DNA from: Cupriavidus sp. EM10 | GTDB taxonomy: Bacteria; Pseudomonadota; Gammaproteobacteria; Burkholderiales; Burkholderiaceae | Length of the DNA: 64,000 bases | Assembly: GCF_018729255.1 (NCBI RefSeq) | Contig: NZ_CP076060.1 | Location: 1,426,001-1,490,000, forward strand | Direction: 5' to 3' | Shown: positions 1 to 64,000 of the stretch, one piece after another | How the letters are laid out: each line of letters begins with the position of its first letter | Numbering within the stretch: position 1 is the first letter of the stretch | Translations under genes and position numbers: made by a program | Notes under the pieces: generated by a model | Seen by the model: only the letters and a program-made list of their open reading frames with translations | What the model was told of the DNA's origin: nothing | The model's database searches: none

Positions 1-29
1 AACAACTTCAACGCAGAACCCATCCCGCC

Positions 30-728
30 GTGGTGAATCCCATTCGACTGGTTGGCGCCGCCGACCCGGCCCCCGCAGTGCCCACGCCCGCCCAGAGCGG
101 CGCGGCCTTGCGCGAGCAGGCCTATACCGAAATCAAGCGCCGCATCATTGCGTGCGAGTTCCGCCCGGGCGAACCGCTGAACGAGGCCCAGGTGGCCGCA
201 CTGCTGGGCCTGGGCCGCACGCCCGTGCACCAGGCGCTGCATCGGCTGGAGGTGGAAGGGCTGGTGTCGATCCTGCCGCGCAAGGGCGTGCTCGTGACGC
301 CGCTGTCGCTCAATGAGGTGCTCGACATGATCGAGGTGCGTGCCACCAACGAAGTGCTGTGCGCCACGCTGGCCTGCGAGCGCGGCCACGACAGCGATTT
401 CAAGGCGATGCGCGACATCGTCGACCGCTCGCCAGACCTGATCGCGCGCCGCGATATCCCGGCGCTGGCCTCGCTGGACCTGAAGTTCCACACCGCCATG
501 TCGGCCGCCTCGCGCAACCGCGTTTTGGCCGAACTGCTACGCGGCCTGCACGAGAAGCAGGCGCGTTTCTGGTTCCTCTCGCTGTCCGATCCGCAGCACC
601 TGGAGAACGTCTACCAGGAGCACCTGGAAATCGTCGACGCCCTGGAGCGGCGCGACGTACCGGCGGTGCGCGAGGCCATCCGCGAACATATCGACGAATT
701 CCGGAAGAACATCATCCGGACACTCTGA
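30..728 (+). CDS. GntR-family transcriptional regulator, FCD (FadR-like) subfamily
   Basis: Cytoplasmic DNA-binding regulator of 232 residues, about the family size. The N-terminal winged helix-turn-helix covers roughly residues 28-92 (NEAQVAALLGLGRTPVHQAL is the recognition region). The C-terminal FCD ligand domain spans about 96-222, and its usual metal ligands are visible as Asp150, His154, His198 and His220, so a small carboxylate ligand bound through a metal is likely. The start used is the GTG at 30; because it lies at the window edge, a start further upstream cannot be excluded. It sits 35 bases ahead of the DUF2848, amidase and MFS genes on the same strand and probably regulates them. 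The ligand is unknown. Confidence 0.9.
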   Translation: MVNPIRLVGAADPAPAVPTPAQSGAALREQAYTEIKRRIIACEFRPGEPLNEAQVAALLGLGRTPVHQALHRLEVEGLVSILPRKGVLVTPLSLNEVLDMIEVRATNEVLCATLACERGHDSDFKAMRDIVDRSPDLIARRDIPALASLDLKFHTAMSAASRNRVLAELLRGLHEKQARFWFLSLSDPQHLENVYQEHLEIVDALERRDVPAVREAIREHIDEFRKNIIRTL

Positions 729-763
729 CCGACCCTTTTCCCCTCGTAACAAGGTAGTACGCA

Positions 764-1440
764 ATGCCGACACTGCATCTCCAGGTAGCCGGCGGGGCGC
801 GCTCGCCCTCGACATCGAACGACTGATCATCGCCGGCTGGACCGGCCGCGACATGGAAGCCGTCCAGCACCATATCGACGAACTGAAGGCCATCGGCGTC
901 AAGCCGCCCGCCACGGTGCCCACGTTCTATCCGCTGGCCGCCCAGCTGCTGACCACCGACGACGTGCTGGAAGTGCCGCGCGACGATTCGTCGGGCGAAA
1001 CCGAATTCGTGCTGCTGCAGGGCGCCGACGCGCTGTATATCGGCATCGGCTCGGACCACACCGACCGCAAGGTCGAGGCGTACGACGTGACCGTGTCCAA
1101 GCAGATGTGCGCCAAGCCGACGGGCCGCGAAGTATGGCGTTTCGATGAGGTGGCCGATCACTGGGATACCCTGGAAATGCGCTGCTGGCGCGTCCGCGAC
1201 GGCCAGCGCGCGCTGTACCAGGAAGGCAAGGTCACGCGCCTGCTGGACCCGCGCGACCTGATCGAGCGCCTGACCGGCGAATCGCAACTGCCGGCCGGTA
1301 CCGCGATGTTCTGCGGCACCCAGGCCGTCATCGGAGAAATGGGCCACGGCGAATCGTTCGAAGTGGAACTGCACGATCCCGTGCGCAACCGCAGCCTGCG
1401 CCACGCCTATCGCGTGGAAACGCTGGCCGTCGCCGAGTGA
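764..1440 (+). CDS. DUF2848 family protein (apparent 1-base frameshift near 794-799)
   Basis: The downstream frame from about 799 to 1440 encodes a DUF2848-type protein; the family has no firm function but often sits beside amidases and hydrolases of catabolic operons. The natural start appears to be the ATG at 764 (MPTLHLQVAGG), which is in another frame. The two frames join if one G is restored in the run at 794-797, giving a 225-residue protein; the joined sequence then reads through ALALDIERLIIAGWTGRD without a break. I treat this as a base missing from the assembly, not as a pseudogene. The stop overlaps a possible GTG start of the amidase gene, suggesting translational coupling. Confidence 0.75.
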
Positions 1441-1448
1441 CTGGCGCC

Positions 1449-2771
1449 ATGACTGCACCGACCATTGCCGAACTGGCTGCCGCCCTGGCGGCGGGCCGCA
1501 CCACCAGCGTTGCGTTGACCGAAGATGCGCTGGCCCGCATCGATCGCCACATGCAGGCGGGCGGCGCGGCGTTCATGAGCGTCGACGCCAAGGGCGCGCT
1601 GGCCCAGGCCCACGCAGCCGACCAGGCGCGCGCCGCCGGCTATGTGGCATCGCCGCTGGCCGGGCTGCCGGTATCGATCAAGGACCTGTTCGATGTGCGC
1701 GGCCAGGTGACGCGTGCCGGTTCGAAGGCGCTGGACGGCAACGCCCCGGCCCAGGCCGACGCCCCGGCCGTGGCGCGTCTGCGCGCCGCCGGTGCCGTGC
1801 TGATCGGCCGCACCAATATGAGCGAATTCGCGTTCTCGGGCCTTGGCCTGAACCCGCACTACGGCACGCCGCGCACGCCGTTCGATCCCGACCGCATCAG
1901 CGGCGGTTCCACCTCGGGCGGCGCCGTGAGCGTGGCCGAGCAGATGGCCGTGGCCGCGCTAGGCACCGACACCGGCGGATCGATCCGCATTCCGTCGGCC
2001 TTCTGCGGCCTGACAGGCTTCAAGCCCACCGCCCGCCGCGTGCCGCTGGACGGCGCCGTGCCGCTGTCCACTTCGCTCGACTCGGCCGGCCCGCTGGCCC
2101 GCTCGGTGGCCTGCTGCGCGGCGATGGATGCCGTGCTCAGCGGCGAGACGCTGGACACGCGCGCCGCCGACCTGCGCGGCCTGCGCCTCTACGTGACGCG
2201 AGACTTCGTGGCCGATGGCGTTGAAGCCGAGGTGGCGCAGGCGTTCGACGCCACGCTGGCAAAGCTGTCTGCGCAGGGTGCCCAGATCGTGGAATTTGCC
2301 CTCCCCGAACTGCGCCGCCTGCCCGAGATCAACGCCGCCGGCGGCCTGACCGCTGCCGAGGCCTGGACCTGGCACCGCGAGCTGTTGCGGACCAAGGGCG
2401 ATCAGTACGACCCGCGCGTGGCCCAGCGCATCCGCCGTGGCGAGAAACTGACCGCTACCGACTACATCGTCCTGCTGGCCGAGCGCCGCGCCATGCAGCA
2501 ACGCGCTGCCGGGCTGCTGCGCGATGCCGATGCCTGGCTGATGCCGAGCGTGGCGGTGCGTCCGCCGCGCCTGGACGCCCTGGCGCGCGACGAGGACTTC
2601 TTTGCCATCAACGGCCTGGTGCTGCGCAACGCGAGCGTGATCAATTTCCTCGACGGCTGCGCGGCGTCGCTGCCGATGGGCGAGGGCATGGGCCTGGGCG
2701 TCTGCGGCCTGCACGGCAGCGATGCCCGCGTGCTGCAGGTGTCCGCGGCCATCGAGCAGGCGCTGGCCTGA
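1449..2771 (+). CDS. Amidase, amidase-signature family
   Basis: Hydrolyses a C-N amide bond through a Ser-cisSer-Lys triad. Counting from the ATG at 1449, the catalytic residues are Lys78 (VSIKDL), cis-Ser154 (SGGSTSGG) and nucleophile Ser178 (DTGGSIR); the 24-residue spacing between the serines is the one typical of the family. The protein has 440 residues. An in-frame GTG at 1437 overlapping the preceding stop is an alternative start. The substrate is unknown; the flanking MFS importer and GntR regulator argue for a catabolic role on an imported compound and not for GatA function. A paralogue with the same triad lies at 39010-40389. Confidence 0.88.
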   Translation: MTAPTIAELAAALAAGRTTSVALTEDALARIDRHMQAGGAAFMSVDAKGALAQAHAADQARAAGYVASPLAGLPVSIKDLFDVRGQVTRAGSKALDGNAPAQADAPAVARLRAAGAVLIGRTNMSEFAFSGLGLNPHYGTPRTPFDPDRISGGSTSGGAVSVAEQMAVAALGTDTGGSIRIPSAFCGLTGFKPTARRVPLDGAVPLSTSLDSAGPLARSVACCAAMDAVLSGETLDTRAADLRGLRLYVTRDFVADGVEAEVAQAFDATLAKLSAQGAQIVEFALPELRRLPEINAAGGLTAAEAWTWHRELLRTKGDQYDPRVAQRIRRGEKLTATDYIVLLAERRAMQQRAAGLLRDADAWLMPSVAVRPPRLDALARDEDFFAINGLVLRNASVINFLDGCAASLPMGEGMGLGVCGLHGSDARVLQVSAAIEQALA

Positions 2772-2843
2772 CACCGTACCTGTAACACCGGCCGGATTCC
2801 CACGGCCGCCGCAGTGAAGCGCCAGCACAGCGCAATGCGAGAG

Positions 2844-2866
2844 GGCGCCGCCAACGTAGCGGCGCC
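2844..2866 (+). other. Intercistronic hairpin between amidase and MFS genes
   Basis: Perfect 8-bp stem GGCGCCGC / GCGGCGCC with a 7-base loop and no following T run. It is more likely an mRNA-stability or processing element than a terminator, because the next gene follows on the same strand. Confidence 0.4.
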
Positions 2867-2896
2867 CCGCCAACCACACCCAAGGAGTAGTCACCG

Positions 2897-4220
2897 ATGT
2901 CTTCCGTGATGAGCGGCGCCCCCGGCGCCCTGGAGAGCCTGCCGCCCGCCCAACTGGCGCAGCAACGCAACGAGGCGTACCGCAAGATCACCGTGCGCCT
3001 GATCCCTTTCTCGTATTCCTGTTCATCCTGGCCTGGATCGACCGCGTCAACGTTGGCTTTGCCAAGCTGCAGATGCTGCAGGACCTGCAGTTCAGCGAAG
3101 CCGTGTACGGGCTGGGCGCGGGGATTTCTTCATCGGCTACTTCCTGTTCGAAGTGCCGAGCAACCTTCTGCTGGAGAAGATCGGCGCGCGCAAGACGCTG
3201 GCGCGCATCACCATCCTGTGGGGCCTGGCCTCGATGGCAATGATCTTCGTCAAGACGCCGACGCAGTTCTACACGCTGCGCTTCATGCTGGGCATCTTCG
3301 AAGCCGGCTTCTTCCCCGGCGTGGTGCTCTACCTGACCTACTGGTTCCCGGCCGCACGGCGCGCACGCATCAATGGCCTGTTCATGACGTCGTTCGCCAT
3401 CGCGGGCGTGGTCGGCGGCCCGCTGGCGGGCTTCATCATGAGCGCGATGGACGGCGTGGACGGCCTGGCCAACTGGCAATGGCTGTTCGTGATCGAAGGC
3501 ATTCCGTCGGTGCTGGCCGGTATCGCGGTGCTGATGTACCTGCCCGAGAAGCCGGTCAACGCGAAATGGCTGTCGCAGCAGGAACAGGCCATCGTCACGC
3601 AGGACATCGAGCAAGAGGCACGCGACCCGGCCAAGCATTCGTCGCTAAAAGGCGCCTTCGCCAACTCGCGCGTCTGGATCTGCGCGGCGATCTACTTCTG
3701 CGTGGTTAGCGGCAACGCGACCATCGCGTTCTGGTCGCCATCGATCATCAAGGAACTGGGCGTGCAGGGCAACCTGCAGATCGGCCTGGTCTCGGCCATC
3801 CCGTTCGTGGCGGGCACGATCGCCATGGTGCTCAACGGCATCCACTCGGACCGCACCGGCGAGCGCCGCATGCACTGCGCGCTGGCCACGCTGCTGGCCG
3901 CCGTGGGCCTGACGCTGACGGGCTTCTGGCTGCACAGCGCCGTACTGGCCCTGATCGCACTGACCCTGGCCTCGGTCGGCATCCTGGCCGCCTTCCCGGT
4001 CTTCTGGTCGCTGCCCTCGGCCTTCCTGGCCGGCACGGCCGCCGCCGGCGGCATCGCGCTGATCAACTCCATCGGCAACCTGGCCGGTTTCGTGGCACCG
4101 TACATGATCGGCTGGTTCAAGACGACCACCGGCCAGCTGGCATCGGGACTGTATTTCGTGGCGGCGCTGGAAGCCTGCGCCACCGTCCTGGTGATCGCCT
4201 TCATCCGCGCCCGCCAGTGA
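2897..4220 (+). CDS. MFS transporter, anion:cation symporter type (two apparent 1-base frameshifts)
   Basis: Inner-membrane major facilitator of the group that imports organic anions such as tartrate, phthalate or glucarate. The N-terminal frame (from MSSVMSGAPG at 2897) breaks after 3010, where one C is missing (CCT TTC then CTC GTA expected). It breaks again at 3125-3127, where one T is missing before TTC TTC ATC. Restoring both bases gives one frame of about 441 residues, the usual family length, running through FILAWIDRVNVGFAKLQML and GYFLFEVPSNLLLEKIGARK, a typical first MFS loop. The C-terminal part is intact to 4220. It probably imports the substrate of the upstream amidase; the actual substrate cannot be read from sequence. 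Confidence 0.82.
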
Positions 4221-4226
4221 TTTGCG

Positions 4227-4264
4227 GCAAGGCGTCAGGGGACTGGATTCCCCCGACGCCTTGC
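4227..4264 (+). terminator. Strong hairpin after the MFS gene
   Basis: Ten-bp arms GCAAGGCGTC (4227-4236) and GACGCCTTGC (4255-4264), with further G/C pairing inside. It lies 6 bases past the MFS stop. There is no T tract, so termination would be imperfect or factor-dependent. Confidence 0.5.
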
Positions 4265-4363
4265 GATACAATCCGCATCCTTATTGCGCCGCAGGCTGAA
4301 GTAACGCCCGCGGCACGAACCGGATCCCGGCGCGCAACGCGCCAACAGCAAGCCACAAGCAGG

Positions 4364-4392
4364 AAAAGGCGGGCAGTCCAGCCGCCTTTTTT
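4364..4392 (+). terminator. Rho-independent terminator upstream of tRNA-Leu
   Basis: Stem AAAAGGCGG (4364-4372) / CCGCCTTTT (4382-4390) with a 9-base loop and a run of six T (4387-4392). Confidence 0.75.
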
Positions 4393-4419
4393 GCTTTGTG
4401 AATGCCCGGTTCCAGGACT

Positions 4420-4506
4420 GCGAGGGTGGCGAAATTGGTAGACGCACCAGGTTTAGGTCCTGACGCCAGCAATGGTGTAGGGGTTCGAGTCCCCTCCCTC
4501 GCACCA
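4420..4506 (+). tRNA. tRNA-Leu (anticodon UAG)
   Basis: 87 bases with encoded 3' CCA. The acceptor arms GCGAGGG / CCCTCGC pair fully, the anticodon loop reads TTTAGGT (anticodon TAG), a long variable arm typical of class II tRNA follows, and the T arm is GGGGTTCGAGTCCCC. An integrase remnant begins about 50 bases downstream, so this tRNA was probably a phage or island attachment site. Confidence 0.97.
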
Positions 4507-4554
4507 CGATTTCTTTTGAAATCAGTGACTTAGCGCTGCCGCACTGGCAAAAAT

Positions 4555-4722
4555 TTAGCCAGTTTTTGCCGGTTTGGCTCCTGATTTGCCAGCTTTTTTG
4601 CCAGCATTCCCGGCGAACTTCTTCACGGCCCGATTCCCCGCTTCGGCATCCGCCGACGGCATCCAGCGGCCGTACACGCGGGCGATCATTGTCCAGTCAG
4701 CGTGCCCCACCCAATTTCGTAT
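4555..4722 (-). pseudogene. C-terminal remnant of a phage-type tyrosine integrase
   Basis: The minus strand encodes the last 55 residues of a tyrosine recombinase. The tail motif WVGHADWTMIARVYGRW carries the Gly-His pair and the catalytic Tyr of RVYGRW, followed by a Lys/Ala-rich tail and a TAA stop. The N-terminal 80-85 percent of the enzyme is missing: upstream of about 4720 the sequence switches to a terminase-like gene on the other strand. Position next to the 3' end of tRNA-Leu is where such integrases reside. Non-functional remnant. Confidence 0.75.
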
Positions 4723-4835
4723 CCTGGGCGCTGGGCCAGTATCCGGACGCGGAGTTCATTCACACGTCGTACAGCGCGAAGCTGGCGGCAAAGAACTCTG
4801 CGGGCACACGCGAGATGCTGGGCGTCCCCGCCTAA
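4722..4835 (+). pseudogene. Internal fragment of a phage terminase large subunit
   Basis: The plus strand encodes WALGQYPDAEFIHTSYSAKL and then AAKNSAGTREML, matching the N-terminal ATPase region of terminase large subunits (the SYSxxLA stretch between Walker A and B). Neither the start nor the rest of the protein is present; the frame closes at 4833-4835. It abuts the integrase remnant with almost no gap, so the two mark a deletion junction inside a former prophage. Confidence 0.6.
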
Positions 4836-5302
4836 CCGAAAATCAGGGCGTTGCTCAAGTCCTGCATAGGGGGATGCCTTCAAAAGATCTCGTTACAGGC
4901 AGCGCGAGCCCCTGCTTGCGTTGAGTTCCGCGCGTTCAGTGACTGTCGATGCAAGGATGCCAAGGATCGTTACCGCGACCAGACGTGCGACGGCTGAACT
5001 TCTCAGACCTATGCTGAGTGCCTCGCGCCACGACGATTTCCTGAAATCCATATCGACCCGCGATCGATGTTATGTAGCCCCGCTGTCGTGGGGTCGAGGA
5101 AAGTGAGGCCGAGGTGTAGGCGTGTGTATGCGAGCCCCGGGATATGCCGGACATTCATGGCGAGCCTCCCCAGACCGCTCGACTATCGAAGTCCGGTCGG
5201 GCAACCAGGCCCGGTTGCCCGCGGACTTCCGTTCTCGGCCATGAGCGGTCAGTCCGGTTCGCCCGGATATACTCTGGGGACTAGCGGCAGCTTATTTTGA
5301 AG
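4836..5302. other. Gene-free stretch in the accessory patch
   Basis: No convincing coding frame is visible on either strand over about 460 bases. Its only distinct structure is the large dyad at 5188-5229. Composition is lower in GC than the flanking core genes. I did not find a second copy of the tRNA-Leu 3' end here that would mark the far attachment site. Confidence 0.5.
5188..5229. repeat. Large imperfect palindrome (hairpin)
   Basis: Outer arms GAAGTCCG (5188-5195) / CGGACTTC (5222-5229) and inner arms CGGGCAACC (5198-5206) / GGTTGCCCG (5213-5221), with a 6-base loop and a 2-base bulge: 17 paired bases in 42. There is no T tract on either side. Function unknown; it could be a REP-like element or a cruciform. 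Confidence 0.6.
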
Positions 5303-5722
5303 ATGATATTTGGCAGCAGACAGGACTTTGCGATCGAGGTAATGATGGAGCCCGATCTGACGCCGCCATCCGCCGTCTACGGCCGAATGCGAGTATGGTG
5401 CAAAGGCGTCCAGTTCGGGGATTTTTCGGATCCGAGGTGTGCGCTGTATCCAGCGTATCTTGGATTCAAGGAACTACTGCAGATACTCCCTGAACTATGG
5501 CTGGAAGACCTCGACGGCCTGGGCGATCTACAACTGGCGGACCGAGTGGATCTGTTGCTGTACGGTGCTCGAGGCGATCAACTAATCGATGACGCTCGCA
5601 CTGTTGATGAGTGTCAACGCGACTGGCGCATCCACAGGCGCTTTAGCTTCCTAAATAATTGGGGGGAGCAGTTCGATCGCGATACCAAGTCTTTCATTTT
5701 TGCCCGCCGTCGCGCAAAGTAA
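5303..5722 (+). CDS. Imm42-like immunity protein (hypothetical)
   Basis: A 139-residue soluble protein whose opening MIFGSRQDFAIEV, followed by a GRMRVWCKGVQFGDF segment, resembles the Imm42 family of immunity proteins from polymorphic toxin and contact-dependent inhibition systems. This is a motif-level resemblance that I cannot confirm by search. The ATG at 5303 is preferred over a TTG at 5297 because the family begins this way. Codon use is less GC-biased than in neighbouring core genes, consistent with horizontal acquisition. No cognate toxin gene is visible upstream, where a CDI toxin would be expected. Confidence 0.55.
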   Translation: MIFGSRQDFAIEVMMEPDLTPPSAVYGRMRVWCKGVQFGDFSDPRCALYPAYLGFKELLQILPELWLEDLDGLGDLQLADRVDLLLYGARGDQLIDDARTVDECQRDWRIHRRFSFLNNWGEQFDRDTKSFIFARRRAK

Positions 5723-5926
5723 AGATCCTTGTTCGTACGTCCGATGTAGAGGAAGTTATATCGTTGCAGACTTCGCTACTTGATGTCACAACGGCTATTC
5801 AGCATTTTCTCAAATGGTTCGAAGATTCTGCGGCGCTGCTCTCGAGCCCCCGCACCCTCGTTCAAATCAATCCTAGGGCGGGGATCGGCCACAACCCGTC
5901 GGCCGCCACGTTCACGGAAACCAGTA

Positions 5927-6460
5927 CTATTCGTCGAGCAACTGCAAGATCCTGTTGAGCAAATGAAGCTGCTGCTCATACAAGACTGAAGCCGTCCCGC
6001 CGTGAACATGGCCAGATGACTTCAATTCGATTCGTCGTATCGACTCCGCTGTTAGGCTGCGTACCGCATTGATGCGTTTATGGGCATTTGCGAGGCCGCG
6101 ATCGGCACCGAGATACCATTCGTAGACGACGTCCACCTCCTTACGCAACTCATTCTGGTTCAGTCGGTCATAGCTCACCGTGAGAGCCGTCGCGTTCATG
6201 GAAAGCAAAAGGCCCGCGCCAGCCGTAGCTGTAAGCGTATTCTCGTTCCGCTCAAGATAAATCGGCTTGGTATACAGAAGCTCGCGAAAGAAGTCCATAC
6301 AGGTCGAGACATTGCCTAACCCTTCCAGGGAAATCTGTAGCACTTGCTCGTTGCGCGGAGCTCCGGGATGAAAGTCACATACAAAGCGGAGTAGCAATGC
6401 CGAGCCAACCTGCTCGCATTGAGTGACGTACAAGTCTTCAGGCGGTATTGCAATAGCCAT
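5927..6460 (-). CDS. Hypothetical protein
   Basis: Predicted 177-residue soluble protein (MAIAIPPEDLYVTQCEQVGS start) without signal peptide or membrane segment. I do not recognise the family. The second half is rich in charged residues and may be helical (RKEVDVVYEWYLGADRGLAN onward). It is convergent with the Imm42-like gene, with about 200 bases between their stops, and shares the relaxed base composition of the accessory patch. It could be another immunity or cargo protein. Confidence 0.5.
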   Translation of the reverse strand: MAIAIPPEDLYVTQCEQVGSALLLRFVCDFHPGAPRNEQVLQISLEGLGNVSTCMDFFRELLYTKPIYLERNENTLTATAGAGLLLSMNATALTVSYDRLNQNELRKEVDVVYEWYLGADRGLANAHKRINAVRSLTAESIRRIELKSSGHVHGGTASVLYEQQLHLLNRILQLLDE

Positions 6461-6707
6461 GATTTCCCTCGCAGATGTAACTGACGAGCGAATGGTATCA
6501 ACTGCGCCGCGATGGCACGGTCAACAGCCGCTATCGGGAAAGCTGGCTGTCCCTTGTGGGTCGATACACGACCTTGCGTGATGCGACCCGAACAATCGGT
6601 CCTGCGCTTCGCATTTGGCTTCATGGCATACAGACGGGGCAATTCCGGTCAGTATTTCCGAATCCGAGTTCACCAGGTAGTCAGGCGCTGTCGTCTTAAG
6701 CGCCCAA

Positions 6708-6995
6708 TCAAGGCCGATGCGTCCGCAACCAATCCTTCAACGCATCATTCATCCTGGTCTTCCAGCCATCGCCGCTTGAACGGAAGGCGTCCAGCACGTC
6801 CGCGTCATAGCGGATGCTGACCAGCTCCTTGGTGCTGGCGAGTTTCGGCCGGCCCCGGGCTCTTTTGGCCAGGGGTTCCATGGCGCGCATCTGTTCGGCT
6901 GATACCTCGAAGGTGTCCGGGTCTTGCGCGATGCCCCGGTTGATTGCCGCGTCTTCCTCGTCCGTCGGCATGACGATCTTAGGTTTGGTCGACAT
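6708..6995 (-). CDS. BrnA-family antitoxin
   Basis: 95 residues. The C-terminal half (KELVSIRYDADVLDAFRSSG then WKTRMNDALKDWLR) is the ribbon-helix-helix DNA-binding region of BrnA antitoxins, which normally neutralise the RNase toxin BrnT and repress their own operon. The N-terminal half is acidic and probably the toxin-binding part. brnT normally lies immediately upstream, which here means positions above 6995; no BrnT-like frame is visible there, so this is an orphan antitoxin or a degraded module. Confidence 0.75.
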   Translation of the reverse strand: MSTKPKIVMPTDEEDAAINRGIAQDPDTFEVSAEQMRAMEPLAKRARGRPKLASTKELVSIRYDADVLDAFRSSGDGWKTRMNDALKDWLRTHRP

Positions 6996-7300
6996 AGTTG
7001 GTCACCTCACGCCAAAACTTTGGTAACGGTTCCAGGAACGGCAAGGCGTTGGCTCTCGCCTCGAAGTTCGGCTAGTTCGACGCCCCGAAGCGGTAACGCA
7101 AAAATATTTGCAGCTGCAGATTATTGGCCGTTCCTGGCGAATCGGCCTTGAGGCAGGACATCTCCGGCGCAGCCGATGCATCTCGCCATCCACGGCGATA
7201 CGGATAGGGTTTGACCGGATGTCATCGCCCGGGCCTTGTTTTGACAGTGTTTTTTCCGCGCAGGTCGGCGTTTCTCCACTTTTCGTCCCATCTGACAGCC
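6996..7300. other. Non-coding spacer between the brnA-like gene and the dioxygenase operon
   Basis: No supported gene. The half nearer 6996 would normally hold brnT but has no matching frame. The far end leads into the promoter and operator of the dioxygenase operon. Confidence 0.4.
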
Positions 7301-7328
7301 TTGCCATCCGGCCGGAAACGACCATAAT
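7301..7328 (+). promoter_or_regulatory. Candidate sigma-70 promoter of the hydroxyquinol operon
   Basis: TTGCCA (7301-7306), 16-base spacer, CATAAT (7323-7328); each hexamer matches consensus at five of six positions. The predicted transcription start falls inside the palindrome at 7328-7341, so the arrangement fits repressor blocking. Confidence 0.5.
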
Positions 7329-7341
7329 GCAAACGTTTGCA
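7328..7341. promoter_or_regulatory. LacI-type operator O1 (TGCAAACGTTTGCA)
   Basis: Perfect 14-bp palindrome with a central CG, the hallmark of LacI/GalR-family operators. It lies at the predicted transcription start, just ahead of the AAGGAG ribosome-binding site (7346-7351) and ATG (7357) of the dioxygenase. The 12-bp core recurs at 11403-11414 before the porin gene, and a LacI-family regulator is encoded in the same cluster. Confidence 0.7.
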
Positions 7342-7356
7342 AAGCAAGGAGCGGAA

Positions 7357-8295
7357 ATGGATACACAACACCGGGTCCCGGTGGACGAGCCTCTCGCCAC
7401 GCTGGCCCTGATCCAGGATGAGGCCTCGGTGACCGAGGTTGTCCTGCAGGCGATGGCGAAGACCGAAGACGCCCGCCTGCGCGCCGTGATGGCTGCGCTG
7501 GTCTCGCATCTGCACGCGTTCCTGCGCGAGGTCCGGCCTACCGACGAAGAGTTCGAGCGGGCGCTGGCGTTTATCGCCGCGCTCGGACACGCGACCCACG
7601 CCACCAACAACGAGGTGGTACTGGCCGCCGATGTGCTGGGCCTGTCGACGCTGGTTACGACGATCAACAACAGCACGCAGGGCGGTCGCACGCCCGGTGC
7701 GCTGCTGGGGCCGTTCTATCGCGCCAACGCACCGCGCTACCAGTGTGGCGATTGCGTGGTGCAGGACGACGCGCCCGGCATGCCGCTGTTCGTCAGCGGC
7801 ACGGTACGGGCGACCGACGGCTCCGTGCTGCCCGGTGCGATGGTCGAAGTCTGGCAGGCATCGCCGGTAGGCCTGTACGACAACCAGGACCCCCGCCAGC
7901 CCGATCGCAACCTGCGGGGGATGTTCCACACCGACGCGGACGGCCACTATCACTTCCGCACGGTGCGTCCCGCCGGCTATCCGGTGCCGACCGATGGCCC
8001 GGTTGGCGCGCTGCTGGCAGCCCAGCAACGGCACCCGTTCCGGCCCGCGCATATCCATTTCATCGTCGCGGCGCCGGGCTACCGCACGCTCGTCACGCAG
8101 GTATTCGCCGACGATTCCGACATCCTGGAAACCGACGTCACGTTCGGCGTGCATCGGCAACTGGTGGGCGCCTTCCGGCTCGTGGAAATGGGATGGAGCC
8201 CGTGGGGCGAGATGCCGGCGCCGTACTACACGCTGCAATTCGATTTCACGCTCGAACCGGGCGAGCAGACGTTTCCGACGCCTCCCATCGACTGA
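7357..8295 (+). CDS. Intradiol ring-cleavage dioxygenase, hydroxyquinol 1,2-dioxygenase type
   Basis: Cleaves hydroxyquinol (1,2,4-trihydroxybenzene) between the ortho hydroxyls with O2 to give maleylacetate; cytoplasmic Fe(III) enzyme. The 312-residue protein has the helical N-terminal dimerisation domain (about 1-110) and the catalytic beta-sandwich, with iron ligands Tyr174 (VGLYDNQ), Tyr208 (AGYPVP), His232 and His234 (RPAHIH). The stretch PTDGPVGALL followed by HPFRPAHIHF is closer to hydroxyquinol than to catechol dioxygenases, and the maleylacetate reductase in the cluster agrees. The start at 7357 has an AAGGAG site 5 bases upstream. A catechol or chlorocatechol activity cannot be excluded. 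Confidence 0.88.
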   Translation: MDTQHRVPVDEPLATLALIQDEASVTEVVLQAMAKTEDARLRAVMAALVSHLHAFLREVRPTDEEFERALAFIAALGHATHATNNEVVLAADVLGLSTLVTTINNSTQGGRTPGALLGPFYRANAPRYQCGDCVVQDDAPGMPLFVSGTVRATDGSVLPGAMVEVWQASPVGLYDNQDPRQPDRNLRGMFHTDADGHYHFRTVRPAGYPVPTDGPVGALLAAQQRHPFRPAHIHFIVAAPGYRTLVTQVFADDSDILETDVTFGVHRQLVGAFRLVEMGWSPWGEMPAPYYTLQFDFTLEPGEQTFPTPPID

Positions 8296-8331
8296 CCATC
8301 CCGGCAACCCACGCATTCACTGTCCCACACC

Positions 8332-9081
8332 ATGACTATTACCCATCTCTCCGGCAAGGTTGCCGTCATCATCGGCGGCACCGGCGGTATCGGCCTGGCC
8401 GCCGGCCGGGCCCTGGCCAACCTGGGCGCCAGCGTCGTGCTGACCGGGCGCGATGCCGGGCGCACCGCGAAAGCGGTCGAAAGCCTGCCCGCGGGCAACC
8501 ATATGGCCGCCCATGCAGAAGTGTCCGATAGCACATCGCTGCGGGCCCTGGCCGCCGATGTGCAACACCACTACGGCCGCGTGGACATCCTCGTCAACAC
8601 GTCGGGCTTCACGCGCGCCATTCCGCACGGCGATCTCGAGGCCCTGGACGATGCGCTGATCGACGAGCTGTTCGCCGTCAACTGGCGCGGCCAGTTTGCG
8701 GCGATCCGTGCCTTCGCGCCGGTATTGCGGGCCGGCGGCGAAGGGCTGGTCGTCAATGTCGGCTCGATTGCCGGGCGAACGGGGCAGGGCAGCAACGTGG
8801 CGTACTGCGCCGCCAAGGCCGGTCTCGACGTGATGGCGATGTCGCTGGGCCGTGCGCTGGCCCCCGAAATCCGTGTCCTGAACGTATCGCCCGGGGTAGT
8901 CGACACGGCGTTCGTGCCGGGCCGCGACAGCACGTTCAACGAACGGGCCGCCAAGACCACGCCGCTGCGCCGCATCGGCCAGGCCGAGGACGTGGCGGAT
9001 GCCATCGTCGCCTGCGCCACGTCGCTGCGGTTTGCCACCGGCACCACCATCGTGGTCGATGGCGGACGGCAGCTCGGCTGA
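8332..9081 (+). CDS. Short-chain dehydrogenase/reductase (SDR)
   Basis: Classical cytoplasmic SDR of 249 residues. Visible are the cofactor motif GGTGGIG at 15-21, Asn117, and the catalytic Ser145, Tyr158 and Lys162 (YCAAK). It lies 36 bases after the dioxygenase gene and so is probably in the same transcript. Its substrate is not evident; it may reduce or oxidise an intermediate leading to the trihydroxylated ring. Arg40 after the second strand hints at NADP preference, which is weak evidence. Confidence 0.85.
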   Translation: MTITHLSGKVAVIIGGTGGIGLAAGRALANLGASVVLTGRDAGRTAKAVESLPAGNHMAAHAEVSDSTSLRALAADVQHHYGRVDILVNTSGFTRAIPHGDLEALDDALIDELFAVNWRGQFAAIRAFAPVLRAGGEGLVVNVGSIAGRTGQGSNVAYCAAKAGLDVMAMSLGRALAPEIRVLNVSPGVVDTAFVPGRDSTFNERAAKTTPLRRIGQAEDVADAIVACATSLRFATGTTIVVDGGRQLG

Positions 9082-9125
9082 TCCCTCGGCTGATCCTTCT
9101 CCACACGCAGACTTATCTGACCTCC

Positions 9126-10010
9126 ATGCACGCCAGAAAGACCATAATCACCTGCGCGGTGACCGGCAATATCGTCACGCCAGCCCAGCACCCCGCGCTG
9201 CCTGTCACGCCGGCGCAGATTGCCGACGCCGCGCTGGAAGCCGCCGAAGCCGGCGCCGCCGCCGCGCACATTCACGTACGCGATCCGGAAACGGGGCGCC
9301 CGTCGATGGAACTCGACTACTACGCCGATGTGATCGACCGGATTCGGGCCCGCAACCGCAGCCTGATCATCAATCTGACGACGGGGCCGGGTGGCCGCTT
9401 CGTGCCCGACGAGAACGAGCCGCGCGTGGCCGCGCCGGGCACCACGCTGCTGCATCCGTTGAAGCGTGTGGCGCACATCGCCGCCTTGCGCCCCGACGTC
9501 TGTTCGCTGGATCTCAACACCATGAACTCGGGCGGCGATGTGGTCATCAACACGCCTGCCAACGTGCGCAAGATGGCCGAAGTCATCCGCAGCGCCGGCG
9601 TCATGCCGGAACTGGAAATCTTCGATTCCGGAGACCTGAACATGGCGCTCGACTTCATGCGCGACGGCGTGCTGGACGGCCCCGGCCTCTGGACCTTCGT
9701 GCTGGGCGTGAAGTACGGCTTTGCGGCCACGCCGGAGACCATCTTCTACGCCCGCAACATGCTGCCGCCCGGGGCCCATTGGTCGGCGTTCGGCATTGGC
9801 CGGGCCGAGTTCCCGATCGTCGCGCAGGCGTGGCTGGCGGGTGGTCACGTGCGGGTTGGCCTGGAAGACAACATCTACCTGGAAAAGGGCGTGCTGGCGC
9901 CTGGCAATGCGGCGCTGGTGGCCAAGGCGCGGGACATCGTCAAATCCTTGGGCGGCGAGATTGCAACGGCGACCGATGCGCGCGCGCAGCTTGGTCTGCG
10001 CCAGGCCTGA
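9126..10010 (+). CDS. Beta-keto acid cleavage enzyme (BKACE, DUF849)
   Basis: BKACE enzymes are TIM-barrel Zn proteins that react a beta-keto acid with acetyl-CoA to give acetoacetate plus the CoA ester of the remaining chain; the founding member is the 3-keto-5-aminohexanoate cleavage enzyme of lysine fermentation. This 294-residue protein has the Zn motif HIHVRDP (His48, His50) and the later GLEDN (Glu247), and matches the family in length. Its place between ring cleavage and maleylacetate reductase genes suggests 3-oxoadipate as substrate, giving succinyl-CoA and acetoacetate; that specificity is inference. It begins 44 bases after the SDR gene. Confidence 0.88.
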   Translation: MHARKTIITCAVTGNIVTPAQHPALPVTPAQIADAALEAAEAGAAAAHIHVRDPETGRPSMELDYYADVIDRIRARNRSLIINLTTGPGGRFVPDENEPRVAAPGTTLLHPLKRVAHIAALRPDVCSLDLNTMNSGGDVVINTPANVRKMAEVIRSAGVMPELEIFDSGDLNMALDFMRDGVLDGPGLWTFVLGVKYGFAATPETIFYARNMLPPGAHWSAFGIGRAEFPIVAQAWLAGGHVRVGLEDNIYLEKGVLAPGNAALVAKARDIVKSLGGEIATATDARAQLGLRQA

Positions 10011-10061
10011 CGCGTTTTCGAAATTTTCCGAATTCCACGGTTTCTTTTTATTCCATTCATC

Positions 10062-11039
10062 ATGAACACGATTCAGGTTCGCCAGAAAGCCCCGACCATC
10101 GACGCGCTGGAGCTGTCGCTGATCGGCATGCCACGCCCGGAGGCCGGCGCCGGCCAGTGCATCGTCGAAGTGGCCAGCGCGGGGGTGAACCCCAGCGATG
10201 TCAAAGCCACGCTTGGCCTGATGCCGCACGCCATCTGGCCCCGTACTCCGGGCCGCGACTATGCGGGGGTGGTCATTGACGGCCCCAGCCAGTGGGTCGG
10301 CCAGCAGGTGTGGGGCAGCGGCGGCGAACTGGGCATCCGCCGGGACGGTACGCATGCCAGATACCTGCGCATCGGCGTGGAAGCTGTTCGCGCGAAGCCG
10401 CAGGCGGTGTCGCTGATCGAGGCCGGCGCGGTGGGCGTGCCGTTCATCACGGCGTACGAAGGCCTGCGGCGCGCCGGCATGCCCAAGGAGGGCGATGTGG
10501 TGCTGGTGGGCGGCGGCAACGGCAAGGTGGGACAGGCCACCATCCAGATCGCCACCGCGCTGGGCGCGCGCGTATTCGCCGTGGAGCGCGGCGCAGAGCC
10601 GTATCGGGGCCACGCCAGTGGTGCGGTGCGCATGATCGACGCCAGCCGCGAGACAATTTCTAAGGTGGTCCGCGACGAAACGGGCGGCCATGGCGCCGAC
10701 ATCGTCTACAACACCGTGGGCAGTCCGTATTTCGAGCAGGCCAACCTGGCGATGGCCATCGGCGCCACGCAGATCTTTATCTCGACTATCGAGAAGCCGG
10801 TGCCGTTTGACATCTTCGCGTTCTACCGGGGCCAGCATACCTACGTGGGCGTCGATACGCTGGCGATGCACAGCCAGGCCTGCGCCACGATCCTCGATGC
10901 GCTGGCGCCGATGTTCGCCGCCGGCAAGCTCAAGCCGTTTCCGGTGCTGCCGGACTACACCTACGCGCTGGCCGACGCCAAGGACGCCTATCGCGCCGTG
11001 CTGCAAGGCGCCACCGAGCGCGTGGTGCTGACGCCATGA
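10062..11039 (+). CDS. MDR-superfamily quinone oxidoreductase / zinc-independent alcohol dehydrogenase-like protein
   Basis: 325 residues with a GroES-like N-terminal domain (about 1-120) and a Rossmann domain with cofactor motif GGGNGKVG at 150-157. The Cys ligands of the structural zinc are absent, as in quinone reductases and enoyl reductases. In this cluster it could reduce hydroxybenzoquinone, the autoxidation product of hydroxyquinol, back to hydroxyquinol; this is inference from context. Its stop overlaps the start of the cupin gene (ATGA). Confidence 0.8.
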   Translation: MNTIQVRQKAPTIDALELSLIGMPRPEAGAGQCIVEVASAGVNPSDVKATLGLMPHAIWPRTPGRDYAGVVIDGPSQWVGQQVWGSGGELGIRRDGTHARYLRIGVEAVRAKPQAVSLIEAGAVGVPFITAYEGLRRAGMPKEGDVVLVGGGNGKVGQATIQIATALGARVFAVERGAEPYRGHASGAVRMIDASRETISKVVRDETGGHGADIVYNTVGSPYFEQANLAMAIGATQIFISTIEKPVPFDIFAFYRGQHTYVGVDTLAMHSQACATILDALAPMFAAGKLKPFPVLPDYTYALADAKDAYRAVLQGATERVVLTP

Positions 11040-11386
11040 ACACGACCCGATTTGCCCAGGCGCCGGCCTACCATCCGGCCCATCACGAAGGCATGCACTG
11101 CCTGCGCCTGCAGGGTCACGAGGCCGGGCCCTCCGAGGCCCTGTGGATGGGTGTGTCGGTGATCCTGCCGGGCGGCCATACGTCGCTGGACGCGTCGCCG
11201 GTCGAAAAGCACTACGTCGTGCTGGAGGGCGAGGTCTGCATCCGGACGCCGTCCGAGAGCGTCACGCTGGGGCGGTTCGACTCCGTGAGGCTGGCGCCGG
11301 GAGAAGCCCGGCAGGTCACCAATCCATCGAACCTGCCGGCCATGCTGCTGCTGGCAATGCCATACCCGCCGCGCGCAGCCACCTGA
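11036..11386 (+). CDS. Small cupin-domain protein
   Basis: Single-domain cupin of 116 residues: ILPGGHTSLDASPVEKHYVV carries the first motif (His residues and Glu) and the loop FDSVRLAPGEARQVTN the second. It overlaps the preceding gene by 4 bases and is likely co-translated. It may be an isomerase, a ring-substrate binding protein or a small dioxygenase; the substrate is unknown. Confidence 0.78.
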   Translation: MNTTRFAQAPAYHPAHHEGMHCLRLQGHEAGPSEALWMGVSVILPGGHTSLDASPVEKHYVVLEGEVCIRTPSESVTLGRFDSVRLAPGEARQVTNPSNLPAMLLLAMPYPPRAAT

Positions 11387-11400
11387 TTTTTGTAGTCGAT

Positions 11401-11416
11401 TTGCAAACGTTTGCAA
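11401..11416. promoter_or_regulatory. LacI-type operator O2 (TTGCAAACGTTTGCAA)
   Basis: Perfect 16-bp palindrome in the 62-base gap between the cupin and porin genes, sharing the 12-bp core GCAAACGTTTGC with the site at 7328-7341. Probably a second binding site of the cluster's LacI-type regulator, controlling porin and receptor expression or allowing looping between sites about 4.1 kb apart. Confidence 0.7.
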
Positions 11417-11448
11417 CGCATCCATAACAACGAGGAGGAGACCCCAAG

Positions 11449-12569
11449 ATGCGAAAGACTTTGAGGCGGCACCGCATGGCCCCGCTGGCGCTGGCGTCGG
11501 CCGGCATCACCAGCGGCATGGCCGCCCCCGCAATGGCCGAAGACGGCGTGACGATTTTGGACGGCTCAACACGGCCATCGAGTATTCGCGCGCCAGCACG
11601 GCCACCGATGGCACGAGGCTGGGCGGCAGGGCCCGGCTGACCAATAACCGGTCGGTGTTCGGTTTTCGGGGGGAGGAGGGGCTTGGCGGCTCGCTGAAGG
11701 CCGTCTGGCAGATCGAAAGCAATGTGTCGCTGGATACCGGCCAGGGGCAGATCGCCGGGCGCAATTCGCGCATTGGCCTGCAGGGCGACTACGGGCTGGT
11801 GTTCATGGGCCACTGGCAGACGCCCTATACGGAGTCGACCGCCAGCTATGACCCGTACTATCCGACCACGGCCGGCTACATGGCCTTGATCGGCAACGGG
11901 TCGACGTCGAGTTCCGACAACGTCCAGGACACCAGTTCCTTCGACCGGCGCCAGAAGAACATCCTGCAATACCGCTCGCCGCAGATCTGGGGCGCCAGCC
12001 TGTGGCTGGGCTGGGGGCTGCCGGAAGAGAAGAACACGGTGCCACGGAATCCGGCGCTGTATTCGGCGGCATTGGTCTACGACCGCGGGCCGCTCAGCGC
12101 GACGTTTGCCTACGAAATCCACCAGCACTACCAGGCCGCCGGGCGCAACGACAACGCGCTGAAGGTGGCGCTGGCGTACCAGTTGCTGCCCGGTACCCGG
12201 CTGGCGGCGGTCTACGAACACCTGCACTACCGGACGGACACGGGGGACTTGCAGCGCAACGGCTACTACGCGTCGCTGGTCCAGAAGCTGGGCCCGGGCA
12301 GCGTGCGCGTGGGCTTTGCCTTCGCCCCCAACGGCACCGGATCGTCCACGGACACCATCGGATTCTTCCGAAGCGGCCCGGAAACGGGCGCCACGCAGTT
12401 CACGGTGGGCTACGACTACCCGTTGTCGAAGCGCACGGCGCTCTACGCGTACTACAGCCGCATCAACAACAAGAAAAACGCGATCTACGACTTTGCCATC
12501 AACGAGCTGGGCGTCAGTGCCGGTGCCGATCCGCAGACCTTTGCGCTTGGCATGCGGCATTTCTTCTGA
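11449..12569 (+). CDS. Outer-membrane porin, Bordetella/Neisseria general porin type (apparent 1-base frameshift)
   Basis: Trimeric beta-barrel porin letting the cluster's substrate across the outer membrane. The N-terminal part from ATG 11449, behind an AGGAGGAG site, ends early; one T is missing in the run 11555-11558. With it restored the frame reads VTIFGRLNTAIEYSRAST and continues into FGFRGEEGLGG, giving about 373 residues ending in aromatic MRHFF, the usual outer-membrane C-terminal signal. The signal peptide cleaves after about residue 30 (APAMA). Position downstream of operator O2 suggests substrate-induced expression. Confidence 0.82.
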
Positions 12570-12619
12570 CGTTCTGACCTTCTGACGCCGGGCCCGAACC
12601 TTGTTGCGAGGAGACCATC

Positions 12620-13648
12620 ATGATTCGACAGTTTTTCCGCCCCGTTGCCTGCCGTGCCAAGGCAATGCGCCGCATAGCCGTTCGTCCAATTGCCGCGCTG
12701 ACGCTGGCCATGGCTGCCGCCGCGCCGATGCAGGCGGGCGCGCAGCCCCAGTATCCGGCCAAGCCGATCCGGCTGGTCGTGCCATTTTCCGCAGGCAGCG
12801 CCACGGACATCCTGGCGCGCATCATCGGCGCCAAGATGGGCGAATCCGGCCAGTGGCAGGTGGTGGTCGACAACCGGCCGGGCGCCGGCGGCACGCTGGG
12901 TGCCGCCACCGTGGCCAAGTCGGCGCCTGACGGCTACACCCTGATCCTGGTCTCGGTGGCGCATGCCATCAACGCCACGCTCTATCCGAAGCTGGGCTAC
13001 GACACGCTGAAGGACTTCGCCCCGGTATCGCTGGTGGCGTCGGTGCCGAACGTGCTGGTGGTCAATGCGGCCAGTCCGTACAAGTCGGTGCGCGACATCT
13101 TGGCGGCGGCCAAGGCCAAGCCGGGCGCACTGAACTTCGACTCCGCCGGTTCTGGCAGCTCCACCCACCTGAGCGGGGAGATGTTCAAGATGCAGGCCAG
13201 GATCGATATCGTGCATATCCCGTACAAGGGCACCGGCGAGGGGCTGACCGATGTGATGGCCGGGCGCGGCGACATGATGTTCGCGCCCAGCGTGTCGGCC
13301 ATGCCGTTCGTCAGGCAGGGCAAGCTTCGCGCGCTGGCCGTGACCACGCCCCGGCGGGCCGGCGCGCTGCCCGATGTTCCCACCGTGGCGGAATCGGGGC
13401 TGCCCGACTATGCGTTCGATTCGTGGTTCGGCGTGCTGGCGCCGGCTTCGACGCCCAGGGAGATCGTCAACGCGCTGAACGCCGAGATCGGCAAGGCCCT
13501 GGCCGCGCCCGACGTGCGCGAGCGCCTGGCCGCACAAGGAGCCGAACCCCGGCCCAGCACCCCGCAGGAATTCGCAGGTTATATCCAGGCCGAGATCGCC
13601 CGGTTGGCCCCGGTGGTCAAGCAGTCGGGCGTGCGCGGAGGAGAGTGA
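12620..13648 (+). CDS. Bug/TctC-family periplasmic solute receptor
   Basis: Tripartite tricarboxylate transporter receptor of 342 residues with an N-terminal signal segment ending near residue 42 (MQAGAQ), then the family opening YPAKPIRLVVPFSAGSATDI and the conserved NRPGAGGTLGAATVAKS. Such proteins bind carboxylates or aromatics in the periplasm. No TctA/TctB membrane genes are adjacent, as is common for the many orphan Bug proteins of Burkholderiaceae; it may act with a distant permease or as a sensor. It starts 50 bases after the porin gene. Confidence 0.88.
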   Translation: MIRQFFRPVACRAKAMRRIAVRPIAALTLAMAAAAPMQAGAQPQYPAKPIRLVVPFSAGSATDILARIIGAKMGESGQWQVVVDNRPGAGGTLGAATVAKSAPDGYTLILVSVAHAINATLYPKLGYDTLKDFAPVSLVASVPNVLVVNAASPYKSVRDILAAAKAKPGALNFDSAGSGSSTHLSGEMFKMQARIDIVHIPYKGTGEGLTDVMAGRGDMMFAPSVSAMPFVRQGKLRALAVTTPRRAGALPDVPTVAESGLPDYAFDSWFGVLAPASTPREIVNALNAEIGKALAAPDVRERLAAQGAEPRPSTPQEFAGYIQAEIARLAPVVKQSGVRGGE

Positions 13649-13649
13649 T

Positions 13650-13692
13650 GGGGAGTGACGGGGGAGTGACGGGGGAGTGACGGGGGAGTGCC
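13650..13692 (+). repeat. Tandem 11-bp repeat (GGGGGAGTGAC)n
   Basis: About four consecutive copies (the first lacks one G, the last ends CC) immediately after the receptor gene stop and before the LacI-type gene. GGGAGTGAC-like fragments continue degenerately to about 13720. It is a slippage-prone G-rich microsatellite; copy number may vary or be miscounted. Confidence 0.75.
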
Positions 13693-13789
13693 GAGCGGGA
13701 GTGACAAGGGGGAGTGGCAGGGGGTGCGGCAGGGGCTGGCGGCTGAGGCTAGAATGGCGCATCTCAATGATCCAGCCTGGCATCGCCGC

Positions 13790-14824
13790 ATGTCCGAGCG
13801 CAAACGCGTGACCATCAAAGACCTTGCTGCCGAGGTCGACGTGCATTACTCCACGGTGTCGCGCGTGATGAATCCGGCGACGCGCCACCTGGTGGCCGAA
13901 GAGGTGGCCACGCGCATCCTCAAGCTGGCCGAAGCGCGCGGCTTCCGGCCCAACCGCATCGCGGCGGGCCTGCGTACGCAGCGCTCGGGGCTGGTCGGCG
14001 TGATCCTGCCCGATATCGCCAACCCGGTGTTCCCACCCATCCTGGCGGGCATCGAGTCGGTGCTGGCCCGCATGGGCTATGTGCCCATCGTCGTGAATGC
14101 CGGAGCCGAGCGCGCCCGGCAGCGCTTTGTGGTCGACCAGATGCTGGCCCGGCAGGTGGAAGGGCTGATCCTGGCCACGGCCGAGCGCGATGATCCGTTG
14201 CTGGAATACTGCGTCAAGGTGGGCATCCCCGTGGTGATGGTCAATCGTGGCGAGCCCACGGGCCGGGCCTCGTGCGTGGTCAGTGACAGTGCGCTGGCCA
14301 TGGGGCTGACGGTCGATCATCTGGTGTCGCTCGGCCATCGCTGCATCGGACACATTGCCGGCCCGGCCAGCACTTCCACCGGCGAGTCGCGCCGCGAAGG
14401 CTTCCTGCACGCGGTCAAGCGCCACAAGCTGCGGCGCGGCGAATTCGCCGTGGTCGAGGCCGAAAGCTATGCCCGCGACGCGGGACGCAAGGCCTGCGCG
14501 CAGCTGTTCGAGGCGCTGCCAGGCCTGACCGCCATCGCCGCCGGCAACGACCTCGTGGCCATGGGCTGCTATGACTATCTGCGCGAGCACGGTATTCGGT
14601 GCCCCGATGATGTGTCCGTCGTCGGCCACAACGACATGCCATTCGTCGACGCCCTGACGCCGCCGCTGACCACCATCCGCATTCCCGTCCACGACATGGG
14701 CGAGCAGGCCGCCGAACTGCTGCTGCGCCGGATCGACAAGCCGCAGACGGCCAGCGTCGTCATCGAACTGCGTCCGGAACTGGTGGTACGCGGGTCCACG
14801 TCGGCGCCGCCAGCGTCCGCCTAG
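13790..14824 (+). CDS. LacI/GalR-family transcriptional regulator
   Basis: Repressor of about 344 residues. The N-terminal helix-turn-helix reads VTIKDLAAEVDVHYSTVSRV and the hinge helix lies near residues 45-60. A periplasmic-binding-protein-like core follows (RSGLVGVILPDIANPVFPPI onward to VVGHNDMPF). I prefer the ATG at 13790 (MSERKR) because family members begin just before the HTH; an in-frame ATG at 13754 would add 12 residues. It lies among the hydroxyquinol genes and is the obvious candidate to bind the palindromes at 7328 and 11401. The effector is probably the substrate or a ring-cleavage intermediate. Confidence 0.9.
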   Translation: MSERKRVTIKDLAAEVDVHYSTVSRVMNPATRHLVAEEVATRILKLAEARGFRPNRIAAGLRTQRSGLVGVILPDIANPVFPPILAGIESVLARMGYVPIVVNAGAERARQRFVVDQMLARQVEGLILATAERDDPLLEYCVKVGIPVVMVNRGEPTGRASCVVSDSALAMGLTVDHLVSLGHRCIGHIAGPASTSTGESRREGFLHAVKRHKLRRGEFAVVEAESYARDAGRKACAQLFEALPGLTAIAAGNDLVAMGCYDYLREHGIRCPDDVSVVGHNDMPFVDALTPPLTTIRIPVHDMGEQAAELLLRRIDKPQTASVVIELRPELVVRGSTSAPPASA

Positions 14825-14852
14825 CGCTGCCGCGCACACATCCGTCGAAGAT

Positions 14853-15938
14853 TCATGCGCGGGGCGGTCTACCTTCGAACGCATCCTGCAGCAGTTGCAG
14901 AATGCCTTCCCGTTCCAGGGGGCGCGGATTCGGGTACTGGTCGCGCAGCGCCAGCGCGGCAATGTGTTCGATATCGCCCGCCGACATGCCGAGTTCACGC
15001 AGTGACGTCGGCGCGCCAAGTCGGGCCGTCAGGTCGAACACCCCGCGCGGGCCCTGTGCCGCGCCTAGCGCCTGGGCGATGGCATCCATGGCCTCCGGTG
15101 TGGCCGGCGCGTTGTACGCCAGCGCATGGGGCAAGACCACGGTGTGGACTTCCGCATGGGGCAGGTTCAGCGTGCCGCCCAGCGTATGGCAGAGCTTGTG
15201 ATGCAGCCCTACGGTCACGCTGCCCAGCACGGCCCCGCACAGCCACGCGCCGTACAGGGCGTCGCTGCGGGCTTCCCGAAGTGCATCGCGCAGTGCATCG
15301 GTGCCCGGCGCGGACCCGGCGATCACCGGCAGCGCCCGGGCCAGCGCGGCAATCCCTTCGCGTGCCATCCACTGGCTGACCGGGTTGCGATCGGCCGCGT
15401 ACAGGCCTTCTGCCGCGTGGGCGATGGCATTGATGCCGCTGGTCACGCTGATGGCGGGCGGCAGGCCAAGCGAGAGATCGGGATCGTAGATGACGGTGCG
15501 CGGCAGCACGCGCGGATCGCGTCCGGTGCGCTTGAGTCCGGCGTCTGTCAGCCCGTAGATCGGCGTCATTTCCGATCCCGAGTAGGTAGTCGGCACGGCA
15601 ATCACCGGCAGGCTCGATTCCAGCGCAATGGCCTTGCCCAGGCCAATGGTCGACCCGCCGCCAATCGCCAGCGAACAGTCGGCGCCGCATTGGGCGGCCA
15701 TTTCACGGGCACGCCGCGCCTGTTCGATGGGCACGTGCATCACGGCGCCGTCGAAAATACCCGCGCAGCGTGCGCCCAGCGCCTCGGCCACGCTTTCGGC
15801 CAGCTTTCGCTGCCCCGGGGTACACAGCACCAGCACCCGGCTGGCGCCCAGCGCATCGACTTCGCCGGCCAGCCTGGCAAGGCTGCCCGATCCGAAGACG
15901 ATGCGCTGAGGAGAGGATTGGTAGGCAAATGGATGCAT
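14853..15938 (-). CDS. Maleylacetate reductase
   Basis: NAD(P)H-dependent reduction of maleylacetate to 3-oxoadipate, in the iron-containing alcohol dehydrogenase superfamily. 361 residues from ATG at 15938: MHPFAYQSSPQRIVFGSGSL is a typical maleylacetate reductase start, with the nucleotide-binding GGGS at 93-96 and the His-rich HHKLCH (246-251) and HAEVH (261-265) segments where other family members bind metal. It is convergent with the LacI-type gene, leaving 28 bases between stops, and completes the hydroxyquinol branch begun by the dioxygenase. Confidence 0.9.
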   Translation of the reverse strand: MHPFAYQSSPQRIVFGSGSLARLAGEVDALGASRVLVLCTPGQRKLAESVAEALGARCAGIFDGAVMHVPIEQARRAREMAAQCGADCSLAIGGGSTIGLGKAIALESSLPVIAVPTTYSGSEMTPIYGLTDAGLKRTGRDPRVLPRTVIYDPDLSLGLPPAISVTSGINAIAHAAEGLYAADRNPVSQWMAREGIAALARALPVIAGSAPGTDALRDALREARSDALYGAWLCGAVLGSVTVGLHHKLCHTLGGTLNLPHAEVHTVVLPHALAYNAPATPEAMDAIAQALGAAQGPRGVFDLTARLGAPTSLRELGMSAGDIEHIAALALRDQYPNPRPLEREGILQLLQDAFEGRPPRA

Positions 15939-15989
15939 GCGGCACTCGCAGGATGACAACGGGGCGGGCCCGGCGGCGCAAGCGGCGCT

Positions 15990-16008
15990 CTTTGCACAGG
16001 CTGCAAAG
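15990..16008. promoter_or_regulatory. Inverted repeat CTTTGCA-N5-TGCAAAG upstream of the maleylacetate reductase gene
   Basis: Perfect 7-bp arms about 50 bases ahead of the start at 15938. The hexamers TTTGCA and TGCAAA are the half-sites of the LacI-type operators in this cluster, but in everted order. It may be an operator for the same or another regulator. Confidence 0.45.
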
Positions 16009-16078
16009 TCTCGCCGCCGCCTTGGTGACGCCGATACTAGGTGAGCACCGCGCAGGCGGCAAGCCGCGATGCCAGCGC

Positions 16079-16418
16079 TCAGGCGCGGATCACGCGAAGG
16101 CTGAGCGCCAGCCCGACGGCGATGCCCAGCACATCGGCCAGCAAGTCGGCCCAGGATGGATCGCGATACGAAGTCAGCGACTGAAGGATCTCGATGGCGC
16201 CACCGTAGGCCGTCAAGGCCAGCACAAGGTGCCAGAGCCGTGCGGGCCACGCCCGGACGCCCAGCACGGCGAGCGTGCCGAATGCCAGCAGATGATTGGC
16301 CTTGTCCCAGCCGGTGGTCACTTCGGGCGCATCCGGAGGCAGCAGCGACAGCACCAGCACGGCCAGCGCGCAAAGGGCAAAAAGAACGCGGTAATGGGAT
16401 GTTGTCAGGCGAATCACG
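16079..16418 (-). CDS. VanZ-like small membrane protein
   Basis: About 112 residues with three to four hydrophobic helices. The pattern GWDKANHLLAFGTLAVL followed by AYGGAIEILQSLTSYRDPSW then DLLADVLGIAVG is the VanZ-like core. The start used is a GTG at 16418; an upstream in-frame ATG at 16489 would add a polar stretch atypical for the family. Physiological role unknown. It lies between maleylacetate reductase and rlmJ on the same strand, with no clear functional link. Confidence 0.75.
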
Positions 16419-16513
16419 GGGTTCTCGGTATTTTCATGAATCCCGCCACCTTGGCGCCGCCGATCGTCCGCGTCTGTGGGCTGCGGCACAAAAGTGCGGC
16501 AGCCGCCGGGCGT

Positions 16514-17371
16514 TCAGTTGTCCAGCGATTCGAGCGTGAAGCTTGCGCCGCCATCCTGGCCTAGCAATTCCACGAGTTTTGGCATCGCTTCCTGCAGCGC
16601 GGCCTTCAGCGTCCATGGCGGATTCACCACGAACATGCCGCTGCCGTGCAGGCCCAGGCCACCTTCGACCGGATGCTTGACCGTCAGCGTCACATGCAGC
16701 CAGCTGTCGAGCGGCAGGCGCTTGAGCTGTGCCGGCAATTGGGTGGACTCCCGACGCTGGACTTGCGGATACCAGATCGCATAAACGCCATTTGCAAACC
16801 GTTCCAGGCCGGCCCTCAGCGTGTCAAGCGTCCGCGCGTAGTCCTGCTTGTCCTCATAGGACGGATCGATCAGTACCAGCGCGCGGCGCGGCGGGGGCGG
16901 GAGGATGGCCTTGATGCCGTTGAAACCGTCGCCGTCGTAGAGCATCACCTTGCGGCCGGCGCCCCGGAAGTTGTCGCGCAGCACCTGGATTTCGGTGCTG
17001 TGGAGCTCGAACAGGCGCAAGCGGTCGGCATCGCGCAGCATCTGCCAGGCCAGCCACGGCGAACCCGGGTAATGCTTGAGATTGCCGTCCGGGTTCAGTT
17101 CGCGCACCTGATCCAGATAGGCATCGAGCAGTGCGGGAAGGGCCTGGCCGCCGGCCGCCGCGCGCCACAGCGGACCGATGCCGGTTTCGAATTCGGATTT
17201 CTTTTGCGCGTAGGCGTGATCCAGCGCGTAGAGGCCGGCGCCGGCATGCGTGTCGACGTACCAGAACGGCTTGTCCTTTTGCGTCAGGTAGTCCAGCAGC
17301 TGGACGACGACGGCGTGCTTGAGGACATCGGCATGGTTGCCGGCGTGAAAGGCGTGACGATAACTGAGCAT
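16514..17371 (-). CDS. rlmJ: 23S rRNA (adenine(2030)-N6)-methyltransferase RlmJ
   Basis: SAM-dependent methylation of A2030 in 23S rRNA. 285 residues opening with MLSYRHAFHAGNHADVLKH, diagnostic for RlmJ. The SAM region is DTHAGAGLY (40-48) and the catalytic motif is DPSYE (169-173), where many homologues have DPPYE. The family length is about 280. It is divergent from mnmC, whose start lies 138 bases away, so the two RNA-modification genes share a promoter region. Confidence 0.92.
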   Translation of the reverse strand: MLSYRHAFHAGNHADVLKHAVVVQLLDYLTQKDKPFWYVDTHAGAGLYALDHAYAQKKSEFETGIGPLWRAAAGGQALPALLDAYLDQVRELNPDGNLKHYPGSPWLAWQMLRDADRLRLFELHSTEIQVLRDNFRGAGRKVMLYDGDGFNGIKAILPPPPRRALVLIDPSYEDKQDYARTLDTLRAGLERFANGVYAIWYPQVQRRESTQLPAQLKRLPLDSWLHVTLTVKHPVEGGLGLHGSGMFVVNPPWTLKAALQEAMPKLVELLGQDGGASFTLESLDN

Positions 17372-17509
17372 GGCAAGGCGGGATGACGGCGCGCAAACTT
17401 TGGTCGGACACACGGCCAGACTGGGGCCGGCGAGCGGTTGCGCGAAGGGCGCTATGCTACCATCCGCGGCCATTTCCAGCCCCTTTTTCTCCTCGTTTCC
17501 CCCGATTTC

Positions 17510-19519
17510 ATGCCGCGTACCCTTGAGTCCGCCGAGCCCATCCTGTCCGAGGATGGCATCCCGTATTCGCCACGCTACGACGATGTCTATCACAGCGCCG
17601 CCGGCGGCCTGGCCCAGGCGCGGCACGTGTTCCTGGGCGGCAACGGATTGCCAGGCAACTGGGCGGGGCGCGAGCAGTTTGTCATCGTCGAAACCGGCTT
17701 CGGGCAGGGCCTGAATTTCCTGGCCACGTGGCAGGCCTGGCGCCAGTCGCCGCAGCGCTGCACGCGGCTGCACTTTGTTTCCATCGAAAAGCACCCGTTT
17801 ACGCGGGAAGGGCTGGCGCAGTTGCACGGCGGGCTGGGCGATCTGTTGCCGCTGGCGGTACAGCTCCAGCAGAAGTGGCCCGACGCCTTGCCGGGCCTGC
17901 ATCGGCTCACGTTCGAGGGCGGGGCAGTGACGCTGACGCTGGCTTTCGGTGACGCTGGGGCGATGCTGCCGAAGCTCGTGGCGGGCGCCGATGCGTTCTA
18001 TCTGGACGGCTTCGCGCCGTCGCGCAATGCCGACATGTGGTCCGACACCGTGTTTCGCGGACTGGCGCGGCTGGCCCGGATGGGGGCCACGCTGGCCACC
18101 TACACGGCGGCCGGATTCGTGCGCCGCGGGCTTCAGTCTGCCGGGTTCGAAGCCAGCAAGGCGCCCGGGTTTGGCGGCAAGCGCGACATGACGGTGGCCC
18201 GCTTCGCCCCGCTCTGGAAGAACCGCCGCCATGCGCCGCCCGCCGCCGTCCACTGGGCCGAGCGCCATGCCATCGTCATTGGCGCGGGACTGGCCGGCTG
18301 CGCGGTCACCGAGCGGCTGGCGGCACGCGGCTGGCGCGTCACGCTGTTCGACGCCCACGACGGGCCGGCACGCCAGACCTCCGGGCATCGCGCGGCGGCT
18401 ATGCATGCGCATGTTTCTGCCGACGACAGCATTCTGTCGCGGCTGTCGCGCGCCGGGAACCTCCACGCGCTGCGCACCTGGCAGGCGCTGGACGCGGCCG
18501 GTTATCAGGTCGGCTGGCATGGATGCGGTGTCCTGCAGACGGGCGAGGATGACAACGATAACGCGGCGCAACGTGCGGCATTGGATGCGCTCGGCTTTCC
18601 CGAGTCGTTCGTGCGCTGGATGTCGCCGGAGGAAGCCGCCGCGTCCCATCGGGCCACGGTCGGCCGTGGCGGGCTGTGGTTCCCGCGGGGCGGGTGGGTG
18701 GCGCCGCCCGACATCTGCCGGGCCCAGCTGGCCGCCGCCAGCGACCGGCTCGATGCCCGTTTCGGCAGCCGGGTGGATGCCATCGAGCATGTCGATGGGC
18801 AGTGGCTGGCCCGCGATGCGTCGGGCGCGGTGCTGGCCAGCGCACCTGTCGTGGTCGTGGCCAATGCGCATGAGGCAGAGCGCCTGGTGTCCGGTCGGTT
18901 CCTGGCCCTGCGCCGCGTGCGCGGGCAACTGACCGACCTGGACCCGGGCCAGGTCGATGCGTTGGGCGGCTGGCCTGATTGCGTGGTCACCGGTGGCGGC
19001 TACCTGCTGCCACGCGGGGAGCAGGGCGGGGCGCGCATCGGCTCCAGCTACGAGGACGATGCCGGCCCGCTGACAGAGAGCGCCGCGGTGCATGCCGCCA
19101 ACCTGGATCGGCTGGCATCGCTGTTACCCGACCGGGCTGCCGCACTGGCCCGGATCGATCCCCGGACGCTGCATGGCTACGTCGGCGTGCGTACCGTCAC
19201 GCACAACCGGCTGCCGCTGATCGGGCGCCTGGCGGACGAATCCCAGGTGCTGGCCGATGCCGGCGCGCTGCGCGGCGCGCACCTGCGCGACCTGCCGCGC
19301 AGGCCCGGGCTGTACGCGGCCCTTGCATATGCGTCACGCGGCCTCACATGGGCCGCACTGGGCGCCGAGCTGATCGCCTGCCAGCTGGAGGGCGAACCGC
19401 TGCCGCTGGAGTCCGACCTGGCCGATGCCATCGATCCGGCCCGCCTGCTGCTGCGCGCGCTGCGTCACGGGCAGGCGGCGGATGTGTCAGTAACGGATTC
19501 GGGGCCGGATCAGGACTGA
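17510..19519 (+). CDS. mnmC: Bifunctional tRNA 5-methylaminomethyl-2-thiouridine biosynthesis protein MnmC
   Basis: Acts on wobble uridine 34 of tRNA: the FAD domain (MnmC1) removes the carboxymethyl group and the SAM domain (MnmC2) methylates the product. 669 residues. The methyltransferase domain is first, with [11 protein letters not shown] near residue 65 and [17 protein letters not shown] near 160. The FAD-dependent oxidase domain begins at about 250 with [10 protein letters not shown]. The start at 17510 (MPRTLES) matches the family; the frame is open further upstream but without family similarity. Confidence 0.92.
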
Positions 19520-19557
19520 CTAGGGTAAAAACTGCCGGAAGCGAATGAAAACCGTGC

Positions 19558-19563
19558 GATAAT
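19558..19563 (+). promoter_or_regulatory. Candidate extended -10 element for tig
   Basis: GATAAT preceded by TGC (extended -10 form) about 130 bases ahead of the tig start; the -35 region is poor. The long G/C-rich leader that follows has no gene. Confidence 0.3.
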
Positions 19564-19690
19564 CCGCGTTTTCCGTTTGCACGGAGACCTCCGCTCGCGG
19601 GCACCGGCCGCCACTGGCCAATCCCGGAGGCGGCAAGGGTGCGCAGGCGGATGCGCTGACAACAACTATTTCTGAATTGGATTAACGACC

Positions 19691-21040
19691 ATGTCGAACG
19701 TCATTGAAAACCTCGGCAAGCTGGACCGCAAGGTGACCCTGGCTATTCCCAAGGCCGAAGTGCAGAAGGAAACGCAGGAACGCCTGGTACGTCTGTCGAA
19801 GACCGTGAAAATGTCCGGCTTCCGTCCGGGCAAGGTGCCGATGAAGATGGTCGAGAAGCAATACGGCCAGCAGGTGGAATTCGAAGTGCGCTTCGACAAG
19901 GCTGCCCGCAAGTTCTTCGACATCACCCAGGCCCAGGACGTGAAGGTGGCCGGTCAGCCGAAGTTCGACATCAAGACCGACGGCGTTGCCGACGACGAAC
20001 TGGCTTTCGAAGCCACCTTCGAGGTGTATCCGGAAGTCAAGATCGGTGAACTGGCCTCGGCCGAAGTGACCCGTACCAAGACCGAAATCGGTGACGCCGA
20101 GATCGACAAGACCGTCGACATCCTGCGCAAGCAGCGCGTGCACTACCACCACCGCGGTGAAGCCGGCGCCCATGGCGACGGCGGCGCCGAAGTGGCGGCC
20201 CAGAACGGCGACCGCGTGACGATCGACTTCGTCGGCAAGATCGACGGCGTCGAGTTCGCCGGCGGCAAGGCCGAGGACTTCGTGTATGTGCTGGGCGAAG
20301 GCCGCATGCTGCCGGAGTTCGAGCAAGCCACGCTGGGCCTGAAGGAAGGCGAGAGCAAGACGTTTCCGCTGACCTTCCCCGAGGACTACCACGGCAAGGA
20401 AGTGGCCGGCAAGACCGCCGAATTCACGGTTACGCTGAAGAAGGTCGAGTGGGCGCACATGCCGGAAGTAGACGATGCGTTCGCCAAGTCGCTCGGCATC
20501 GCCGACGGCAGCGTGGAAAAGATGCGCGCCGACATCCGCGAGAACCTGGAGCGCGAAGTCAAGCGCCGCACGCATTCCATGCTGAAGGACGAAGTCATGG
20601 AAGCGCTGCTGAAGGTCAGCGAACTGGACGTGCCGAAGGCCCTGATCGAACAGGACCAGGAGCGCCTGGTGGAAATGGCTCGCCGCGATCTGGAGCAGCG
20701 TGGCATGCCTAACGCCAAGGACATGCCGATTCCGGCCGAGATGTTCGCGCAACAGGCCGAGCGCCGCGTGAAGCTGGGCCTGATCCTGGCCGAGATCGTC
20801 AAGGCCAACGGCCTGGAAGCCAAGCCGGACCAGGTCAAGGCCGAGATCGAGGACTTCGCCAAGAGCTACGAAGACCCGAAGGAAGTCATGCGCTGGTACT
20901 ACGGCGACCAACAGCGCCTGGCCGAGATGGAAGCCTACGTGCTTGAAAACAACGTGGTAAATTTCGTGTGCGACAAGGCCAAGGTCACGGACAAGTCGGT
21001 GTCGTTCGAGGAACTCACCGCCGCGCCCGCACAAGCCTGA
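19691..21040 (+). CDS. tig: Trigger factor, ribosome-associated chaperone and peptidyl-prolyl isomerase
   Basis: 449 residues in the usual three parts. The ribosome-binding N-terminal domain carries the signature [18 protein letters not shown] at about 43-60. The FKBP-type domain is at about 165-250 ([20 protein letters not shown] onward), and a helical C-terminal chaperone domain follows. It binds the ribosome exit tunnel and shields nascent chains. It is first of the conserved tig-clpP-clpX-lon series. The ribosome-binding site ahead of ATG 19691 is weak. Confidence 0.96.
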
Positions 21041-21145
21041 GGTCGGGCAAGGCCGGATGCCGCGCATTGACGCGGCGCCGGCCCGTGTCTGCCGGCCTCG
21101 CGCGCTGGCCGGTCGACACCATTCCTGAATATCTGGAGAACCTGC

Positions 21146-21796
21146 ATGACCCGCAATGATTTGCTTGATCGTCTGGCCACCACGCAGGCTTCCGCCCTGG
21201 AGACCCAGGGTCTCGGACTGGTGCCGATGGTTGTCGAGCAGTCCGGCCGGGGCGAGCGCGCGTATGACATCTACTCGCGCCTGCTCAAGGAACGTGTCGT
21301 CTTCATGGTAGGCGAGGTCAACGACCAGACCGCCAACCTGGTGGTGGCGCAGTTGCTGTTCCTGGAAAGCGAAAACCCGGACAAGGACGTGTCGCTGTAC
21401 ATCAACTCGCCCGGCGGATCGGTTTCGGCCGGCCTGGCGATCTACGACACGATGCAGTTCATCAAGCCCGACGTGCAGACGCTGTGCATGGGCATGGCGG
21501 CGAGCATGGGTGCGTTCCTGCTGGCTGCTGGCGCCAAGGGCAAGCGCAGCGCGCTGCCGAACTCGCGCATCATGATTCACCAGCCGCTGGGTGGTGCACG
21601 TGGCCAGGCGTCGGACATCGAGATCCAGGCACGCGAGATCCTGTACCTGCGCGAGCGCCTGAACAGCATCCTGTCGGAAGTCACCGGTCAGCCGGTCGAG
21701 AAGATTGCCCGCGACACCGATCGCGACAACTTCATGAGCGGCGACCAGGCGGTGGACTATGGTCTTATCGACAAGGTGATCACCCGCCGCGGTTGA
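21146..21796 (+). CDS. clpP: ATP-dependent Clp protease proteolytic subunit ClpP
   Basis: 216-residue serine peptidase that assembles as a 14-mer and degrades substrates fed by ClpX or ClpA. The catalytic triad is Ser120 (GMAASMG), His145 (MIHQPLGG) and Asp194 (TDRDNFM), with the same spacings as in E. coli ClpP. The N-terminal leader of about 20 residues is probably autoprocessed. A good site (CTGGAGA) precedes the ATG. Confidence 0.97.
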
Positions 21797-21922
21797 AATC
21801 TGGCCGGTGCGTCGGCACATGGGTCCGGAAGCATCCTGTCGGAAGCGTCCGGGCGGTGACCGGCAAGGCCGGGCACCTGCCGCATTGGCCTGCGTCGTGC
21901 CAAATGACGAAGGCTACACCGG

Positions 21923-21946
21923 AACGAGGCTGTGCGCCTCGTTTTT
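21923..21946 (+). terminator. Rho-independent terminator after clpP
   Basis: Stem AACGAGGC (21923-21930) / GCCTCGTT (21936-21943), 5-base loop, T-rich tail. It indicates that clpX has its own promoter. Confidence 0.7.
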
Positions 21947-21982
21947 GCGTTTTGCCCCACACGCAGGGGATGCCGCCGACTG

Positions 21983-22005
21983 CGCCAATTGATTTGGCGT
22001 ATGAT
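21983..22005 (+). promoter_or_regulatory. Dyad and candidate -10 upstream of clpX
   Basis: CGCCAA-N5-TTGGCG (21983-21999) abuts TATGAT (22000-22005), about 65 bases ahead of the clpX start. The position suggests a regulator site overlapping a promoter; no known factor is assigned. Confidence 0.3.
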
Positions 22006-22071
22006 GCGTTTAATGCGTTTCCCGCCCGGACGTTTCTGGCGGGATCCACACAGCTAATGTGACTGATTCCT

Positions 22072-23349
22072 ATGGCGGACAAAAAAGGTTCATCCAGCGA
22101 GAAACTTCTCTACTGCTCGTTCTGCGGCAAGAGCCAGCACGAGGTAAAGAAGCTGATCGCGGGCCCGTCGGTGTTCATTTGCGACGAATGCATCGACCTG
22201 TGCAACGAGATTATCCGTGACGAGGCCGCCGCGACCGACAAGGACGCCGCCGCAGTCACGCGCTCGGATCTGCCCACGCCCCACGAAATCCGCGAAAGCC
22301 TTGACCAGTACGTAATCGGTCAGGAACAGGCCAAGAAGATTCTGGCCGTGGCGGTCTACAACCATTACAAGCGCCTGAAGCACCTCGGCAAGAAGGACGA
22401 CGTCGAGCTGTCCAAGAGCAACATCCTGCTGATCGGGCCCACCGGCTCCGGCAAGACGCTGCTCGCCCAGACGCTGGCGCGCCTGCTGAATGTGCCGTTC
22501 GTGATCGCCGACGCCACCACGCTGACCGAAGCCGGCTACGTGGGCGAAGACGTCGAAAACATCATCCAGAAGCTGCTGCAGAACTGCAACTACGAAGTCG
22601 AGAAGGCGCAGCGCGGCATCGTCTACATCGATGAAATCGACAAGATCTCGCGCAAGTCGGACAACCCGTCCATCACGCGCGACGTGTCGGGCGAGGGCGT
22701 GCAGCAGGCACTGCTGAAGCTGATCGAGGGCACGATGGCCTCGGTGCCGCCGCAAGGTGGCCGCAAGCATCCGAACCAGGACTTCCTGCAGGTGGATACC
22801 ACCAACATCCTGTTCATCTGCGGCGGTGCATTCGATGGCCTGGAGAAGGTGATCATGCAGCGCTCGGACAAGACCGGCATCGGTTTTGACGCGCAAGTGC
22901 AGAGCAAGGAAGAGCGCGAGGTCAGCGAGGTACTCCCGCAGACCGAGCCCGAGGATCTGATCAAGTTCGGCCTGATCCCGGAACTCATCGGGCGTCTGCC
23001 AGTGGTAGCAACGCTGGCAAAGCTGGACGAGGCCGCTCTGATGCAGATCCTGGTCGAGCCGAAGAACGCGCTGGTCAAGCAGTACCAGAAGCTTCTGGCG
23101 ATGGAAGGTGTCGAGCTGGAGATTCGTCCGGCCGCCCTGACCGCGATTGCCCGCAAGGCGATTCGCCGCAAGACCGGTGCCCGTGGCCTGCGTTCGATCC
23201 TCGAACAATCGCTGATGGACGTCATGTACGACCTGCCCAACTACAAGGGTGTACAGAAGGTGGTGATCGACGAAAGCACGATCACCGGCGATGCGCCGCC
23301 GCTGCTGATGTACGAAGAGCAGCAGCCCAAGGTGGCAGGATCGAACTGA
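22072..23349 (+). CDS. clpX: ATP-dependent Clp protease ATP-binding subunit ClpX
   Basis: 425-residue AAA+ unfoldase. The N-terminal zinc-binding domain has Cys15, Cys18, Cys37 and Cys40; Walker A is GPTGSGKT near residue 121, Walker B is [10 protein letters not shown], and the IGF-type loop for ClpP docking is present as KTGIGFDA. The ATG at 22072 gives the standard N-terminus [20 protein letters not shown]. It forms a hexamer on ClpP, which is encoded just upstream. Confidence 0.97.
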
Positions 23350-23420
23350 GCGAGGTCCAACTGACGCCGAACGTGCCGGACCCCACGTGGTCCCAACCAA
23401 ACTGGCGAGACTTTCAAGCT

Positions 23421-23450
23421 GCCGTTCGCTGGAAAGCGAGCGGCTTTTTT
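23421..23450 (+). terminator. Rho-independent terminator after clpX
   Basis: Ten-bp stem GCCGTTCGCT / AGCGAGCGGC, one G-T mismatch tolerated, GGAA loop (23431-23434) and six T (23445-23450). Confidence 0.85.
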
Positions 23451-23560
23451 CTTCAATTCCACAAACTAACGGGAGCAAACGCGGGTATGCTGTTTCAGAG
23501 TGGGTCGCGGGTGCAGTTTGACGCACGTTTTATGAAGTGCGGGGAATTGATGACGGGTAT

Positions 23561-23588
23561 CTTGCAATCGAATCCCGTGACCCTATTT
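23561..23588 (+). promoter_or_regulatory. Candidate sigma-32 heat-shock promoter of lon
   Basis: CTTGCAA (23561-23567), 13-base spacer, CCCTATTT (23581-23588), against the sigma-32 consensus CTTGAAA-N13..15-CCCCATNT. The predicted start leaves a leader of about 20 bases before ATG 23615. lon is heat-shock regulated in many proteobacteria. Confidence 0.65.
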
Positions 23589-23614
23589 ACGCCTTAAATG
23601 ACTGACTGGGGAAA

Positions 23615-26028
23615 ATGATGTCCGGAACACAACTCCTCCCGGCTGAGCCGATTCGCCTGCCATTGTTGCCACTGCGCGACGTGGTGGTGTTTCCGCACAT
23701 GGTGATCCCACTGTTCGTGGGACGCCCGAAGTCCATCAAGGCGCTCGAGACTGCGATGGAGTCGGGCAAGAGCATCATGCTCGTGGCACAGAAGACGGCC
23801 GCCAAAGACGAACCGACAGCCGAAGACCTCTACGAGGTTGGCTGCATCGCCAATATCCTGCAAATGCTGAAGCTGCCCGACGGCACCGTGAAGGTGCTGG
23901 TCGAGGGTACGCAACGTGCAAACATCACCGAGGTGAGCGAGGACGATTCGCACTTCATGTGCGAAGCCGTGCCTGTGCCCCCCGCACCTGCTGAGTCGGC
24001 CGAGACCGAGGCGCTTCGCCGCGCGATCGTGTCGCAGTTCGACCAGTATGTGAAGCTGAACAAGAAGATCCCGCCGGAGATCCTGACGTCGCTGTCGGGT
24101 ATCGATGAGGCCGGCCGTCTGGCCGACACCATCGCCGCGCATCTGCCGATCAAGCTCGAGCAGAAGCAGAAGATCCTGGAAATGGTGAAGGTGACGGAAC
24201 GCCTGGAGAGCCTGCTGTCGCAGCTGGAAGGCGAGATCGACATCCTGCAGGTGGAAAAGCGCATCCGTGGCCGCGTCAAGCGCCAGATGGAGAAGTCCCA
24301 GCGCGAGTACTACCTGAACGAGCAGGTCAAGGCCATCCAGAAGGAACTGGGCGAGGGCGAGGAAGGTGCAGACCTTGAAGAGCTGGACAAGCGAATCAAG
24401 GCCGCGCGCATGCCCAAGGAGGCCAAGAAGAAGGCCGACGCCGAGTTCAAGAAGCTCAAGCTGATGTCGCCGATGTCGGCGGAAGCCACGGTCGTGCGCA
24501 ACTACATCGACACGCTGGTGAACCTGCCGTGGCGCAAGAAGAGCAAGGTCAACAACGACCTGGCCAACGCCGAGCGCGTGCTGGACGAGGATCACTACGG
24601 TCTGGAAAAGGTCAAGGAACGTATCCTCGAGTATCTTGCCGTGCAACAGCGCGTGGACAAGGTCAAGGCGCCGATCCTGTGCCTGGTCGGACCTCCCGGC
24701 GTGGGCAAGACGTCGCTGGGCCAGTCGGTGGCACGCGCCACGAACCGCAAGTTCGTGCGCATGGCACTGGGTGGCGTGCGTGACGAGGCCGAGATTCGCG
24801 GTCACCGCCGTACCTACATCGGGTCGATGCCGGGCAAGATCCTGCAGAGCCTGTCGAAGGTTGGCGTGCGCAATCCGCTCTTCCTGCTCGACGAAATCGA
24901 CAAGATGGGCATGGACTTCCGTGGCGACCCGTCGTCGGCCCTGCTCGAAGTGCTGGACCCGGAACAGAACCACACGTTCCAGGACCACTACATCGAGGTG
25001 GACTTCGACCTGTCGGACGTGATGTTCGTGGCGACGTCGAACTCGCTGAACATCCCGCCGCCGCTGTTGGACCGGATGGAAGTGATCCGCCTTTCGGGTT
25101 ACACCGAGGACGAGAAGGTGAACATCGCCACGCGCTACCTGCTGCCGAAACAGATCCGCAACAACGGTCTGAAGCAGGGCGAGATCGAGGTCACCGAAGC
25201 CGCCATCCGCGACATCATTCGGTACTACACGCGTGAAGCGGGCGTCCGTTCGCTGGAACGCGAGGTGTCGAAGATTGCCCGCAAGGTAGTCAAGCTGCTG
25301 CTGCTGAAGAAGGAGTCGAACTCGGTGAAGGTGGATTCCGAGAACCTCGACAAGTTCCTGGGCGTGCGCAAGTACGACTTCGGCCTGGCCAACAAGGAAA
25401 ACCAGGTGGGCCAGGTGACCGGTCTGGCGTGGACGGAAGTGGGCGGCGATCTGCTGACCATCGAAGCCGCGATCATGCCGGGCAAGGGCAACATCTCGCG
25501 TACCGGTTCGCTGGGCGACGTGATGAAGGAATCGGTCGAGGCCGCTCGCTCGGTGGTACGTTCGCGGGCACGTCGCCTGGGCATTACGGATGAGATGTTC
25601 GAGAAGCGCGACATCCACATCCACGTGCCGGAAGGTGCAACGCCCAAGGATGGTCCGTCGGCGGGTATTGCGATGACCACGGTGCTGGTGTCGGTGCTGA
25701 CGGGAATCCCCGTGCGCGCTGACGTGGCAATGACCGGCGAGATCACGCTGCGCGGCGAAGTGCTGCCGATCGGTGGGCTCAAGGAAAGCTGCTGGCTGCC
25801 CACCGTGGCGGTATCAAGCTGGCGCTGATCCCTGAGGAAAACGTGAAGGACCTGGCGGATATTCCCGACAACGTCAAGAACGCCATCGAGATCGTGCCGG
25901 TACGCTGGATCGACAAGGTGCTGGAACTGGCACTCGAGCGCAAGCCCGAGGCGCTGCCCGAGGAAGATGCCAAGCCTGCCGAAGTGGCGGACAAGGGCGA
26001 GGCCAAGGTCGAGCGCATTCATCACTGA
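23615..26028 (+). CDS. lon: ATP-dependent protease Lon (apparent 1-base frameshift at 25785-25787)
   Basis: AAA+ serine protease for misfolded and regulatory proteins. The frame from 23615 encodes the N-terminal substrate domain, Walker A GPPGVGKT near residue 355, and the proteolytic domain with catalytic Ser in PKDGPSAG and Lys in GGLKE. It is then disrupted: one A is missing in the AAA at 25785-25787 (AAG GAA AAG CTG CTG expected). With it restored, translation joins [20 protein letters not shown] and runs to 26028, giving 804 residues. As written the last 80 residues are lost; a sequencing gap is the likelier reason. Confidence 0.93.
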
Positions 26029-26050
26029 TCGACGCCATCGTCGATACGCC

Positions 26051-26085
26051 AAAAAGGCCGCGGGGTTCGCCCTCGCGGCCTTTTT
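26051..26085 (+). terminator. Rho-independent terminator after lon
   Basis: A-tract, stem GGCCGCG (26056-26062) / CGCGGCC (26074-26080), 11-base loop, five T. Confidence 0.8.
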
Positions 26086-26254
26086 GTTCGTGCGCCGGGT
26101 GATTCGGGCGAATCGTGCAATCAGCGCTTGGCAAACCGAAAAGTCTCGTATTACAATCGCGGCCTCGCAACGCAAACAGCGGCAACAAAGCAGTAACCGC
26201 CGAATCGTGCGCAGCGAGATTACCTTGCAGGCAACTGGCTTGCGTGGTCCATGT

Positions 26255-26330
26255 GGGTGCTTAGCTCAGCTGGTAGAGCGGCGCCCTTACAAGGCGTAGG
26301 TCGGGGGTTCGAACCCCTCAGCACCCACCA
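26255..26330 (+). tRNA. tRNA-Val (anticodon UAC)
   Basis: 76 bases with encoded CCA. Acceptor arms GGGTGCT / AGCACCC, D arm with AGCTGGTAGAGC, anticodon loop CTTACAA (TAC), T arm GGGGGTTCGAACCCCT. Confidence 0.97.
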
Positions 26331-26373
26331 CACTGGATCGCGGCGAGCATGTCTGACGAAGGTGCCGACGCAA

Positions 26374-26450
26374 GGAGTGGTAGTTCAGTCGGTTAGAATA
26401 CCGGCCTGTCACGCCGGGGGTCGCGGGTTCGAGTCCCGTCCACTCCGCCA
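26374..26450 (+). tRNA. tRNA-Asp (anticodon GUC)
   Basis: 77 bases with encoded CCA. Acceptor arms GGAGTGG / CCACTCC, anticodon loop CTGTCAC (GTC), T arm CGGGTTCGAGTCCCG. It follows tRNA-Val by 43 bases and is probably co-transcribed with it. Confidence 0.97.
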
Positions 26451-26460
26451 ACAAGAAATC

Positions 26461-26481
26461 GCCCGCCTATGCGGGCTTTTT
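26461..26481 (+). terminator. Rho-independent terminator after the tRNA pair
   Basis: GCCCGC-CTAT-GCGGGC followed by TTTTT. Confidence 0.85.
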
Positions 26482-26651
26482 GTTTTTGCAGAGGTTGATT
26501 TGTGCGGCGGCCGATCCGGCTTCGCTAATCGCGTCAAACATGACGCAAACTCACGCCGGGCCACATATTCCGCAGGTCTGGCGTCCCGCTCCTGATAGAA
26601 TCGCGAAGTTTGACCGTCGGCCCAAGGCCTCAACCCTTTCACCCGAAAAGC

Positions 26652-28598
26652 ATGCTTGATTTCGTACGCAACAACCGGCGCCTGATGCTTTTGCTGCTGC
26701 TGGTGCTTGTCTTCCCGTCGTTCGTGTTCTTCGGTGTCGAGAGCTACTCGCGCTTCATGGACAGCTCGCACGATGCCGCCAAGGTCGATGGCCGTGCCAT
26801 CACCGTGCAGGAAGTCGACAACGTGGTGCGTGATCAGACCGAGCGCATGCGCCAGATGCTTGGCAACAACTACGACCCGCGCATGTTCGAAGGCGCGGCG
26901 GCGCGCCAGTCGGTGCTGGACCAGTTGATCCTGCAGCGCGTGGTGGCAGACGCCACGGCCAGGAAGAACCTGACCGTTTCCAACGAGCAACTGCGCCAGG
27001 CCATCGAAGCCATTCCGGCGATTGCCCAGCTGCGCGGCCCGGACGGCAAGTTCGACGAGAAAGCCTATATCCAGTTGCTGGCCCAGCAGGGCATGACGCC
27101 CGAACAGCTCGATGCCCGCATGCGCTTCGAACTGGCCACGCAGCAACTCGGTGGTGCCGTGGGCACGACCGCGTTCGTGCCGAAGTCGCTGCTCGACCGC
27201 CTGATCGCCATTCGCGACCAGCAGCGCGACGTGCAGGCCCTGGTCATCAAGCCGGCTGATTTCACGTCGAAGGTCACGCCCGACGCGGCCGCGCTGAAGG
27301 CTTACTACGAGGCTCATCTGTCGGCCTACACCACGCCCGAGCAGGCCAAGGTGGAGTATGTGGTGCTGTCGGGCGATGCCATGGCGGCCAGCCAGGCCGT
27401 GACGCCCGAGGAACTCAAGTCCTACTACGACAGCAACGCACAACGTTTCCGCACGGAAGAGCAGCGCCGCGCCAGCCATATCCTGATTACCGTGCCGAAG
27501 GATGCCAAGGACGCCGATCGCAAGGCGGCCAAGGACAAGGCAGAGAAGCTGCTCGAGGACGTGCGCAAGCATCCCGAGACGTTTGCCGACGTGGCGAAGA
27601 AGAACTCGCAGGATCCGGGTTCGGCGGAGAAGGGCGGCGACCTCGGGTTCATGGGTCGCGGCGCGCTGGTCAAGCCGTTCGAGGACGCCATGTACGCACT
27701 CAAGGACGGCCAGATCAGCGATCTGGTGGAAACCGACTACGGCTATCACATCATCAAGCTGACCGGCATCAAGCCCGCTGCAACGCAGCCGCTGGATGAA
27801 GTACGCCCTGAACTCGAAGCCGAGCTCAAGAAGCAACTGGCGGCCAAGAAGTATGCGGAGCAGGCAGATGCATTCGGCAACACCGTCTACGAGCAGTCCG
27901 ACAGCCTGAAGCCGGCCGCCGACAAGTTCAAGCTGGCGATCCAGACCGCCGACAACGTCACGCGTCAGCCGAACCCGGCGTTGGGCAAGGACAATCCGCT
28001 GAACAACGACAAGGTGCTCAAGGCCCTGTTCAGCGACGACGCGATCAAGAACAAGCGCAATACCGAGGCCGTGCAGGTCGGCCCGACGACGCTGGTGGCA
28101 GCGCGCATCGTCGACTACCGCCCGGCCACGGCGCGCAAGTTCGAGGACGTGGAAGCCCAGGTGCGCCAGGCCTACGTCGCGCAGCAGGCTGCCGAACTGG
28201 CCCGCAAGGATGGCGAAGCCAAACTGGAAGCGCTGAAGAAGGCCGACAACGCCAGCGGCTTTGGTCCGATGGTGACCGTGTCGCGCGCCAAGGCCGACAA
28301 CCTGTCGCCGAAGGCCGTGGACGCCATCATGCGTGCCGATGCCACGAAGCTGCCGTCGGTGGTGGGCGTGGACCTGGGTGCGGATGGCTACGCGATCTAT
28401 CGCATCACCAAGGTCGGCACGCCGCCGGAAGCCAACGCCGCACAGCGTCAGGCCGATGCGCAGCAGTTGAGCCAGCTGGCCGGCCAGACCGAACTGGCGG
28501 CCTACTATGAAGCACTGAAGGCCCAGGCCAAGGTCAAGATCCTGCATCCGGCCAAGGCCGAGGATCAGGCTCCGGCCAGCGAGGCCGCCGCGCACTGA
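26652..28598 (+). CDS. ppiD: PpiD-type periplasmic folding chaperone with parvulin domain
   Basis: 648 residues anchored in the inner membrane by one N-terminal helix (about residues 10-30, [19 protein letters not shown]). A SurA_N-like chaperone region follows, then a central parvulin rotamase domain at about 270-365 ([13 protein letters not shown] to [13 protein letters not shown]) and a C-terminal helical segment. It assists newly exported proteins near SecYEG. I use ATG 26652 ([10 protein letters not shown]), which matches the family; earlier in-frame codons add a non-homologous leader. Confidence 0.92.
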
Positions 28599-28624
28599 CG
28601 CGACCCCTGCTACGCCAGATGGCA

Positions 28625-28657
28625 AAAGCCCCTGCCGTTGCAAACCGCAGGGGCTTT
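28625..28657. terminator. Bidirectional terminator between ppiD and tesA
   Basis: Eleven-bp arms AAAGCCCCTGC (28625-28635) / GCAGGGGCTTT (28647-28657) with an 11-base loop, located between convergent genes. Confidence 0.7.
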
Positions 28658-28691
28658 GTCTTTGGTCCCCGGCCGTGGGGCATGTGGCGCG

Positions 28692-29387
28692 TCAGCGGCG
28701 CTTGGCCGGCGCCTTCAGCAACGGCTTCAGGCCCGGCCAGACCGTGTCCAGCAGCGTTGCCTGCGCGGCGGAGGTCGGATGGATACGATCCTCCTGGAAC
28801 CACTCGGGGCGTGCCACGACCTTGTCCAGCAGGAACGGCACCAGTTGCGTCCGGTATTCCCCGGCCAGCTTCGGAAAGAGGCCAAAGAACCGTTCGGTGT
28901 AGTCGGCGCCGTAGTTCGGCGGGATGCGCATGCCGACCAGCACGACCTGGGCGCCAGCCTTCTGGGCGTCGCCGATGATGCTGCGCAGGTTGGCCTCGGT
29001 CGACGACAGCGACAGGCCGCGCAGCGCGTCGTTGGCGCCCAGTTCCACGATGACGATGGCCGGCTTGTGCCGCTTGAGCAGGTCCGGCAGGCGGGTCTTG
29101 CCGCCGACCGTGGTTTCGCCGCTGATGCTGGCATTCACGACGCTATAATCGAACCGCTCGCGGCGCAGGCGTTCCTGAAGCAGGCTGGCCCAGCCTGTTC
29201 CGCGCGCGATGCCATATTCGGCCGACAGGCTGTCGCCCAGCACCAGTAGCGCAGGCCCGGCCGATGCGGTGGCCGCAGTCTGAGCCATCGTGGGCGGCGC
29301 CAGCAGTGAACCGAACAGGGCGGCGGCTGTCGCACCACAAGCTGCCAGCATCCGCCGGCGACCAACGTTTGCAATCCTCTCGCGCAT
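28692..29387 (-). CDS. tesA: Arylesterase / acyl-CoA thioesterase I, SGNH hydrolase
   Basis: Periplasmic SGNH esterase of 231 residues. Its N-terminal export signal begins with three Arg (RRRMLAACG), which might make it a twin-arginine substrate, and ends near APPTMAQ. The nucleophile is Ser53 in GDSLS, the oxyanion Asn is in GANDALRG, and Asp200 and His203 are in EDRIHP. It hydrolyses short acyl esters and thioesters. Its start codon overlaps that of the divergent ABC ATPase gene, a pair also found divergent in other proteobacteria. Confidence 0.9.
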   Translation of the reverse strand: MRERIANVGRRRMLAACGATAAALFGSLLAPPTMAQTAATASAGPALLVLGDSLSAEYGIARGTGWASLLQERLRRERFDYSVVNASISGETTVGGKTRLPDLLKRHKPAIVIVELGANDALRGLSLSSTEANLRSIIGDAQKAGAQVVLVGMRIPPNYGADYTERFFGLFPKLAGEYRTQLVPFLLDKVVARPEWFQEDRIHPTSAAQATLLDTVWPGLKPLLKAPAKRR

Positions 29388-30084
29388 GTCCTCTTCCATT
29401 CTTGCTGTCGAGTCACTCGGAAAGACCGTAGCCGACACGACGGGTTCGCTGACGATTCTGCATGACGTCACGTTTTCCGTCACGGCCGGCGAAACGCTGG
29501 CCATCGTCGGTGCCTCGGGATCGGGCAAATCCACGCTGCTGGGCCTGCTGGCCGGGCTCGACCTGCCCAGCACTGGCGCGGTCAATCTGCACGGACAGGA
29601 TATCTTCAAGCTCGACGAAGACCAGCGCGCCGCGCTGCGTGGGCGCCATGTCGGCTTTGTGTTCCAGTCGTTCCAGCTCGTCGGGCACCTGACCGCGCTG
29701 GAGAACGTGATGCTGCCGCTGGAGCTGCGTGGCGAAACCGCGCGCGTACGCGAGCGTGCCACGGAAATGCTGGAGCGGGTGGGATTGGGCAAGCGCCTGT
29801 CGCACTATCCGCGCACGCTGTCGGGCGGCGAGCAGCAGCGCGTGGCGCTGGCCCGGGCCTTCGTGGCGCGCCCGGACATCCTGTTTGCCGACGAGCCGAC
29901 CGGCAGCCTGGACACCGCCACCGGCGAAGCGGTGATCGCGCTGATGTTCGAACTCAATCGCGATGCGGGCTCCACGCTGGTGCTGGTGACCCACGACCGC
30001 TCGGTAGCCGCGCGCTGCGGCCGCATCCTGACAATCGAGGCCGGCCGTGTGGCCAGCGACGAGCTGATGGGTACAGAAATCTAG
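29386..30084 (+). CDS. ABC transporter ATP-binding protein, YbbA/LolD-like
   Basis: 232 residues with Walker [10 protein letters not shown] at about 42-50, the signature LSGGEQQR near 148, Walker B ILFADEP near 168 and the H-loop VTHDRS. It resembles YbbA, the ATPase that lies divergent from tesA in E. coli, and the LolD/MacB-type exporters. A permease gene would be expected next but pgi follows on the other strand, so the partner is elsewhere or lost. The start at 29386 gives [13 protein letters not shown]; the frame is open upstream inside tesA antisense but without homology. Confidence 0.87.
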
Positions 30085-30109
30085 GGGTGCCGGAATCTGG
30101 CGGCCTTCC

Positions 30110-31737
<1,628 letters not shown>

Positions 31738-31986
31738 GGGGTGTTCTGAATTTCTCGGGGCGTAGCCCATTGCGACGGGCTTGAGCGCAAGTATATCGCT
31801 CGGATGTGATGGCAAAAGCCGAAAGTAGCAGCAAAACGTAACGGCGCTTGCGGCATCGGCAAAACCTTAACAGCCGACGCGCCCGGCCCGTATCGGGCGT
31901 TGTCCGACGTGCGGGCCGGCTTTGTGCGCCGACGTGCCCAGTGGTTTGCCTTGCCAGCCATGCCCCGGTATGTGCGTCAGCGCGCG

Positions 31987-32973
31987 TTAGCGCCGCAGCC
32001 GTGCGGCCACCCGACGCAGCAGGGGTTCGCCGCCTGCCACGCAGAGTCCACCCGCGCAGATCACGGCGATGCCCAGGGCGGTGGTCCAGTCCGGCAGGTG
32101 GCCGAACGCGAAGTATCCGACCACGGTGGCCGAGAAGATCTGCAGGTACAGGAACGGGCTCAGGAACGACGCGTCGGCGTACTGGAATGCGCGGATCACA
32201 AAGTAGTGTCCAAGAGACCCGGTCAACCCGGCCGACAGCAGGAGCGCGGCCTGCGCCAGCGTCGGCATGGCCTCGAACCAGAAGAACGGCACCAGCAGCG
32301 TGGTCAGCGCGGCACCTGTCACGCCGCTCTGGATCAGCGTGGTCATGGGCGCGTCATGCGCGGCGATGCGGCGCGTCAGCATCTGCAGGCCGGCAAACAG
32401 CAGCGCCGACAGCAGGCCCAGCCCCACGCCAAGGGCATCGAGTTCGCCGCCCGGGCGGACTACGACCAGCATGCCCGCGAAGCCGATGCCGACGCCAATC
32501 CAGCGCGTCCAGCGCGCGTGCAGGCCAGGGCGCTCGCCCAGCAGCCAGGGCGACAGCGCCACGACGATCAGCGGCGCACAGAAGTTCAGCGCGGTGGCGG
32601 TGGCCAGCGGCATCAGCTTCAGCACGCTGAAGAACACCAGCGTGGAGGCCAGCATCAGCGCGCCGCGCAGCCATTGCAGACGCGGTGCGGTGGGCCGCGA
32701 CTGGCGTTGCCAGCGCGCCGGGCCGATCAACAGGAAGATGGCCACCACGTGCCCCAGGTAACGCACCCAGGCCACCGCCACCACGGGCAGGCCTTGCTGG
32801 GTCAGCGTCTTGCCCGTGGCGTCGAGCAGGCTCAGGATCCATTGCCCGATGACGAGCAGGGCGATGCCGGTCAGCAGACGGCGCCGCGCGTCGTCGCCGT
32901 TGTTGCCACTGTCCCCACTCTGACCGCTCTGGCCGCTGTCGCCATCGTCGGTGAGTGCCGCCGCCTGCGTCAT
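31987..32973 (-). CDS. DMT-superfamily (EamA) transporter
   Basis: Inner-membrane transporter of 328 residues with about ten hydrophobic helices in two EamA repeats (about 25-155 and 170-310), for example LLTGIALLVIGQWILSLLDA and FAGMLVVVRPGGELDALGVG. Substrate unknown; DMT proteins commonly export amino acids or metabolites. The ATG at 32973 overlaps the stop of nnr (ATGA), so the two are translationally coupled. The N-terminal 20 residues are polar and repetitive (DSGQSGQSGDSG). Confidence 0.82.
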   Translation of the reverse strand: MTQAAALTDDGDSGQSGQSGDSGNNGDDARRRLLTGIALLVIGQWILSLLDATGKTLTQQGLPVVAVAWVRYLGHVVAIFLLIGPARWQRQSRPTAPRLQWLRGALMLASTLVFFSVLKLMPLATATALNFCAPLIVVALSPWLLGERPGLHARWTRWIGVGIGFAGMLVVVRPGGELDALGVGLGLLSALLFAGLQMLTRRIAAHDAPMTTLIQSGVTGAALTTLLVPFFWFEAMPTLAQAALLLSAGLTGSLGHYFVIRAFQYADASFLSPFLYLQIFSATVVGYFAFGHLPDWTTALGIAVICAGGLCVAGGEPLLRRVAARLRR

Positions 32974-34589
32974 GCCGCGCCGCCTTGCAGCAGCACGTTG
33001 AAGATGGCCCGCGCGGGCAGGTAGAGTTCGCTCGCCGTCAGGCCCGCTGGCCCCGTGCCTGCTTCCACCAGCCGATCGGCTGCGCGCCCATGGATCCACA
33101 CCGCCGCGCGTGCCGCTGCCAGCGTCGGCATGCCTTGCGCCAGCAGCGCGCCAATCATGCCGGCCAGTACATCGCCGGTTCCTGCCGTGGACAGGCCCGC
33201 GTTGCCCGTGGGATTGACGGTGGCCGGGGCATCTTCATGCGAGGCAATCACCGTGCCCGAACCCTTCAGCACGACAGTGGCCTGCCAGCGCCGGGCCAGC
33301 GCATGAGCCGCGGCCAGGCGGTCGCGCTGCACGTCTGCCACGGTGCTGCCGAGCAGCCGCGCCGCTTCCAGCGGGTGCGGTGTCATTACATAGTCCAGAC
33401 CGCTATCGATCAGCGACTGGCGCAGCGTCTCATCTGCGGCCAGCAGGTTCAGGGCGTCTGCGTCCAGCACGAGTGGCAACGGGGGCCGAGCATTTGCGCA
33501 GAAGTCGATCAACTGCGCCAGCTGCTTGCGCGCCGCGGTGCCGCTGCCCATGCCGGGACCCGCCACGAAGGCCGACATCGCATCGAGCGAGAGCTCGGCC
33601 GCCGGATGCAGCATCAGTTCCGGATGTATTGGGTCGATGGCCGGCGCGGGCTGGGCCAGGAAGCCCACGTGCACGCGACCCGCACCGAGATGCAGCGCCG
33701 CGCGGGCGCCCAGCAGCGGCGCGCCCGTCATGCCGTGGTTGCCGCCGATGACGGCAAGGCTGCCGAAACGGCCCTTGTTGGATGCATGCTCGCGGCGCGG
33801 CAGGGCATGCGAGAACGCGCCAGGCTGGTTGACGATGGCCACCGGCCGCTCCGCGGGCGGATAGTCCAGGCCAAGCGGGGCGATATCGATGGCGCCGGCG
33901 CAGTCGCGGCCATCCAGCGTGAGCAGGCCTGGCTTGGCGGCCAGGAAGGTCAGTGTGCGGCGCGCCCGGACGGCCGGCTGGCCGGCGCCCGTATCGGCAA
34001 ACAGGCCGCTCGGGATATCGAGCGCATACACCGGCAGGTGGGAGGCATTGAGGTGGGCGATCCAGCGCGCCACGTCGCCACCGGCGGCCCGGTTCAGGCC
34101 GATGCCCAGCAAACCGTCGACGACGGCGACGCAGCCGGTGGGCCAGGGCGGCAAGGCTGCGTCGGGGTCCGGGTGCATCGCCAGCAGCGGCACGCCGGCA
34201 GTGCGGGCGTCAAACCAGGCGCGCGCGGCATCGGCCGGCAGTTGGTCCGCTTCGGCGATCAGCCACGCTTCGACCAGCCGGCCGGACTGGTGCAGGCGCG
34301 TGGCGGCCACCAGGGCATCGCCGCCATTGTTGCCACGGCCCGCCAGGAAGAGGATGCGGCCATTCGGCACATGTTGATGGATCCAGTCAGCCGCCGCCGC
34401 GCCGGCGCGCGACATCAGCGTGAATGGCGGCGTGGCATCCAGGCCCGCCTGCTCGATGCGGCGGATGGCGGCTATGTCGTAGAGCGGGGTCGGCTCGTCG
34501 GCGGCGGCGTCGAGCGGGATCCAGCCGGGCGCGGCACCGGTGTCGGCCGGGGATGCCGGAGCGGAAGAAGAAGGGACGTCGGTATTCAT
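32970..34589 (-). CDS. nnr: Bifunctional NAD(P)H-hydrate repair enzyme Nnr (epimerase and ADP-dependent dehydratase)
   Basis: Repairs hydrated NADH and NADPH. 539 residues: a YjeF_N epimerase domain (about 35-245, with GRGNNGGDALVAAT) and a YjeF_C dehydratase domain of ribokinase fold (about 260-535, with NPTGNAGLSTAGTGDVLAG as the catalytic and phosphate-binding loop). It starts 7 bases after the dadA stop, so it is read as part of the same minus-strand transcript. An N-terminal Ser/Pro/Ala-rich tail of about 25 residues precedes the domain. Confidence 0.93.
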   Translation of the reverse strand: MNTDVPSSSAPASPADTGAAPGWIPLDAAADEPTPLYDIAAIRRIEQAGLDATPPFTLMSRAGAAAADWIHQHVPNGRILFLAGRGNNGGDALVAATRLHQSGRLVEAWLIAEADQLPADAARAWFDARTAGVPLLAMHPDPDAALPPWPTGCVAVVDGLLGIGLNRAAGGDVARWIAHLNASHLPVYALDIPSGLFADTGAGQPAVRARRTLTFLAAKPGLLTLDGRDCAGAIDIAPLGLDYPPAERPVAIVNQPGAFSHALPRREHASNKGRFGSLAVIGGNHGMTGAPLLGARAALHLGAGRVHVGFLAQPAPAIDPIHPELMLHPAAELSLDAMSAFVAGPGMGSGTAARKQLAQLIDFCANARPPLPLVLDADALNLLAADETLRQSLIDSGLDYVMTPHPLEAARLLGSTVADVQRDRLAAAHALARRWQATVVLKGSGTVIASHEDAPATVNPTGNAGLSTAGTGDVLAGMIGALLAQGMPTLAAARAAVWIHGRAADRLVEAGTGPAGLTASELYLPARAIFNVLLQGGAA

Positions 34590-34596
34590 GTCGGAC

Positions 34597-35892
34597 TCAC
34601 GCGGGCGCCAGCCGGTAGCGGGCCGGAGTCAGCCCCTCCATGTCGATGGCGGGCCCAGGGCCCTGGCCGGCGCTGGCTGCAATCTGGTCTGCGGCAATTT
34701 TGCCCGATCCGCAGCTCATCGCCCAGCCCGTGGAGCCGTGCCCGAGGTTCAGGAACAGCCCCGGCACGCGTGTGGCGCCGATCAGCGGCGGCCCATCGGG
34801 CAGCATCGGCCGGGCACCGGCCCATAGCGTGGCTTCCTGATAGTGGCCGGCCACCGGGAACCAGTCGCGTGCCACCTTGATCAGCGTGTTCAGCGCGGCC
34901 GGGCGCAAGTCCAGCCGGCGCGACCCGAGTTCGGCCGTGCCGGCCACGCGCAGCCGGTTGCCCATGCGCGTGATGGCCACCTTGAACGATTCGTCCATCA
35001 GTGCGCCGAGCGGCGCCTGCAGTTCATCGCGCACCATGACCGTGGCCGAATAGCCCTTGACCGGATAGATCGGCACACGCAGCCCAAGCGGACGCAACAG
35101 GCGGGCACTGCCCACGCCGGCGGCCACCAGCACGCGGTCGGCCTGGAGGGTTTCCGGCGCGGCGCCGCGCTGGACCGGGGCCAGTTCGACCGAAATGCTC
35201 CCCGCCTGGCCGGTGCGCAGCCGCGCCACGTCGGTCTGGAAACGGAATTGCACACCAGCGGCCTCGGCGTGCTGGTGCAGCCGGCGCACGAACATGGGGC
35301 AATTGCCCGATTCGTCCTCGGGCAGGTGCAGGCCGCCCGCCAGCGGGGTATCGTCGGCCAGCCCGGGTTCGATCTGGCGGCAGCCCGCCGCATCCACCAA
35401 CTGATGCGGCACGTTGTTCTCGCGTAGCAGCGCAAGCGCCGGCGCGGCCAGTTCCAGGTCCTTCTGCGTGCGGAACAACTGGAGATAGCCGCGCGACTGC
35501 TCGTAGTCGATCTCAAGTTCGTCGCGCAGCTGGTGCAGGCACTGGCGGCTGTAGAACGCCACGCGCTGCATGCGCAGCTTGTTGGTGCGATAGCGTTCGT
35601 CGTCGCATTCGCGCAGCCACCGGCCGATCCAGCGCCACATCGCCGGGTCCACGCTGGGCCGGAACAGCACGGGAGACTCCCGGTGGAGCAGCGCCCGCAG
35701 CACCTTGGCCGGCATGCCGGGCGCGGCCCACGGGGTGACGTAGCCCGGTGCGATCACGCCGGCATTGCCGAAGCTGGCTTCCTGGGCCGCCGCGCCACGC
35801 CGGTCCAGCACGGTGACGGTGAAGCCGGCCTGGCGCAGATACCAGGCCGAGCAGACGCCGATGGCGCCGGCGCCGATGACAATGACGTGCAT
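34597..35892 (-). CDS. dadA: D-amino acid dehydrogenase (DadA), FAD-dependent
   Basis: Membrane-associated flavoprotein that oxidises D-amino acids to 2-oxo acids and ammonia, passing electrons to quinone. 431 residues. The dinucleotide motif VIVIGAGAIGVCSAWYLRQA is at 3-22, FGNAGVIAPGYVTPWAAPGM is typical DadA, and the C-terminal FAD contact is NLGHGSTGWAMSCGSG. It follows the TRAP genes by about 40 bases, which suggests that the transporter imports its substrate or a precursor. Confidence 0.9.
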   Translation of the reverse strand: MHVIVIGAGAIGVCSAWYLRQAGFTVTVLDRRGAAAQEASFGNAGVIAPGYVTPWAAPGMPAKVLRALLHRESPVLFRPSVDPAMWRWIGRWLRECDDERYRTNKLRMQRVAFYSRQCLHQLRDELEIDYEQSRGYLQLFRTQKDLELAAPALALLRENNVPHQLVDAAGCRQIEPGLADDTPLAGGLHLPEDESGNCPMFVRRLHQHAEAAGVQFRFQTDVARLRTGQAGSISVELAPVQRGAAPETLQADRVLVAAGVGSARLLRPLGLRVPIYPVKGYSATVMVRDELQAPLGALMDESFKVAITRMGNRLRVAGTAELGSRRLDLRPAALNTLIKVARDWFPVAGHYQEATLWAGARPMLPDGPPLIGATRVPGLFLNLGHGSTGWAMSCGSGKIAADQIAASAGQGPGPAIDMEGLTPARYRLAPA

Positions 35893-35931
35893 CCGGGCGG
35901 GTTTCCTGTGGATGAGTGCGGGTTTCCGGGC

Positions 35932-37242
35932 CTACTTGAGCTCCTTCGCCATCACTACGTCGGGCAGCCAGGTGACCACGGTCGGCCAGACCGTGATGAT
36001 GCCGATGGCGACGACCATCATCATGAAGAACGGCAGCGACACGCGCGCGATATAGTTGCTGTCCTTGCCGGTCATGCTCTGGAGCACGAAGAGGTTGAAG
36101 CCGACGGGCGGCGTGACCTCGGCGATTTCCACCAGCAGCACGATGAAGATGCCAAACCATACCAGATCGAACCCGGCCGCCTGCACCATCGGCAGCACCG
36201 TGGCCGTGGTCAGGGCGATCATCGAGATGCCGTCCAGCGCCGTGCCCAGCAGGATGTAGATCACCGTCAGCACCGCTATCAGCGCCCACGGCGACAGGTG
36301 CAGCGCCGCCACCCATTCGGCCAGCGCGCGCGGGATGCCCGTGAAGCTCATGGTGACCGACAGGAACGACGTGGCGCCCAGCACGAACATGATCATCGCG
36401 GTCAGCCGGGTGGCCGACATCAGGCTTTCCCAGAACGCCTTGCGCGTCAGCGATCCGCCCGCCCAGGCCAGCCCCAGCGACGCCACCACGCCATAGGCGG
36501 CCGCCTCGGTGGCGGTGGAGTAGCCGGCCATCATGATCCACGTGATGAACGCGATCAGGATGATGCAGGGCATCAGCTGCCGGATCGACGCCAGGCGCGC
36601 GCCCCAGCCGAAGGTCTCGGCCGGTGGGGTGCGGTGCGGGTTCATCAGCGCCCAGACCACGATATAGCCGGAGAACAGCAGCATCAGCAGCAGCCCCGGC
36701 AGGAATCCGGCCAGGAACACGCGGATGATCGATACATCGGCCGAGACCGCGTACACCACCATCGTGATCGACGGCGGAATCAGGATGCCCAGCGTGCCCG
36801 CGCACGACAACGACCCCAGCGTCACGCGTTCGTCGTAGCCGCGCCGCGTCAGCTCGGGCAGGGCCGACTTGGCGATCGTGGCGCACGTGGCGGCCGATGA
36901 ACCCGAGACCGATCCGAAGATGCCGCACCCCAGGATATTGACGTGCATGAGCCGCCCGGGCAGCCAGTTCAGCCACGGCGACAGGCCGTTGAACATCTGC
37001 TCGGACAGCTTGGTGCGGAACAGGATCTCGCCCATCCACACGAACAGCGGCAGCGACGCCAGCGTGTACGACGCGCTGGACGACCACCACGAGTTGGCCA
37101 GGTTTACCAGCGCGTCGTGGTCGGAGAAGATCACCAGGCCCACCCACGACGTGACGGCAATGGCTACCGGAATCCAGGCGCCGATGGCCAGGAAGACGAT
37201 CATGACCAGCAGCAGAACCAGTGCAACGAGTACGGTGCTCAT
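35932..37242 (-). CDS. dctM: TRAP transporter large permease (DctM)
   Basis: Na+-coupled importer subunit with about 12 to 13 membrane helices; 436 residues. The family stretch NILGCGIFGSVSGSSAATCATI and GTLGILIPPSITMVVYAV are both present, as is EVTPPVGFNLFVLQ near the C terminus. The ATG at 37242 overlaps the stop of dctQ by one base. Confidence 0.93.
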   Translation of the reverse strand: MSTVLVALVLLLVMIVFLAIGAWIPVAIAVTSWVGLVIFSDHDALVNLANSWWSSSASYTLASLPLFVWMGEILFRTKLSEQMFNGLSPWLNWLPGRLMHVNILGCGIFGSVSGSSAATCATIAKSALPELTRRGYDERVTLGSLSCAGTLGILIPPSITMVVYAVSADVSIIRVFLAGFLPGLLLMLLFSGYIVVWALMNPHRTPPAETFGWGARLASIRQLMPCIILIAFITWIMMAGYSTATEAAAYGVVASLGLAWAGGSLTRKAFWESLMSATRLTAMIMFVLGATSFLSVTMSFTGIPRALAEWVAALHLSPWALIAVLTVIYILLGTALDGISMIALTTATVLPMVQAAGFDLVWFGIFIVLLVEIAEVTPPVGFNLFVLQSMTGKDSNYIARVSLPFFMMMVVAIGIITVWPTVVTWLPDVVMAKELK

Positions 37243-37792
37243 CAGACGGTCTCCCCGAAATCGCCAGCGGCCAGCTTGGCCTCCTGCGCCAGTTGGTAGC
37301 GCGGCTTCTGCCGGCGCACCACGCGCAGCCATTCGTCGGCCACGGCCAGCAGGAAGCCGATGGCGCCGAGCACGGCAAAGCTCTGCGGAATCCAGAGCGG
37401 AATCACGATCTGGCCTTGCGAGACGTCGTTGATGTCCCAACTCTGCCAGGCAAACGTGCCAAGCGCCCACGCGGCGTAGGCGGCGAAGATCAGGCAGATC
37501 GTGAGCGACACCACTTCCAGCGGCCAGCGGCGGCGCGGGCCCACGGCGTCGAGCAGCATTTCCACGCGCACGATGCCGCCGTGCTGGAAGGTCTGGCCGA
37601 GGATCAGAAAGGCGGATGCCGCGCACAGCCAGGCGACGATGTCGTCGCCGCCCTTGAGCACGAACAGGGTCTCGCGCGAGATCGACATCGCGATCATGAC
37701 GATGCAGACCGCCAGGATGCAGAGGGCGCCGAGGGCGGCAAACACGTCAAGCAGATGGTCTAGCCATCGCTTCTTGAAGAGGGGGCTTCCAT
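37242..37792 (-). CDS. dctQ: TRAP transporter small permease (DctQ) (probable 1-base frameshift near the start)
   Basis: Four-helix membrane subunit pairing with DctM. The conserved body LDHLLDVFAALGALCILAV to VADEWLRVVRRQ is in one frame, but that frame has no start codon near the proper N-terminus. The ATG at 37792 (reading MEAP) comes into frame if one base is restored in the run of five G at 37781-37785, giving MEAPLFKKRWLDHLLD and 183 residues. This matches the other single-base losses in the window. It lies 108 bases downstream of dctP. Confidence 0.8.
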
Positions 37793-37900
37793 GGGGATGA
37801 CAGGCTACCGGTGATACTGCGAACAGCACGGAACAGGCCCGGCGCGATGCCTTGGGGGCGTGCGCCGGGCCGGTGGAGCAAGACGCGGGGCGGGCCGGCG

Positions 37901-38870
37901 TTACTTCTTGTAGGCGTCGAGGATGGCCTTGCCGTCGTCGCCGGCGCTCTTGGCCCACTCGCCCACCATGATATCCCCACCTTTTGCATGTCACCCTTGA
38001 GTTGGGCCGACGGCGGGGCCACGGTCATGCCGTTCTTCGACAGCGTGGCCAGGTATTCCCTGGTCTTCTGCTCGGATACCTGCCAGCCGCGCTTCTCGGC
38101 ATCGGCCACTGCCTTGAGCAGGGCGTCCTGGGTCGGCTTGTCCAGCGCGTTGAACGCCTTCTTGCTGACCACCAGCATGTTCTTGGGTAGCCACGCGTCC
38201 ACGGTGTAGAAGTACTTCACCGATTCCCAGACCTTGGTGTCCACGCCGGTGGCGCCCGACGACATGAACGAGTTCACCGTGCCCGTGGCCAGGGCCTGCG
38301 CCAGGTCGGCGGCCTGGATCGTCACCGGCTGGGCGCTGACCAGTTCGGCGATCTTCGATGTGGCCGGGTTGTAGGCGCGCCATTTCAGGCCCTTCATGTC
38401 GGCGGCGCTGTTGATGGGCTTGTTCGCGTAGATGCCCTGCGGCGGCCAGGCCACCGCGTAGAGCAGCTTCATGCCCTGGCGGTCCAGCACCTTGTCGGTG
38501 ACCGGCTTCGAGGCTTGCCAGAGCCGGTACGAGTCGGCGTAGCTGGTGGCCAGGAAGGGCACCGCGTCGACGCCGAACACCGGGTTTTCGTTGGCCAGCA
38601 GCGACATCAGGATTTCGCCCATCTGCACCTGGCCGGTCTGCACGCCGCGCTTGATCTCGTTGGCCTTGAGCAGCGAGCCGTTCGGATGGATGACGATCTT
38701 GAGCTTGCCACCGGTGGCCTTTTCCACGTCGCTCGCCATCTGCTGCAGGTTTCGGTGTGCAGGTTGGTGGCCGGGTATCCGGTTGGCAAGTCCCACTTGG
38801 TATCCGCCCGTGCCGCCGTGGCGGCCAGCAGCAGTGCCGCCGCCGCGACTGCCATTGCCTTGACTCGCAT
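37901..38870 (-). CDS. dctP: TRAP transporter periplasmic solute receptor (DctP) (two apparent 1-base frameshifts)
   Basis: Binds the substrate in the periplasm for DctQM. ATG 38870 follows a GGAGAG site and starts MRVKAMAVAAAALLLAATAA, a signal peptide ending ARA. One base is missing at 38750-38752 (ACC GAA AAC CTG expected) and another at 37975-37978 (GTG GGG GAT ATC expected). With both restored the protein runs to a TAA at 37901 ending ILDAYKK, 323 residues, a normal DctP length. The large central part is uninterrupted (FLATSYADSYRLWQAS and LKWRAYNPATSKIAELV). The ligand cannot be read; the amidase and DadA neighbours suggest an amino-acid derivative. Confidence 0.85.
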
Positions 38871-39009
38871 CTCGATCTCTCCTGGTGTTGCGCGCGGGCG
38901 CCTGCCCGGCTGCGCGGGTTTGGACTGCCTGGAACTGCCGCCGCGCCAGTCGTCCATGTCTGAGACATGGCTTGGCGGCGCGGTATTGCGTTCACGGCAC
39001 GGGCCTGGC

Positions 39010-40389
39010 TCAGCCTGCGTGCCGTGACGGTCGAACGATCGATTCCAATGCAAGGGCCGTGCCCAGCAGGTGCGCGTCGCGCATGGGGCCGTGCGACAGC
39101 ATCAGGCCCACCGGCAACTCGTCGGGCGCATGGCACGGCAGCGACACCGAGCAGCCGTCCAGGAAGTTGAAGGCCGACGTATTGCGCAACAGCAGGCCGT
39201 TGGTGCGGAAGAACAGGGCGTCGTCGGCCACCAGCGGGGCGATCGGCGGCGCCACCATCGGCACGGTGGGGCAAACCACGGCGTCGAACGGCGCCAGGCG
39301 GGTTTCCATGCGGGCGATCCAGTCCAGCCGGGCGCGGTGCAGCGCGATGTAGTCGGCCGCGCTCATCGCGGCGCCGCGCTCGATGCGGCTCAGTACGCGC
39401 GGATCGTAGCGGTCGCGCTGGGTGGCCAGCAGGTCGCGGTGATGGGAGAAGGCTTCCGGCGCCGAGAAGCCGCCGGCGGCGTTGAGTCCGGCCAGTTCGG
39501 CCAGCTCCGGCATGTCCACGTGTTCCACACGCACCCCGGCCGCCGACAGCCGCCCAATGGCCCGGTCGAAGGCGCGCGCCACCACTTCGTCCATGTCATC
39601 GAGCACCAACTGGCGCGGGATGGCGAGCCGCAGCGCGGTAGGCGCGGCGATGACCGGGATCACCGGTGCGTCGGCGATGACACTGTCCACGGCAATGCAG
39701 TCGGACAGCGTGCGCGCCATGGCGCAGGCCGTGTCGAGCGTGTAGGAGAGCGGAAAGGCACCGGTCAGCGGCACGCGGCGCGCCGTGGGCTTGTAGCCGG
39801 TGATGCCGCACAGGGCCGCCGGAATCCGGATCGATCCGCCCGTGTCGCTGCCCAGCGCGGCGACGGCGGTGCCCAGCACCACGGAAACCGCCGCGCCCGA
39901 CGACGACCCACCCGGAATGCGCGGCGTGGTGTTGTCGCAAGGATTGACCGGTGTCCCGAAATGGGGATTGATACCGACGCCCGAAAAGGCGAATTCGGTC
40001 ATGTTGGTGCGGCCGACCAGGGCTGCCCCGGCGGCGCGCAGCCGCGCCACCACGGCGGCATCCGCGGTGGCCGGCGCGGCATCCTGGCGGGCTGTGGACG
40101 CGGCGCGCGTGACTTCACCGGCCACGTCGTACAGGTCCTTGACCGACACGGGCAGGCCGGCCAGCGGATGCAGCGGCTTGCCGGCCCGCTCGGCGGCGTC
40201 GGCGGCCTGGGCCACCTGGCGGGCGGCATCGAACGTGGTGTGGAGAAAGACCGCTTTGCCGGCGGGGCTGGCGGCACTGGCGGCAGCCTGGGCGATCAGG
40301 TCTGTACGGGATATCTGCCCGGCACGCAGGCTGGCGTGGAGCGATGCAATCGATTCAAGCGGGTCGGACGGATTGAGATGAGGGGGCAT
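39010..40389 (-). CDS. Amidase, amidase-signature family
   Basis: 459 residues from ATG 40389 (MPPHLNPSDP). The catalytic triad is Lys84 (VSVKDL), cis-Ser162 (PGGSSSGAA) and Ser186 (DTGGSIR), with the standard 24-residue spacing. It resembles the amidase at 1449-2771 over its whole length, including the C-terminal NGLLLRNTSAFNFLDGCSVS block. First gene of the minus-strand run with TRAP transporter and dadA, it may release an amino acid or ammonia from an imported amide. The regulator gene upstream is divergent. Confidence 0.88.
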   Translation of the reverse strand: MPPHLNPSDPLESIASLHASLRAGQISRTDLIAQAAASAASPAGKAVFLHTTFDAARQVAQAADAAERAGKPLHPLAGLPVSVKDLYDVAGEVTRAASTARQDAAPATADAAVVARLRAAGAALVGRTNMTEFAFSGVGINPHFGTPVNPCDNTTPRIPGGSSSGAAVSVVLGTAVAALGSDTGGSIRIPAALCGITGYKPTARRVPLTGAFPLSYTLDTACAMARTLSDCIAVDSVIADAPVIPVIAAPTALRLAIPRQLVLDDMDEVVARAFDRAIGRLSAAGVRVEHVDMPELAELAGLNAAGGFSAPEAFSHHRDLLATQRDRYDPRVLSRIERGAAMSAADYIALHRARLDWIARMETRLAPFDAVVCPTVPMVAPPIAPLVADDALFFRTNGLLLRNTSAFNFLDGCSVSLPCHAPDELPVGLMLSHGPMRDAHLLGTALALESIVRPSRHAG

Positions 40390-40445
40390 GCGGCGGCGTG
40401 ACGATCGGGCTAACGATGTTAGGCGTCGCGGAACCAGACCGCATT

Positions 40446-40476
40446 CACGCATTGCCTCTGTGAATTAAGGTATTCA
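40446..40476. promoter_or_regulatory. Overlapping inverted repeats between the amidase and regulator genes
   Basis: TGAATTAAGGTATTCA (40461-40476) has 5-bp arms TGAAT / ATTCA, and TTCAC ... GTGAA arms overlap it to the left. Lying between divergent genes, this is a plausible operator for the winged-helix regulator at 40608. Confidence 0.35.
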
Positions 40477-40607
40477 TGCTGAGAATTCGCCGATAAACTG
40501 TCAAGCCGAAAATGCCCGAACCCGCTTCGGGCTTTCACCTATCGCCACCGTGGCCCACCTCGGCCATCCCCCTGACGCCCCCGCCGACCTTAATGGGAGA
40601 AACCTCC

Positions 40608-41204
40608 ATGGCACGCAAGCCCGCCCCGGAACGCCACGCCGATGCCGCCGAGGGCGCGAACCTTGACGCCGCCGCGCGCACCGCGCCGCTGACCCGTGCC
40701 GCAGGCGTCAATATCGTGTCGTCCGCGCACCTGGTGTCGGTACGCAGCCCGGAGCTTTCCGAATTCGAATTCGGCCTGAACACAGCCTATAACGCCTACA
40801 GCCGCTGGGTGGTCCGCTGCATGGGCGCCGCCGGCGTGCGCGACCTGACCTTCCTCGATGTGCTGGTTTTGCACCACGTCAACCACCGCGGCCGGGCCAA
40901 GCGGCTGGCAGACATCTGCTTCGTGCTCAACGTCGAGGACACCCACCTGGTCACGTATTCGCTCAAGAAGCTGGTCGGGCTGGGGCTGGTGGCCGGCGAA
41001 CGGGTGGGCAAGGAGGCGACTTACGCCACCACGCAGGCCGGCACGGAGGCATGCGCCCGATACCGCGAGATTCGCGAGCAGTGCCTGACCAGCAATTTCA
41101 CGGAAGGCAGTGACGAGAACGTCGAGATTGGCGAACTGGCCCGATTGCTGCGGGTGCTGACCGGCCTGTACGAGCAGGCAGCCCGCTCGGCAACCTCGCT
41201 CTGA
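40608..41204 (+). CDS. Winged-helix (MarR-like) transcriptional regulator
   Basis: 198 residues. A polar N-terminal tail of about 40 residues is followed by a MarR-like wHTH: LTFLDVLVLHHVNHRGRAKR, LADICFVLNVEDTHLVTYSL as recognition helix region, and the wing RVGKEATYATTQAG. Start at ATG 40608 is supported by GGGAGA seven bases upstream; a second ATG at 40593 has no such site. Divergent from the amidase and TRAP genes, it is their likely regulator. This type of regulator often accompanies DctPQM systems in Burkholderiaceae. Confidence 0.78.
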   Translation: MARKPAPERHADAAEGANLDAAARTAPLTRAAGVNIVSSAHLVSVRSPELSEFEFGLNTAYNAYSRWVVRCMGAAGVRDLTFLDVLVLHHVNHRGRAKRLADICFVLNVEDTHLVTYSLKKLVGLGLVAGERVGKEATYATTQAGTEACARYREIREQCLTSNFTEGSDENVEIGELARLLRVLTGLYEQAARSATSL

Positions 41205-41340
41205 GGGTTTTTAGCGCGATTTCGGACGATTTCAAGGGAGTTTCGATCGGATCGGCCACCCGGCTTGGGCGGCGAATGCAGCACCGGGTTGAGGGTTTTC
41301 GCCCCGGTGTCCGGTTTTCCCGTGAGTGTCCGTCCGCGCC

Positions 41341-41381
41341 GCATTGCACAATGCAAAAAGCGGCCGCCAACAAGGTACAAT
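41341..41381 (+). promoter_or_regulatory. Dyad and candidate -10 ahead of purL
   Basis: GCATTG-CA-CAATGC (41341-41354) is a perfect 6-bp dyad, followed by TACAAT (41376-41381), about 85 bases ahead of the purL ATG. No convincing -35 hexamer is visible. Confidence 0.3.
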
Positions 41382-41467
41382 AGCGGTTTCCCGCCAGCCG
41401 GCATTCCATTCAGCAGTGCCAGCCGCCGTTTCGCCTCACCTTCCTACGCCTCCTGACCGTACCGATC

Positions 41468-44400
41468 ATGGCGCATTTCTCGTGCTTCCCCGGCGCTTTG
41501 GCGCTTTCCGCTTTCCGTCAGCAACGCCTGCTTGCCGCCCTGCAACAAGTCGACGCCGATATTGAGTCCGTCCATGGCCAATTCGTGCATTTCGTCGATT
41601 CGGACACCCCGTTGTCCACCGAGGATCAGACGCGCATTGGCGCGATGCTGACCTATGGCGCGCCGTTTACGGCCCAGCCCGAGGGCGACCGTTTCGTGGT
41701 GATTCCGCGTTTCGGCACCATTTCGCCCTGGGCCAGCAAGGCCACCGACATCGCCCATAACTGCGGCCTGACGCACGTGCATCGCATCGAGCGCGGCATC
41801 GAGATCACCGTGGTCTGCAAGAAGGGGCTGCTGCGCGGCCGCAAGACGCTGGACGCCGGCACCCGCGCCGCCGTGGCCGCGCACCTGTTCGATCGCATGA
41901 CCGAGACCGTGATCGCTTCGCGCGAGGAAGCGGCCGGCCTGTTCCAGGAACTGCCGGCCAAGCCGCTGCAGTTCATCGACATTTCGGCGGGCCGCAGCGC
42001 CCTGGTTGACGCCAACACGGCGATGGGCCTGGCGCTGTCGGAAGACGAAATCGACTACCTGCTGGAGAACTACGGCAAGCTCGGCCGCAATCCGACCGAT
42101 GTCGAGCTGATGATGTTCGCGCAGGCCAACAGCGAACACTGCCGCCACAAGATCTTCAACGCCACCTGGACCATCGACGGCGTGGCGCAGGACAAGTCGC
42201 TGTTCGCGATGATCCGCAACACGCACCAGTTGAACCCGCAGGGATCGATCGTGGCCTATTCGGACAACTCGGCCGTGATGGAAGGCGATGTGGCCGAGCG
42301 CTGGTACCCGCGCGGCGCGGACCAGAAGTACGGTCGCCACGAGGCCCTGACCCATACGCTGATGAAGGTGGAGACGCACAACCACCCGACCGCGATCTCG
42401 CCGTTCCCGGGCGCCTCCACCGGCGCCGGCGGTGAAATCCGGGACGAAGGCGCTACGGGCCGCGGTGCCAAGCCCAAGGCCGGCCTGACCGGCTTCACGG
42501 TGTCGAACCTGATGCTGCCCGGTGCCGTCGAGGGCTGGGAAAACGCCCGCGATGCCGCGCAGCCGCTGGCGCACCGCAATCCCGACGACAAACCTGGCGT
42601 CACCGGCAAGCCGGACCGCATCGCATCGCCGCTGCAGATCATGATCGACGGCCCGCTGGGCGGCGCCGCGTTCAACAACGAATTCGGCCGCGCCGCTCTG
42701 GGCGGCTACTTCCGCGTCTACGAGCAGAACGTGGGCGGCACGGTGCGCGGCTATCACAAGCCGATCATGATTGCCGGCGGCATCGGCAATATCGACGCCG
42801 GCCACACGCACAAGAACCCGCTGCCGGCCGGCACGCTGCTGATCCAGCTGGGCGGCCCGGGCATGCGCATCGGTATGGGCGGCGGCGCCGCCAGCTCGAT
42901 GGCGACCGGCACCAACACGGCCGACCTGGACTTCGACTCGGTGCAGCGTGGCAACCCCGAAATGGAGCGCCGTGCCCAGGAAGTGATCAACGCCTGCTGG
43001 CAACTGGGCGAAGACAACCCGATTCTGTCGATCCATGATGTCGGCGCGGGTGGTATTTCGAATGCCTTCCCCGAACTGGTCGACGGCGCCGATCGCGGCG
43101 CCCGTTTCGAGCTGCGCCAGGTGCATCTGGAAGAGTCGGGCCTGTCGCCGGCCGAAATCTGGTGCAACGAGTCGCAGGAGCGCTACGTTCTTGCCATCGC
43201 CCCGAACGACCTGCCGCGCTTCCAGGCCATGTGCGAGCGCGAGCGCTCGCCGTTCGCCGTGGTCGGTATCGCCACCGAGGAAAAGCAGCTGCAGCTGGTG
43301 GACGCCAATGTGGACGCCGCGCTGAAGGAGCACTTCACGGTAGACATGCCGATGGACGTGCTGCTGGGCAAGCCGCCGCGCATGCACCGCGACGTGCAGC
43401 GGGTGCAGCGCGAACTGCCGCCGGTGGACGTGACCGGGATCTCGCTGGAACAGGCCGTGAGCGACGTGCTGCGTCACCCGACCGTCGCGAGCAAGTCGTT
43501 CCTGATCACGATCGGCGACCGTACCGTCGGCGGCATGAACGCACGCGACCAGATGGTTGGCCCGTGGCAGGTGCCCGTGGCAGATGTGGCCGTGACCACG
43601 CTCGACTACAAGGGCCGCGCCGGCGAAGCAATGACGATGGGCGAGCGCACGCCGCTGGCCGTCATCGACGCCCCGGCTTCGGGGCGCATGGCCATTGGCG
43701 AGGCGCTGACCAACCTGGCAGCCGCTCCGGTCAAGGATCTGAACAAGGTCAAGCTGTCGGCCAACTGGATGGCCGCCTGCGGCGTGGCCGGCGAGGATGC
43801 CAAACTGTACGACACCGTGCATGCCGTCGGCATGGAACTGTGCCCGGCGCTTGGCATCAGCATCCCGGTGGGCAAGGATTCGCTGTCGATGCGCACGAAG
43901 TGGTCGGATGCCGATGGCGACAAGGAAGTGGTCGCCCCGGTCTCGCTGATCATTTCCGCTTTCGCGGCCGTGGATGACACCAACAAGACCTTGACGCCCC
44001 AGTTGCGCACCGATCTGGGCGACAGCACGCTGATCGCCATCGACCTGGGTCGTGCGAAGAACCGCATGGGCGGCAGCATCCTGGCGCAGGTGACGCAGCA
44101 GGTGGGCGATCGCGCGCCGGATGTGGACAGCCCGGAAGACCTGAAGAATTTCTTCAACGTGATCCAGCGCCTCAACCGTGAAGGCAAGCTGCTGGCCTAT
44201 CACGACCGTTCCGACGGCGGTTTCATGGCCACCGTGGCGGAAATGGCTTTCGCCGGCCATACTGGCGTGTCGCTCAACGTGGACATGCTGACGCTGGATC
44301 CGACCCAGGAGCAGGACTACGGCGACGCCAAGAACTGGGCGCAGCAGGTTGCCGAGCTCCGCAACGACCGGACGCTGCGCGCGCTGTTCTCGGAAGAACT

Positions 44401-45514
44401 GGGCGCCGTCATCCAGGTCCGTGCGGAAGAGCGCGATGCCGTTTTCGCGGTGCTGCGCGAGGCCGGGCTGTCGGCTTGCAGCCATGTCATTGGCAAGCCG
44501 AACACGAGCGACCAGATCGAGATCTACCGCGACGCCAAGAAGGTCTTCGGCGCCGCCCGTGCCGACCTGCAGCGCACGTGGACCGAGGTGAGCTGGCGCA
44601 TCGCGCGCCTGCGCGACAACCCGGCCTGCGCGGACAGCGAGTACGACCGCGTGCTGGACGCCGCCGATCCGGGCATCAGCCCCGTGCTGACCTTCGATCC
44701 GGCGCACGATATCGCCGCACCGTTCATTGCCACGGGCAACCGTCCGCGCGTGGCAATCCTGCGCGAGCAGGGCGTGAACTCGCAGATCGAGATGGCCTAC
44801 AGCATGGACCTGGCCGGCTTCGAGACGGTTGACGTGCATATGAGCGATCTGATCGCCGGCCGTGCCACGCTGGCCGATTTCAAGGGTTTCGTGGCCTGCG
44901 GCGGCTTCAGCTACGGCGACGTGCTCGGCGCGGGCGAGGGCTGGGCGAAGACGATCCTGTTCAACGGCCAGATGGCAGAGCAGTTCGCGGCGTTCTTCAA
45001 CCGCCAGGACACGTTCGCGCTTGGCGTGTGCAACGGCTGCCAGATGCTGAGCAACCTGGCCCCTATCATCCCGGGTGCCGGTGCATGGCCGAAGTTCACG
45101 CGTAACCTGTCGGAGCAGTACGAAGCGCGCTTCGTTACCGTGGAAGTCCAGCAGTCGCCGTCGATTTTCTTTGCCGGCATGGAAGGCAGCCGCATCCCCA
45201 TCGCCGTGGCGCATGGCGAGGGTTTCGCCGACTTCTCGCAGCAAGGCGATATCGCGAAGGTGGACGTGGCGCTGCGCTTCGTCGACAACCGCGGTGCCGT
45301 GACGCAGACGTACCCGCTGAACCCGAACGGATCGCCGCAGGGCATCACGTCGGTGACGACCTCCGATGGCCGCTTCACCGCGCTGATGCCGCACCCGGAA
45401 CGCGTGTTCCGCGCCGCGACGATGAGCTGGGCGCCGGACGCCTGGAAGGACGTCGCCGACGGCGGTAGCCCGTGGATGCGCATGTTCCGCAACGCCCGCA
45501 AGTGGGTGGGCTGA
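41468..45514 (+). CDS. purL: Phosphoribosylformylglycinamidine synthase
   Basis: Large single-chain PurL of 1348 residues, fourth step of purine synthesis: converts FGAR, glutamine and ATP to FGAM. It contains the N-terminal PurS-like domain, linker, two AIRS-like halves (with [15 protein letters not shown] and [15 protein letters not shown]) and a C-terminal glutamine amidotransferase domain from about 1088. That domain's nucleophilic Cys is in GVCNGCQML near 1188, with a downstream HGEGF containing the His partner. No disruption seen. It stands alone with its own terminator. Confidence 0.96.
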
Positions 45515-45537
45515 ACGAGCTCGCTGCATCGAACGAC

Positions 45538-45562
45538 ACGCCCGCGCAAGCGGGCGTTTTTC
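45538..45562 (+). terminator. Rho-independent terminator after purL
   Basis: ACGCCCGC (45538-45545), GCAA loop, GCGGGCGT (45550-45557), then T run to 45562. Confidence 0.85.
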
Positions 45563-45582
45563 TTTGACGCGAGGCTGCCGCA

Positions 45583-45723
45583 TCACTGCCTGACTACGTA
45601 GAGCCACACGAAGAACGCGATGAAGGTGAATGCCGAATAAATGATGATGCCCCACTCGGCGCGCTTCATGACTTTTATGTAGAACTCGTCGTCTTCAAAA
45701 AAGCGGGTCAGGAACTTGTTCAA
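45583..45723 (-). CDS. Small single-span membrane protein, 46 residues
   Basis: Very short gene starting with TTG at 45723 directly behind a strong GGAGGAA site. The product begins MNKFLTRFFEDDEFYIKVMK, followed by one hydrophobic helix (about residues 25-44, GIIIYSAFTFIAFFVWLYVV) and ends Arg-Gln. The acidic-basic head followed by a membrane span suggests an inner-membrane regulator or complex subunit. I do not recognise the family. It sits between the purL terminator and another small membrane gene. Confidence 0.6.
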   Translation of the reverse strand: MNKFLTRFFEDDEFYIKVMKRAEWGIIIYSAFTFIAFFVWLYVVRQ

Positions 45724-45757
45724 TTCTTCCTCCAGAATTTAGACGCATGTTGGGAAG

Positions 45758-46201
45758 TCAGGCGAGTGTCGACGTCAGCACGACACGGGCACATGCTGCG
45801 GCTACCGCGCTAACAAGGCTCAGCAGGATCGAAAAGCGCAGAACGAGATTGACCTCTGCGCATTTGCCGCGGCTTCTGGGGTGGGCGTCCATCGCGCCCA
45901 GCAACACCAGCACCGAACCAGCCACGATCAGCAGGACATGCAGGCACAGAAACATCCAGGCGCCCAGGTGGGGCCCTTCCGCGTGTTCGATCCACCCCGC
46001 CAAGCCGTGGCACGCGCTAGCGCTAAGCGGAATCGCCGCCCAAAGTAACTGCCCATCCTGAATCGCCCGTCGCACGATGCCGTGGCTGCGCGACCGCGAG
46101 AACACCGGCACCTTCGCGAATGGCAGGAGGGCGAACGGCGCCAGCAGCGGGATCGCCACGTTGAAAACCAACCAGCCGACTTGCTCGGATACGCCTGCCA
46201 T
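45758..46201 (-). CDS. Hypothetical multi-span membrane protein
   Basis: 147 residues with about four hydrophobic helices (for example VGWLVFNVAIPLLAPFALLP, GAWMFLCLHVLLIVAGSVLV and a C-terminal span). A short loop is rich in Arg/Ser. I do not recognise the family. The gene ends 34 bases upstream of the 46-residue gene on the same strand, so the two may be co-transcribed. Confidence 0.6.
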   Translation of the reverse strand: MAGVSEQVGWLVFNVAIPLLAPFALLPFAKVPVFSRSRSHGIVRRAIQDGQLLWAAIPLSASACHGLAGWIEHAEGPHLGAWMFLCLHVLLIVAGSVLVLLGAMDAHPRSRGKCAEVNLVLRFSILLSLVSAVAAACARVVLTSTLA

Positions 46202-46366
46202 ATCGCTCCCCGAAGATCATTGGAAATGACTGCGCACGACAGGCACGACATGCCTTCACGTCCACAACGCAGTGATCCTATGGTTCAGGGCGGGGCGCGC
46301 CAAGAGGGTTTTTGTGAACTTGTGTGTCCGAAAACCCGGCGCTTGCGTCACGTCATGAGAAAGGTC

Positions 46367-46708
46367 TCAGACTGCAACAGGAATGGGGAAATCGGAAGGA
46401 TTCTGGCCTGTCTGAGAAGCCTGTGCCTGCTGCGAGCGCAGCCGGTCGCTCCATGGCAGATAGCGGGAATAGAGCAGGCGCATGCGGTCCGCGCCGGGCG
46501 GCACGGGAAGCTCGCCGCGGACTTCCATGAAGGCGATGGTGGCCTGGAGCAGCTTCGACTGAGCGTAGCGATCGCGTGCTGGCACATGGGGTTGCAGTTG
46601 GCGCCAGCGAAGGCCGGTGCATTCGATATTGGGCATCCCCAGCGCGCAGTAGACCACGCCGCTCGAATAGAGGTGCCACATGTACCAGTAGCCGCTCGTC
46701 ATGCCCAT
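46367..46708 (-). CDS. Hypothetical protein
   Basis: Candidate 113-residue protein from ATG 46708 (MGMTSGYWYMWHLYSSGVVY). It is aromatic-rich at the N terminus, with a basic middle and no clear membrane span. I do not recognise it, and lack of flanking operon context keeps confidence low. The frame stays open upstream to 46873 without a supported start. Confidence 0.4.
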   Translation of the reverse strand: MGMTSGYWYMWHLYSSGVVYCALGMPNIECTGLRWRQLQPHVPARDRYAQSKLLQATIAFMEVRGELPVPPGADRMRLLYSRYLPWSDRLRSQQAQASQTGQNPSDFPIPVAV

Positions 46709-46860
46709 GCCCTGTGCCTTCGATCTCGTGCTCGATACCTTGCCTGGACGGGCGTCCGGCGTCGCCGAGCAGTCAGATATTACTGAGGGCAGGGAACCGA
46801 GGGAACCCGCAAACTGCACCAGAGTGTTACCGAGCGCGCAGAAGGGCGCGCCAGAAACAA

Positions 46861-46888
46861 AAAACCGGCGCACACGGCGCCGGTTTTT
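46861..46888. terminator. Terminator hairpin downstream of the parvulin gene
   Basis: Arms ACCGGCGC (46864-46871) / GCGCCGGT (46877-46884) flanked by an A tract on the left and a T tract on the right, so usable from both directions. Confidence 0.75.
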
Positions 46889-46905
46889 GCTGGAACAGGA
46901 CCCGG

Positions 46906-47700
46906 TTACTGGATCTTGGCCTTGTCCTTGAGCGACTTCATCATCGCCTGGAACTGCTCCCGCTGCCAGGCCTGGTCGCCCATCAGCATTTGCTGCAGCT
47001 GCGGCTTCACTTCCTCGAACGACGGGATCTTCTGGTCGCGCACGTCCACGAGCTGGATGATATGCCAGCCAAACTGCGTCTTGACCGGCGTATCGGTCAT
47101 CTGGCCCTTCTTCAGGCCGCTCATGGCCGCCGAGAACTCGGGCACGTAGCTGCTGCTGTTGGCCCAGTCCAGATCGCCGCCATTGGCTGCCGAGCCGGTG
47201 TCCTTCGACGATGCCTTGGCCACGTCCTCGAACTTGGCGCCGCCCTTGATCTTGGCGATCAGTGCCTTGGCGTCCGCTTCCTTTTCCACCAGGATATGGC
47301 GGGCGTGGTATTCCTTGCCGTTGCCGAACTGGCCCTTGATCTTTTCGTATTGCTTGCGCAGCTCGTCGTCGCTGGCGCCGTGGGTCTTGACGTAGTCCTC
47401 GAAGACCGCACCGGCCAGCACGTTCAGGCGGGCCTGTTCCAGCTGGTCCTGAATGTCGTCGCGTTGCAGGATGCCGCGCTTGGAGGCTTCCTGCACCAGC
47501 AGTTCCCGGTCGATCAGCATGGTGCGGGCACGGTCGCGCAGTTCGGGCGAGGCGGGCTGGCCGGTGCCGGCGATCAGCTTGTCCACCTTGGCCGAGGGGA
47601 TGGGCTTGCCATTCACAACGGCGGCGTTCTGGGCGAACACGGGCAGGCTGCCAGCAGCGAGCACAGCCGCCAGGCTGAACGAGAGGACGGTGGTCTTCAT
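46906..47700 (-). CDS. Periplasmic parvulin-type peptidyl-prolyl isomerase (PpiC/SurA-like)
   Basis: 264 residues with a signal peptide ending PVFAQ near residue 23, an N-terminal helical SurA_N-like region and a parvulin domain at about 130-225 (YHARHILVEKEADAKALI to GWHIIQLVDVRDQ). Probably assists folding of exported proteins. It follows bolA at 35 bases on the same strand, in an order conserved in Burkholderiaceae. Confidence 0.9.
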   Translation of the reverse strand: MKTTVLSFSLAAVLAAGSLPVFAQNAAVVNGKPIPSAKVDKLIAGTGQPASPELRDRARTMLIDRELLVQEASKRGILQRDDIQDQLEQARLNVLAGAVFEDYVKTHGASDDELRKQYEKIKGQFGNGKEYHARHILVEKEADAKALIAKIKGGAKFEDVAKASSKDTGSAANGGDLDWANSSSYVPEFSAAMSGLKKGQMTDTPVKTQFGWHIIQLVDVRDQKIPSFEEVKPQLQQMLMGDQAWQREQFQAMMKSLKDKAKIQ

Positions 47701-47735
47701 GGAGTCAGGTCTGAAAGTAGCGAGAGCGCGTCGCG

Positions 47736-48020
47736 TCATGCTTCGCGGGATTGATATTCTTGGTCGGTGTACGCGCTGACGGCCAGCGCATGAATCTGCG
47801 AGGGGAACAGTTCGCGCAGCGCATCATACACCATACGGTGGCGCGCCACGCGCGATTGGCCGGCGAACCGGTTGCTGACGATCAGAACGTTGTAATGGCC
47901 CCCGCCCGAGGCCGCGCCGGCGTGGCCAGCATGGGCCGCGCTGTCATCGTGGACGTGCAGGTGGGAGGGTTCGAGCGCCGCACGCAGCAGCGCGTCGATG
48001 GTGGCGGGATCGGCTGCCAT
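47736..48020 (-). CDS. BolA family protein
   Basis: 94 residues with the BolA fold signature FAGQSRVARHRMVYDALREL containing the conserved R-H pair, and HAL near the end. BolA proteins bind monothiol glutaredoxins and Fe-S clusters or DNA. A His/Gly-rich insert (HDDSAAHAGHAGAASGGGH) between the first strands is characteristic of this subgroup and could bind metal. Confidence 0.88.
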   Translation of the reverse strand: MAADPATIDALLRAALEPSHLHVHDDSAAHAGHAGAASGGGHYNVLIVSNRFAGQSRVARHRMVYDALRELFPSQIHALAVSAYTDQEYQSREA

Positions 48021-48062
48021 CGGTATTCCTTGGGGTAAGCGGGGAACGGGAGAGCGGCTCCG

Positions 48063-48617
48063 TTATTCGGAGCGGCCTTCCTGAGACGGGTTTTCCTCGA
48101 TGTGGCGCGACAGCCAGATGCTTTGCGCCACGATGAAGACGACCATCAGGCCCATGCTGCCGAACAGCTTGAAGTTGACCCAGGTATCGGTGGAGAACTG
48201 GTAGGCCACGTAGAGGTTCAGCACGCCCATCGCGGCGAAGAACGCGGCCCAGGCGACGTTGAGCCGGCCCCACATGGCATCCGGCATGGTGACCTGCTTT
48301 TCCATCATGGCCCGGATCAGGTTCTTGCGCCAGCCGACGACCGAGCCGATCAGCGTCACCGCGAACAGCCAGTAGAGCACCGTGGGCTTCCATTTGATGA
48401 ACGTTTCGTTGTGCAGCACGATGGTCGCGCCGCCGAACACGCCAATGATCAGCAGGCTGACCCATTGCATCGGCTCCACCTTGCCATGGCGGATGCGCAC
48501 CCAGGCAATCTGCAGCACCGTCGCCACAATGGCCACCGCGGTGGCCGGATAGATGCCGAACAGCTTGAAGGCGACAAAAAACAGGATGACCGGGAACAGG
48601 TCGAACAGGAATTTCAT
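48063..48617 (-). CDS. yciB: Inner-membrane septation protein A homologue (YciB/IspZ)
   Basis: 184 residues opening [20 protein letters not shown], with five or six membrane helices; length and start match YciB. In enterobacteria it links the divisome and elongasome and influences cell envelope integrity. ATG 48617 chosen on the family start. It precedes bolA by 42 bases. Confidence 0.92.
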
Positions 48618-48711
48618 GCGGACCAAATCAGGTTGGCGAACCCGGCTTGCGGCCGGGCCTGCTGGCAATCCGCCGGGCGGACTGGACGGGGCGTCCGGTG
48701 TGCGGGTGGCG

Positions 48712-49119
48712 TCACCCGCGATCAGCCGGATCGCGATCGTCGAATTTTAGCGCAGCCGAGTTGATGCAATAGCGCAGGCCGGTCGGCGTGGGGCCGTCCT
48801 CGAAGACATGGCCCAGATGGCTGCCGCATTCCTTGCACCGGACTTCCACGCGCGTCATGCCGTGGCTGTGGTCCGCATGCTCGGCGATGACCTCGCCGTT
48901 GATCGGGCGGAAATAGCTCGGCCAGCCGCAGCCCGCGTCGAACTTGGTACCCGACTCGAACAGCGGGGTGCCGCAACCCACGCAGTGGTAGATGCCCTGG
49001 TCCCAGTGATCCCAGTAGCGGCCCGTGAACGGGCGCTCGGTGGCGGCCTCGCGCGTCACGCGGTACTCGATGTCGGACAGTTGGTCACGCCATTCGGCGT
49101 CGGTCTTGGTGGTGGTCAT
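48712..49119 (-). CDS. msrB: Peptide-methionine (R)-S-oxide reductase MsrB
   Basis: Reduces the R epimer of methionine sulfoxide in proteins. 135 residues, no signal peptide so cytoplasmic. Zinc ligands Cys46, Cys49, Cys95 and Cys98; catalytic Cys118 in RYCINSAAL; recycling Cys64 in DAGCGWPSY. The gene lies directly downstream of selO with 39 bases between. Confidence 0.95.
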
Positions 49120-49158
49120 CTCGTTTCCTTGGTGGGAATCCCGGGCCGGCTGGCACTC

Positions 49159-50709
49159 TTACGACGAACAGCTGACTTCGAGTCCCGACGCCCAGTCGGG
49201 CGGCAGGGCGGCATAGTGTGCCGCCTCGGGCTGTTCGTCGAAAGGCTTCGACAGCACGGCCAGCAGGCGGTCCACTTCCGAAAAGTCCTTGTCGCGGGCA
49301 GCGCGGATCGCGGTTTCGGCCAAATGGTTCCGGAGCACGTATTTCGGGTTGACTTGCCGCATTGCAACCCCGCGTGCCGCATCGTCCGACTGCTCTGACT
49401 GCAGGCGGGCGCGGTACTCGGCGGCCCAGGCGTCCCAGGCGGCGCGGTCCAGGAACAGGTCGCGCACCGGTGCGTCGCGCGAGCCGTCCTGCGATCCGAC
49501 CTCGGCAAGGTTGCGCCAGAACAGCGTGTAGTCCACGCGGTTGGCATGCATCACGCGGAACAGGTTCGTCATCAGCGTCTCGTCCTGCTCGTGCGCGGTC
49601 TGCAGGCCCAGCTTGGCCCGGTAGTGGCGGAAGAACGATTCGGCGTAGCGGTCGCGGAACGGGTCCAGCGCCTCGCGCGCGAACTCCACGGCGGCGTTCC
49701 TGGTCGCCTCCGCATCGGCCGCATCCGCCTCGCGCCACAGCGGCAGCAGCGCCTGCGCCAGGCAATGCAGGTTCCAGAACGCGATCTGCGGCTGCTGGCT
49801 GTACGCGTAGCGGCCTTGCTGGTCGGAATGGTTGCAGATGTGATTGGCGTCGAAGGCGTCCAGGAAGCCAAACGGACCATAGTCGATGGTCAGGCCCAGG
49901 ATCGACATGTTGTCGGTGTTCATCACGCCATGGCAGAAGCCCACTGCCTGCCAGTGCGCCACCATGTCCGCCGTGCGCAGCGACACCTCGCGCAGCAGCG
50001 CCTGGTACGGGCTGGCGGCGTCGCGGCAGGCCGGGTAGAAGCGATCGATCACGAAATCGGCCAGCTGCTTCAGCGACGCGTGGTCCTCGCGGGCGGCGAA
50101 ATGCTCGAAATGGCCGAAGCGGATGAAGCTCGGCGCCAGCCGCGTGACCACGGCCGATGTCTCGATGGTTTCGCGCCGCACCGGGGCGTCGGACCCAATG
50201 ATCGCCATCGCCCGCGTGGTGGGCACGCCCAGGGCATGCATGGCTTCGGAACACAGATATTCGCGGATCGACGAGCGCAGCACCGCACGGCCGTCGGCCA
50301 TGCGCGAGTAGGGCGTCAGGCCGGCGCCCTTGAGCTGGATCTCCCAGGGACCGTCGGGCATCGAGGCTTCCGCGAGGCGGATGGCCCGGCCATCGCCAAG
50401 CTGCCCGGCCCACACGCCGAACTGGTGGCCCGAATACACGGTGGCCAGCGGATCTGCCCAGTCGGGCACGGCATTGCCCGCGAAGGATTCGACAAAGCGT
50501 TGGTCCTGCGTGGCGGCGCGCAGGCCGACATCATCCCAGCCAAGCAGCGCGGCCGCTGCCGGCGCCACGCTGACTACATAAGGCGAAGGCAGCGCGGTCG
50601 GCGCCAGACGCGTAAAGAAGCGTTCGCCAAGGGCCGCCATGCCGGGTGCCGCCTTGAACGGCACGGGGAATGAAATGCGCGGCAGGGCGTCGTTGGATTC
50701 AGTGGGCAT
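49159..50709 (-). CDS. selO: Protein adenylyltransferase SelO (YdiU family)
   Basis: Pseudokinase-fold enzyme that transfers AMP to protein Ser/Thr/Tyr residues and is linked to redox homeostasis. 516 residues from ATG 50709 ([11 protein letters not shown]). Key stretches: [20 protein letters not shown], the Lys-bearing [31 protein letters not shown] (catalytic loop) and [11 protein letters not shown]. The protein ends Val-Ser-Cys-Ser-Ser, with Cys third from the end, the position of selenocysteine in eukaryotic SelO. Confidence 0.94.
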
Positions 50710-51031
50710 AGACGGCGTGCATGACGCTAGGGGAAAACGACATATTGAGACGCATGAGGGCTCGCAGTATTGTACTTGCACCGGTTTTCCCCTGCCGGCC
50801 AAGGGTTGTCCGCTGCGCGTAGACCAGTCAAAAAGCGACGCAAATACTGGACATCAACCCCGTGCATGGCAGGGCCAGCGAGTGGATTGCGGCAGAGCGA
50901 TCCATTCAGCGTCAGTCCACCAACAACACCAACAAGTTTCTTCATTTTTTGTCGATGCTTTTGCAGGGTGTGGGATAGTCGGCCAAAATAAGAACGGTTG
51001 TTCGTTTTTCTCGAACCAAGGAGACCGTTTC
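50710..51031. other. Divergent intergenic region between selO and the acyl-CoA ligase gene
   Basis: About 320 bases without a supported gene. It must hold promoters for both directions. Near the ligase side, GAAC-GGTT-GTTC (50992-51003) lies inside a longer imperfect AT-rich dyad and could be a regulator site; no clear -35/-10 pair stands out. Confidence 0.4.
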
Positions 51032-52657
51032 ATGGCATTGATGGGTCAAATGATGAGCGCGCCGCTGCTCATTTCCTCCATCATCAAGCACGCTGCCCGC
51101 TATTACGGCAGCACCGAAATCGTCTCGCGGCGAACCGAAGGCGATCTGCATCGATATACCTATCGCGACTGCGAACTGCGCGCCCGCAAGGTGGCCCAGG
51201 CCCTGGAAGCGCTGGGCGTGGAGCAGGGCGATCGCGTGGGCACGCTGGCCTGGAACGGCTATCGGCACCTGGAGATCTACTACGGCGTGTCGGGCATGGG
51301 CGCCGTCTGCCATACCATCAACCCGCGCCTGTTCCCCGAGCAGATCGCCTACATCGTCAACCACGCCGAGGACCGCTTCGTATTCTTCGATGCCACGTTC
51401 CTGCCGCTGGTGGAGGGCGTGGCGCCGCACTGCCCGAACGTGAAAGGCTGGATCATGATGGCCGACCGCGCGCACATGCCGGCGGAATCGAAGGTCGAGC
51501 TACTGTGCTACGAAGACCTCATCGACGCCCACGACGGCGCGTACGAATGGCCGGAACTTGACGAGAACCAGGCGTCGAGCCTGTGCTACACGTCGGGCAC
51601 CACGGGCAATCCCAAGGGCGCGCTGTATTCGCACCGCTCGACCGTGCTCCACTCGTATGCATCGGCGTTGCCGGACGCACTCGGCTGCTCGGCCAAGGAC
51701 GTGATCCTGCCAGTGGTGCCGATGTTCCACGTCAATGCCTGGGGCCTGCCGTATTCGGTGCCGCTGGTCGGCGCCAAGCTGGTGTTCCCGGGCGCCAGGC
51801 TCGACGGCGCGTCGCTCTACGAACTGTTCGAGCAGGAAGGCGTGACCTTCTCGGCCGGCGTGCCGACCGTGTGGCTGGGCCTGCTGCAATACGTGCAGGC
51901 CAACAACCTGAAATTCTCGACCTTCCGCCGCACGGTGATCGGCGGCTCGGCGGCGCCGCCCGCGATGATCCGCACGCTCGAGGCGCTGGACGTGGAGGTG
52001 ATACACGCCTGGGGCATGACCGAGATGTCACCGCTGGGCACGTCCTGCAAGCTGCTGGCGCGCCACAAGGACCTGCCCGAGGATGCGCGCCACAAGATCC
52101 TGGAGAAGCAGGGCCGGGTGATCTACGGCGTCGACATGAAGATCGTGGACGGCGAGGGCCAGGAACTGCCCTGGGACGGCAAGGCCTTCGGCGACCTGCT
52201 GGTGCGCGGCCCGTGGGTCATCGACCATTACTACCGCAACGACAGCAACCCGCTGGTGGATGGCTGGTTCCCCACCGGCGACGTGGCCACGATCGACGAA
52301 GAGGGCTACATGCAGATCACGGACCGCAGCAAGGACGTGATCAAGTCGGGCGGCGAGTGGATTTCGTCGATCGACGTCGAGAACGTGGCGGCAGCCCACC
52401 CGGCCGTGCATATGGCCGCGTGCATCTCGGCGTACCACCCCAAATGGGACGAGCGGCCGCTGCTGGTGGTGGTCAAGCGCCCCGGCATGGATATCTCGCG
52501 CGAGGAACTGCTGGGCTTCTTCGAAGGCAAGGTCGCCAAGTGGTGGATTCCCGACGACGTGGCCTTCGTGACCGAGATTCCGCTGACGGCCACCGGCAAG
52601 ATGCAGAAGCTCAGGCTGCGCGAGCAGTTCAAGGACTACAAGCTGCCGGGCGCCTGA
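51032..52657 (+). CDS. Acyl-CoA synthetase, AMP-binding family (medium/long-chain fatty acid type)
   Basis: Activates a carboxylic acid to its CoA thioester through an acyl-AMP. 541 residues from ATG 51032 behind AAGGAGA. The P-loop is YTSGTTGNPKGALYSHRS, the A4/A5 region is HAWGMTEMSPLG, the hinge DRSKDVIKSGGEWIS, and the catalytic Lys is in TGKMQKLRLR near the end. The substrate class is probably a fatty acid, given the downstream transporter and beta-oxidation genes, but aromatic acids are possible. It ends with its own weak terminator. Confidence 0.9.
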   Translation: MALMGQMMSAPLLISSIIKHAARYYGSTEIVSRRTEGDLHRYTYRDCELRARKVAQALEALGVEQGDRVGTLAWNGYRHLEIYYGVSGMGAVCHTINPRLFPEQIAYIVNHAEDRFVFFDATFLPLVEGVAPHCPNVKGWIMMADRAHMPAESKVELLCYEDLIDAHDGAYEWPELDENQASSLCYTSGTTGNPKGALYSHRSTVLHSYASALPDALGCSAKDVILPVVPMFHVNAWGLPYSVPLVGAKLVFPGARLDGASLYELFEQEGVTFSAGVPTVWLGLLQYVQANNLKFSTFRRTVIGGSAAPPAMIRTLEALDVEVIHAWGMTEMSPLGTSCKLLARHKDLPEDARHKILEKQGRVIYGVDMKIVDGEGQELPWDGKAFGDLLVRGPWVIDHYYRNDSNPLVDGWFPTGDVATIDEEGYMQITDRSKDVIKSGGEWISSIDVENVAAAHPAVHMAACISAYHPKWDERPLLVVVKRPGMDISREELLGFFEGKVAKWWIPDDVAFVTEIPLTATGKMQKLRLREQFKDYKLPGA

Positions 52658-52665
52658 GGCCCGAC

Positions 52666-52686
52666 CGCCGGGCATCCCGGCGTTTT
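52666..52686 (+). terminator. Weak terminator after the acyl-CoA ligase gene
   Basis: CGCCGGG-CAT-CCCGGCG (52666-52682) followed by four T. Probably leaky. Confidence 0.5.
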
Positions 52687-52817
52687 CGAGTTGACAAGGC
52701 AGCAGCAGGCATTTGCGGTGTCCCGCCACGGCTGACATCGCAGACGCGGCGGCCCGGCGCGAGGAGGGCGCGGGCCGCCGTCCATCGCCCCAATGACAAC
52801 AAGTGAAGGAGACAGGT

Positions 52818-54076
52818 ATGACAAGGTTGCGTCCGCTGGTACGAGGTGTGGCTGCAGTTGTTGCGCTGGGTTCCGTGCTGGCATCGGGCGCCGCGGCGGC
52901 CGATACGGTGAAGATTGCCTTCATCGATCCGTTGTCGGGGCTGATGGCCCCGTGGGGCAGAACCAGCTCAAGAGCTGGCAGTACGTGGCCGAGGTGGCCA
53001 ACCAGAAGGGCTGGGGCGGGGCGCACAAGTTCGAGGTAGTGGGCTTCGATAACAAGCTGAGCCCGCAGGAAAGCCTGACCATCCTCAAGCAGGTGGTCGA
53101 CCAGAACATCCGCTACATCGTGCAGGGCAACGGCTCGTCGGTGGGCCTGGCGCTGGAAGACGCGGTGGCCAAGCACAACGAGCGCAACCCGGGCAAGGAA
53201 ATCGTCTACCTGAACTACGCCGCGGTGGACCCGGACATGACCAACAGCAAATGCAGCTACTGGCATTTCCGGCTCGATGCCAACTCCGACATGAAGATGG
53301 AGGCCCTGACCACCTACCTGGCCAAGGACCCCAACGTCAAGAAGGTTTACCTGATCAACCAGAACTACTCGTTCGGCCACCAGGTGACGCGCGCGGCCAA
53401 GGATTACCTGAAGCGCAAACGGCCTGACATCCAGATCGTGGGCGAAGACCTGCACCCGCTGGCCCAGGTCAAGGATTTCGCGCCGTACGCGGCCAAGATC
53501 AAGGCCTCGGGCGCCGATACGGTCATCACCGGCAACTGGGGCAGCGACCTTGCCCTGCTGATCAAGGCGGGCAAGGACGCCGGCCTGCCTGTCAACTACT
53601 ACACCTACTACGCCGCCACCACCGGCGTGCCCACGGCCATGGGCGCCGCGGGTGCCGAGCACGTCAAGTACGTGGGCTACTACAACCCGAACAACGCCAC
53701 CTTCCGGGGCGGGGACATCGTCGAGGGGTACAAGAAGAAGTACAACGACGATTTCTACGTGATGGCGTCGTACACGGGCGTCGCCATGCTGGCCAAGGCC
53801 ATCAAGGACACCGGCTCCACCGATCCCGTCAAGGTGGCCAAGGCCATGGAAGGCCTGAAGGTGGAGAGCATGAACGGCACGGTGGAGATGCGCGCCAGCG
53901 ACCACCAGGCCCAGCAGCCGCTGGTGGTGGCCACCTGGACGAAGGTCAACGGCAAGGACATCAAGTACGACCAGGAAAACACCGGCTATGGCTGGAAGAC
54001 CAATGCGACGCTTGACCAGTTCGTGGCGGCGCAGCCCACGTCTTGCCAGATGAAGCGGCCGGGCAGCGGCAGCTGA
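52818..54076 (+). CDS. Branched-chain-type ABC transporter substrate-binding protein (LivK-like) (apparent 1-base frameshift at 52948-52951)
   Basis: Periplasmic receptor of the HAAT family. ATG 52818 starts MTRLRPLVRGVAAVVALGSV, a signal peptide cleaved near ASGAAAAD, then VKIAFIDPLSGLMAP. One C is missing in the run 52948-52951 (GCC CCC GTG GGG expected); restoring it joins VGQNQLKSWQYVAEVANQKG and the remaining frame to 54076, giving 419 residues. First gene of a five-gene transporter set. The true ligand is unknown; such systems in this group often carry aromatic or dicarboxylic acids rather than leucine. Confidence 0.87.
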
Positions 54077-54093
54077 CGCAGCGGCAGGCGGGA

Positions 54094-54121
54094 AGGGGTT
54101 CCCCGCCACGCGGGAACCCCT
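54094..54121 (+). other. Stable hairpin between the binding-protein and permease genes
   Basis: Ten-bp arms AGGGGTTCCC (54094-54103) / GGGAACCCCT (54112-54121), 8-base loop, no T tract. In ABC operons such hairpins often protect the upstream binding-protein mRNA. Confidence 0.6.
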
Positions 54122-54180
54122 GACAATATGGCTTTTGTCGGCCAGGCTCCGGCTCCGGGAACTGGCCCTGAGGACTTGCC

Positions 54181-55128
54181 GTGGAATTCTTCATCATCTC
54201 GCTACTGAACGGCGTCAGCTACGGCTTGCTGCTGTTCATGCTGTCATCGGGGCTGACGCTGATCTTCAGCATGATGGGCGTGCTCAACTTCGCCCATGCC
54301 AGCTTCTACATGCTGGGCGCCTACTTTGCCTACACCATCGCCACCAAGGTCGGCTTCTGGCCGGCGTTGATCCTGGCGCCGCTGCTGGTGGCCGGTGCCG
54401 GCGCGCTGGTAGAGCGCTTCGGGCTGCGCACCGTCCACAAGTACGGCCACGTGGCCGAATTGCTATTTACTTTTGGCCTGGCCTACCTGATCGAGGAAGG
54501 CGTCAAGCTGGTCTGGGGCCTGGCCGCCGTGCCGTACCGCATTCCGGCCGAACTCGACGGGCCGCTGTTCACGGTCTTCACGTCGTCGTTCCCCAAGTAT
54601 CGGGCCTTCATGATGCTGGTGTCGCTAGGCATGCTCGTGGCGATCTACCTGGTGCTGACGCGTACGCGCATCGGCCTGGTCATCCAGGCGGCCCTGACGC
54701 ACCCGGACATGGTCGAGGCCCTGGGCCACAACGTGCCGCGCGTGTTCATGATGGTGTTCGGCGGCGGTGCCGCGCTGGCCGGGCTGGCGGGGGTGATCGG
54801 TGGCAACGCCTTTGTCACCGAGCCATCGATGGCGGCGGCCGTGGGGTCGATCGTGTTCGTGGTGGCGGTGGTGGGCGGCATGGGGTCACTGGTCGGGGCA
54901 TTTATCGCATCGATCCTGATCGGGGTGCTGCAGACGTTTGCCGTGACCATCGATGCATCGCTGGCAGGCCTGTTTGGCAGCTTCGGCATGGCCGTTACCG
55001 ATGCCACGCCGTTCAGCTCGGTCTGGAAGCTCACCGTGGCGCAGGTGGCGCCCGTGCTGCCGTACCTGCTGCTGGTCGTGATGCTGATATTCCGCCCGCG
55101 CGGGCTGATGGGCACCCGGGAGAGCTGA
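54181..55128 (+). CDS. ABC transporter permease, LivH type
   Basis: 315-residue inner-membrane permease with about eight hydrophobic helices; the opening LLNGVSYGLLLFMLSSGLTL and the motif MGVLNFAHASFYMLGAYFA are typical LivH, as is VAVVGGMGSLVGAFIASILI. It starts with GTG 54181 after a GAGG site. Confidence 0.92.
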   Translation: MEFFIISLLNGVSYGLLLFMLSSGLTLIFSMMGVLNFAHASFYMLGAYFAYTIATKVGFWPALILAPLLVAGAGALVERFGLRTVHKYGHVAELLFTFGLAYLIEEGVKLVWGLAAVPYRIPAELDGPLFTVFTSSFPKYRAFMMLVSLGMLVAIYLVLTRTRIGLVIQAALTHPDMVEALGHNVPRVFMMVFGGGAALAGLAGVIGGNAFVTEPSMAAAVGSIVFVVAVVGGMGSLVGAFIASILIGVLQTFAVTIDASLAGLFGSFGMAVTDATPFSSVWKLTVAQVAPVLPYLLLVVMLIFRPRGLMGTRES

Positions 55129-55131
55129 GCG

Positions 55132-56445
55132 ATGGAGTCGACGACGATGCAACAAAGCTCCCAGCCGGTCGTGACGGGCCGCACCTTGCGCTACCGCCCG
55201 CTGAACCTGGCGCGGTGGATCATCTGGACCACCACCGCACTGCTGATGCTGGTGATGCCGCTGGCCTTCAGCGGCGGGTTTGCCATCACGCTGATGTCCC
55301 AGATGGGCATCATGATCATCTTCGCGCTGTCGTACAACATGCTGCTGGGGCAGACCGGCATGCTGTCGTTCGGGCACGCCGTGTACTCGGGCCTGGGCGC
55401 GTTCATCGCCGTGCACGTGCTGAACATGATCGGCGCCGGCAAGGTCTGGCTGCCGGTGTCGATGCTGCCGCTGGTGGGCGGGCTGGCCGGCGCGTTCTTC
55501 GGGGTGCTGTTCGGCTACGTGACCACGAAGAAGTCCGGCACCACGTTCGCCATGATCACGATGGGGATTGGCGAGATGGTCTTCGCCAGTTCGCTGATGT
55601 TCCCTGACTTCTTCGGCGGCGAGGGCGGCATCTCCACCAACCGCGTGGTCGGCGATCCGTTCCTGGGCATCACGTTTGGCCCGGGCCGGCAGGTCTACTA
55701 CCTGATCGCGATCTGGTGCTTCCTGTCGATGGTGGCGATGTACGCCTGGACGCAGACGCCGCTGGGACGCATCGCCAATGCGGTGCGCGACAACCCCGAG
55801 CGCGTGGAATTCATCGGCTACAACACTCAGCGCGTGCGCTATTTGGTGCTGATCCTGTCGGCGTTCTTTGCGGGGATCGCCGGCGCGCTGTCGGCCATCA
55901 ACTTCGAGATCGTGTCGGCCGAGAACGTCAGCGCGGTACGTTCCGGCGGCGTGCTGCTGGCCGCGTTCATCGGCGGCGCGGGCGTGTTCTTCGGGCCGGT
56001 CATCGGCGCCATCGTCTTCACGCTGTTCGCGGTAGCGCTGTCGGATCTGACCAAGGCCTGGCTGCTCTACCTGGGCCTGTTCTTCGTGATGATGGTGATG
56101 TTCGTGCCGGGCGGCATCGCCAGCCTGCTGCTGATGCAGCTGCCGCTGGTGGCGAAGAAGCAGTTGGGCCGGATGCTGCCGGCGTACGCGCGGGGCGCCG
56201 TGGCCGGGCTGGTGCTGCTGGCGGCCATGATCCTGACCGTGGAAATGGTCTACAAGGTGCAGGTCGACAGTGCCAACGGCACGGCGATGTCACTGCTCGG
56301 CATCGGCTTCGACGCCGGCACGCTGACACCCTGGATCGTGGCGGCGGTGCTGTGGGCGCTGGGCTATGCCGCCTGGCGCTGGGCCACCACCAAGGTGCGC
56401 GCGGAACTTGACGCCATCCAGGCGGAAACGGGAGGTCTGGCATGA
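55132..56445 (+). CDS. ABC transporter permease, LivM type
   Basis: 437 residues, about ten helices. LivM signatures include SYNMLLGQTGMLSFGHAVYS and RVRYLVLILSAFFAGIAGAL. The C-terminal 60 residues extend beyond the usual LivM core with two additional hydrophobic stretches. It begins 3 bases after livH; the alternative ATG at 55147 would trim five residues. Its stop overlaps the next start. Confidence 0.92.
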   Translation: MESTTMQQSSQPVVTGRTLRYRPLNLARWIIWTTTALLMLVMPLAFSGGFAITLMSQMGIMIIFALSYNMLLGQTGMLSFGHAVYSGLGAFIAVHVLNMIGAGKVWLPVSMLPLVGGLAGAFFGVLFGYVTTKKSGTTFAMITMGIGEMVFASSLMFPDFFGGEGGISTNRVVGDPFLGITFGPGRQVYYLIAIWCFLSMVAMYAWTQTPLGRIANAVRDNPERVEFIGYNTQRVRYLVLILSAFFAGIAGALSAINFEIVSAENVSAVRSGGVLLAAFIGGAGVFFGPVIGAIVFTLFAVALSDLTKAWLLYLGLFFVMMVMFVPGGIASLLLMQLPLVAKKQLGRMLPAYARGAVAGLVLLAAMILTVEMVYKVQVDSANGTAMSLLGIGFDAGTLTPWIVAAVLWALGYAAWRWATTKVRAELDAIQAETGGLA

Positions 56446-57218
56446 GCGCCGCACTCGAACTTTCGGACGTCCGCAAGCGGTTCGGACAGACCGAGATCAT
56501 CCGCGGGGTCACGCTGACCATCGGCAAGGGCGAGCGGCATGCGCTGATCGGGCCGAACGGGGCGGGGAAGTCGACCACGTTCAACCTGATCTCGGGCCGC
56601 TTCGCGCCGACGTCGGGCGCGGTCAAGCTGAACGGCCAGAGCATTGCCGGACTGCGGCCGTTCGAGATCAATCGCCTGGGCCTGTCGCGCAGCTTCCAGA
56701 TCACGAACATCTTCCATCGGCTGTCGGTCTTCGAGAACCTGCGCTGTGCGGTGCTGTGGTCGCTGGGCTACAAGTATTCGTTCTGGCACCGGCTGTCGGC
56801 GCTGCGCGATGCCAAGGAACGCGCCGATGAAGTGCTGGAGCTGATCGGCATGCAGCACCGGCGCAACACCCAGGCCGGCTTGCTGACCTATGCCGAGCAG
56901 CGCGCGCTGGAAATCGGCATCACCATCGCGGGCGGCGCCGAGGTGATCCTGCTGGACGAACCCACGGCCGGCATGAGCCGCTCGGAATCGGACCACGCCG
57001 TGGAGCTGATCCGCAAGGTCACCGTGGGCAAGACCCTGGTAATGGTGGAGCACGACATGAGCGTGGTCTTCGGCCTGGCCGACCGGATCTCGGTGCTGGT
57101 GTATGGCGAGGTCATCGCCACCGACACGCCCGAGGCCATCCGCAACAACCGCCGCGTCAAGGAGGCCTATCTGGGCACCACGCTCGACGAACCCGCGCTG
57201 GCAGGAGCCCACGAATGA
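56442..57218 (+). CDS. ABC transporter ATP-binding protein, LivG type
   Basis: 258 residues. Walker A is GPNGAGKST at about 37-45, the signature is the LivG variant LTYAEQRALEIG, Walker B is VILLDEPTAG and the H-loop VEHDMSVV. Overlaps both neighbours by 4 bases (ATGA), so translation is coupled. Confidence 0.93.
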   Translation: MSAALELSDVRKRFGQTEIIRGVTLTIGKGERHALIGPNGAGKSTTFNLISGRFAPTSGAVKLNGQSIAGLRPFEINRLGLSRSFQITNIFHRLSVFENLRCAVLWSLGYKYSFWHRLSALRDAKERADEVLELIGMQHRRNTQAGLLTYAEQRALEIGITIAGGAEVILLDEPTAGMSRSESDHAVELIRKVTVGKTLVMVEHDMSVVFGLADRISVLVYGEVIATDTPEAIRNNRRVKEAYLGTTLDEPALAGAHE

Positions 57219-57928
57219 GCAAGCCCATGCTGGAAGTCACCGGCCTGCACGCCTACTACGGCAAGAGCCATATCCTGCACGGCGTGGACGCCCATGTCGA
57301 CGAGGGCGAGATCGTGGCGCTGCTGGGGCGCAACGGGGTGGGGCGCTCGACCATGGCCAAGGCCATCCTGGGCATGGTCAAGGCCGAAGGTTCGGTGCGC
57401 TTTCGTGGCGACGAAATCCTGGGGCGCCGCACGTTCGAGATCGCCCATGCCGGCATTGGCTACGTCCCGGAGAACCGCGACATCTTTCCGACGCTGACCG
57501 TGCGGCAGAACTTGCTGCTTGGCGAGAAACGCAATCCCCGGCAGCAGAAACCGCGCTGGAGCGTGGAAGACATGTACCGCATGTTCCCCCGGCTCAAGGA
57601 GCGCGAAAATACCTCGGCCGGCGTGCTGTCGGGTGGCGAACAGCAGATGCTGACGCTATGCCGGACCCTGATGGGTGACCCCGACCTGATCCTGATCGAC
57701 GAGCCCACCGAGGGCCTGGCGCCGATGATCGTCACGCTCGTGGGAGACTTCCTGAAGACGCTCAAGGAGCGGGGCGTCTCGGTGCTGCTGATCGAGCAGA
57801 AGCTGGCCATCGCGCTGGATATCTCCCAGCGCGTCTACGTCATGGGCCACGGGCATATCGTGTTCGAAGGCACGCCGGTCGAACTCAAGGCGAACGGGCA
57901 GATCAGGAAGGAGTGGCTGGAGGTGTGA
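57215..57928 (+). CDS. ABC transporter ATP-binding protein, LivF type, with Arg in place of the Walker A Lys
   Basis: 237 residues, complete LivF layout: signature VLSGGEQQMLTLCR, Walker B LILIDEPTEG, H-loop switch replaced by IEQK as in other LivF. Walker A reads GRNGVGRST, so the phosphate-binding Lys is Arg (codon CGC). With an intact LivG, the pair may hydrolyse ATP asymmetrically. Overlaps livG by 4 bases. Last gene of the transporter set. Confidence 0.92.
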   Translation: MSKPMLEVTGLHAYYGKSHILHGVDAHVDEGEIVALLGRNGVGRSTMAKAILGMVKAEGSVRFRGDEILGRRTFEIAHAGIGYVPENRDIFPTLTVRQNLLLGEKRNPRQQKPRWSVEDMYRMFPRLKERENTSAGVLSGGEQQMLTLCRTLMGDPDLILIDEPTEGLAPMIVTLVGDFLKTLKERGVSVLLIEQKLAIALDISQRVYVMGHGHIVFEGTPVELKANGQIRKEWLEV

Positions 57929-57934
57929 AGGGGG

Positions 57935-58267
57935 CTAAGAGAATGGGTCTATTCCTAGCCACCGATGGACCTTGAGCAGCCCCGTCCAGCAGGCGGAGCA
58001 GTCGGAGAGCACGACTCCAAGGATTGTTAGCGCGAAGAACGGTCCGCATAGATGCCATCGCGTGGGATTCAAGCGAGTCGGCCATGCCATGGATACAAGA
58101 GCCAGAAGCGCGCTGGCAAGATAGGCCACCATCGCGCCAGTGAGGTGTGGATAAAAGCCCGACGTCAAATGCTGGACCATGCCCCCTCCGACAAGGGTGG
58201 CCAGGAAAAGCGTGGTTAGCCGGGCCAGAAACCTCACAGCCAGCACGAATCGAGCGGTTCTCTTCAT
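57935..58267 (-). CDS. Hypothetical small membrane protein with C-terminal CxxCW motif
   Basis: 110 residues from ATG 58267 with two hydrophobic spans near residues 20-35 and 43-60 and a third near 73-90. The C-terminal part carries DCSACWTGLLKVHRWLGI. A shortened paralogue lies immediately upstream. I do not recognise the family. It is convergent with the livF gene, with only 6 bases between stops. Confidence 0.5.
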   Translation of the reverse strand: MKRTARFVLAVRFLARLTTLFLATLVGGGMVQHLTSGFYPHLTGAMVAYLASALLALVSMAWPTRLNPTRWHLCGPFFALTILGVVLSDCSACWTGLLKVHRWLGIDPFS

Positions 58268-58286
58268 GGAGGGATTGAGTTTATTC

Positions 58287-58436
58287 CTAGCCACCATCGA
58301 GCTTGCGCAAACGCGGCCAGCAGTCCAGACAGTTGGCATGAAATATCCCTAACAACGTGAGCCCGAAGTATGGCGCGCATAGATACCATCGCGCGGCGTT
58401 CAGACGATGGACAAGGGAATGCGAAACAACTGCCAT
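58287..58436 (-). pseudogene. Truncated paralogue of the CxxCW membrane protein
   Basis: Reads MAVVSHSLVHRLNAARWYLC and continues to an NCLDCWPRLRKL segment, matching the RLNxxRWxLC...CxxCW half of the gene at 57935-58267, but without its N-terminal spans. As written it stops at 58287. A one-base shift near 58292-58298 would continue RWWLGI and end in a TGA overlapping the next ATG, so another base may be missing. Tandem duplication is clear; whether it is expressed is not. Confidence 0.4.
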
Positions 58437-58981
58437 CGTGGTACCTCCGCAGGCAACAGGAAGTCCCGACGATAGCTAACACATGCCTCTTCGGTCCTTG
58501 CGGGGCATCAACCTTGCGTTGCCATGGCGTTGCTGACCAGACATGAAACCGCCATCGGCCGATTTTTTTTTGCGGATTGGAGTCCATCCTCCAATGCACG
58601 CCATCGCGAGTGCATCGTGCAGATGAAGTGGCGCAAACGGCGCAAAGCTTCACGTTGATGCCGGTTCTCTACGGGTTCCCCCTGAGGGTTTCGCCCCCGC
58701 CACAGGATCAATATGAGCGCCGGCAAATGCTGCCATGAAGGCCGCGCATGGCGGCTTAGGCATGGTCGAAAATTGAAATTGAACGACCGTGCTATTTTGT
58801 GTATGCTTGTCTCGCTTTCAGGCCGGAAGAGCTTGTGGCACAAGGGATTGCGGGCCATTCCGAAAGCCGGCCCGGCGTCCTGGCAGGACCGATGGCAATC
58901 ACTGCATTCGAGAATTCGAATCCCGAGACAACCCATGAGCCCCTAGAAGACGAAGGGCTCGCAGCTACCAAAGGAACGCGT
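58437..58981. other. Gene-poor region upstream of the FadJ-like gene
   Basis: About 545 bases with lower GC than the flanks. Open frames exist but none has a recognisable product or a ribosome-binding site. It contains the dyad at 58776-58797 and a nine-T run near 58562, and presumably the promoter for the beta-oxidation genes. Confidence 0.45.
58776..58797. promoter_or_regulatory. TetR-type imperfect palindrome upstream of the FadJ-like gene
   Basis: AAATTGAACG-AC-CGTGCTATTT: 8 of 10 arm positions are symmetric around the central AC. The ACG-N2-CGT core resembles operators of TetR-family fatty-acid regulators in beta-proteobacteria. About 185 bases before the start at 58982. Confidence 0.45.
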
Positions 58982-61062
58982 ATGACAGCGCAGTATCAGG
59001 TACAGGACGGCGTAGCCGTTATCACGCTCGACAATCCCCCGTCAACGGGCTCGGTCACAGTACCCGCCTGGGCATCGTCGAAGGCTTGACCCGTGCGCTG
59101 GACGATGCCGCCGTCAAGGCCGTCGTCATTACCGGTGCCGGCAAGGCGTTCTCGGGCGGCGCCGACATCCGTGAATTCAATACCCCCAAGGCCACGCAGG
59201 AGCCGACGCTGCATTCGGTGATCCGCGCGCTGGAAGCCTCGACCAAGCCGGTCGTGGCCGCCATCCACTCCGTCGCCATGGGCGGCGGCCTGGAGCTGGC
59301 CCTGGGCTGCAATTACCGTGTGGCCGCCAAGGGCGCGCAGATCGCGCTGCCCGAAGTCAAGCTGGGCCTGCTGCCCGGCGCCGGTGGCACGCAGCGCCTG
59401 CCGCGCCTGATTGGCCTGGAGCATGCGCTGAACATGATCGTGTCCGGCACGGCCATCCCCTCTGAAAAATTTGCCGGTTCGAAGCTGTTCGACGAGCTCG
59501 TCGATGGCGACGTGCTGCCGGCCGCCGTCAAGTTCGCGCAGAGCGTGGCGGCCGCCCCCGGCCCGTACCCGAAGGTGCGCGACCTGAAGGTGCGTCACGA
59601 AAACGCCGAAGGCTTCCTGGCATTCGCCAAGAACACCGTGGCGGCCGTGGCCAAGAACTTCCCGGCGCCGTCGAAGTGCGTGGAAGCCGTGGCTGCGTCG
59701 CTCAAGCCGTTCGAAGCCGGTCTGAAGGAAGAGCGCGAGGGCTTCATGTATCTGGTCGGCACGCCGGAATCGCGTGCGCTGCGCCATGCGTTCTTCGGCG
59801 AGCGCGCTGCCAGCAAGATCCCCGATGTGGCCAGCGACACGCCGGTCCGCAAGATCGAGAAGGTGGCCGTGATCGGCGCCGGCACGATGGGCGGCGGCAT
59901 CACCATGAACTTCCTGAACGCCGGCATCCCGGTGACGATGCTGGAAACCAAGCAGGAAGCGCTGGACCGCGGCGTCGGCACGATCCGCAAGAACTACGAG
60001 AACAGCGCCAAGAAGGGCAAGCTCACCCAGGAAAAGGTCGAGCAGCGCATGGGCCTGCTGACCACCACGCTGTCCTATGACGAGATCAAGGACGCCGACA
60101 TGGTCATCGAGGCCGTGTTCGAGGAAATGGGCGTCAAGGAAATCGTGTTCAAGAAGCTGGACGAAGTGATGAAGGACGGCGCGATCCTGGCCTCCAACAC
60201 GTCCACGCTCGATGTGAACAAGATTGCCTCGTTCACCAAGCGTCCGCAGGACGTGGTCGGCATGCACTTCTTCAGCCCGGCCAACGTCATGAAGCTGCTG
60301 GAAGTGGTGCGCGGCGAGAAGACCAGCAAGGACGTGCTGGCCACCGTCATGCAGATCGCCAAGAAGATCAAGAAGACTGCCGTGGTATCGGGCGTCTGCG
60401 ACGGCTTCATCGGCAACCGCATGATCGAGCAGTACAGCCGCCAGGCCGGCTACCTGCTGGACGAAGGCGCGCTCCCGGAGCAGGTGGACAAGGCCATCGA
60501 GAAGTTCGGTTTCGCGATGGGCCCGTTCCGCATGGGCGACCTGGCCGGCAACGACATCGGCTGGGCCATCCGCAAGCGCCGCGCCGTGGACAAGCCGGAC
60601 ATCCAGTACTCGAAGACCGCCGACAAGCTCTGCGAGCTGGGCCGCTTCGGCCAGAAGACCGGCGCCGGCTGGTACGACTACAAGGCGGGCGACCGCAAGC
60701 CGTATCCGAACGCCCAGGTCAACGAAATGATCGTCGAGCATTCGAAGGAACTCGGTATCACGCGTCGCAAGATTTCCGACGAGGAAATCGTCGAACGCCT
60801 GGTGTTTGCACTCGTGAACGAAGGCGCAAAGATCCTGGAGGAAGGTATCGCGTCGAAGGCGTCGGACATCGACATGGTTTACCTGACCGGCTACGGCTTC
60901 CCGCTGTTCCGTGGTGGCCCGATGCTCTACGCCGACCAGGTTGGCCTGTTCAACGTGGCCCAGTCCATGAAGCGCTACGCCAAGGGTTACCACGGCGAGG
61001 CCTGGAAGGTGGCGCCGCTGCTGCAGAAGCTGGCCGACGAAGGCAAGGGCTTCAACGGCTGA
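58982..61062 (+). CDS. Bifunctional enoyl-CoA hydratase / 3-hydroxyacyl-CoA dehydrogenase, FadJ-like (apparent 1-base frameshift at 59036-59040)
   Basis: Carries out hydration and dehydrogenation in beta-oxidation. ATG 58982, behind AAAGGAA, starts MTAQYQVQDGVAVITLDNPP; one C is missing in the run 59036-59040, after which the expected VNGLGHSTRLGIVEGL joins the long frame. The restored protein has 693 residues: crotonase domain (about 1-190, with SGGADIREF and GGTQRLPRL), NAD-binding domain from about 290 (VAVIGAGTMGGGI), and two C-terminal HAD domains. It is followed by pncA and a thiolase, the usual partner enzyme. Confidence 0.9.
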
Positions 61063-61104
61063 ACAACGACGACCTGAATCGACGGAACAGGGGAGTTGGG
61101 AACC

Positions 61105-61770
61105 ATGGCCTACGGCGCGCAGGACTGCCTGCTGGTGATCGACGTGCAGAACGACTTCATGCCTGGTGGCGCGCTGGCCGTGCCGCAGGGTGACGAGGTC
61201 GTGGCCGTGATCAACCGGCTGGCGCCGGCATTCGAGCATGTGGTGCTGACGCAGGACTGGCATCCCGCCGGGCATGCGTCGTTTGCCAGCAGCCATGCCG
61301 GACGCGCGCCGTTCCAGAGCACCCCGCTGCCGTATGGCGAGCAGGTGCTGTGGCCCGACCACTGCGTGCAGGACACACCGGGCGCCGCGCTGCATGCGGA
61401 CCTGGATATCCCGCACGCGCGGCTGCTGATCCGCAAGGGTCACCATGCCGGCGTGGACAGCTACAGCGCGTTCCTGGAAGCAGATCGCACGACGAAGACC
61501 GGCCTGGGCGGCTACCTGCGCGAGCAGGGCGTCCGCCGCGTGGTCTGCGTCGGGCTGGCAACCGACTACTGCGTGGCCTGGAGCGCGCTCGATGCGCGCG
61601 CGGCGGGTTTCGAGGCGGTGGTCGTGGAAGACGCCTGCCGGGCGATCGACCTGGACGGATCGCTGTCGCGCGCGTGGCAGGAACTGGCTGCGGCCGGGGT
61701 CCGGCGTGCGACGTCCGCGGCGTTGCTGGCCGGCAGTGCGAACCACAATCCCTGGCTCCCTGAATCCTGA
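61105..61770 (+). CDS. pncA: Nicotinamidase
   Basis: Hydrolyses nicotinamide to nicotinate in NAD salvage. 221 residues from ATG 61105 with GGGGAG upstream. Catalytic triad Asp13, Lys111 and Cys156 (TDYCVAW); metal ligands Asp52, His54 and His86 (WPDHC). It lies between two beta-oxidation genes on the same strand; the metabolic link is not obvious beyond NAD supply. Confidence 0.92.
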   Translation: MAYGAQDCLLVIDVQNDFMPGGALAVPQGDEVVAVINRLAPAFEHVVLTQDWHPAGHASFASSHAGRAPFQSTPLPYGEQVLWPDHCVQDTPGAALHADLDIPHARLLIRKGHHAGVDSYSAFLEADRTTKTGLGGYLREQGVRRVVCVGLATDYCVAWSALDARAAGFEAVVVEDACRAIDLDGSLSRAWQELAAAGVRRATSAALLAGSANHNPWLPES

Positions 61771-61848
61771 CGATTCACATCGACCTACCGAATATTTGTC
61801 GCAAGTTAGCTAGATAGCTAGAGACACCAAGATACCGAGGAGCAACAC

Positions 61849-63027
61849 ATGAACGAGGCAGTCATCGTATCCACGGCGCGTACCGCGCTGGCCAAGAGCT
61901 GGAAGGGCGCTTTTAACATGACCCACGGTGCGACCCTGGGCGGCCACGCCGTCCAGCACGCCATCGCCCGGGCGAAGATCGACGCCGGCGAAGTGGAAGA
62001 CGTGCTGATGGGCTGTGCCAACCCCGAAGGCGCCACCGGCGCCAACATCGCGCGCCAGATCGCCCTGCGCGCCGGCTGCCCGGTAACCGTGCCCGGCGCC
62101 ACCGTGAACCGCTTCTGCTCGTCGGGCCTGCAGACCATCGCCATGGCCGCGCAGCGTGTGATCGCCGACGAAGGCGATATCTTCGTGGCCGGCGGCGTGG
62201 AGTCGATCTCGTGCGTGCAGCAGGAGATGAACCGCCACATGATCCAGGAAAGCTGGCTGAACAAGAACAAGCCGGAAATCTACTGGAGCATGCTGCAGAC
62301 CGCCGAGAACGTGGCCAAGCGCTACAACATCTCGAAGGACCGCCAGGACGAGTACGGCGTGCAAAGCCAGCTGCGCGCCGCCGCCGCCCTGGAAGCCGGC
62401 AAGTTCAAGGACGAGATCGTGCCGATGACCGTCCTGGCGGGCGTGGCCGACAAGGCCACCGGCCAGTTGATGACCAAGGAAGTCACGATCGATGCCGACG
62501 AAGGCATCCGCGCCGACACCACGCTGGAAGGCGTGTCGAAGATCCGCACCGCCATGCCCGGTGGCGTCATCACCGCCGGCAACGCGTCGCAGTTCTCGGA
62601 CGGCGCTTCGGCTGCCGTGGTGATGAACGCCCGTGTGGCGGCCGCCAAGGGCCTGCAGCCGCTGGGCGTGTTCCGCGGCTTTGCCGTGGCCGGCTGCGAG
62701 CCCGATGAAATGGGTATCGGCCCGGTGTTCGCGGTGCCGAAGCTGCTGAAGAAGACGGGCCTGAAGGTCGAGGACATCGGCCTGTGGGAGCTGAACGAGG
62801 CGTTCGCGGTGCAGGTGCTGTACTGCGCCGACAAGCTCGGCATCCCGATGGACCGCCTGAACGTGAACGGCGGCGCCATCGCCGTGGGCCACCCGTACGG
62901 CGTGTCCGGTGCCCGCCTGGTTGGCCATGCGCTGATCGAAGGCAAGCGCCGTGGCGTCAAGTACGTCGTGGTGACGATGTGCATCGGCGGCGGCCAGGGT
63001 GCCGCCGGCCTGTTCGAAGTGCTGTAA
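61849..63027 (+). CDS. Acetyl-CoA acyltransferase (thiolase, FadA-like)
   Basis: Thiolytic cleavage of 3-oxoacyl-CoA. 392 residues with acyl-accepting Cys90 (NRFCSSGLQ), His348 ([10 protein letters not shown]) and the second catalytic Cys378 (CIGGGQG). Length and order after the FadJ-like gene support the final step of beta-oxidation. Downstream lies a REP-like element before the acyl-CoA dehydrogenase gene. Confidence 0.93.
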
Positions 63028-63051
63028 GGCTTCACACGCTGCATGTTCTCT

Positions 63052-63166
63052 CCCCTCTCCCTCTGGGAGAGGGGCCGGGGTGAGGGGCCGGCGCATCGAT
63101 TTGCGACCGCTGCAATTTGTACCGCCAATCCTCACCCCCAACCCCTCTCCCGCATGCGGGAGAGGG
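63052..63166. repeat. REP-like extragenic inverted repeat pair
   Basis: Two hairpin units, CCCCTCTCCC-TCT-GGGAGAGGGG (63052-63074) and CCCTCTCCC-GCATGC-GGGAGAGGG (63143-63166), are flanked inward by GGGGTGAGGGG and CCTCACCCCC, so the whole is itself an inverted repeat. Such elements are scattered between genes in many GC-rich proteobacteria. Confidence 0.75.
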
Positions 63167-63232
63167 CAGCTGTTCCCCCACATCGACTGAAGGCCAAGCT
63201 GCCTTTCGTTTCAGCCCGGAGCTTCATTTTCC

Positions 63233-64000
63233 ATGTCGCTGATTCTCTCCCGTCGTGACCTCAATTTCATTCTGTACGAATGGCTCGATGCCGAGTCACT
63301 GACGCAGATTCCCCGTTTTGCAGACCACTCGCGCGAAACCTTCGACGCCGCGCTGGACACCTGCGAAAAGATCGCCACCGACCTGTTCGCGCCGCATAAC
63401 AAGAAGAGCGATGCCAACGAGCCGCACTTCGACGGCGAGACCGTCACGATCATTCCCGAAGTCAAGACCGCGCTGAAGGCGTTCTGCGAAGCCGGCCTGA
63501 TGGCCGCCGGGCAGGACTACGAGTACGGCGGCATGCAGTTGCCGGTCACGCTGGAAAAGGCCGCGTTTGCCTATTTCAAGGCCGCCAACGTGGGCACCAG
63601 CTCGTACCCGTTCCTGACCATCGGCAACTCCAACCTGTTGCTGACCCATGGCACGCCGGCGCAGATCGACACCTTCGTGCGGCCGGAACTGGAAGGACGC
63701 TTCTTCGGCACGATGTGCCTGTCGGAGCCCCAGGCCGGGTCGTCGTTGTCGGACGTCACCACACGTGCCGACTACGAGGGCGAGTCGCCGCTGGGCCAGC
63801 AGTACCGCCTGCGCGGCAACAAGATGTGGATCTCGGCCGGCGAGCATGAATTGTCGGAAAACATCGTCCATCTGGTGCTGGCCAAGATTCCGGGCCCCGA
63901 CGGCAAGCTGATTCCTGGCGTGAAGGGCATTTCGCTGTTCATCGTGCCGAAATATCTCGTCAACGAGGACGGTTCGCTAGGCGAGCACAATGACGTGGTG
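63233..64000 (+). CDS. Acyl-CoA dehydrogenase (3' end beyond the window)
   Basis: The first 256 residues are visible from ATG 63233 (MSLILSRRDLNFILYEWLDA); the frame is still open at the window end. The N-terminal helical domain is followed by the middle beta-domain with FGTMCLSEPQAGSSLSDVTT and KMWISAGEHEL, which contact FAD and substrate. The start matches the long subgroup of about 590-600 residues (FadE5-like). It catalyses the first beta-oxidation step and complements the FadJ-like enzyme and thiolase upstream. Confidence 0.92.
   Translation, partial: MSLILSRRDLNFILYEWLDAESLTQIPRFADHSRETFDAALDTCEKIATDLFAPHNKKSDANEPHFDGETVTIIPEVKTALKAFCEAGLMAAGQDYEYGGMQLPVTLEKAAFAYFKAANVGTSSYPFLTIGNSNLLLTHGTPAQIDTFVRPELEGRFFGTMCLSEPQAGSSLSDVTTRADYEGESPLGQQYRLRGNKMWISAGEHELSENIVHLVLAKIPGPDGKLIPGVKGISLFIVPKYLVNEDGSLGEHNDVV

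Follow-up and report, generated by a model that had tools for sequence, protein, structure and literature searches.

A plausible hydroxyquinol pathway variant ending in a BKACE enzyme, with a putative substrate, in Cupriavidus sp. EM10

A gene cluster in the 64,000-nucleotide stretch of the genome of the soil bacterium Cupriavidus sp. EM10 analysed here (the window, to which all plain positions refer) plausibly encodes a variant of the hydroxyquinol pathway, acting on a putative substrate, that ends in a BKACE (DUF849) enzyme. The reading we put forward, tentatively, is a LacI-repressed regulon of two units through which a trihydroxylated ring may be converted to a maleylacetate-type acid, then to 3-oxoadipate or an analogue, and finally handed to BKACE. 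Unit 1 would comprise the dioxygenase, SDR, BKACE, MDR and cupin genes, and unit 2 the porin, Bug receptor and LacI genes. An inducer, either a pathway precursor or a product, would free LacI from two TGCAAACGTTTGCA operators. The dioxygenase would open the ring, most likely that of hydroxyquinol or a close relative, and the C=C bond of the resulting keto acid would, in the order we infer, then be reduced by a maleylacetate reductase (MAR) from outside the regulon and/or by the MDR of the operon, giving 3-oxoadipate or a close analogue. With acetyl-CoA, BKACE would convert this presumed beta-keto acid to succinyl-CoA (or an analogous acyl-CoA) and acetoacetate, so that PcaIJ and PcaF would be unneeded.

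All genes named in a preliminary description of this DNA were recovered with Pfam profiles and PDB relatives. On the forward strand, a hydroxyquinol-type intradiol dioxygenase (7357-8295; PF00775/PF04444, Dioxygenase_N/C; PDB 1tmx, E 2.9e-63; in several searches the query began at 7360, one residue short) is followed by an SDR oxidoreductase (8332-9081; PF13561/PF00106), the BKACE enzyme (9126-10010; PF05853, E 4.8e-100), an MDR enone/quinone-reductase-like protein (10062-11039; PF00107/PF08240) and a small cupin protein (11036-11386; PF07883, 28.2 bits, cut-off 27.2) that overlaps the end of the MDR gene by 4 nt. Next come a Gram-negative porin (11450-12569), whose reading frame is broken in the EM10 genome and whose open part (11655-12569) matches PF13609, a Bug/TctC periplasmic solute receptor (12620-13648; PF03401, E 2.6e-77) and a LacI-family regulator (13688-14824; PF00356, PF13377), listed with a GTG start codon, the true start of which may be internal. 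A MAR-type Fe-alcohol dehydrogenase lies convergently on the reverse strand (14853-15938). As had been described, the cluster contains neither PcaI, PcaJ or PcaF nor a ring hydroxylase. The MDR may be the enzyme within the operon that reduces the ring-fission product; it scored 106.8 bits against TIGR02824 (quinone oxidoreductase subfamily; cut-off 296.8), and its best solved relative was 3gaz (3.2e-34), with the quinone oxidoreductase 4dup third (1.1e-17). The SDR and the cupin presumably have roles in the same route; the SDR had no match among solved structures at E 1e-30, and the cupin had one weak match (E 0.004) and scored 110 bits against NF050094, under the cut-off of 175.

A LacI-family operator, the perfect palindrome TGCAAACGTTTGCA, precedes the dioxygenase gene at 7328-7341, and a second copy precedes the porin-Bug-LacI genes at 11402-11415. 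These are the only two sites with at most one mismatch in the 6.66 Mb genome; LacI probably binds both, and is presumed to repress at both. The operator is found upstream of the dioxygenase in 20/20 aligned relatives, and a CTTG block and operator-adjacent bases recur in most of them. Directly 5' of the first site, promoter-like hexamers (TTGCCA and CATAAT, 16-nt spacer; 7301-7328, forward strand) match the consensus at 10 of 12 positions, and as the region holds two such matches against 1.0 expected, the hexamers carry little weight alone. No operator within three mismatches was found in the roughly 850 bases upstream of the MAR gene, and the genome scan placed no copy within one mismatch at pcaIJF. 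With the sites confined to the cluster, the predicted regulon leaves out MAR and pcaIJF; the co-regulated pcaIJ/pcaF that would have spoken against a BKACE ending is thus not what the sequence predicts.

The arrangement of unit 1 is strongly conserved. When the 80 best BKACE relatives were examined with their surroundings, 78 of these loci had a hydroxyquinol-type dioxygenase, all 80 the SDR, and 76 each the MDR and the cupin, so the arrangement is not due to chance; PcaI, PcaJ and PcaF were present in none. The same five-gene core is also found on annotated Rhizobium, Shinella, Bosea and Skermanella plasmids, in one case with two intervening genes, and in Cupriavidus the dioxygenase lies within 2.5 kb of 38 of the 42 BKACE matches. 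The proposed co-occurrence of DUF849 with the dioxygenase stands, and that with MAR depends on scale: a MAR gene was found in only 6/80 loci, which makes the "bracketing" of the cluster by dioxygenase and MAR a local trait of the EM10 lineage, and the association reappears when whole genomes are compared.

MAR lies outside both the operator-controlled unit and the conserved neighbourhood, and the locus counts reject it as a fixed operon member; it is likely a partner encoded elsewhere. The EM10 protein, of which the genome has no other close copy, matched 3jzd (1.6e-133), named just Fe-ADH, and two structures that bear the name maleylacetate reductase, 3hl0 (5.3e-111) and 3w5s (1.2e-109). A MAR gene occurs anywhere in the genome in 36/39 Cupriavidus with BKACE and in 11/21 without (Fisher p 0.0007, uncorrected for kinship or genome size), an ortholog (>=70%) of the EM10 MAR in 23/39 and 1/21, respectively, and a MAR gene in 32/35 operon-bearing genomes outside the Cupriavidus set. 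This genome-level co-occurrence fits a route from hydroxyquinol through maleylacetate to 3-oxoadipate. The MDR was not accepted as a proven replacement for MAR, since MAR is present somewhere in 68/74 of these genomes. MAR lies within 12 kb of only 5/38 EM10-type dioxygenases, versus 48/73 other dioxygenases of the same genomes. Three relatives with BKACE proteins 94-96% identical (G010, G022 and G051) carry the operon and yielded no MAR at E 1e-70. Genomes with a single dioxygenase were dropped as evidence of pairing, as exactly one MAR was found in 8/11 with BKACE and in a similar 4/7 without.

The dioxygenase retains in alignment the Tyr, Tyr, His and His motifs that we take to be the iron ligands of the hydroxyquinol 1,2-dioxygenase type, and its nearest solved relatives are hydroxyquinol 1,2-dioxygenases. 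At the positions of Leu80, Asp83, Val107 and Phe108, presumably pocket residues of 1tmx, it retains the first two and has Leu at both others; the pocket Asp is Gly in four aligned HpaH/HpaI-associated relatives. BKACE matches PF05853 over positions 1-274 of 274 (334.9 bits, gathering score 24.8) and retains in alignment the zinc site His48, His50 and Glu247 (BsfD numbering). It also keeps Arg91, which excerpts of PMC12871164 place near the substrate phosphonate in BsfD; the curated 3-oxoadipate family has an Arg at the aligned position, suggesting from the alignment that this residue suits an anionic far end of the substrate. Within the predicted regulon, only BKACE could produce a CoA ester by cleaving a beta-keto acid. 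This and the genome-level presence of MAR favour the earlier proposal that BKACE replaces PcaIJ and PcaF; the position of MAR outside the regulon weighs against it, as does the score of BKACE against the curated 3-oxoadipate:acetyl-CoA acetyltransferase model NF053568 (177.5 bits, cut-off 350), together with a tree in which the EM10 protein branches separately from that curated family. An NF053568 search of the EM10 genome gave no match at E 1e-80, and the other full-length BKACE genes (C1:380.5k and C2:1668.3k) were rejected as 3-oxoadipate enzymes at 91.3 and 88.4 bits, far under the cut-off.

It is quite possible, if somewhat less probable, that the same operon forms a beta-keto acid other than 3-oxoadipate, from a substituted or more oxidised ring, and releases an acyl-CoA other than succinyl-CoA, with the SDR acting on the ring-fission product or forming the beta-keto acid. 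The SDR, left without a role in the earlier scheme, is the most constant BKACE partner, and stays beside BKACE in one locus (L047) that yielded no dioxygenase, MDR or cupin; an SDR-then-BKACE pair is backed by mutants for deoxyribonate in excerpts of PMC6365646. The position of BKACE outside the 3-oxoadipate family points the same way, as do the three relatives without MAR and the 20/39 Cupriavidus genomes that carry a separate curated 3-oxoadipate BKACE besides the EM10 type (1/21 without the EM10 type). Some clusters further encode a gamma-carbonic-anhydrase/PaaY/CaiE-like protein, under the cut-offs of all three models, that could be a thioesterase, an activity unneeded for succinyl-CoA; however, this gene was called in just 12/80 loci, and the genome-level co-occurrence with MAR and the retained pocket Asp of the dioxygenase also argue against this reading. 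A classical ending, in which PcaIJ and PcaF take the 3-oxoadipate of the cluster and BKACE serves another substrate, is unlikely. EM10 does encode a complete pcaIJF on another contig (C2:1481.7-1484.5k; PcaF 709.9 and 685.5 bits, cut-offs 605 and 597; PcaI and PcaJ over the cut-offs of their family models), but these genes have no operator, occur in none of the 80 loci and do not track BKACE across genomes (pcaF in 35/39 Cupriavidus with BKACE and 20/21 without), and the dioxygenase-BKACE linkage is near absolute. The frequencies of pcaF and of the curated BKACE mean that other endings are usually at hand.

Least probable is a BsfD-like chemistry, in which the acetyl group of acetyl-CoA would be placed onto the beta-keto acid and decarboxylation would give a 1,3-diketone with no cleavage. 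BsfD (PDB 9zsc, E 3.6e-108) is the closest solved relative of BKACE and shares Arg91 and Phe166, and a presumed BsfD next to pepM and lumazine synthase (L139) groups with four rhizobial members of the BKACE clade (support 88/98, long branch). The EM10 protein has Phe166 where excerpts of PMC12871164 report a Tyr in all BKACE sequences; Phe, however, also occurs in the curated 3-oxoadipate type, in 9 aligned rows that represent 8 distinct genes, so the Tyr criterion looks too narrow and Phe166, no mark of BsfD chemistry, was rejected as proof of it. The gene setting, moreover, looks catabolic and not biosynthetic.

A further lead, improbable and drawn from relatives only, would explain the lack of a ring hydroxylase by an aromatic ring that is made, not hydroxylated: a dehydrogenase and dehydrations would turn a cyclitol-like alicyclic compound into a tri- or tetrahydroxybenzene for the dioxygenase and then BKACE. 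In Paraburkholderia and its kin, the operon has a LacI gene and the genes of a ribose-type ABC transporter as neighbours (proteins of L078 scanned). Two other Cupriavidus clusters (L127 and L128) hold a curated 3-oxoadipate BKACE (496 and 488.5 bits) with a dioxygenase and MAR, a combination that also speaks for the main, BKACE-ended reading. L128 adds a ribose-type ABC transporter, an inositol 2-dehydrogenase that passes its curated model (388.7 bits against a cut-off of 355) and a TIM-barrel protein with a weak resemblance to 3-dehydroshikimate dehydratase. According to excerpts of PMC11467972, acid dehydrates myo-inosose to 1,2,3,4-tetrahydroxybenzene outside cells; no biological precedent appeared among the literature matches listed. 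If true, this would be a new kind of route, taking sugar-like compounds through aromatics.

If the BKACE-ended reading is right, BKACE would be a general alternative ending of aromatic-ring catabolism, covering the hydroxyquinol as well as the catechol and protocatechuate branches, the ending would yield acetoacetate and bypass the succinyl-CoA-dependent transferase, and a cluster without pcaIJF need not mean an incomplete pathway. As a core gene set common to many related bacteria, the LacI-controlled five-gene unit offers a handy test object, with one repressor, two operators and one inducer.

The BKACE shortcut for 3-oxoadipate had been put forward as an idea for this cluster; it was already proposed for the catechol and protocatechuate branches (excerpts of PMC6449761 and PMC8963497), and beta-ketoadipate catabolism with this shortcut is not new (excerpts of PMC6449761, PMC8963497 and PMC12379598). 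Group assignments of Bastard et al. 2014 were taken second-hand from excerpts of PMC4922564 and PMC8963497. Within a literature coverage that leaves out most subscription papers, BKACE was in none of the matches listed for hydroxyquinol or maleylacetate reductase, 3-keto-5-aminohexanoate cleavage was in none of those listed in a related search, and no paper joining 3-keto-5-aminohexanoate cleavage with hydroxyquinol was found; the matches listed for hydroxyquinol, LacI and Cupriavidus held nothing on topic.

Finally, several known systems resemble the EM10 cluster in part. In excerpts of the accounts of the R. eutropha H16 CatM/BenM regulon and the Methylobacterium pca genes, an intradiol pathway is likewise joined to a DUF849/COG3246 gene with a proposed role in beta-ketoadipate cleavage, and the Methylobacterium cluster also lacks pcaIJ and pcaF (PMC6449761, PMC8963497, PMC12379598); EM10 differs in its ring-cleavage enzyme and its LacI regulator, its BKACE falls outside the curated 3-oxoadipate family, and its core includes SDR, MDR and cupin genes that those excerpts do not mention. 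BsfD of flavophos biosynthesis, the nearest solved BKACE-family protein, differs, as described in excerpts of PMC12871164, in its phosphonate substrate, its biosynthetic cluster and its acetyl transfer and decarboxylation in place of cleavage. Deoxyribonate catabolism, like EM10, has an SDR gene beside BKACE in a catabolic operon, with no ring-cleaving dioxygenase, MDR or cupin mentioned in the excerpts of PMC6365646. With the classical hydroxyquinol pathway (hydroxyquinol 1,2-dioxygenase, MAR, PcaIJ/PcaF), EM10 shares a homologous dioxygenase and a genomic MAR, in its own lineage next door to the cluster; in contrast to that pathway, as judged from sequence, the EM10 cluster has no hydroxylase and no co-regulated PcaIJ/PcaF, its MAR stands outside the regulon and the conserved cluster, and BKACE is added.

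Family profile and structure-relative matches confirmed the position and kind of every gene listed for the window in the preliminary description, and the start codon of the dioxygenase gene (7357-8295) is the ATG at 7357. Gaps of 36, 44 and 51 nt separate, in turn, this gene, the SDR, the beta-keto acid cleavage enzyme (BKACE, PF05853/DUF849; 9126-10010) and the MDR, and the MDR and cupin genes overlap by 4 nt. The small cupin (11036-11386) scores 110 bits, against a cut-off of 175, on NF050094, an NCBIfam model named beta-D-galactosidase. The porin frame is broken in the window genome (11450-12569), which could be a true lesion or a sequencing error; porins in relatives' clusters are fuller (20 loci, median 392 aa).

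The cluster is real and conserved. A contig scan of genomes confirmed 352 BKACE relatives, and the best 80 of these 352 loci were analysed with up to 10 kb per side, using gene-presence thresholds set after a first pass over the same data. Among these 80 loci, whose genera include Cupriavidus, Burkholderia, Paraburkholderia, Pandoraea, Trinickia and Variovorax, the SDR is present in 80, the dioxygenase in 78, the MDR and the cupin in 76 each and LacI in 67; maleylacetate reductase (MAR; convergent in the window, 14853-15938) is found in just 6, and PcaI, PcaJ and PcaF, of the classical CoA-transferase and thiolase ending, in 0 each. The 73 loci with full context give the same picture (dioxygenase 72, SDR 73, MDR 69, cupin 70, LacI 65, MAR 6, PcaI/J/F 0). 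At these loci, the proposed co-occurrence with BKACE is seen for the dioxygenase and seldom for MAR.

The operon core is also carried on plasmids of the Alphaproteobacteria Bosea, Shinella and Rhizobium, cupin included; on a Skermanella plasmid the core is present but the cupin lies in a divergent unit next door, and one Alphaproteobacteria plasmid record has two genes inserted within the core (unannotated genes of two relatives' loci, L115 and L116, were located by tblastn). Among hand-chosen plasmid matches, those from Neorhizobium, Roseomonas and C. necator NH9 carry a related BKACE with no adjoining dioxygenase, and in Agrobacterium a related BKACE adjoins an SDR, and a divergent operon there holds MAR and a more distant dioxygenase. 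Two of the retrieved records were unannotated. The transporter type beside the operon varies by genus: LacI and ribose-type ABC transporter genes follow the window-type operon in place of the Bug receptor in Paraburkholderia, Burkholderia and Trinickia (L043, L074, L077, L078, L080; proteins scanned in L078), and the Alphaproteobacteria examined have TRAP, branched-chain-type ABC or MFS systems. On plasmids of Methylobacterium nodulans, Agrobacterium and Bosea vestrisii (L117-L120), dioxygenase relatives of 45-47% identity lie beside HpaH/HpaI-type hydratase and aldolase genes, accompanied in L118 and L119 by an aminomethyltransferase-family gene and tetrahydrofolate genes and in L120 by tetrahydrofolate genes; these gene sets suggest that a methoxylated phenol is broken down there by intradiol cleavage.

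The cluster probably has an operator of its own. Copies of the 14-bp palindrome TGCAAACGTTTGCA occupy 7328-7341, where a promoter-like pair immediately precedes the site, and 11402-11415, ahead of the porin-Bug-LacI genes; LacI would bind at both predicted sites. Three matches with up to two mismatches were observed in the window vs 0.13 expected, and the exact operator recurs in 33 of the best 80 of 352 loci, with two copies in Skermanella. Genome-wide (genome 97.5% complete), the two cluster sites are the only matches with at most one mismatch, so the predicted regulon consists of the cluster's two units alone. No match within three mismatches was found in about 850 bases upstream of MAR. 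A full pcaI-pcaJ-pcaF set resides on contig C2 of the window genome, and the organism is therefore able to run the classical ending; co-regulation of these genes with the cluster, which would have told against the preliminary description, was not found in the sequence search, with no operator match within one mismatch near pcaIJF.

The window MAR is the sole close copy in its genome (next match, 32% identity). In a survey of 60 Cupriavidus genomes (BKACE called at at least 85% identity, MAR at E ≤1e-70, MAR orthologs at at least 70%), BKACE was found in 39. Some MAR is present in 36/39 BKACE-bearing vs 11/21 BKACE-free genomes (Fisher p 0.0007, ignoring kinship and genome size), and a window-MAR ortholog in 23/39, one a fragment, vs 1/21, likewise ignoring kinship and genome size; large genomes contain further dioxygenase clusters that have MARs of their own. 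Where genomes have exactly one dioxygenase match, exactly one MAR accompanies it in 8/11 BKACE-bearing and 4/7 BKACE-free genomes, a pairing that is not telling. In other genera, MAR is present in 32 of 35 operon-bearing genomes (one of 36 chosen loci was left out), and no MAR was found at E ≤1e-70 in three close relatives with the operon. MAR lies within 12 kb of 5/38 window-type dioxygenases, 48/73 other dioxygenases of the same genomes and 0/4 intermediate ones. In eight stretches around MAR orthologs, a Bug receptor adjoins in six (L129, L132-L136) and is one gene off in L130 and L131; a LysR-type neighbour was confirmed where checked (L130, L132). In our reading, MAR acts from outside the operon, with the MDR as a possible stand-in.

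A ring-cleavage operon with a BKACE ending is the best explanation of the cluster. Its hydroxyquinol and 3-oxoadipate form, put forward in the preliminary description, draws support from cluster conservation, from the genome-level co-occurrence of MAR and from the lack of PcaI/J/F at all 80 loci; the scarcity of MAR there counts against it, as does the window BKACE's score of 177.5 bits, below the cut-off of 350, on NF053568, the curated NCBIfam model for 3-oxoadipate:acetyl-CoA acetyltransferase. The existence of that model means that the 3-oxoadipate reaction is already known. We hold this form tentatively, at somewhat short of an even chance. The same operon acting on a beta-keto acid related to but different from 3-oxoadipate is possible, if rather doubtful. 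In the tree, which has long branches and several weakly supported forks, the window BKACE stands separate from five NF053568-family members. The curated type was found by genome search nowhere in the window genome, and occurs additionally in 20/39 BKACE-bearing vs 1/21 BKACE-free Cupriavidus genomes, which can mean a common lifestyle or a different function of the window type.

The closest solved structure is BsfD, for which acetyl transfer with decarboxylation afterwards is described in the available text of PMC12871164. Its authors report there a Tyr in all BKACE sequences at the position of BsfD's Phe166; in our alignment, Phe occupies position 166 in the window BKACE and its orthologs, and also in 9/9 aligned rows of the curated type (8 distinct genes, L125 being the L127 gene). 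Arg91, placed by the authors near the phosphonate (same text), aligns with Arg in the window clade and the 3-oxoadipate type and is absent, in the alignments with these structures, from 2y7d and 3c6c; this conservation hints at a substrate with an acidic far end. A further BKACE-like gene in the window genome (G000:C2:1828336-1828832) appears as two adjoining pieces in different frames, with the family's first third unmatched.

Above the cut-off, NF053568 has 30 matches in 21/60 Cupriavidus genomes. Two clusters, L127 (G050:C178:9000-28500) and L128 (G019:C170:1-19000), both contain the curated BKACE (496 and 488.5 bits, respectively), a dioxygenase, MAR, a porin, a TIM barrel and a ribose-type ABC transporter. 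L127 has LysR in addition; L128 has YciI, an SDR and inositol 2-dehydrogenase, the last a curated-model match. From this gene content, clustering of a hydroxyquinol-type dioxygenase, MAR and the curated BKACE exists in Cupriavidus and is absent from the window. Both clusters could serve cyclitol breakdown via an aromatic intermediate.

An open-access literature search yielded, among the matches listed, no paper linking a BKACE ending to hydroxyquinol. For the protocatechuate branch of Methylobacterium, BKACE is proposed in place of PcaIJ/F in the available text of PMC8963497 and PMC12379598. A third Cupriavidus locus (L129; G033:C3:910000-929500), which also holds a MAR with a nearby Bug receptor, carries a benzoate-type cluster of Rieske oxygenase, reductase, SDR, MFS and curated-type BKACE, its dioxygenase 36% like the window's. 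This cluster may be compared with the catechol branch of R. eutropha H16, where BKACE is likewise proposed in place of PcaIJ/F (available text of PMC6449761).
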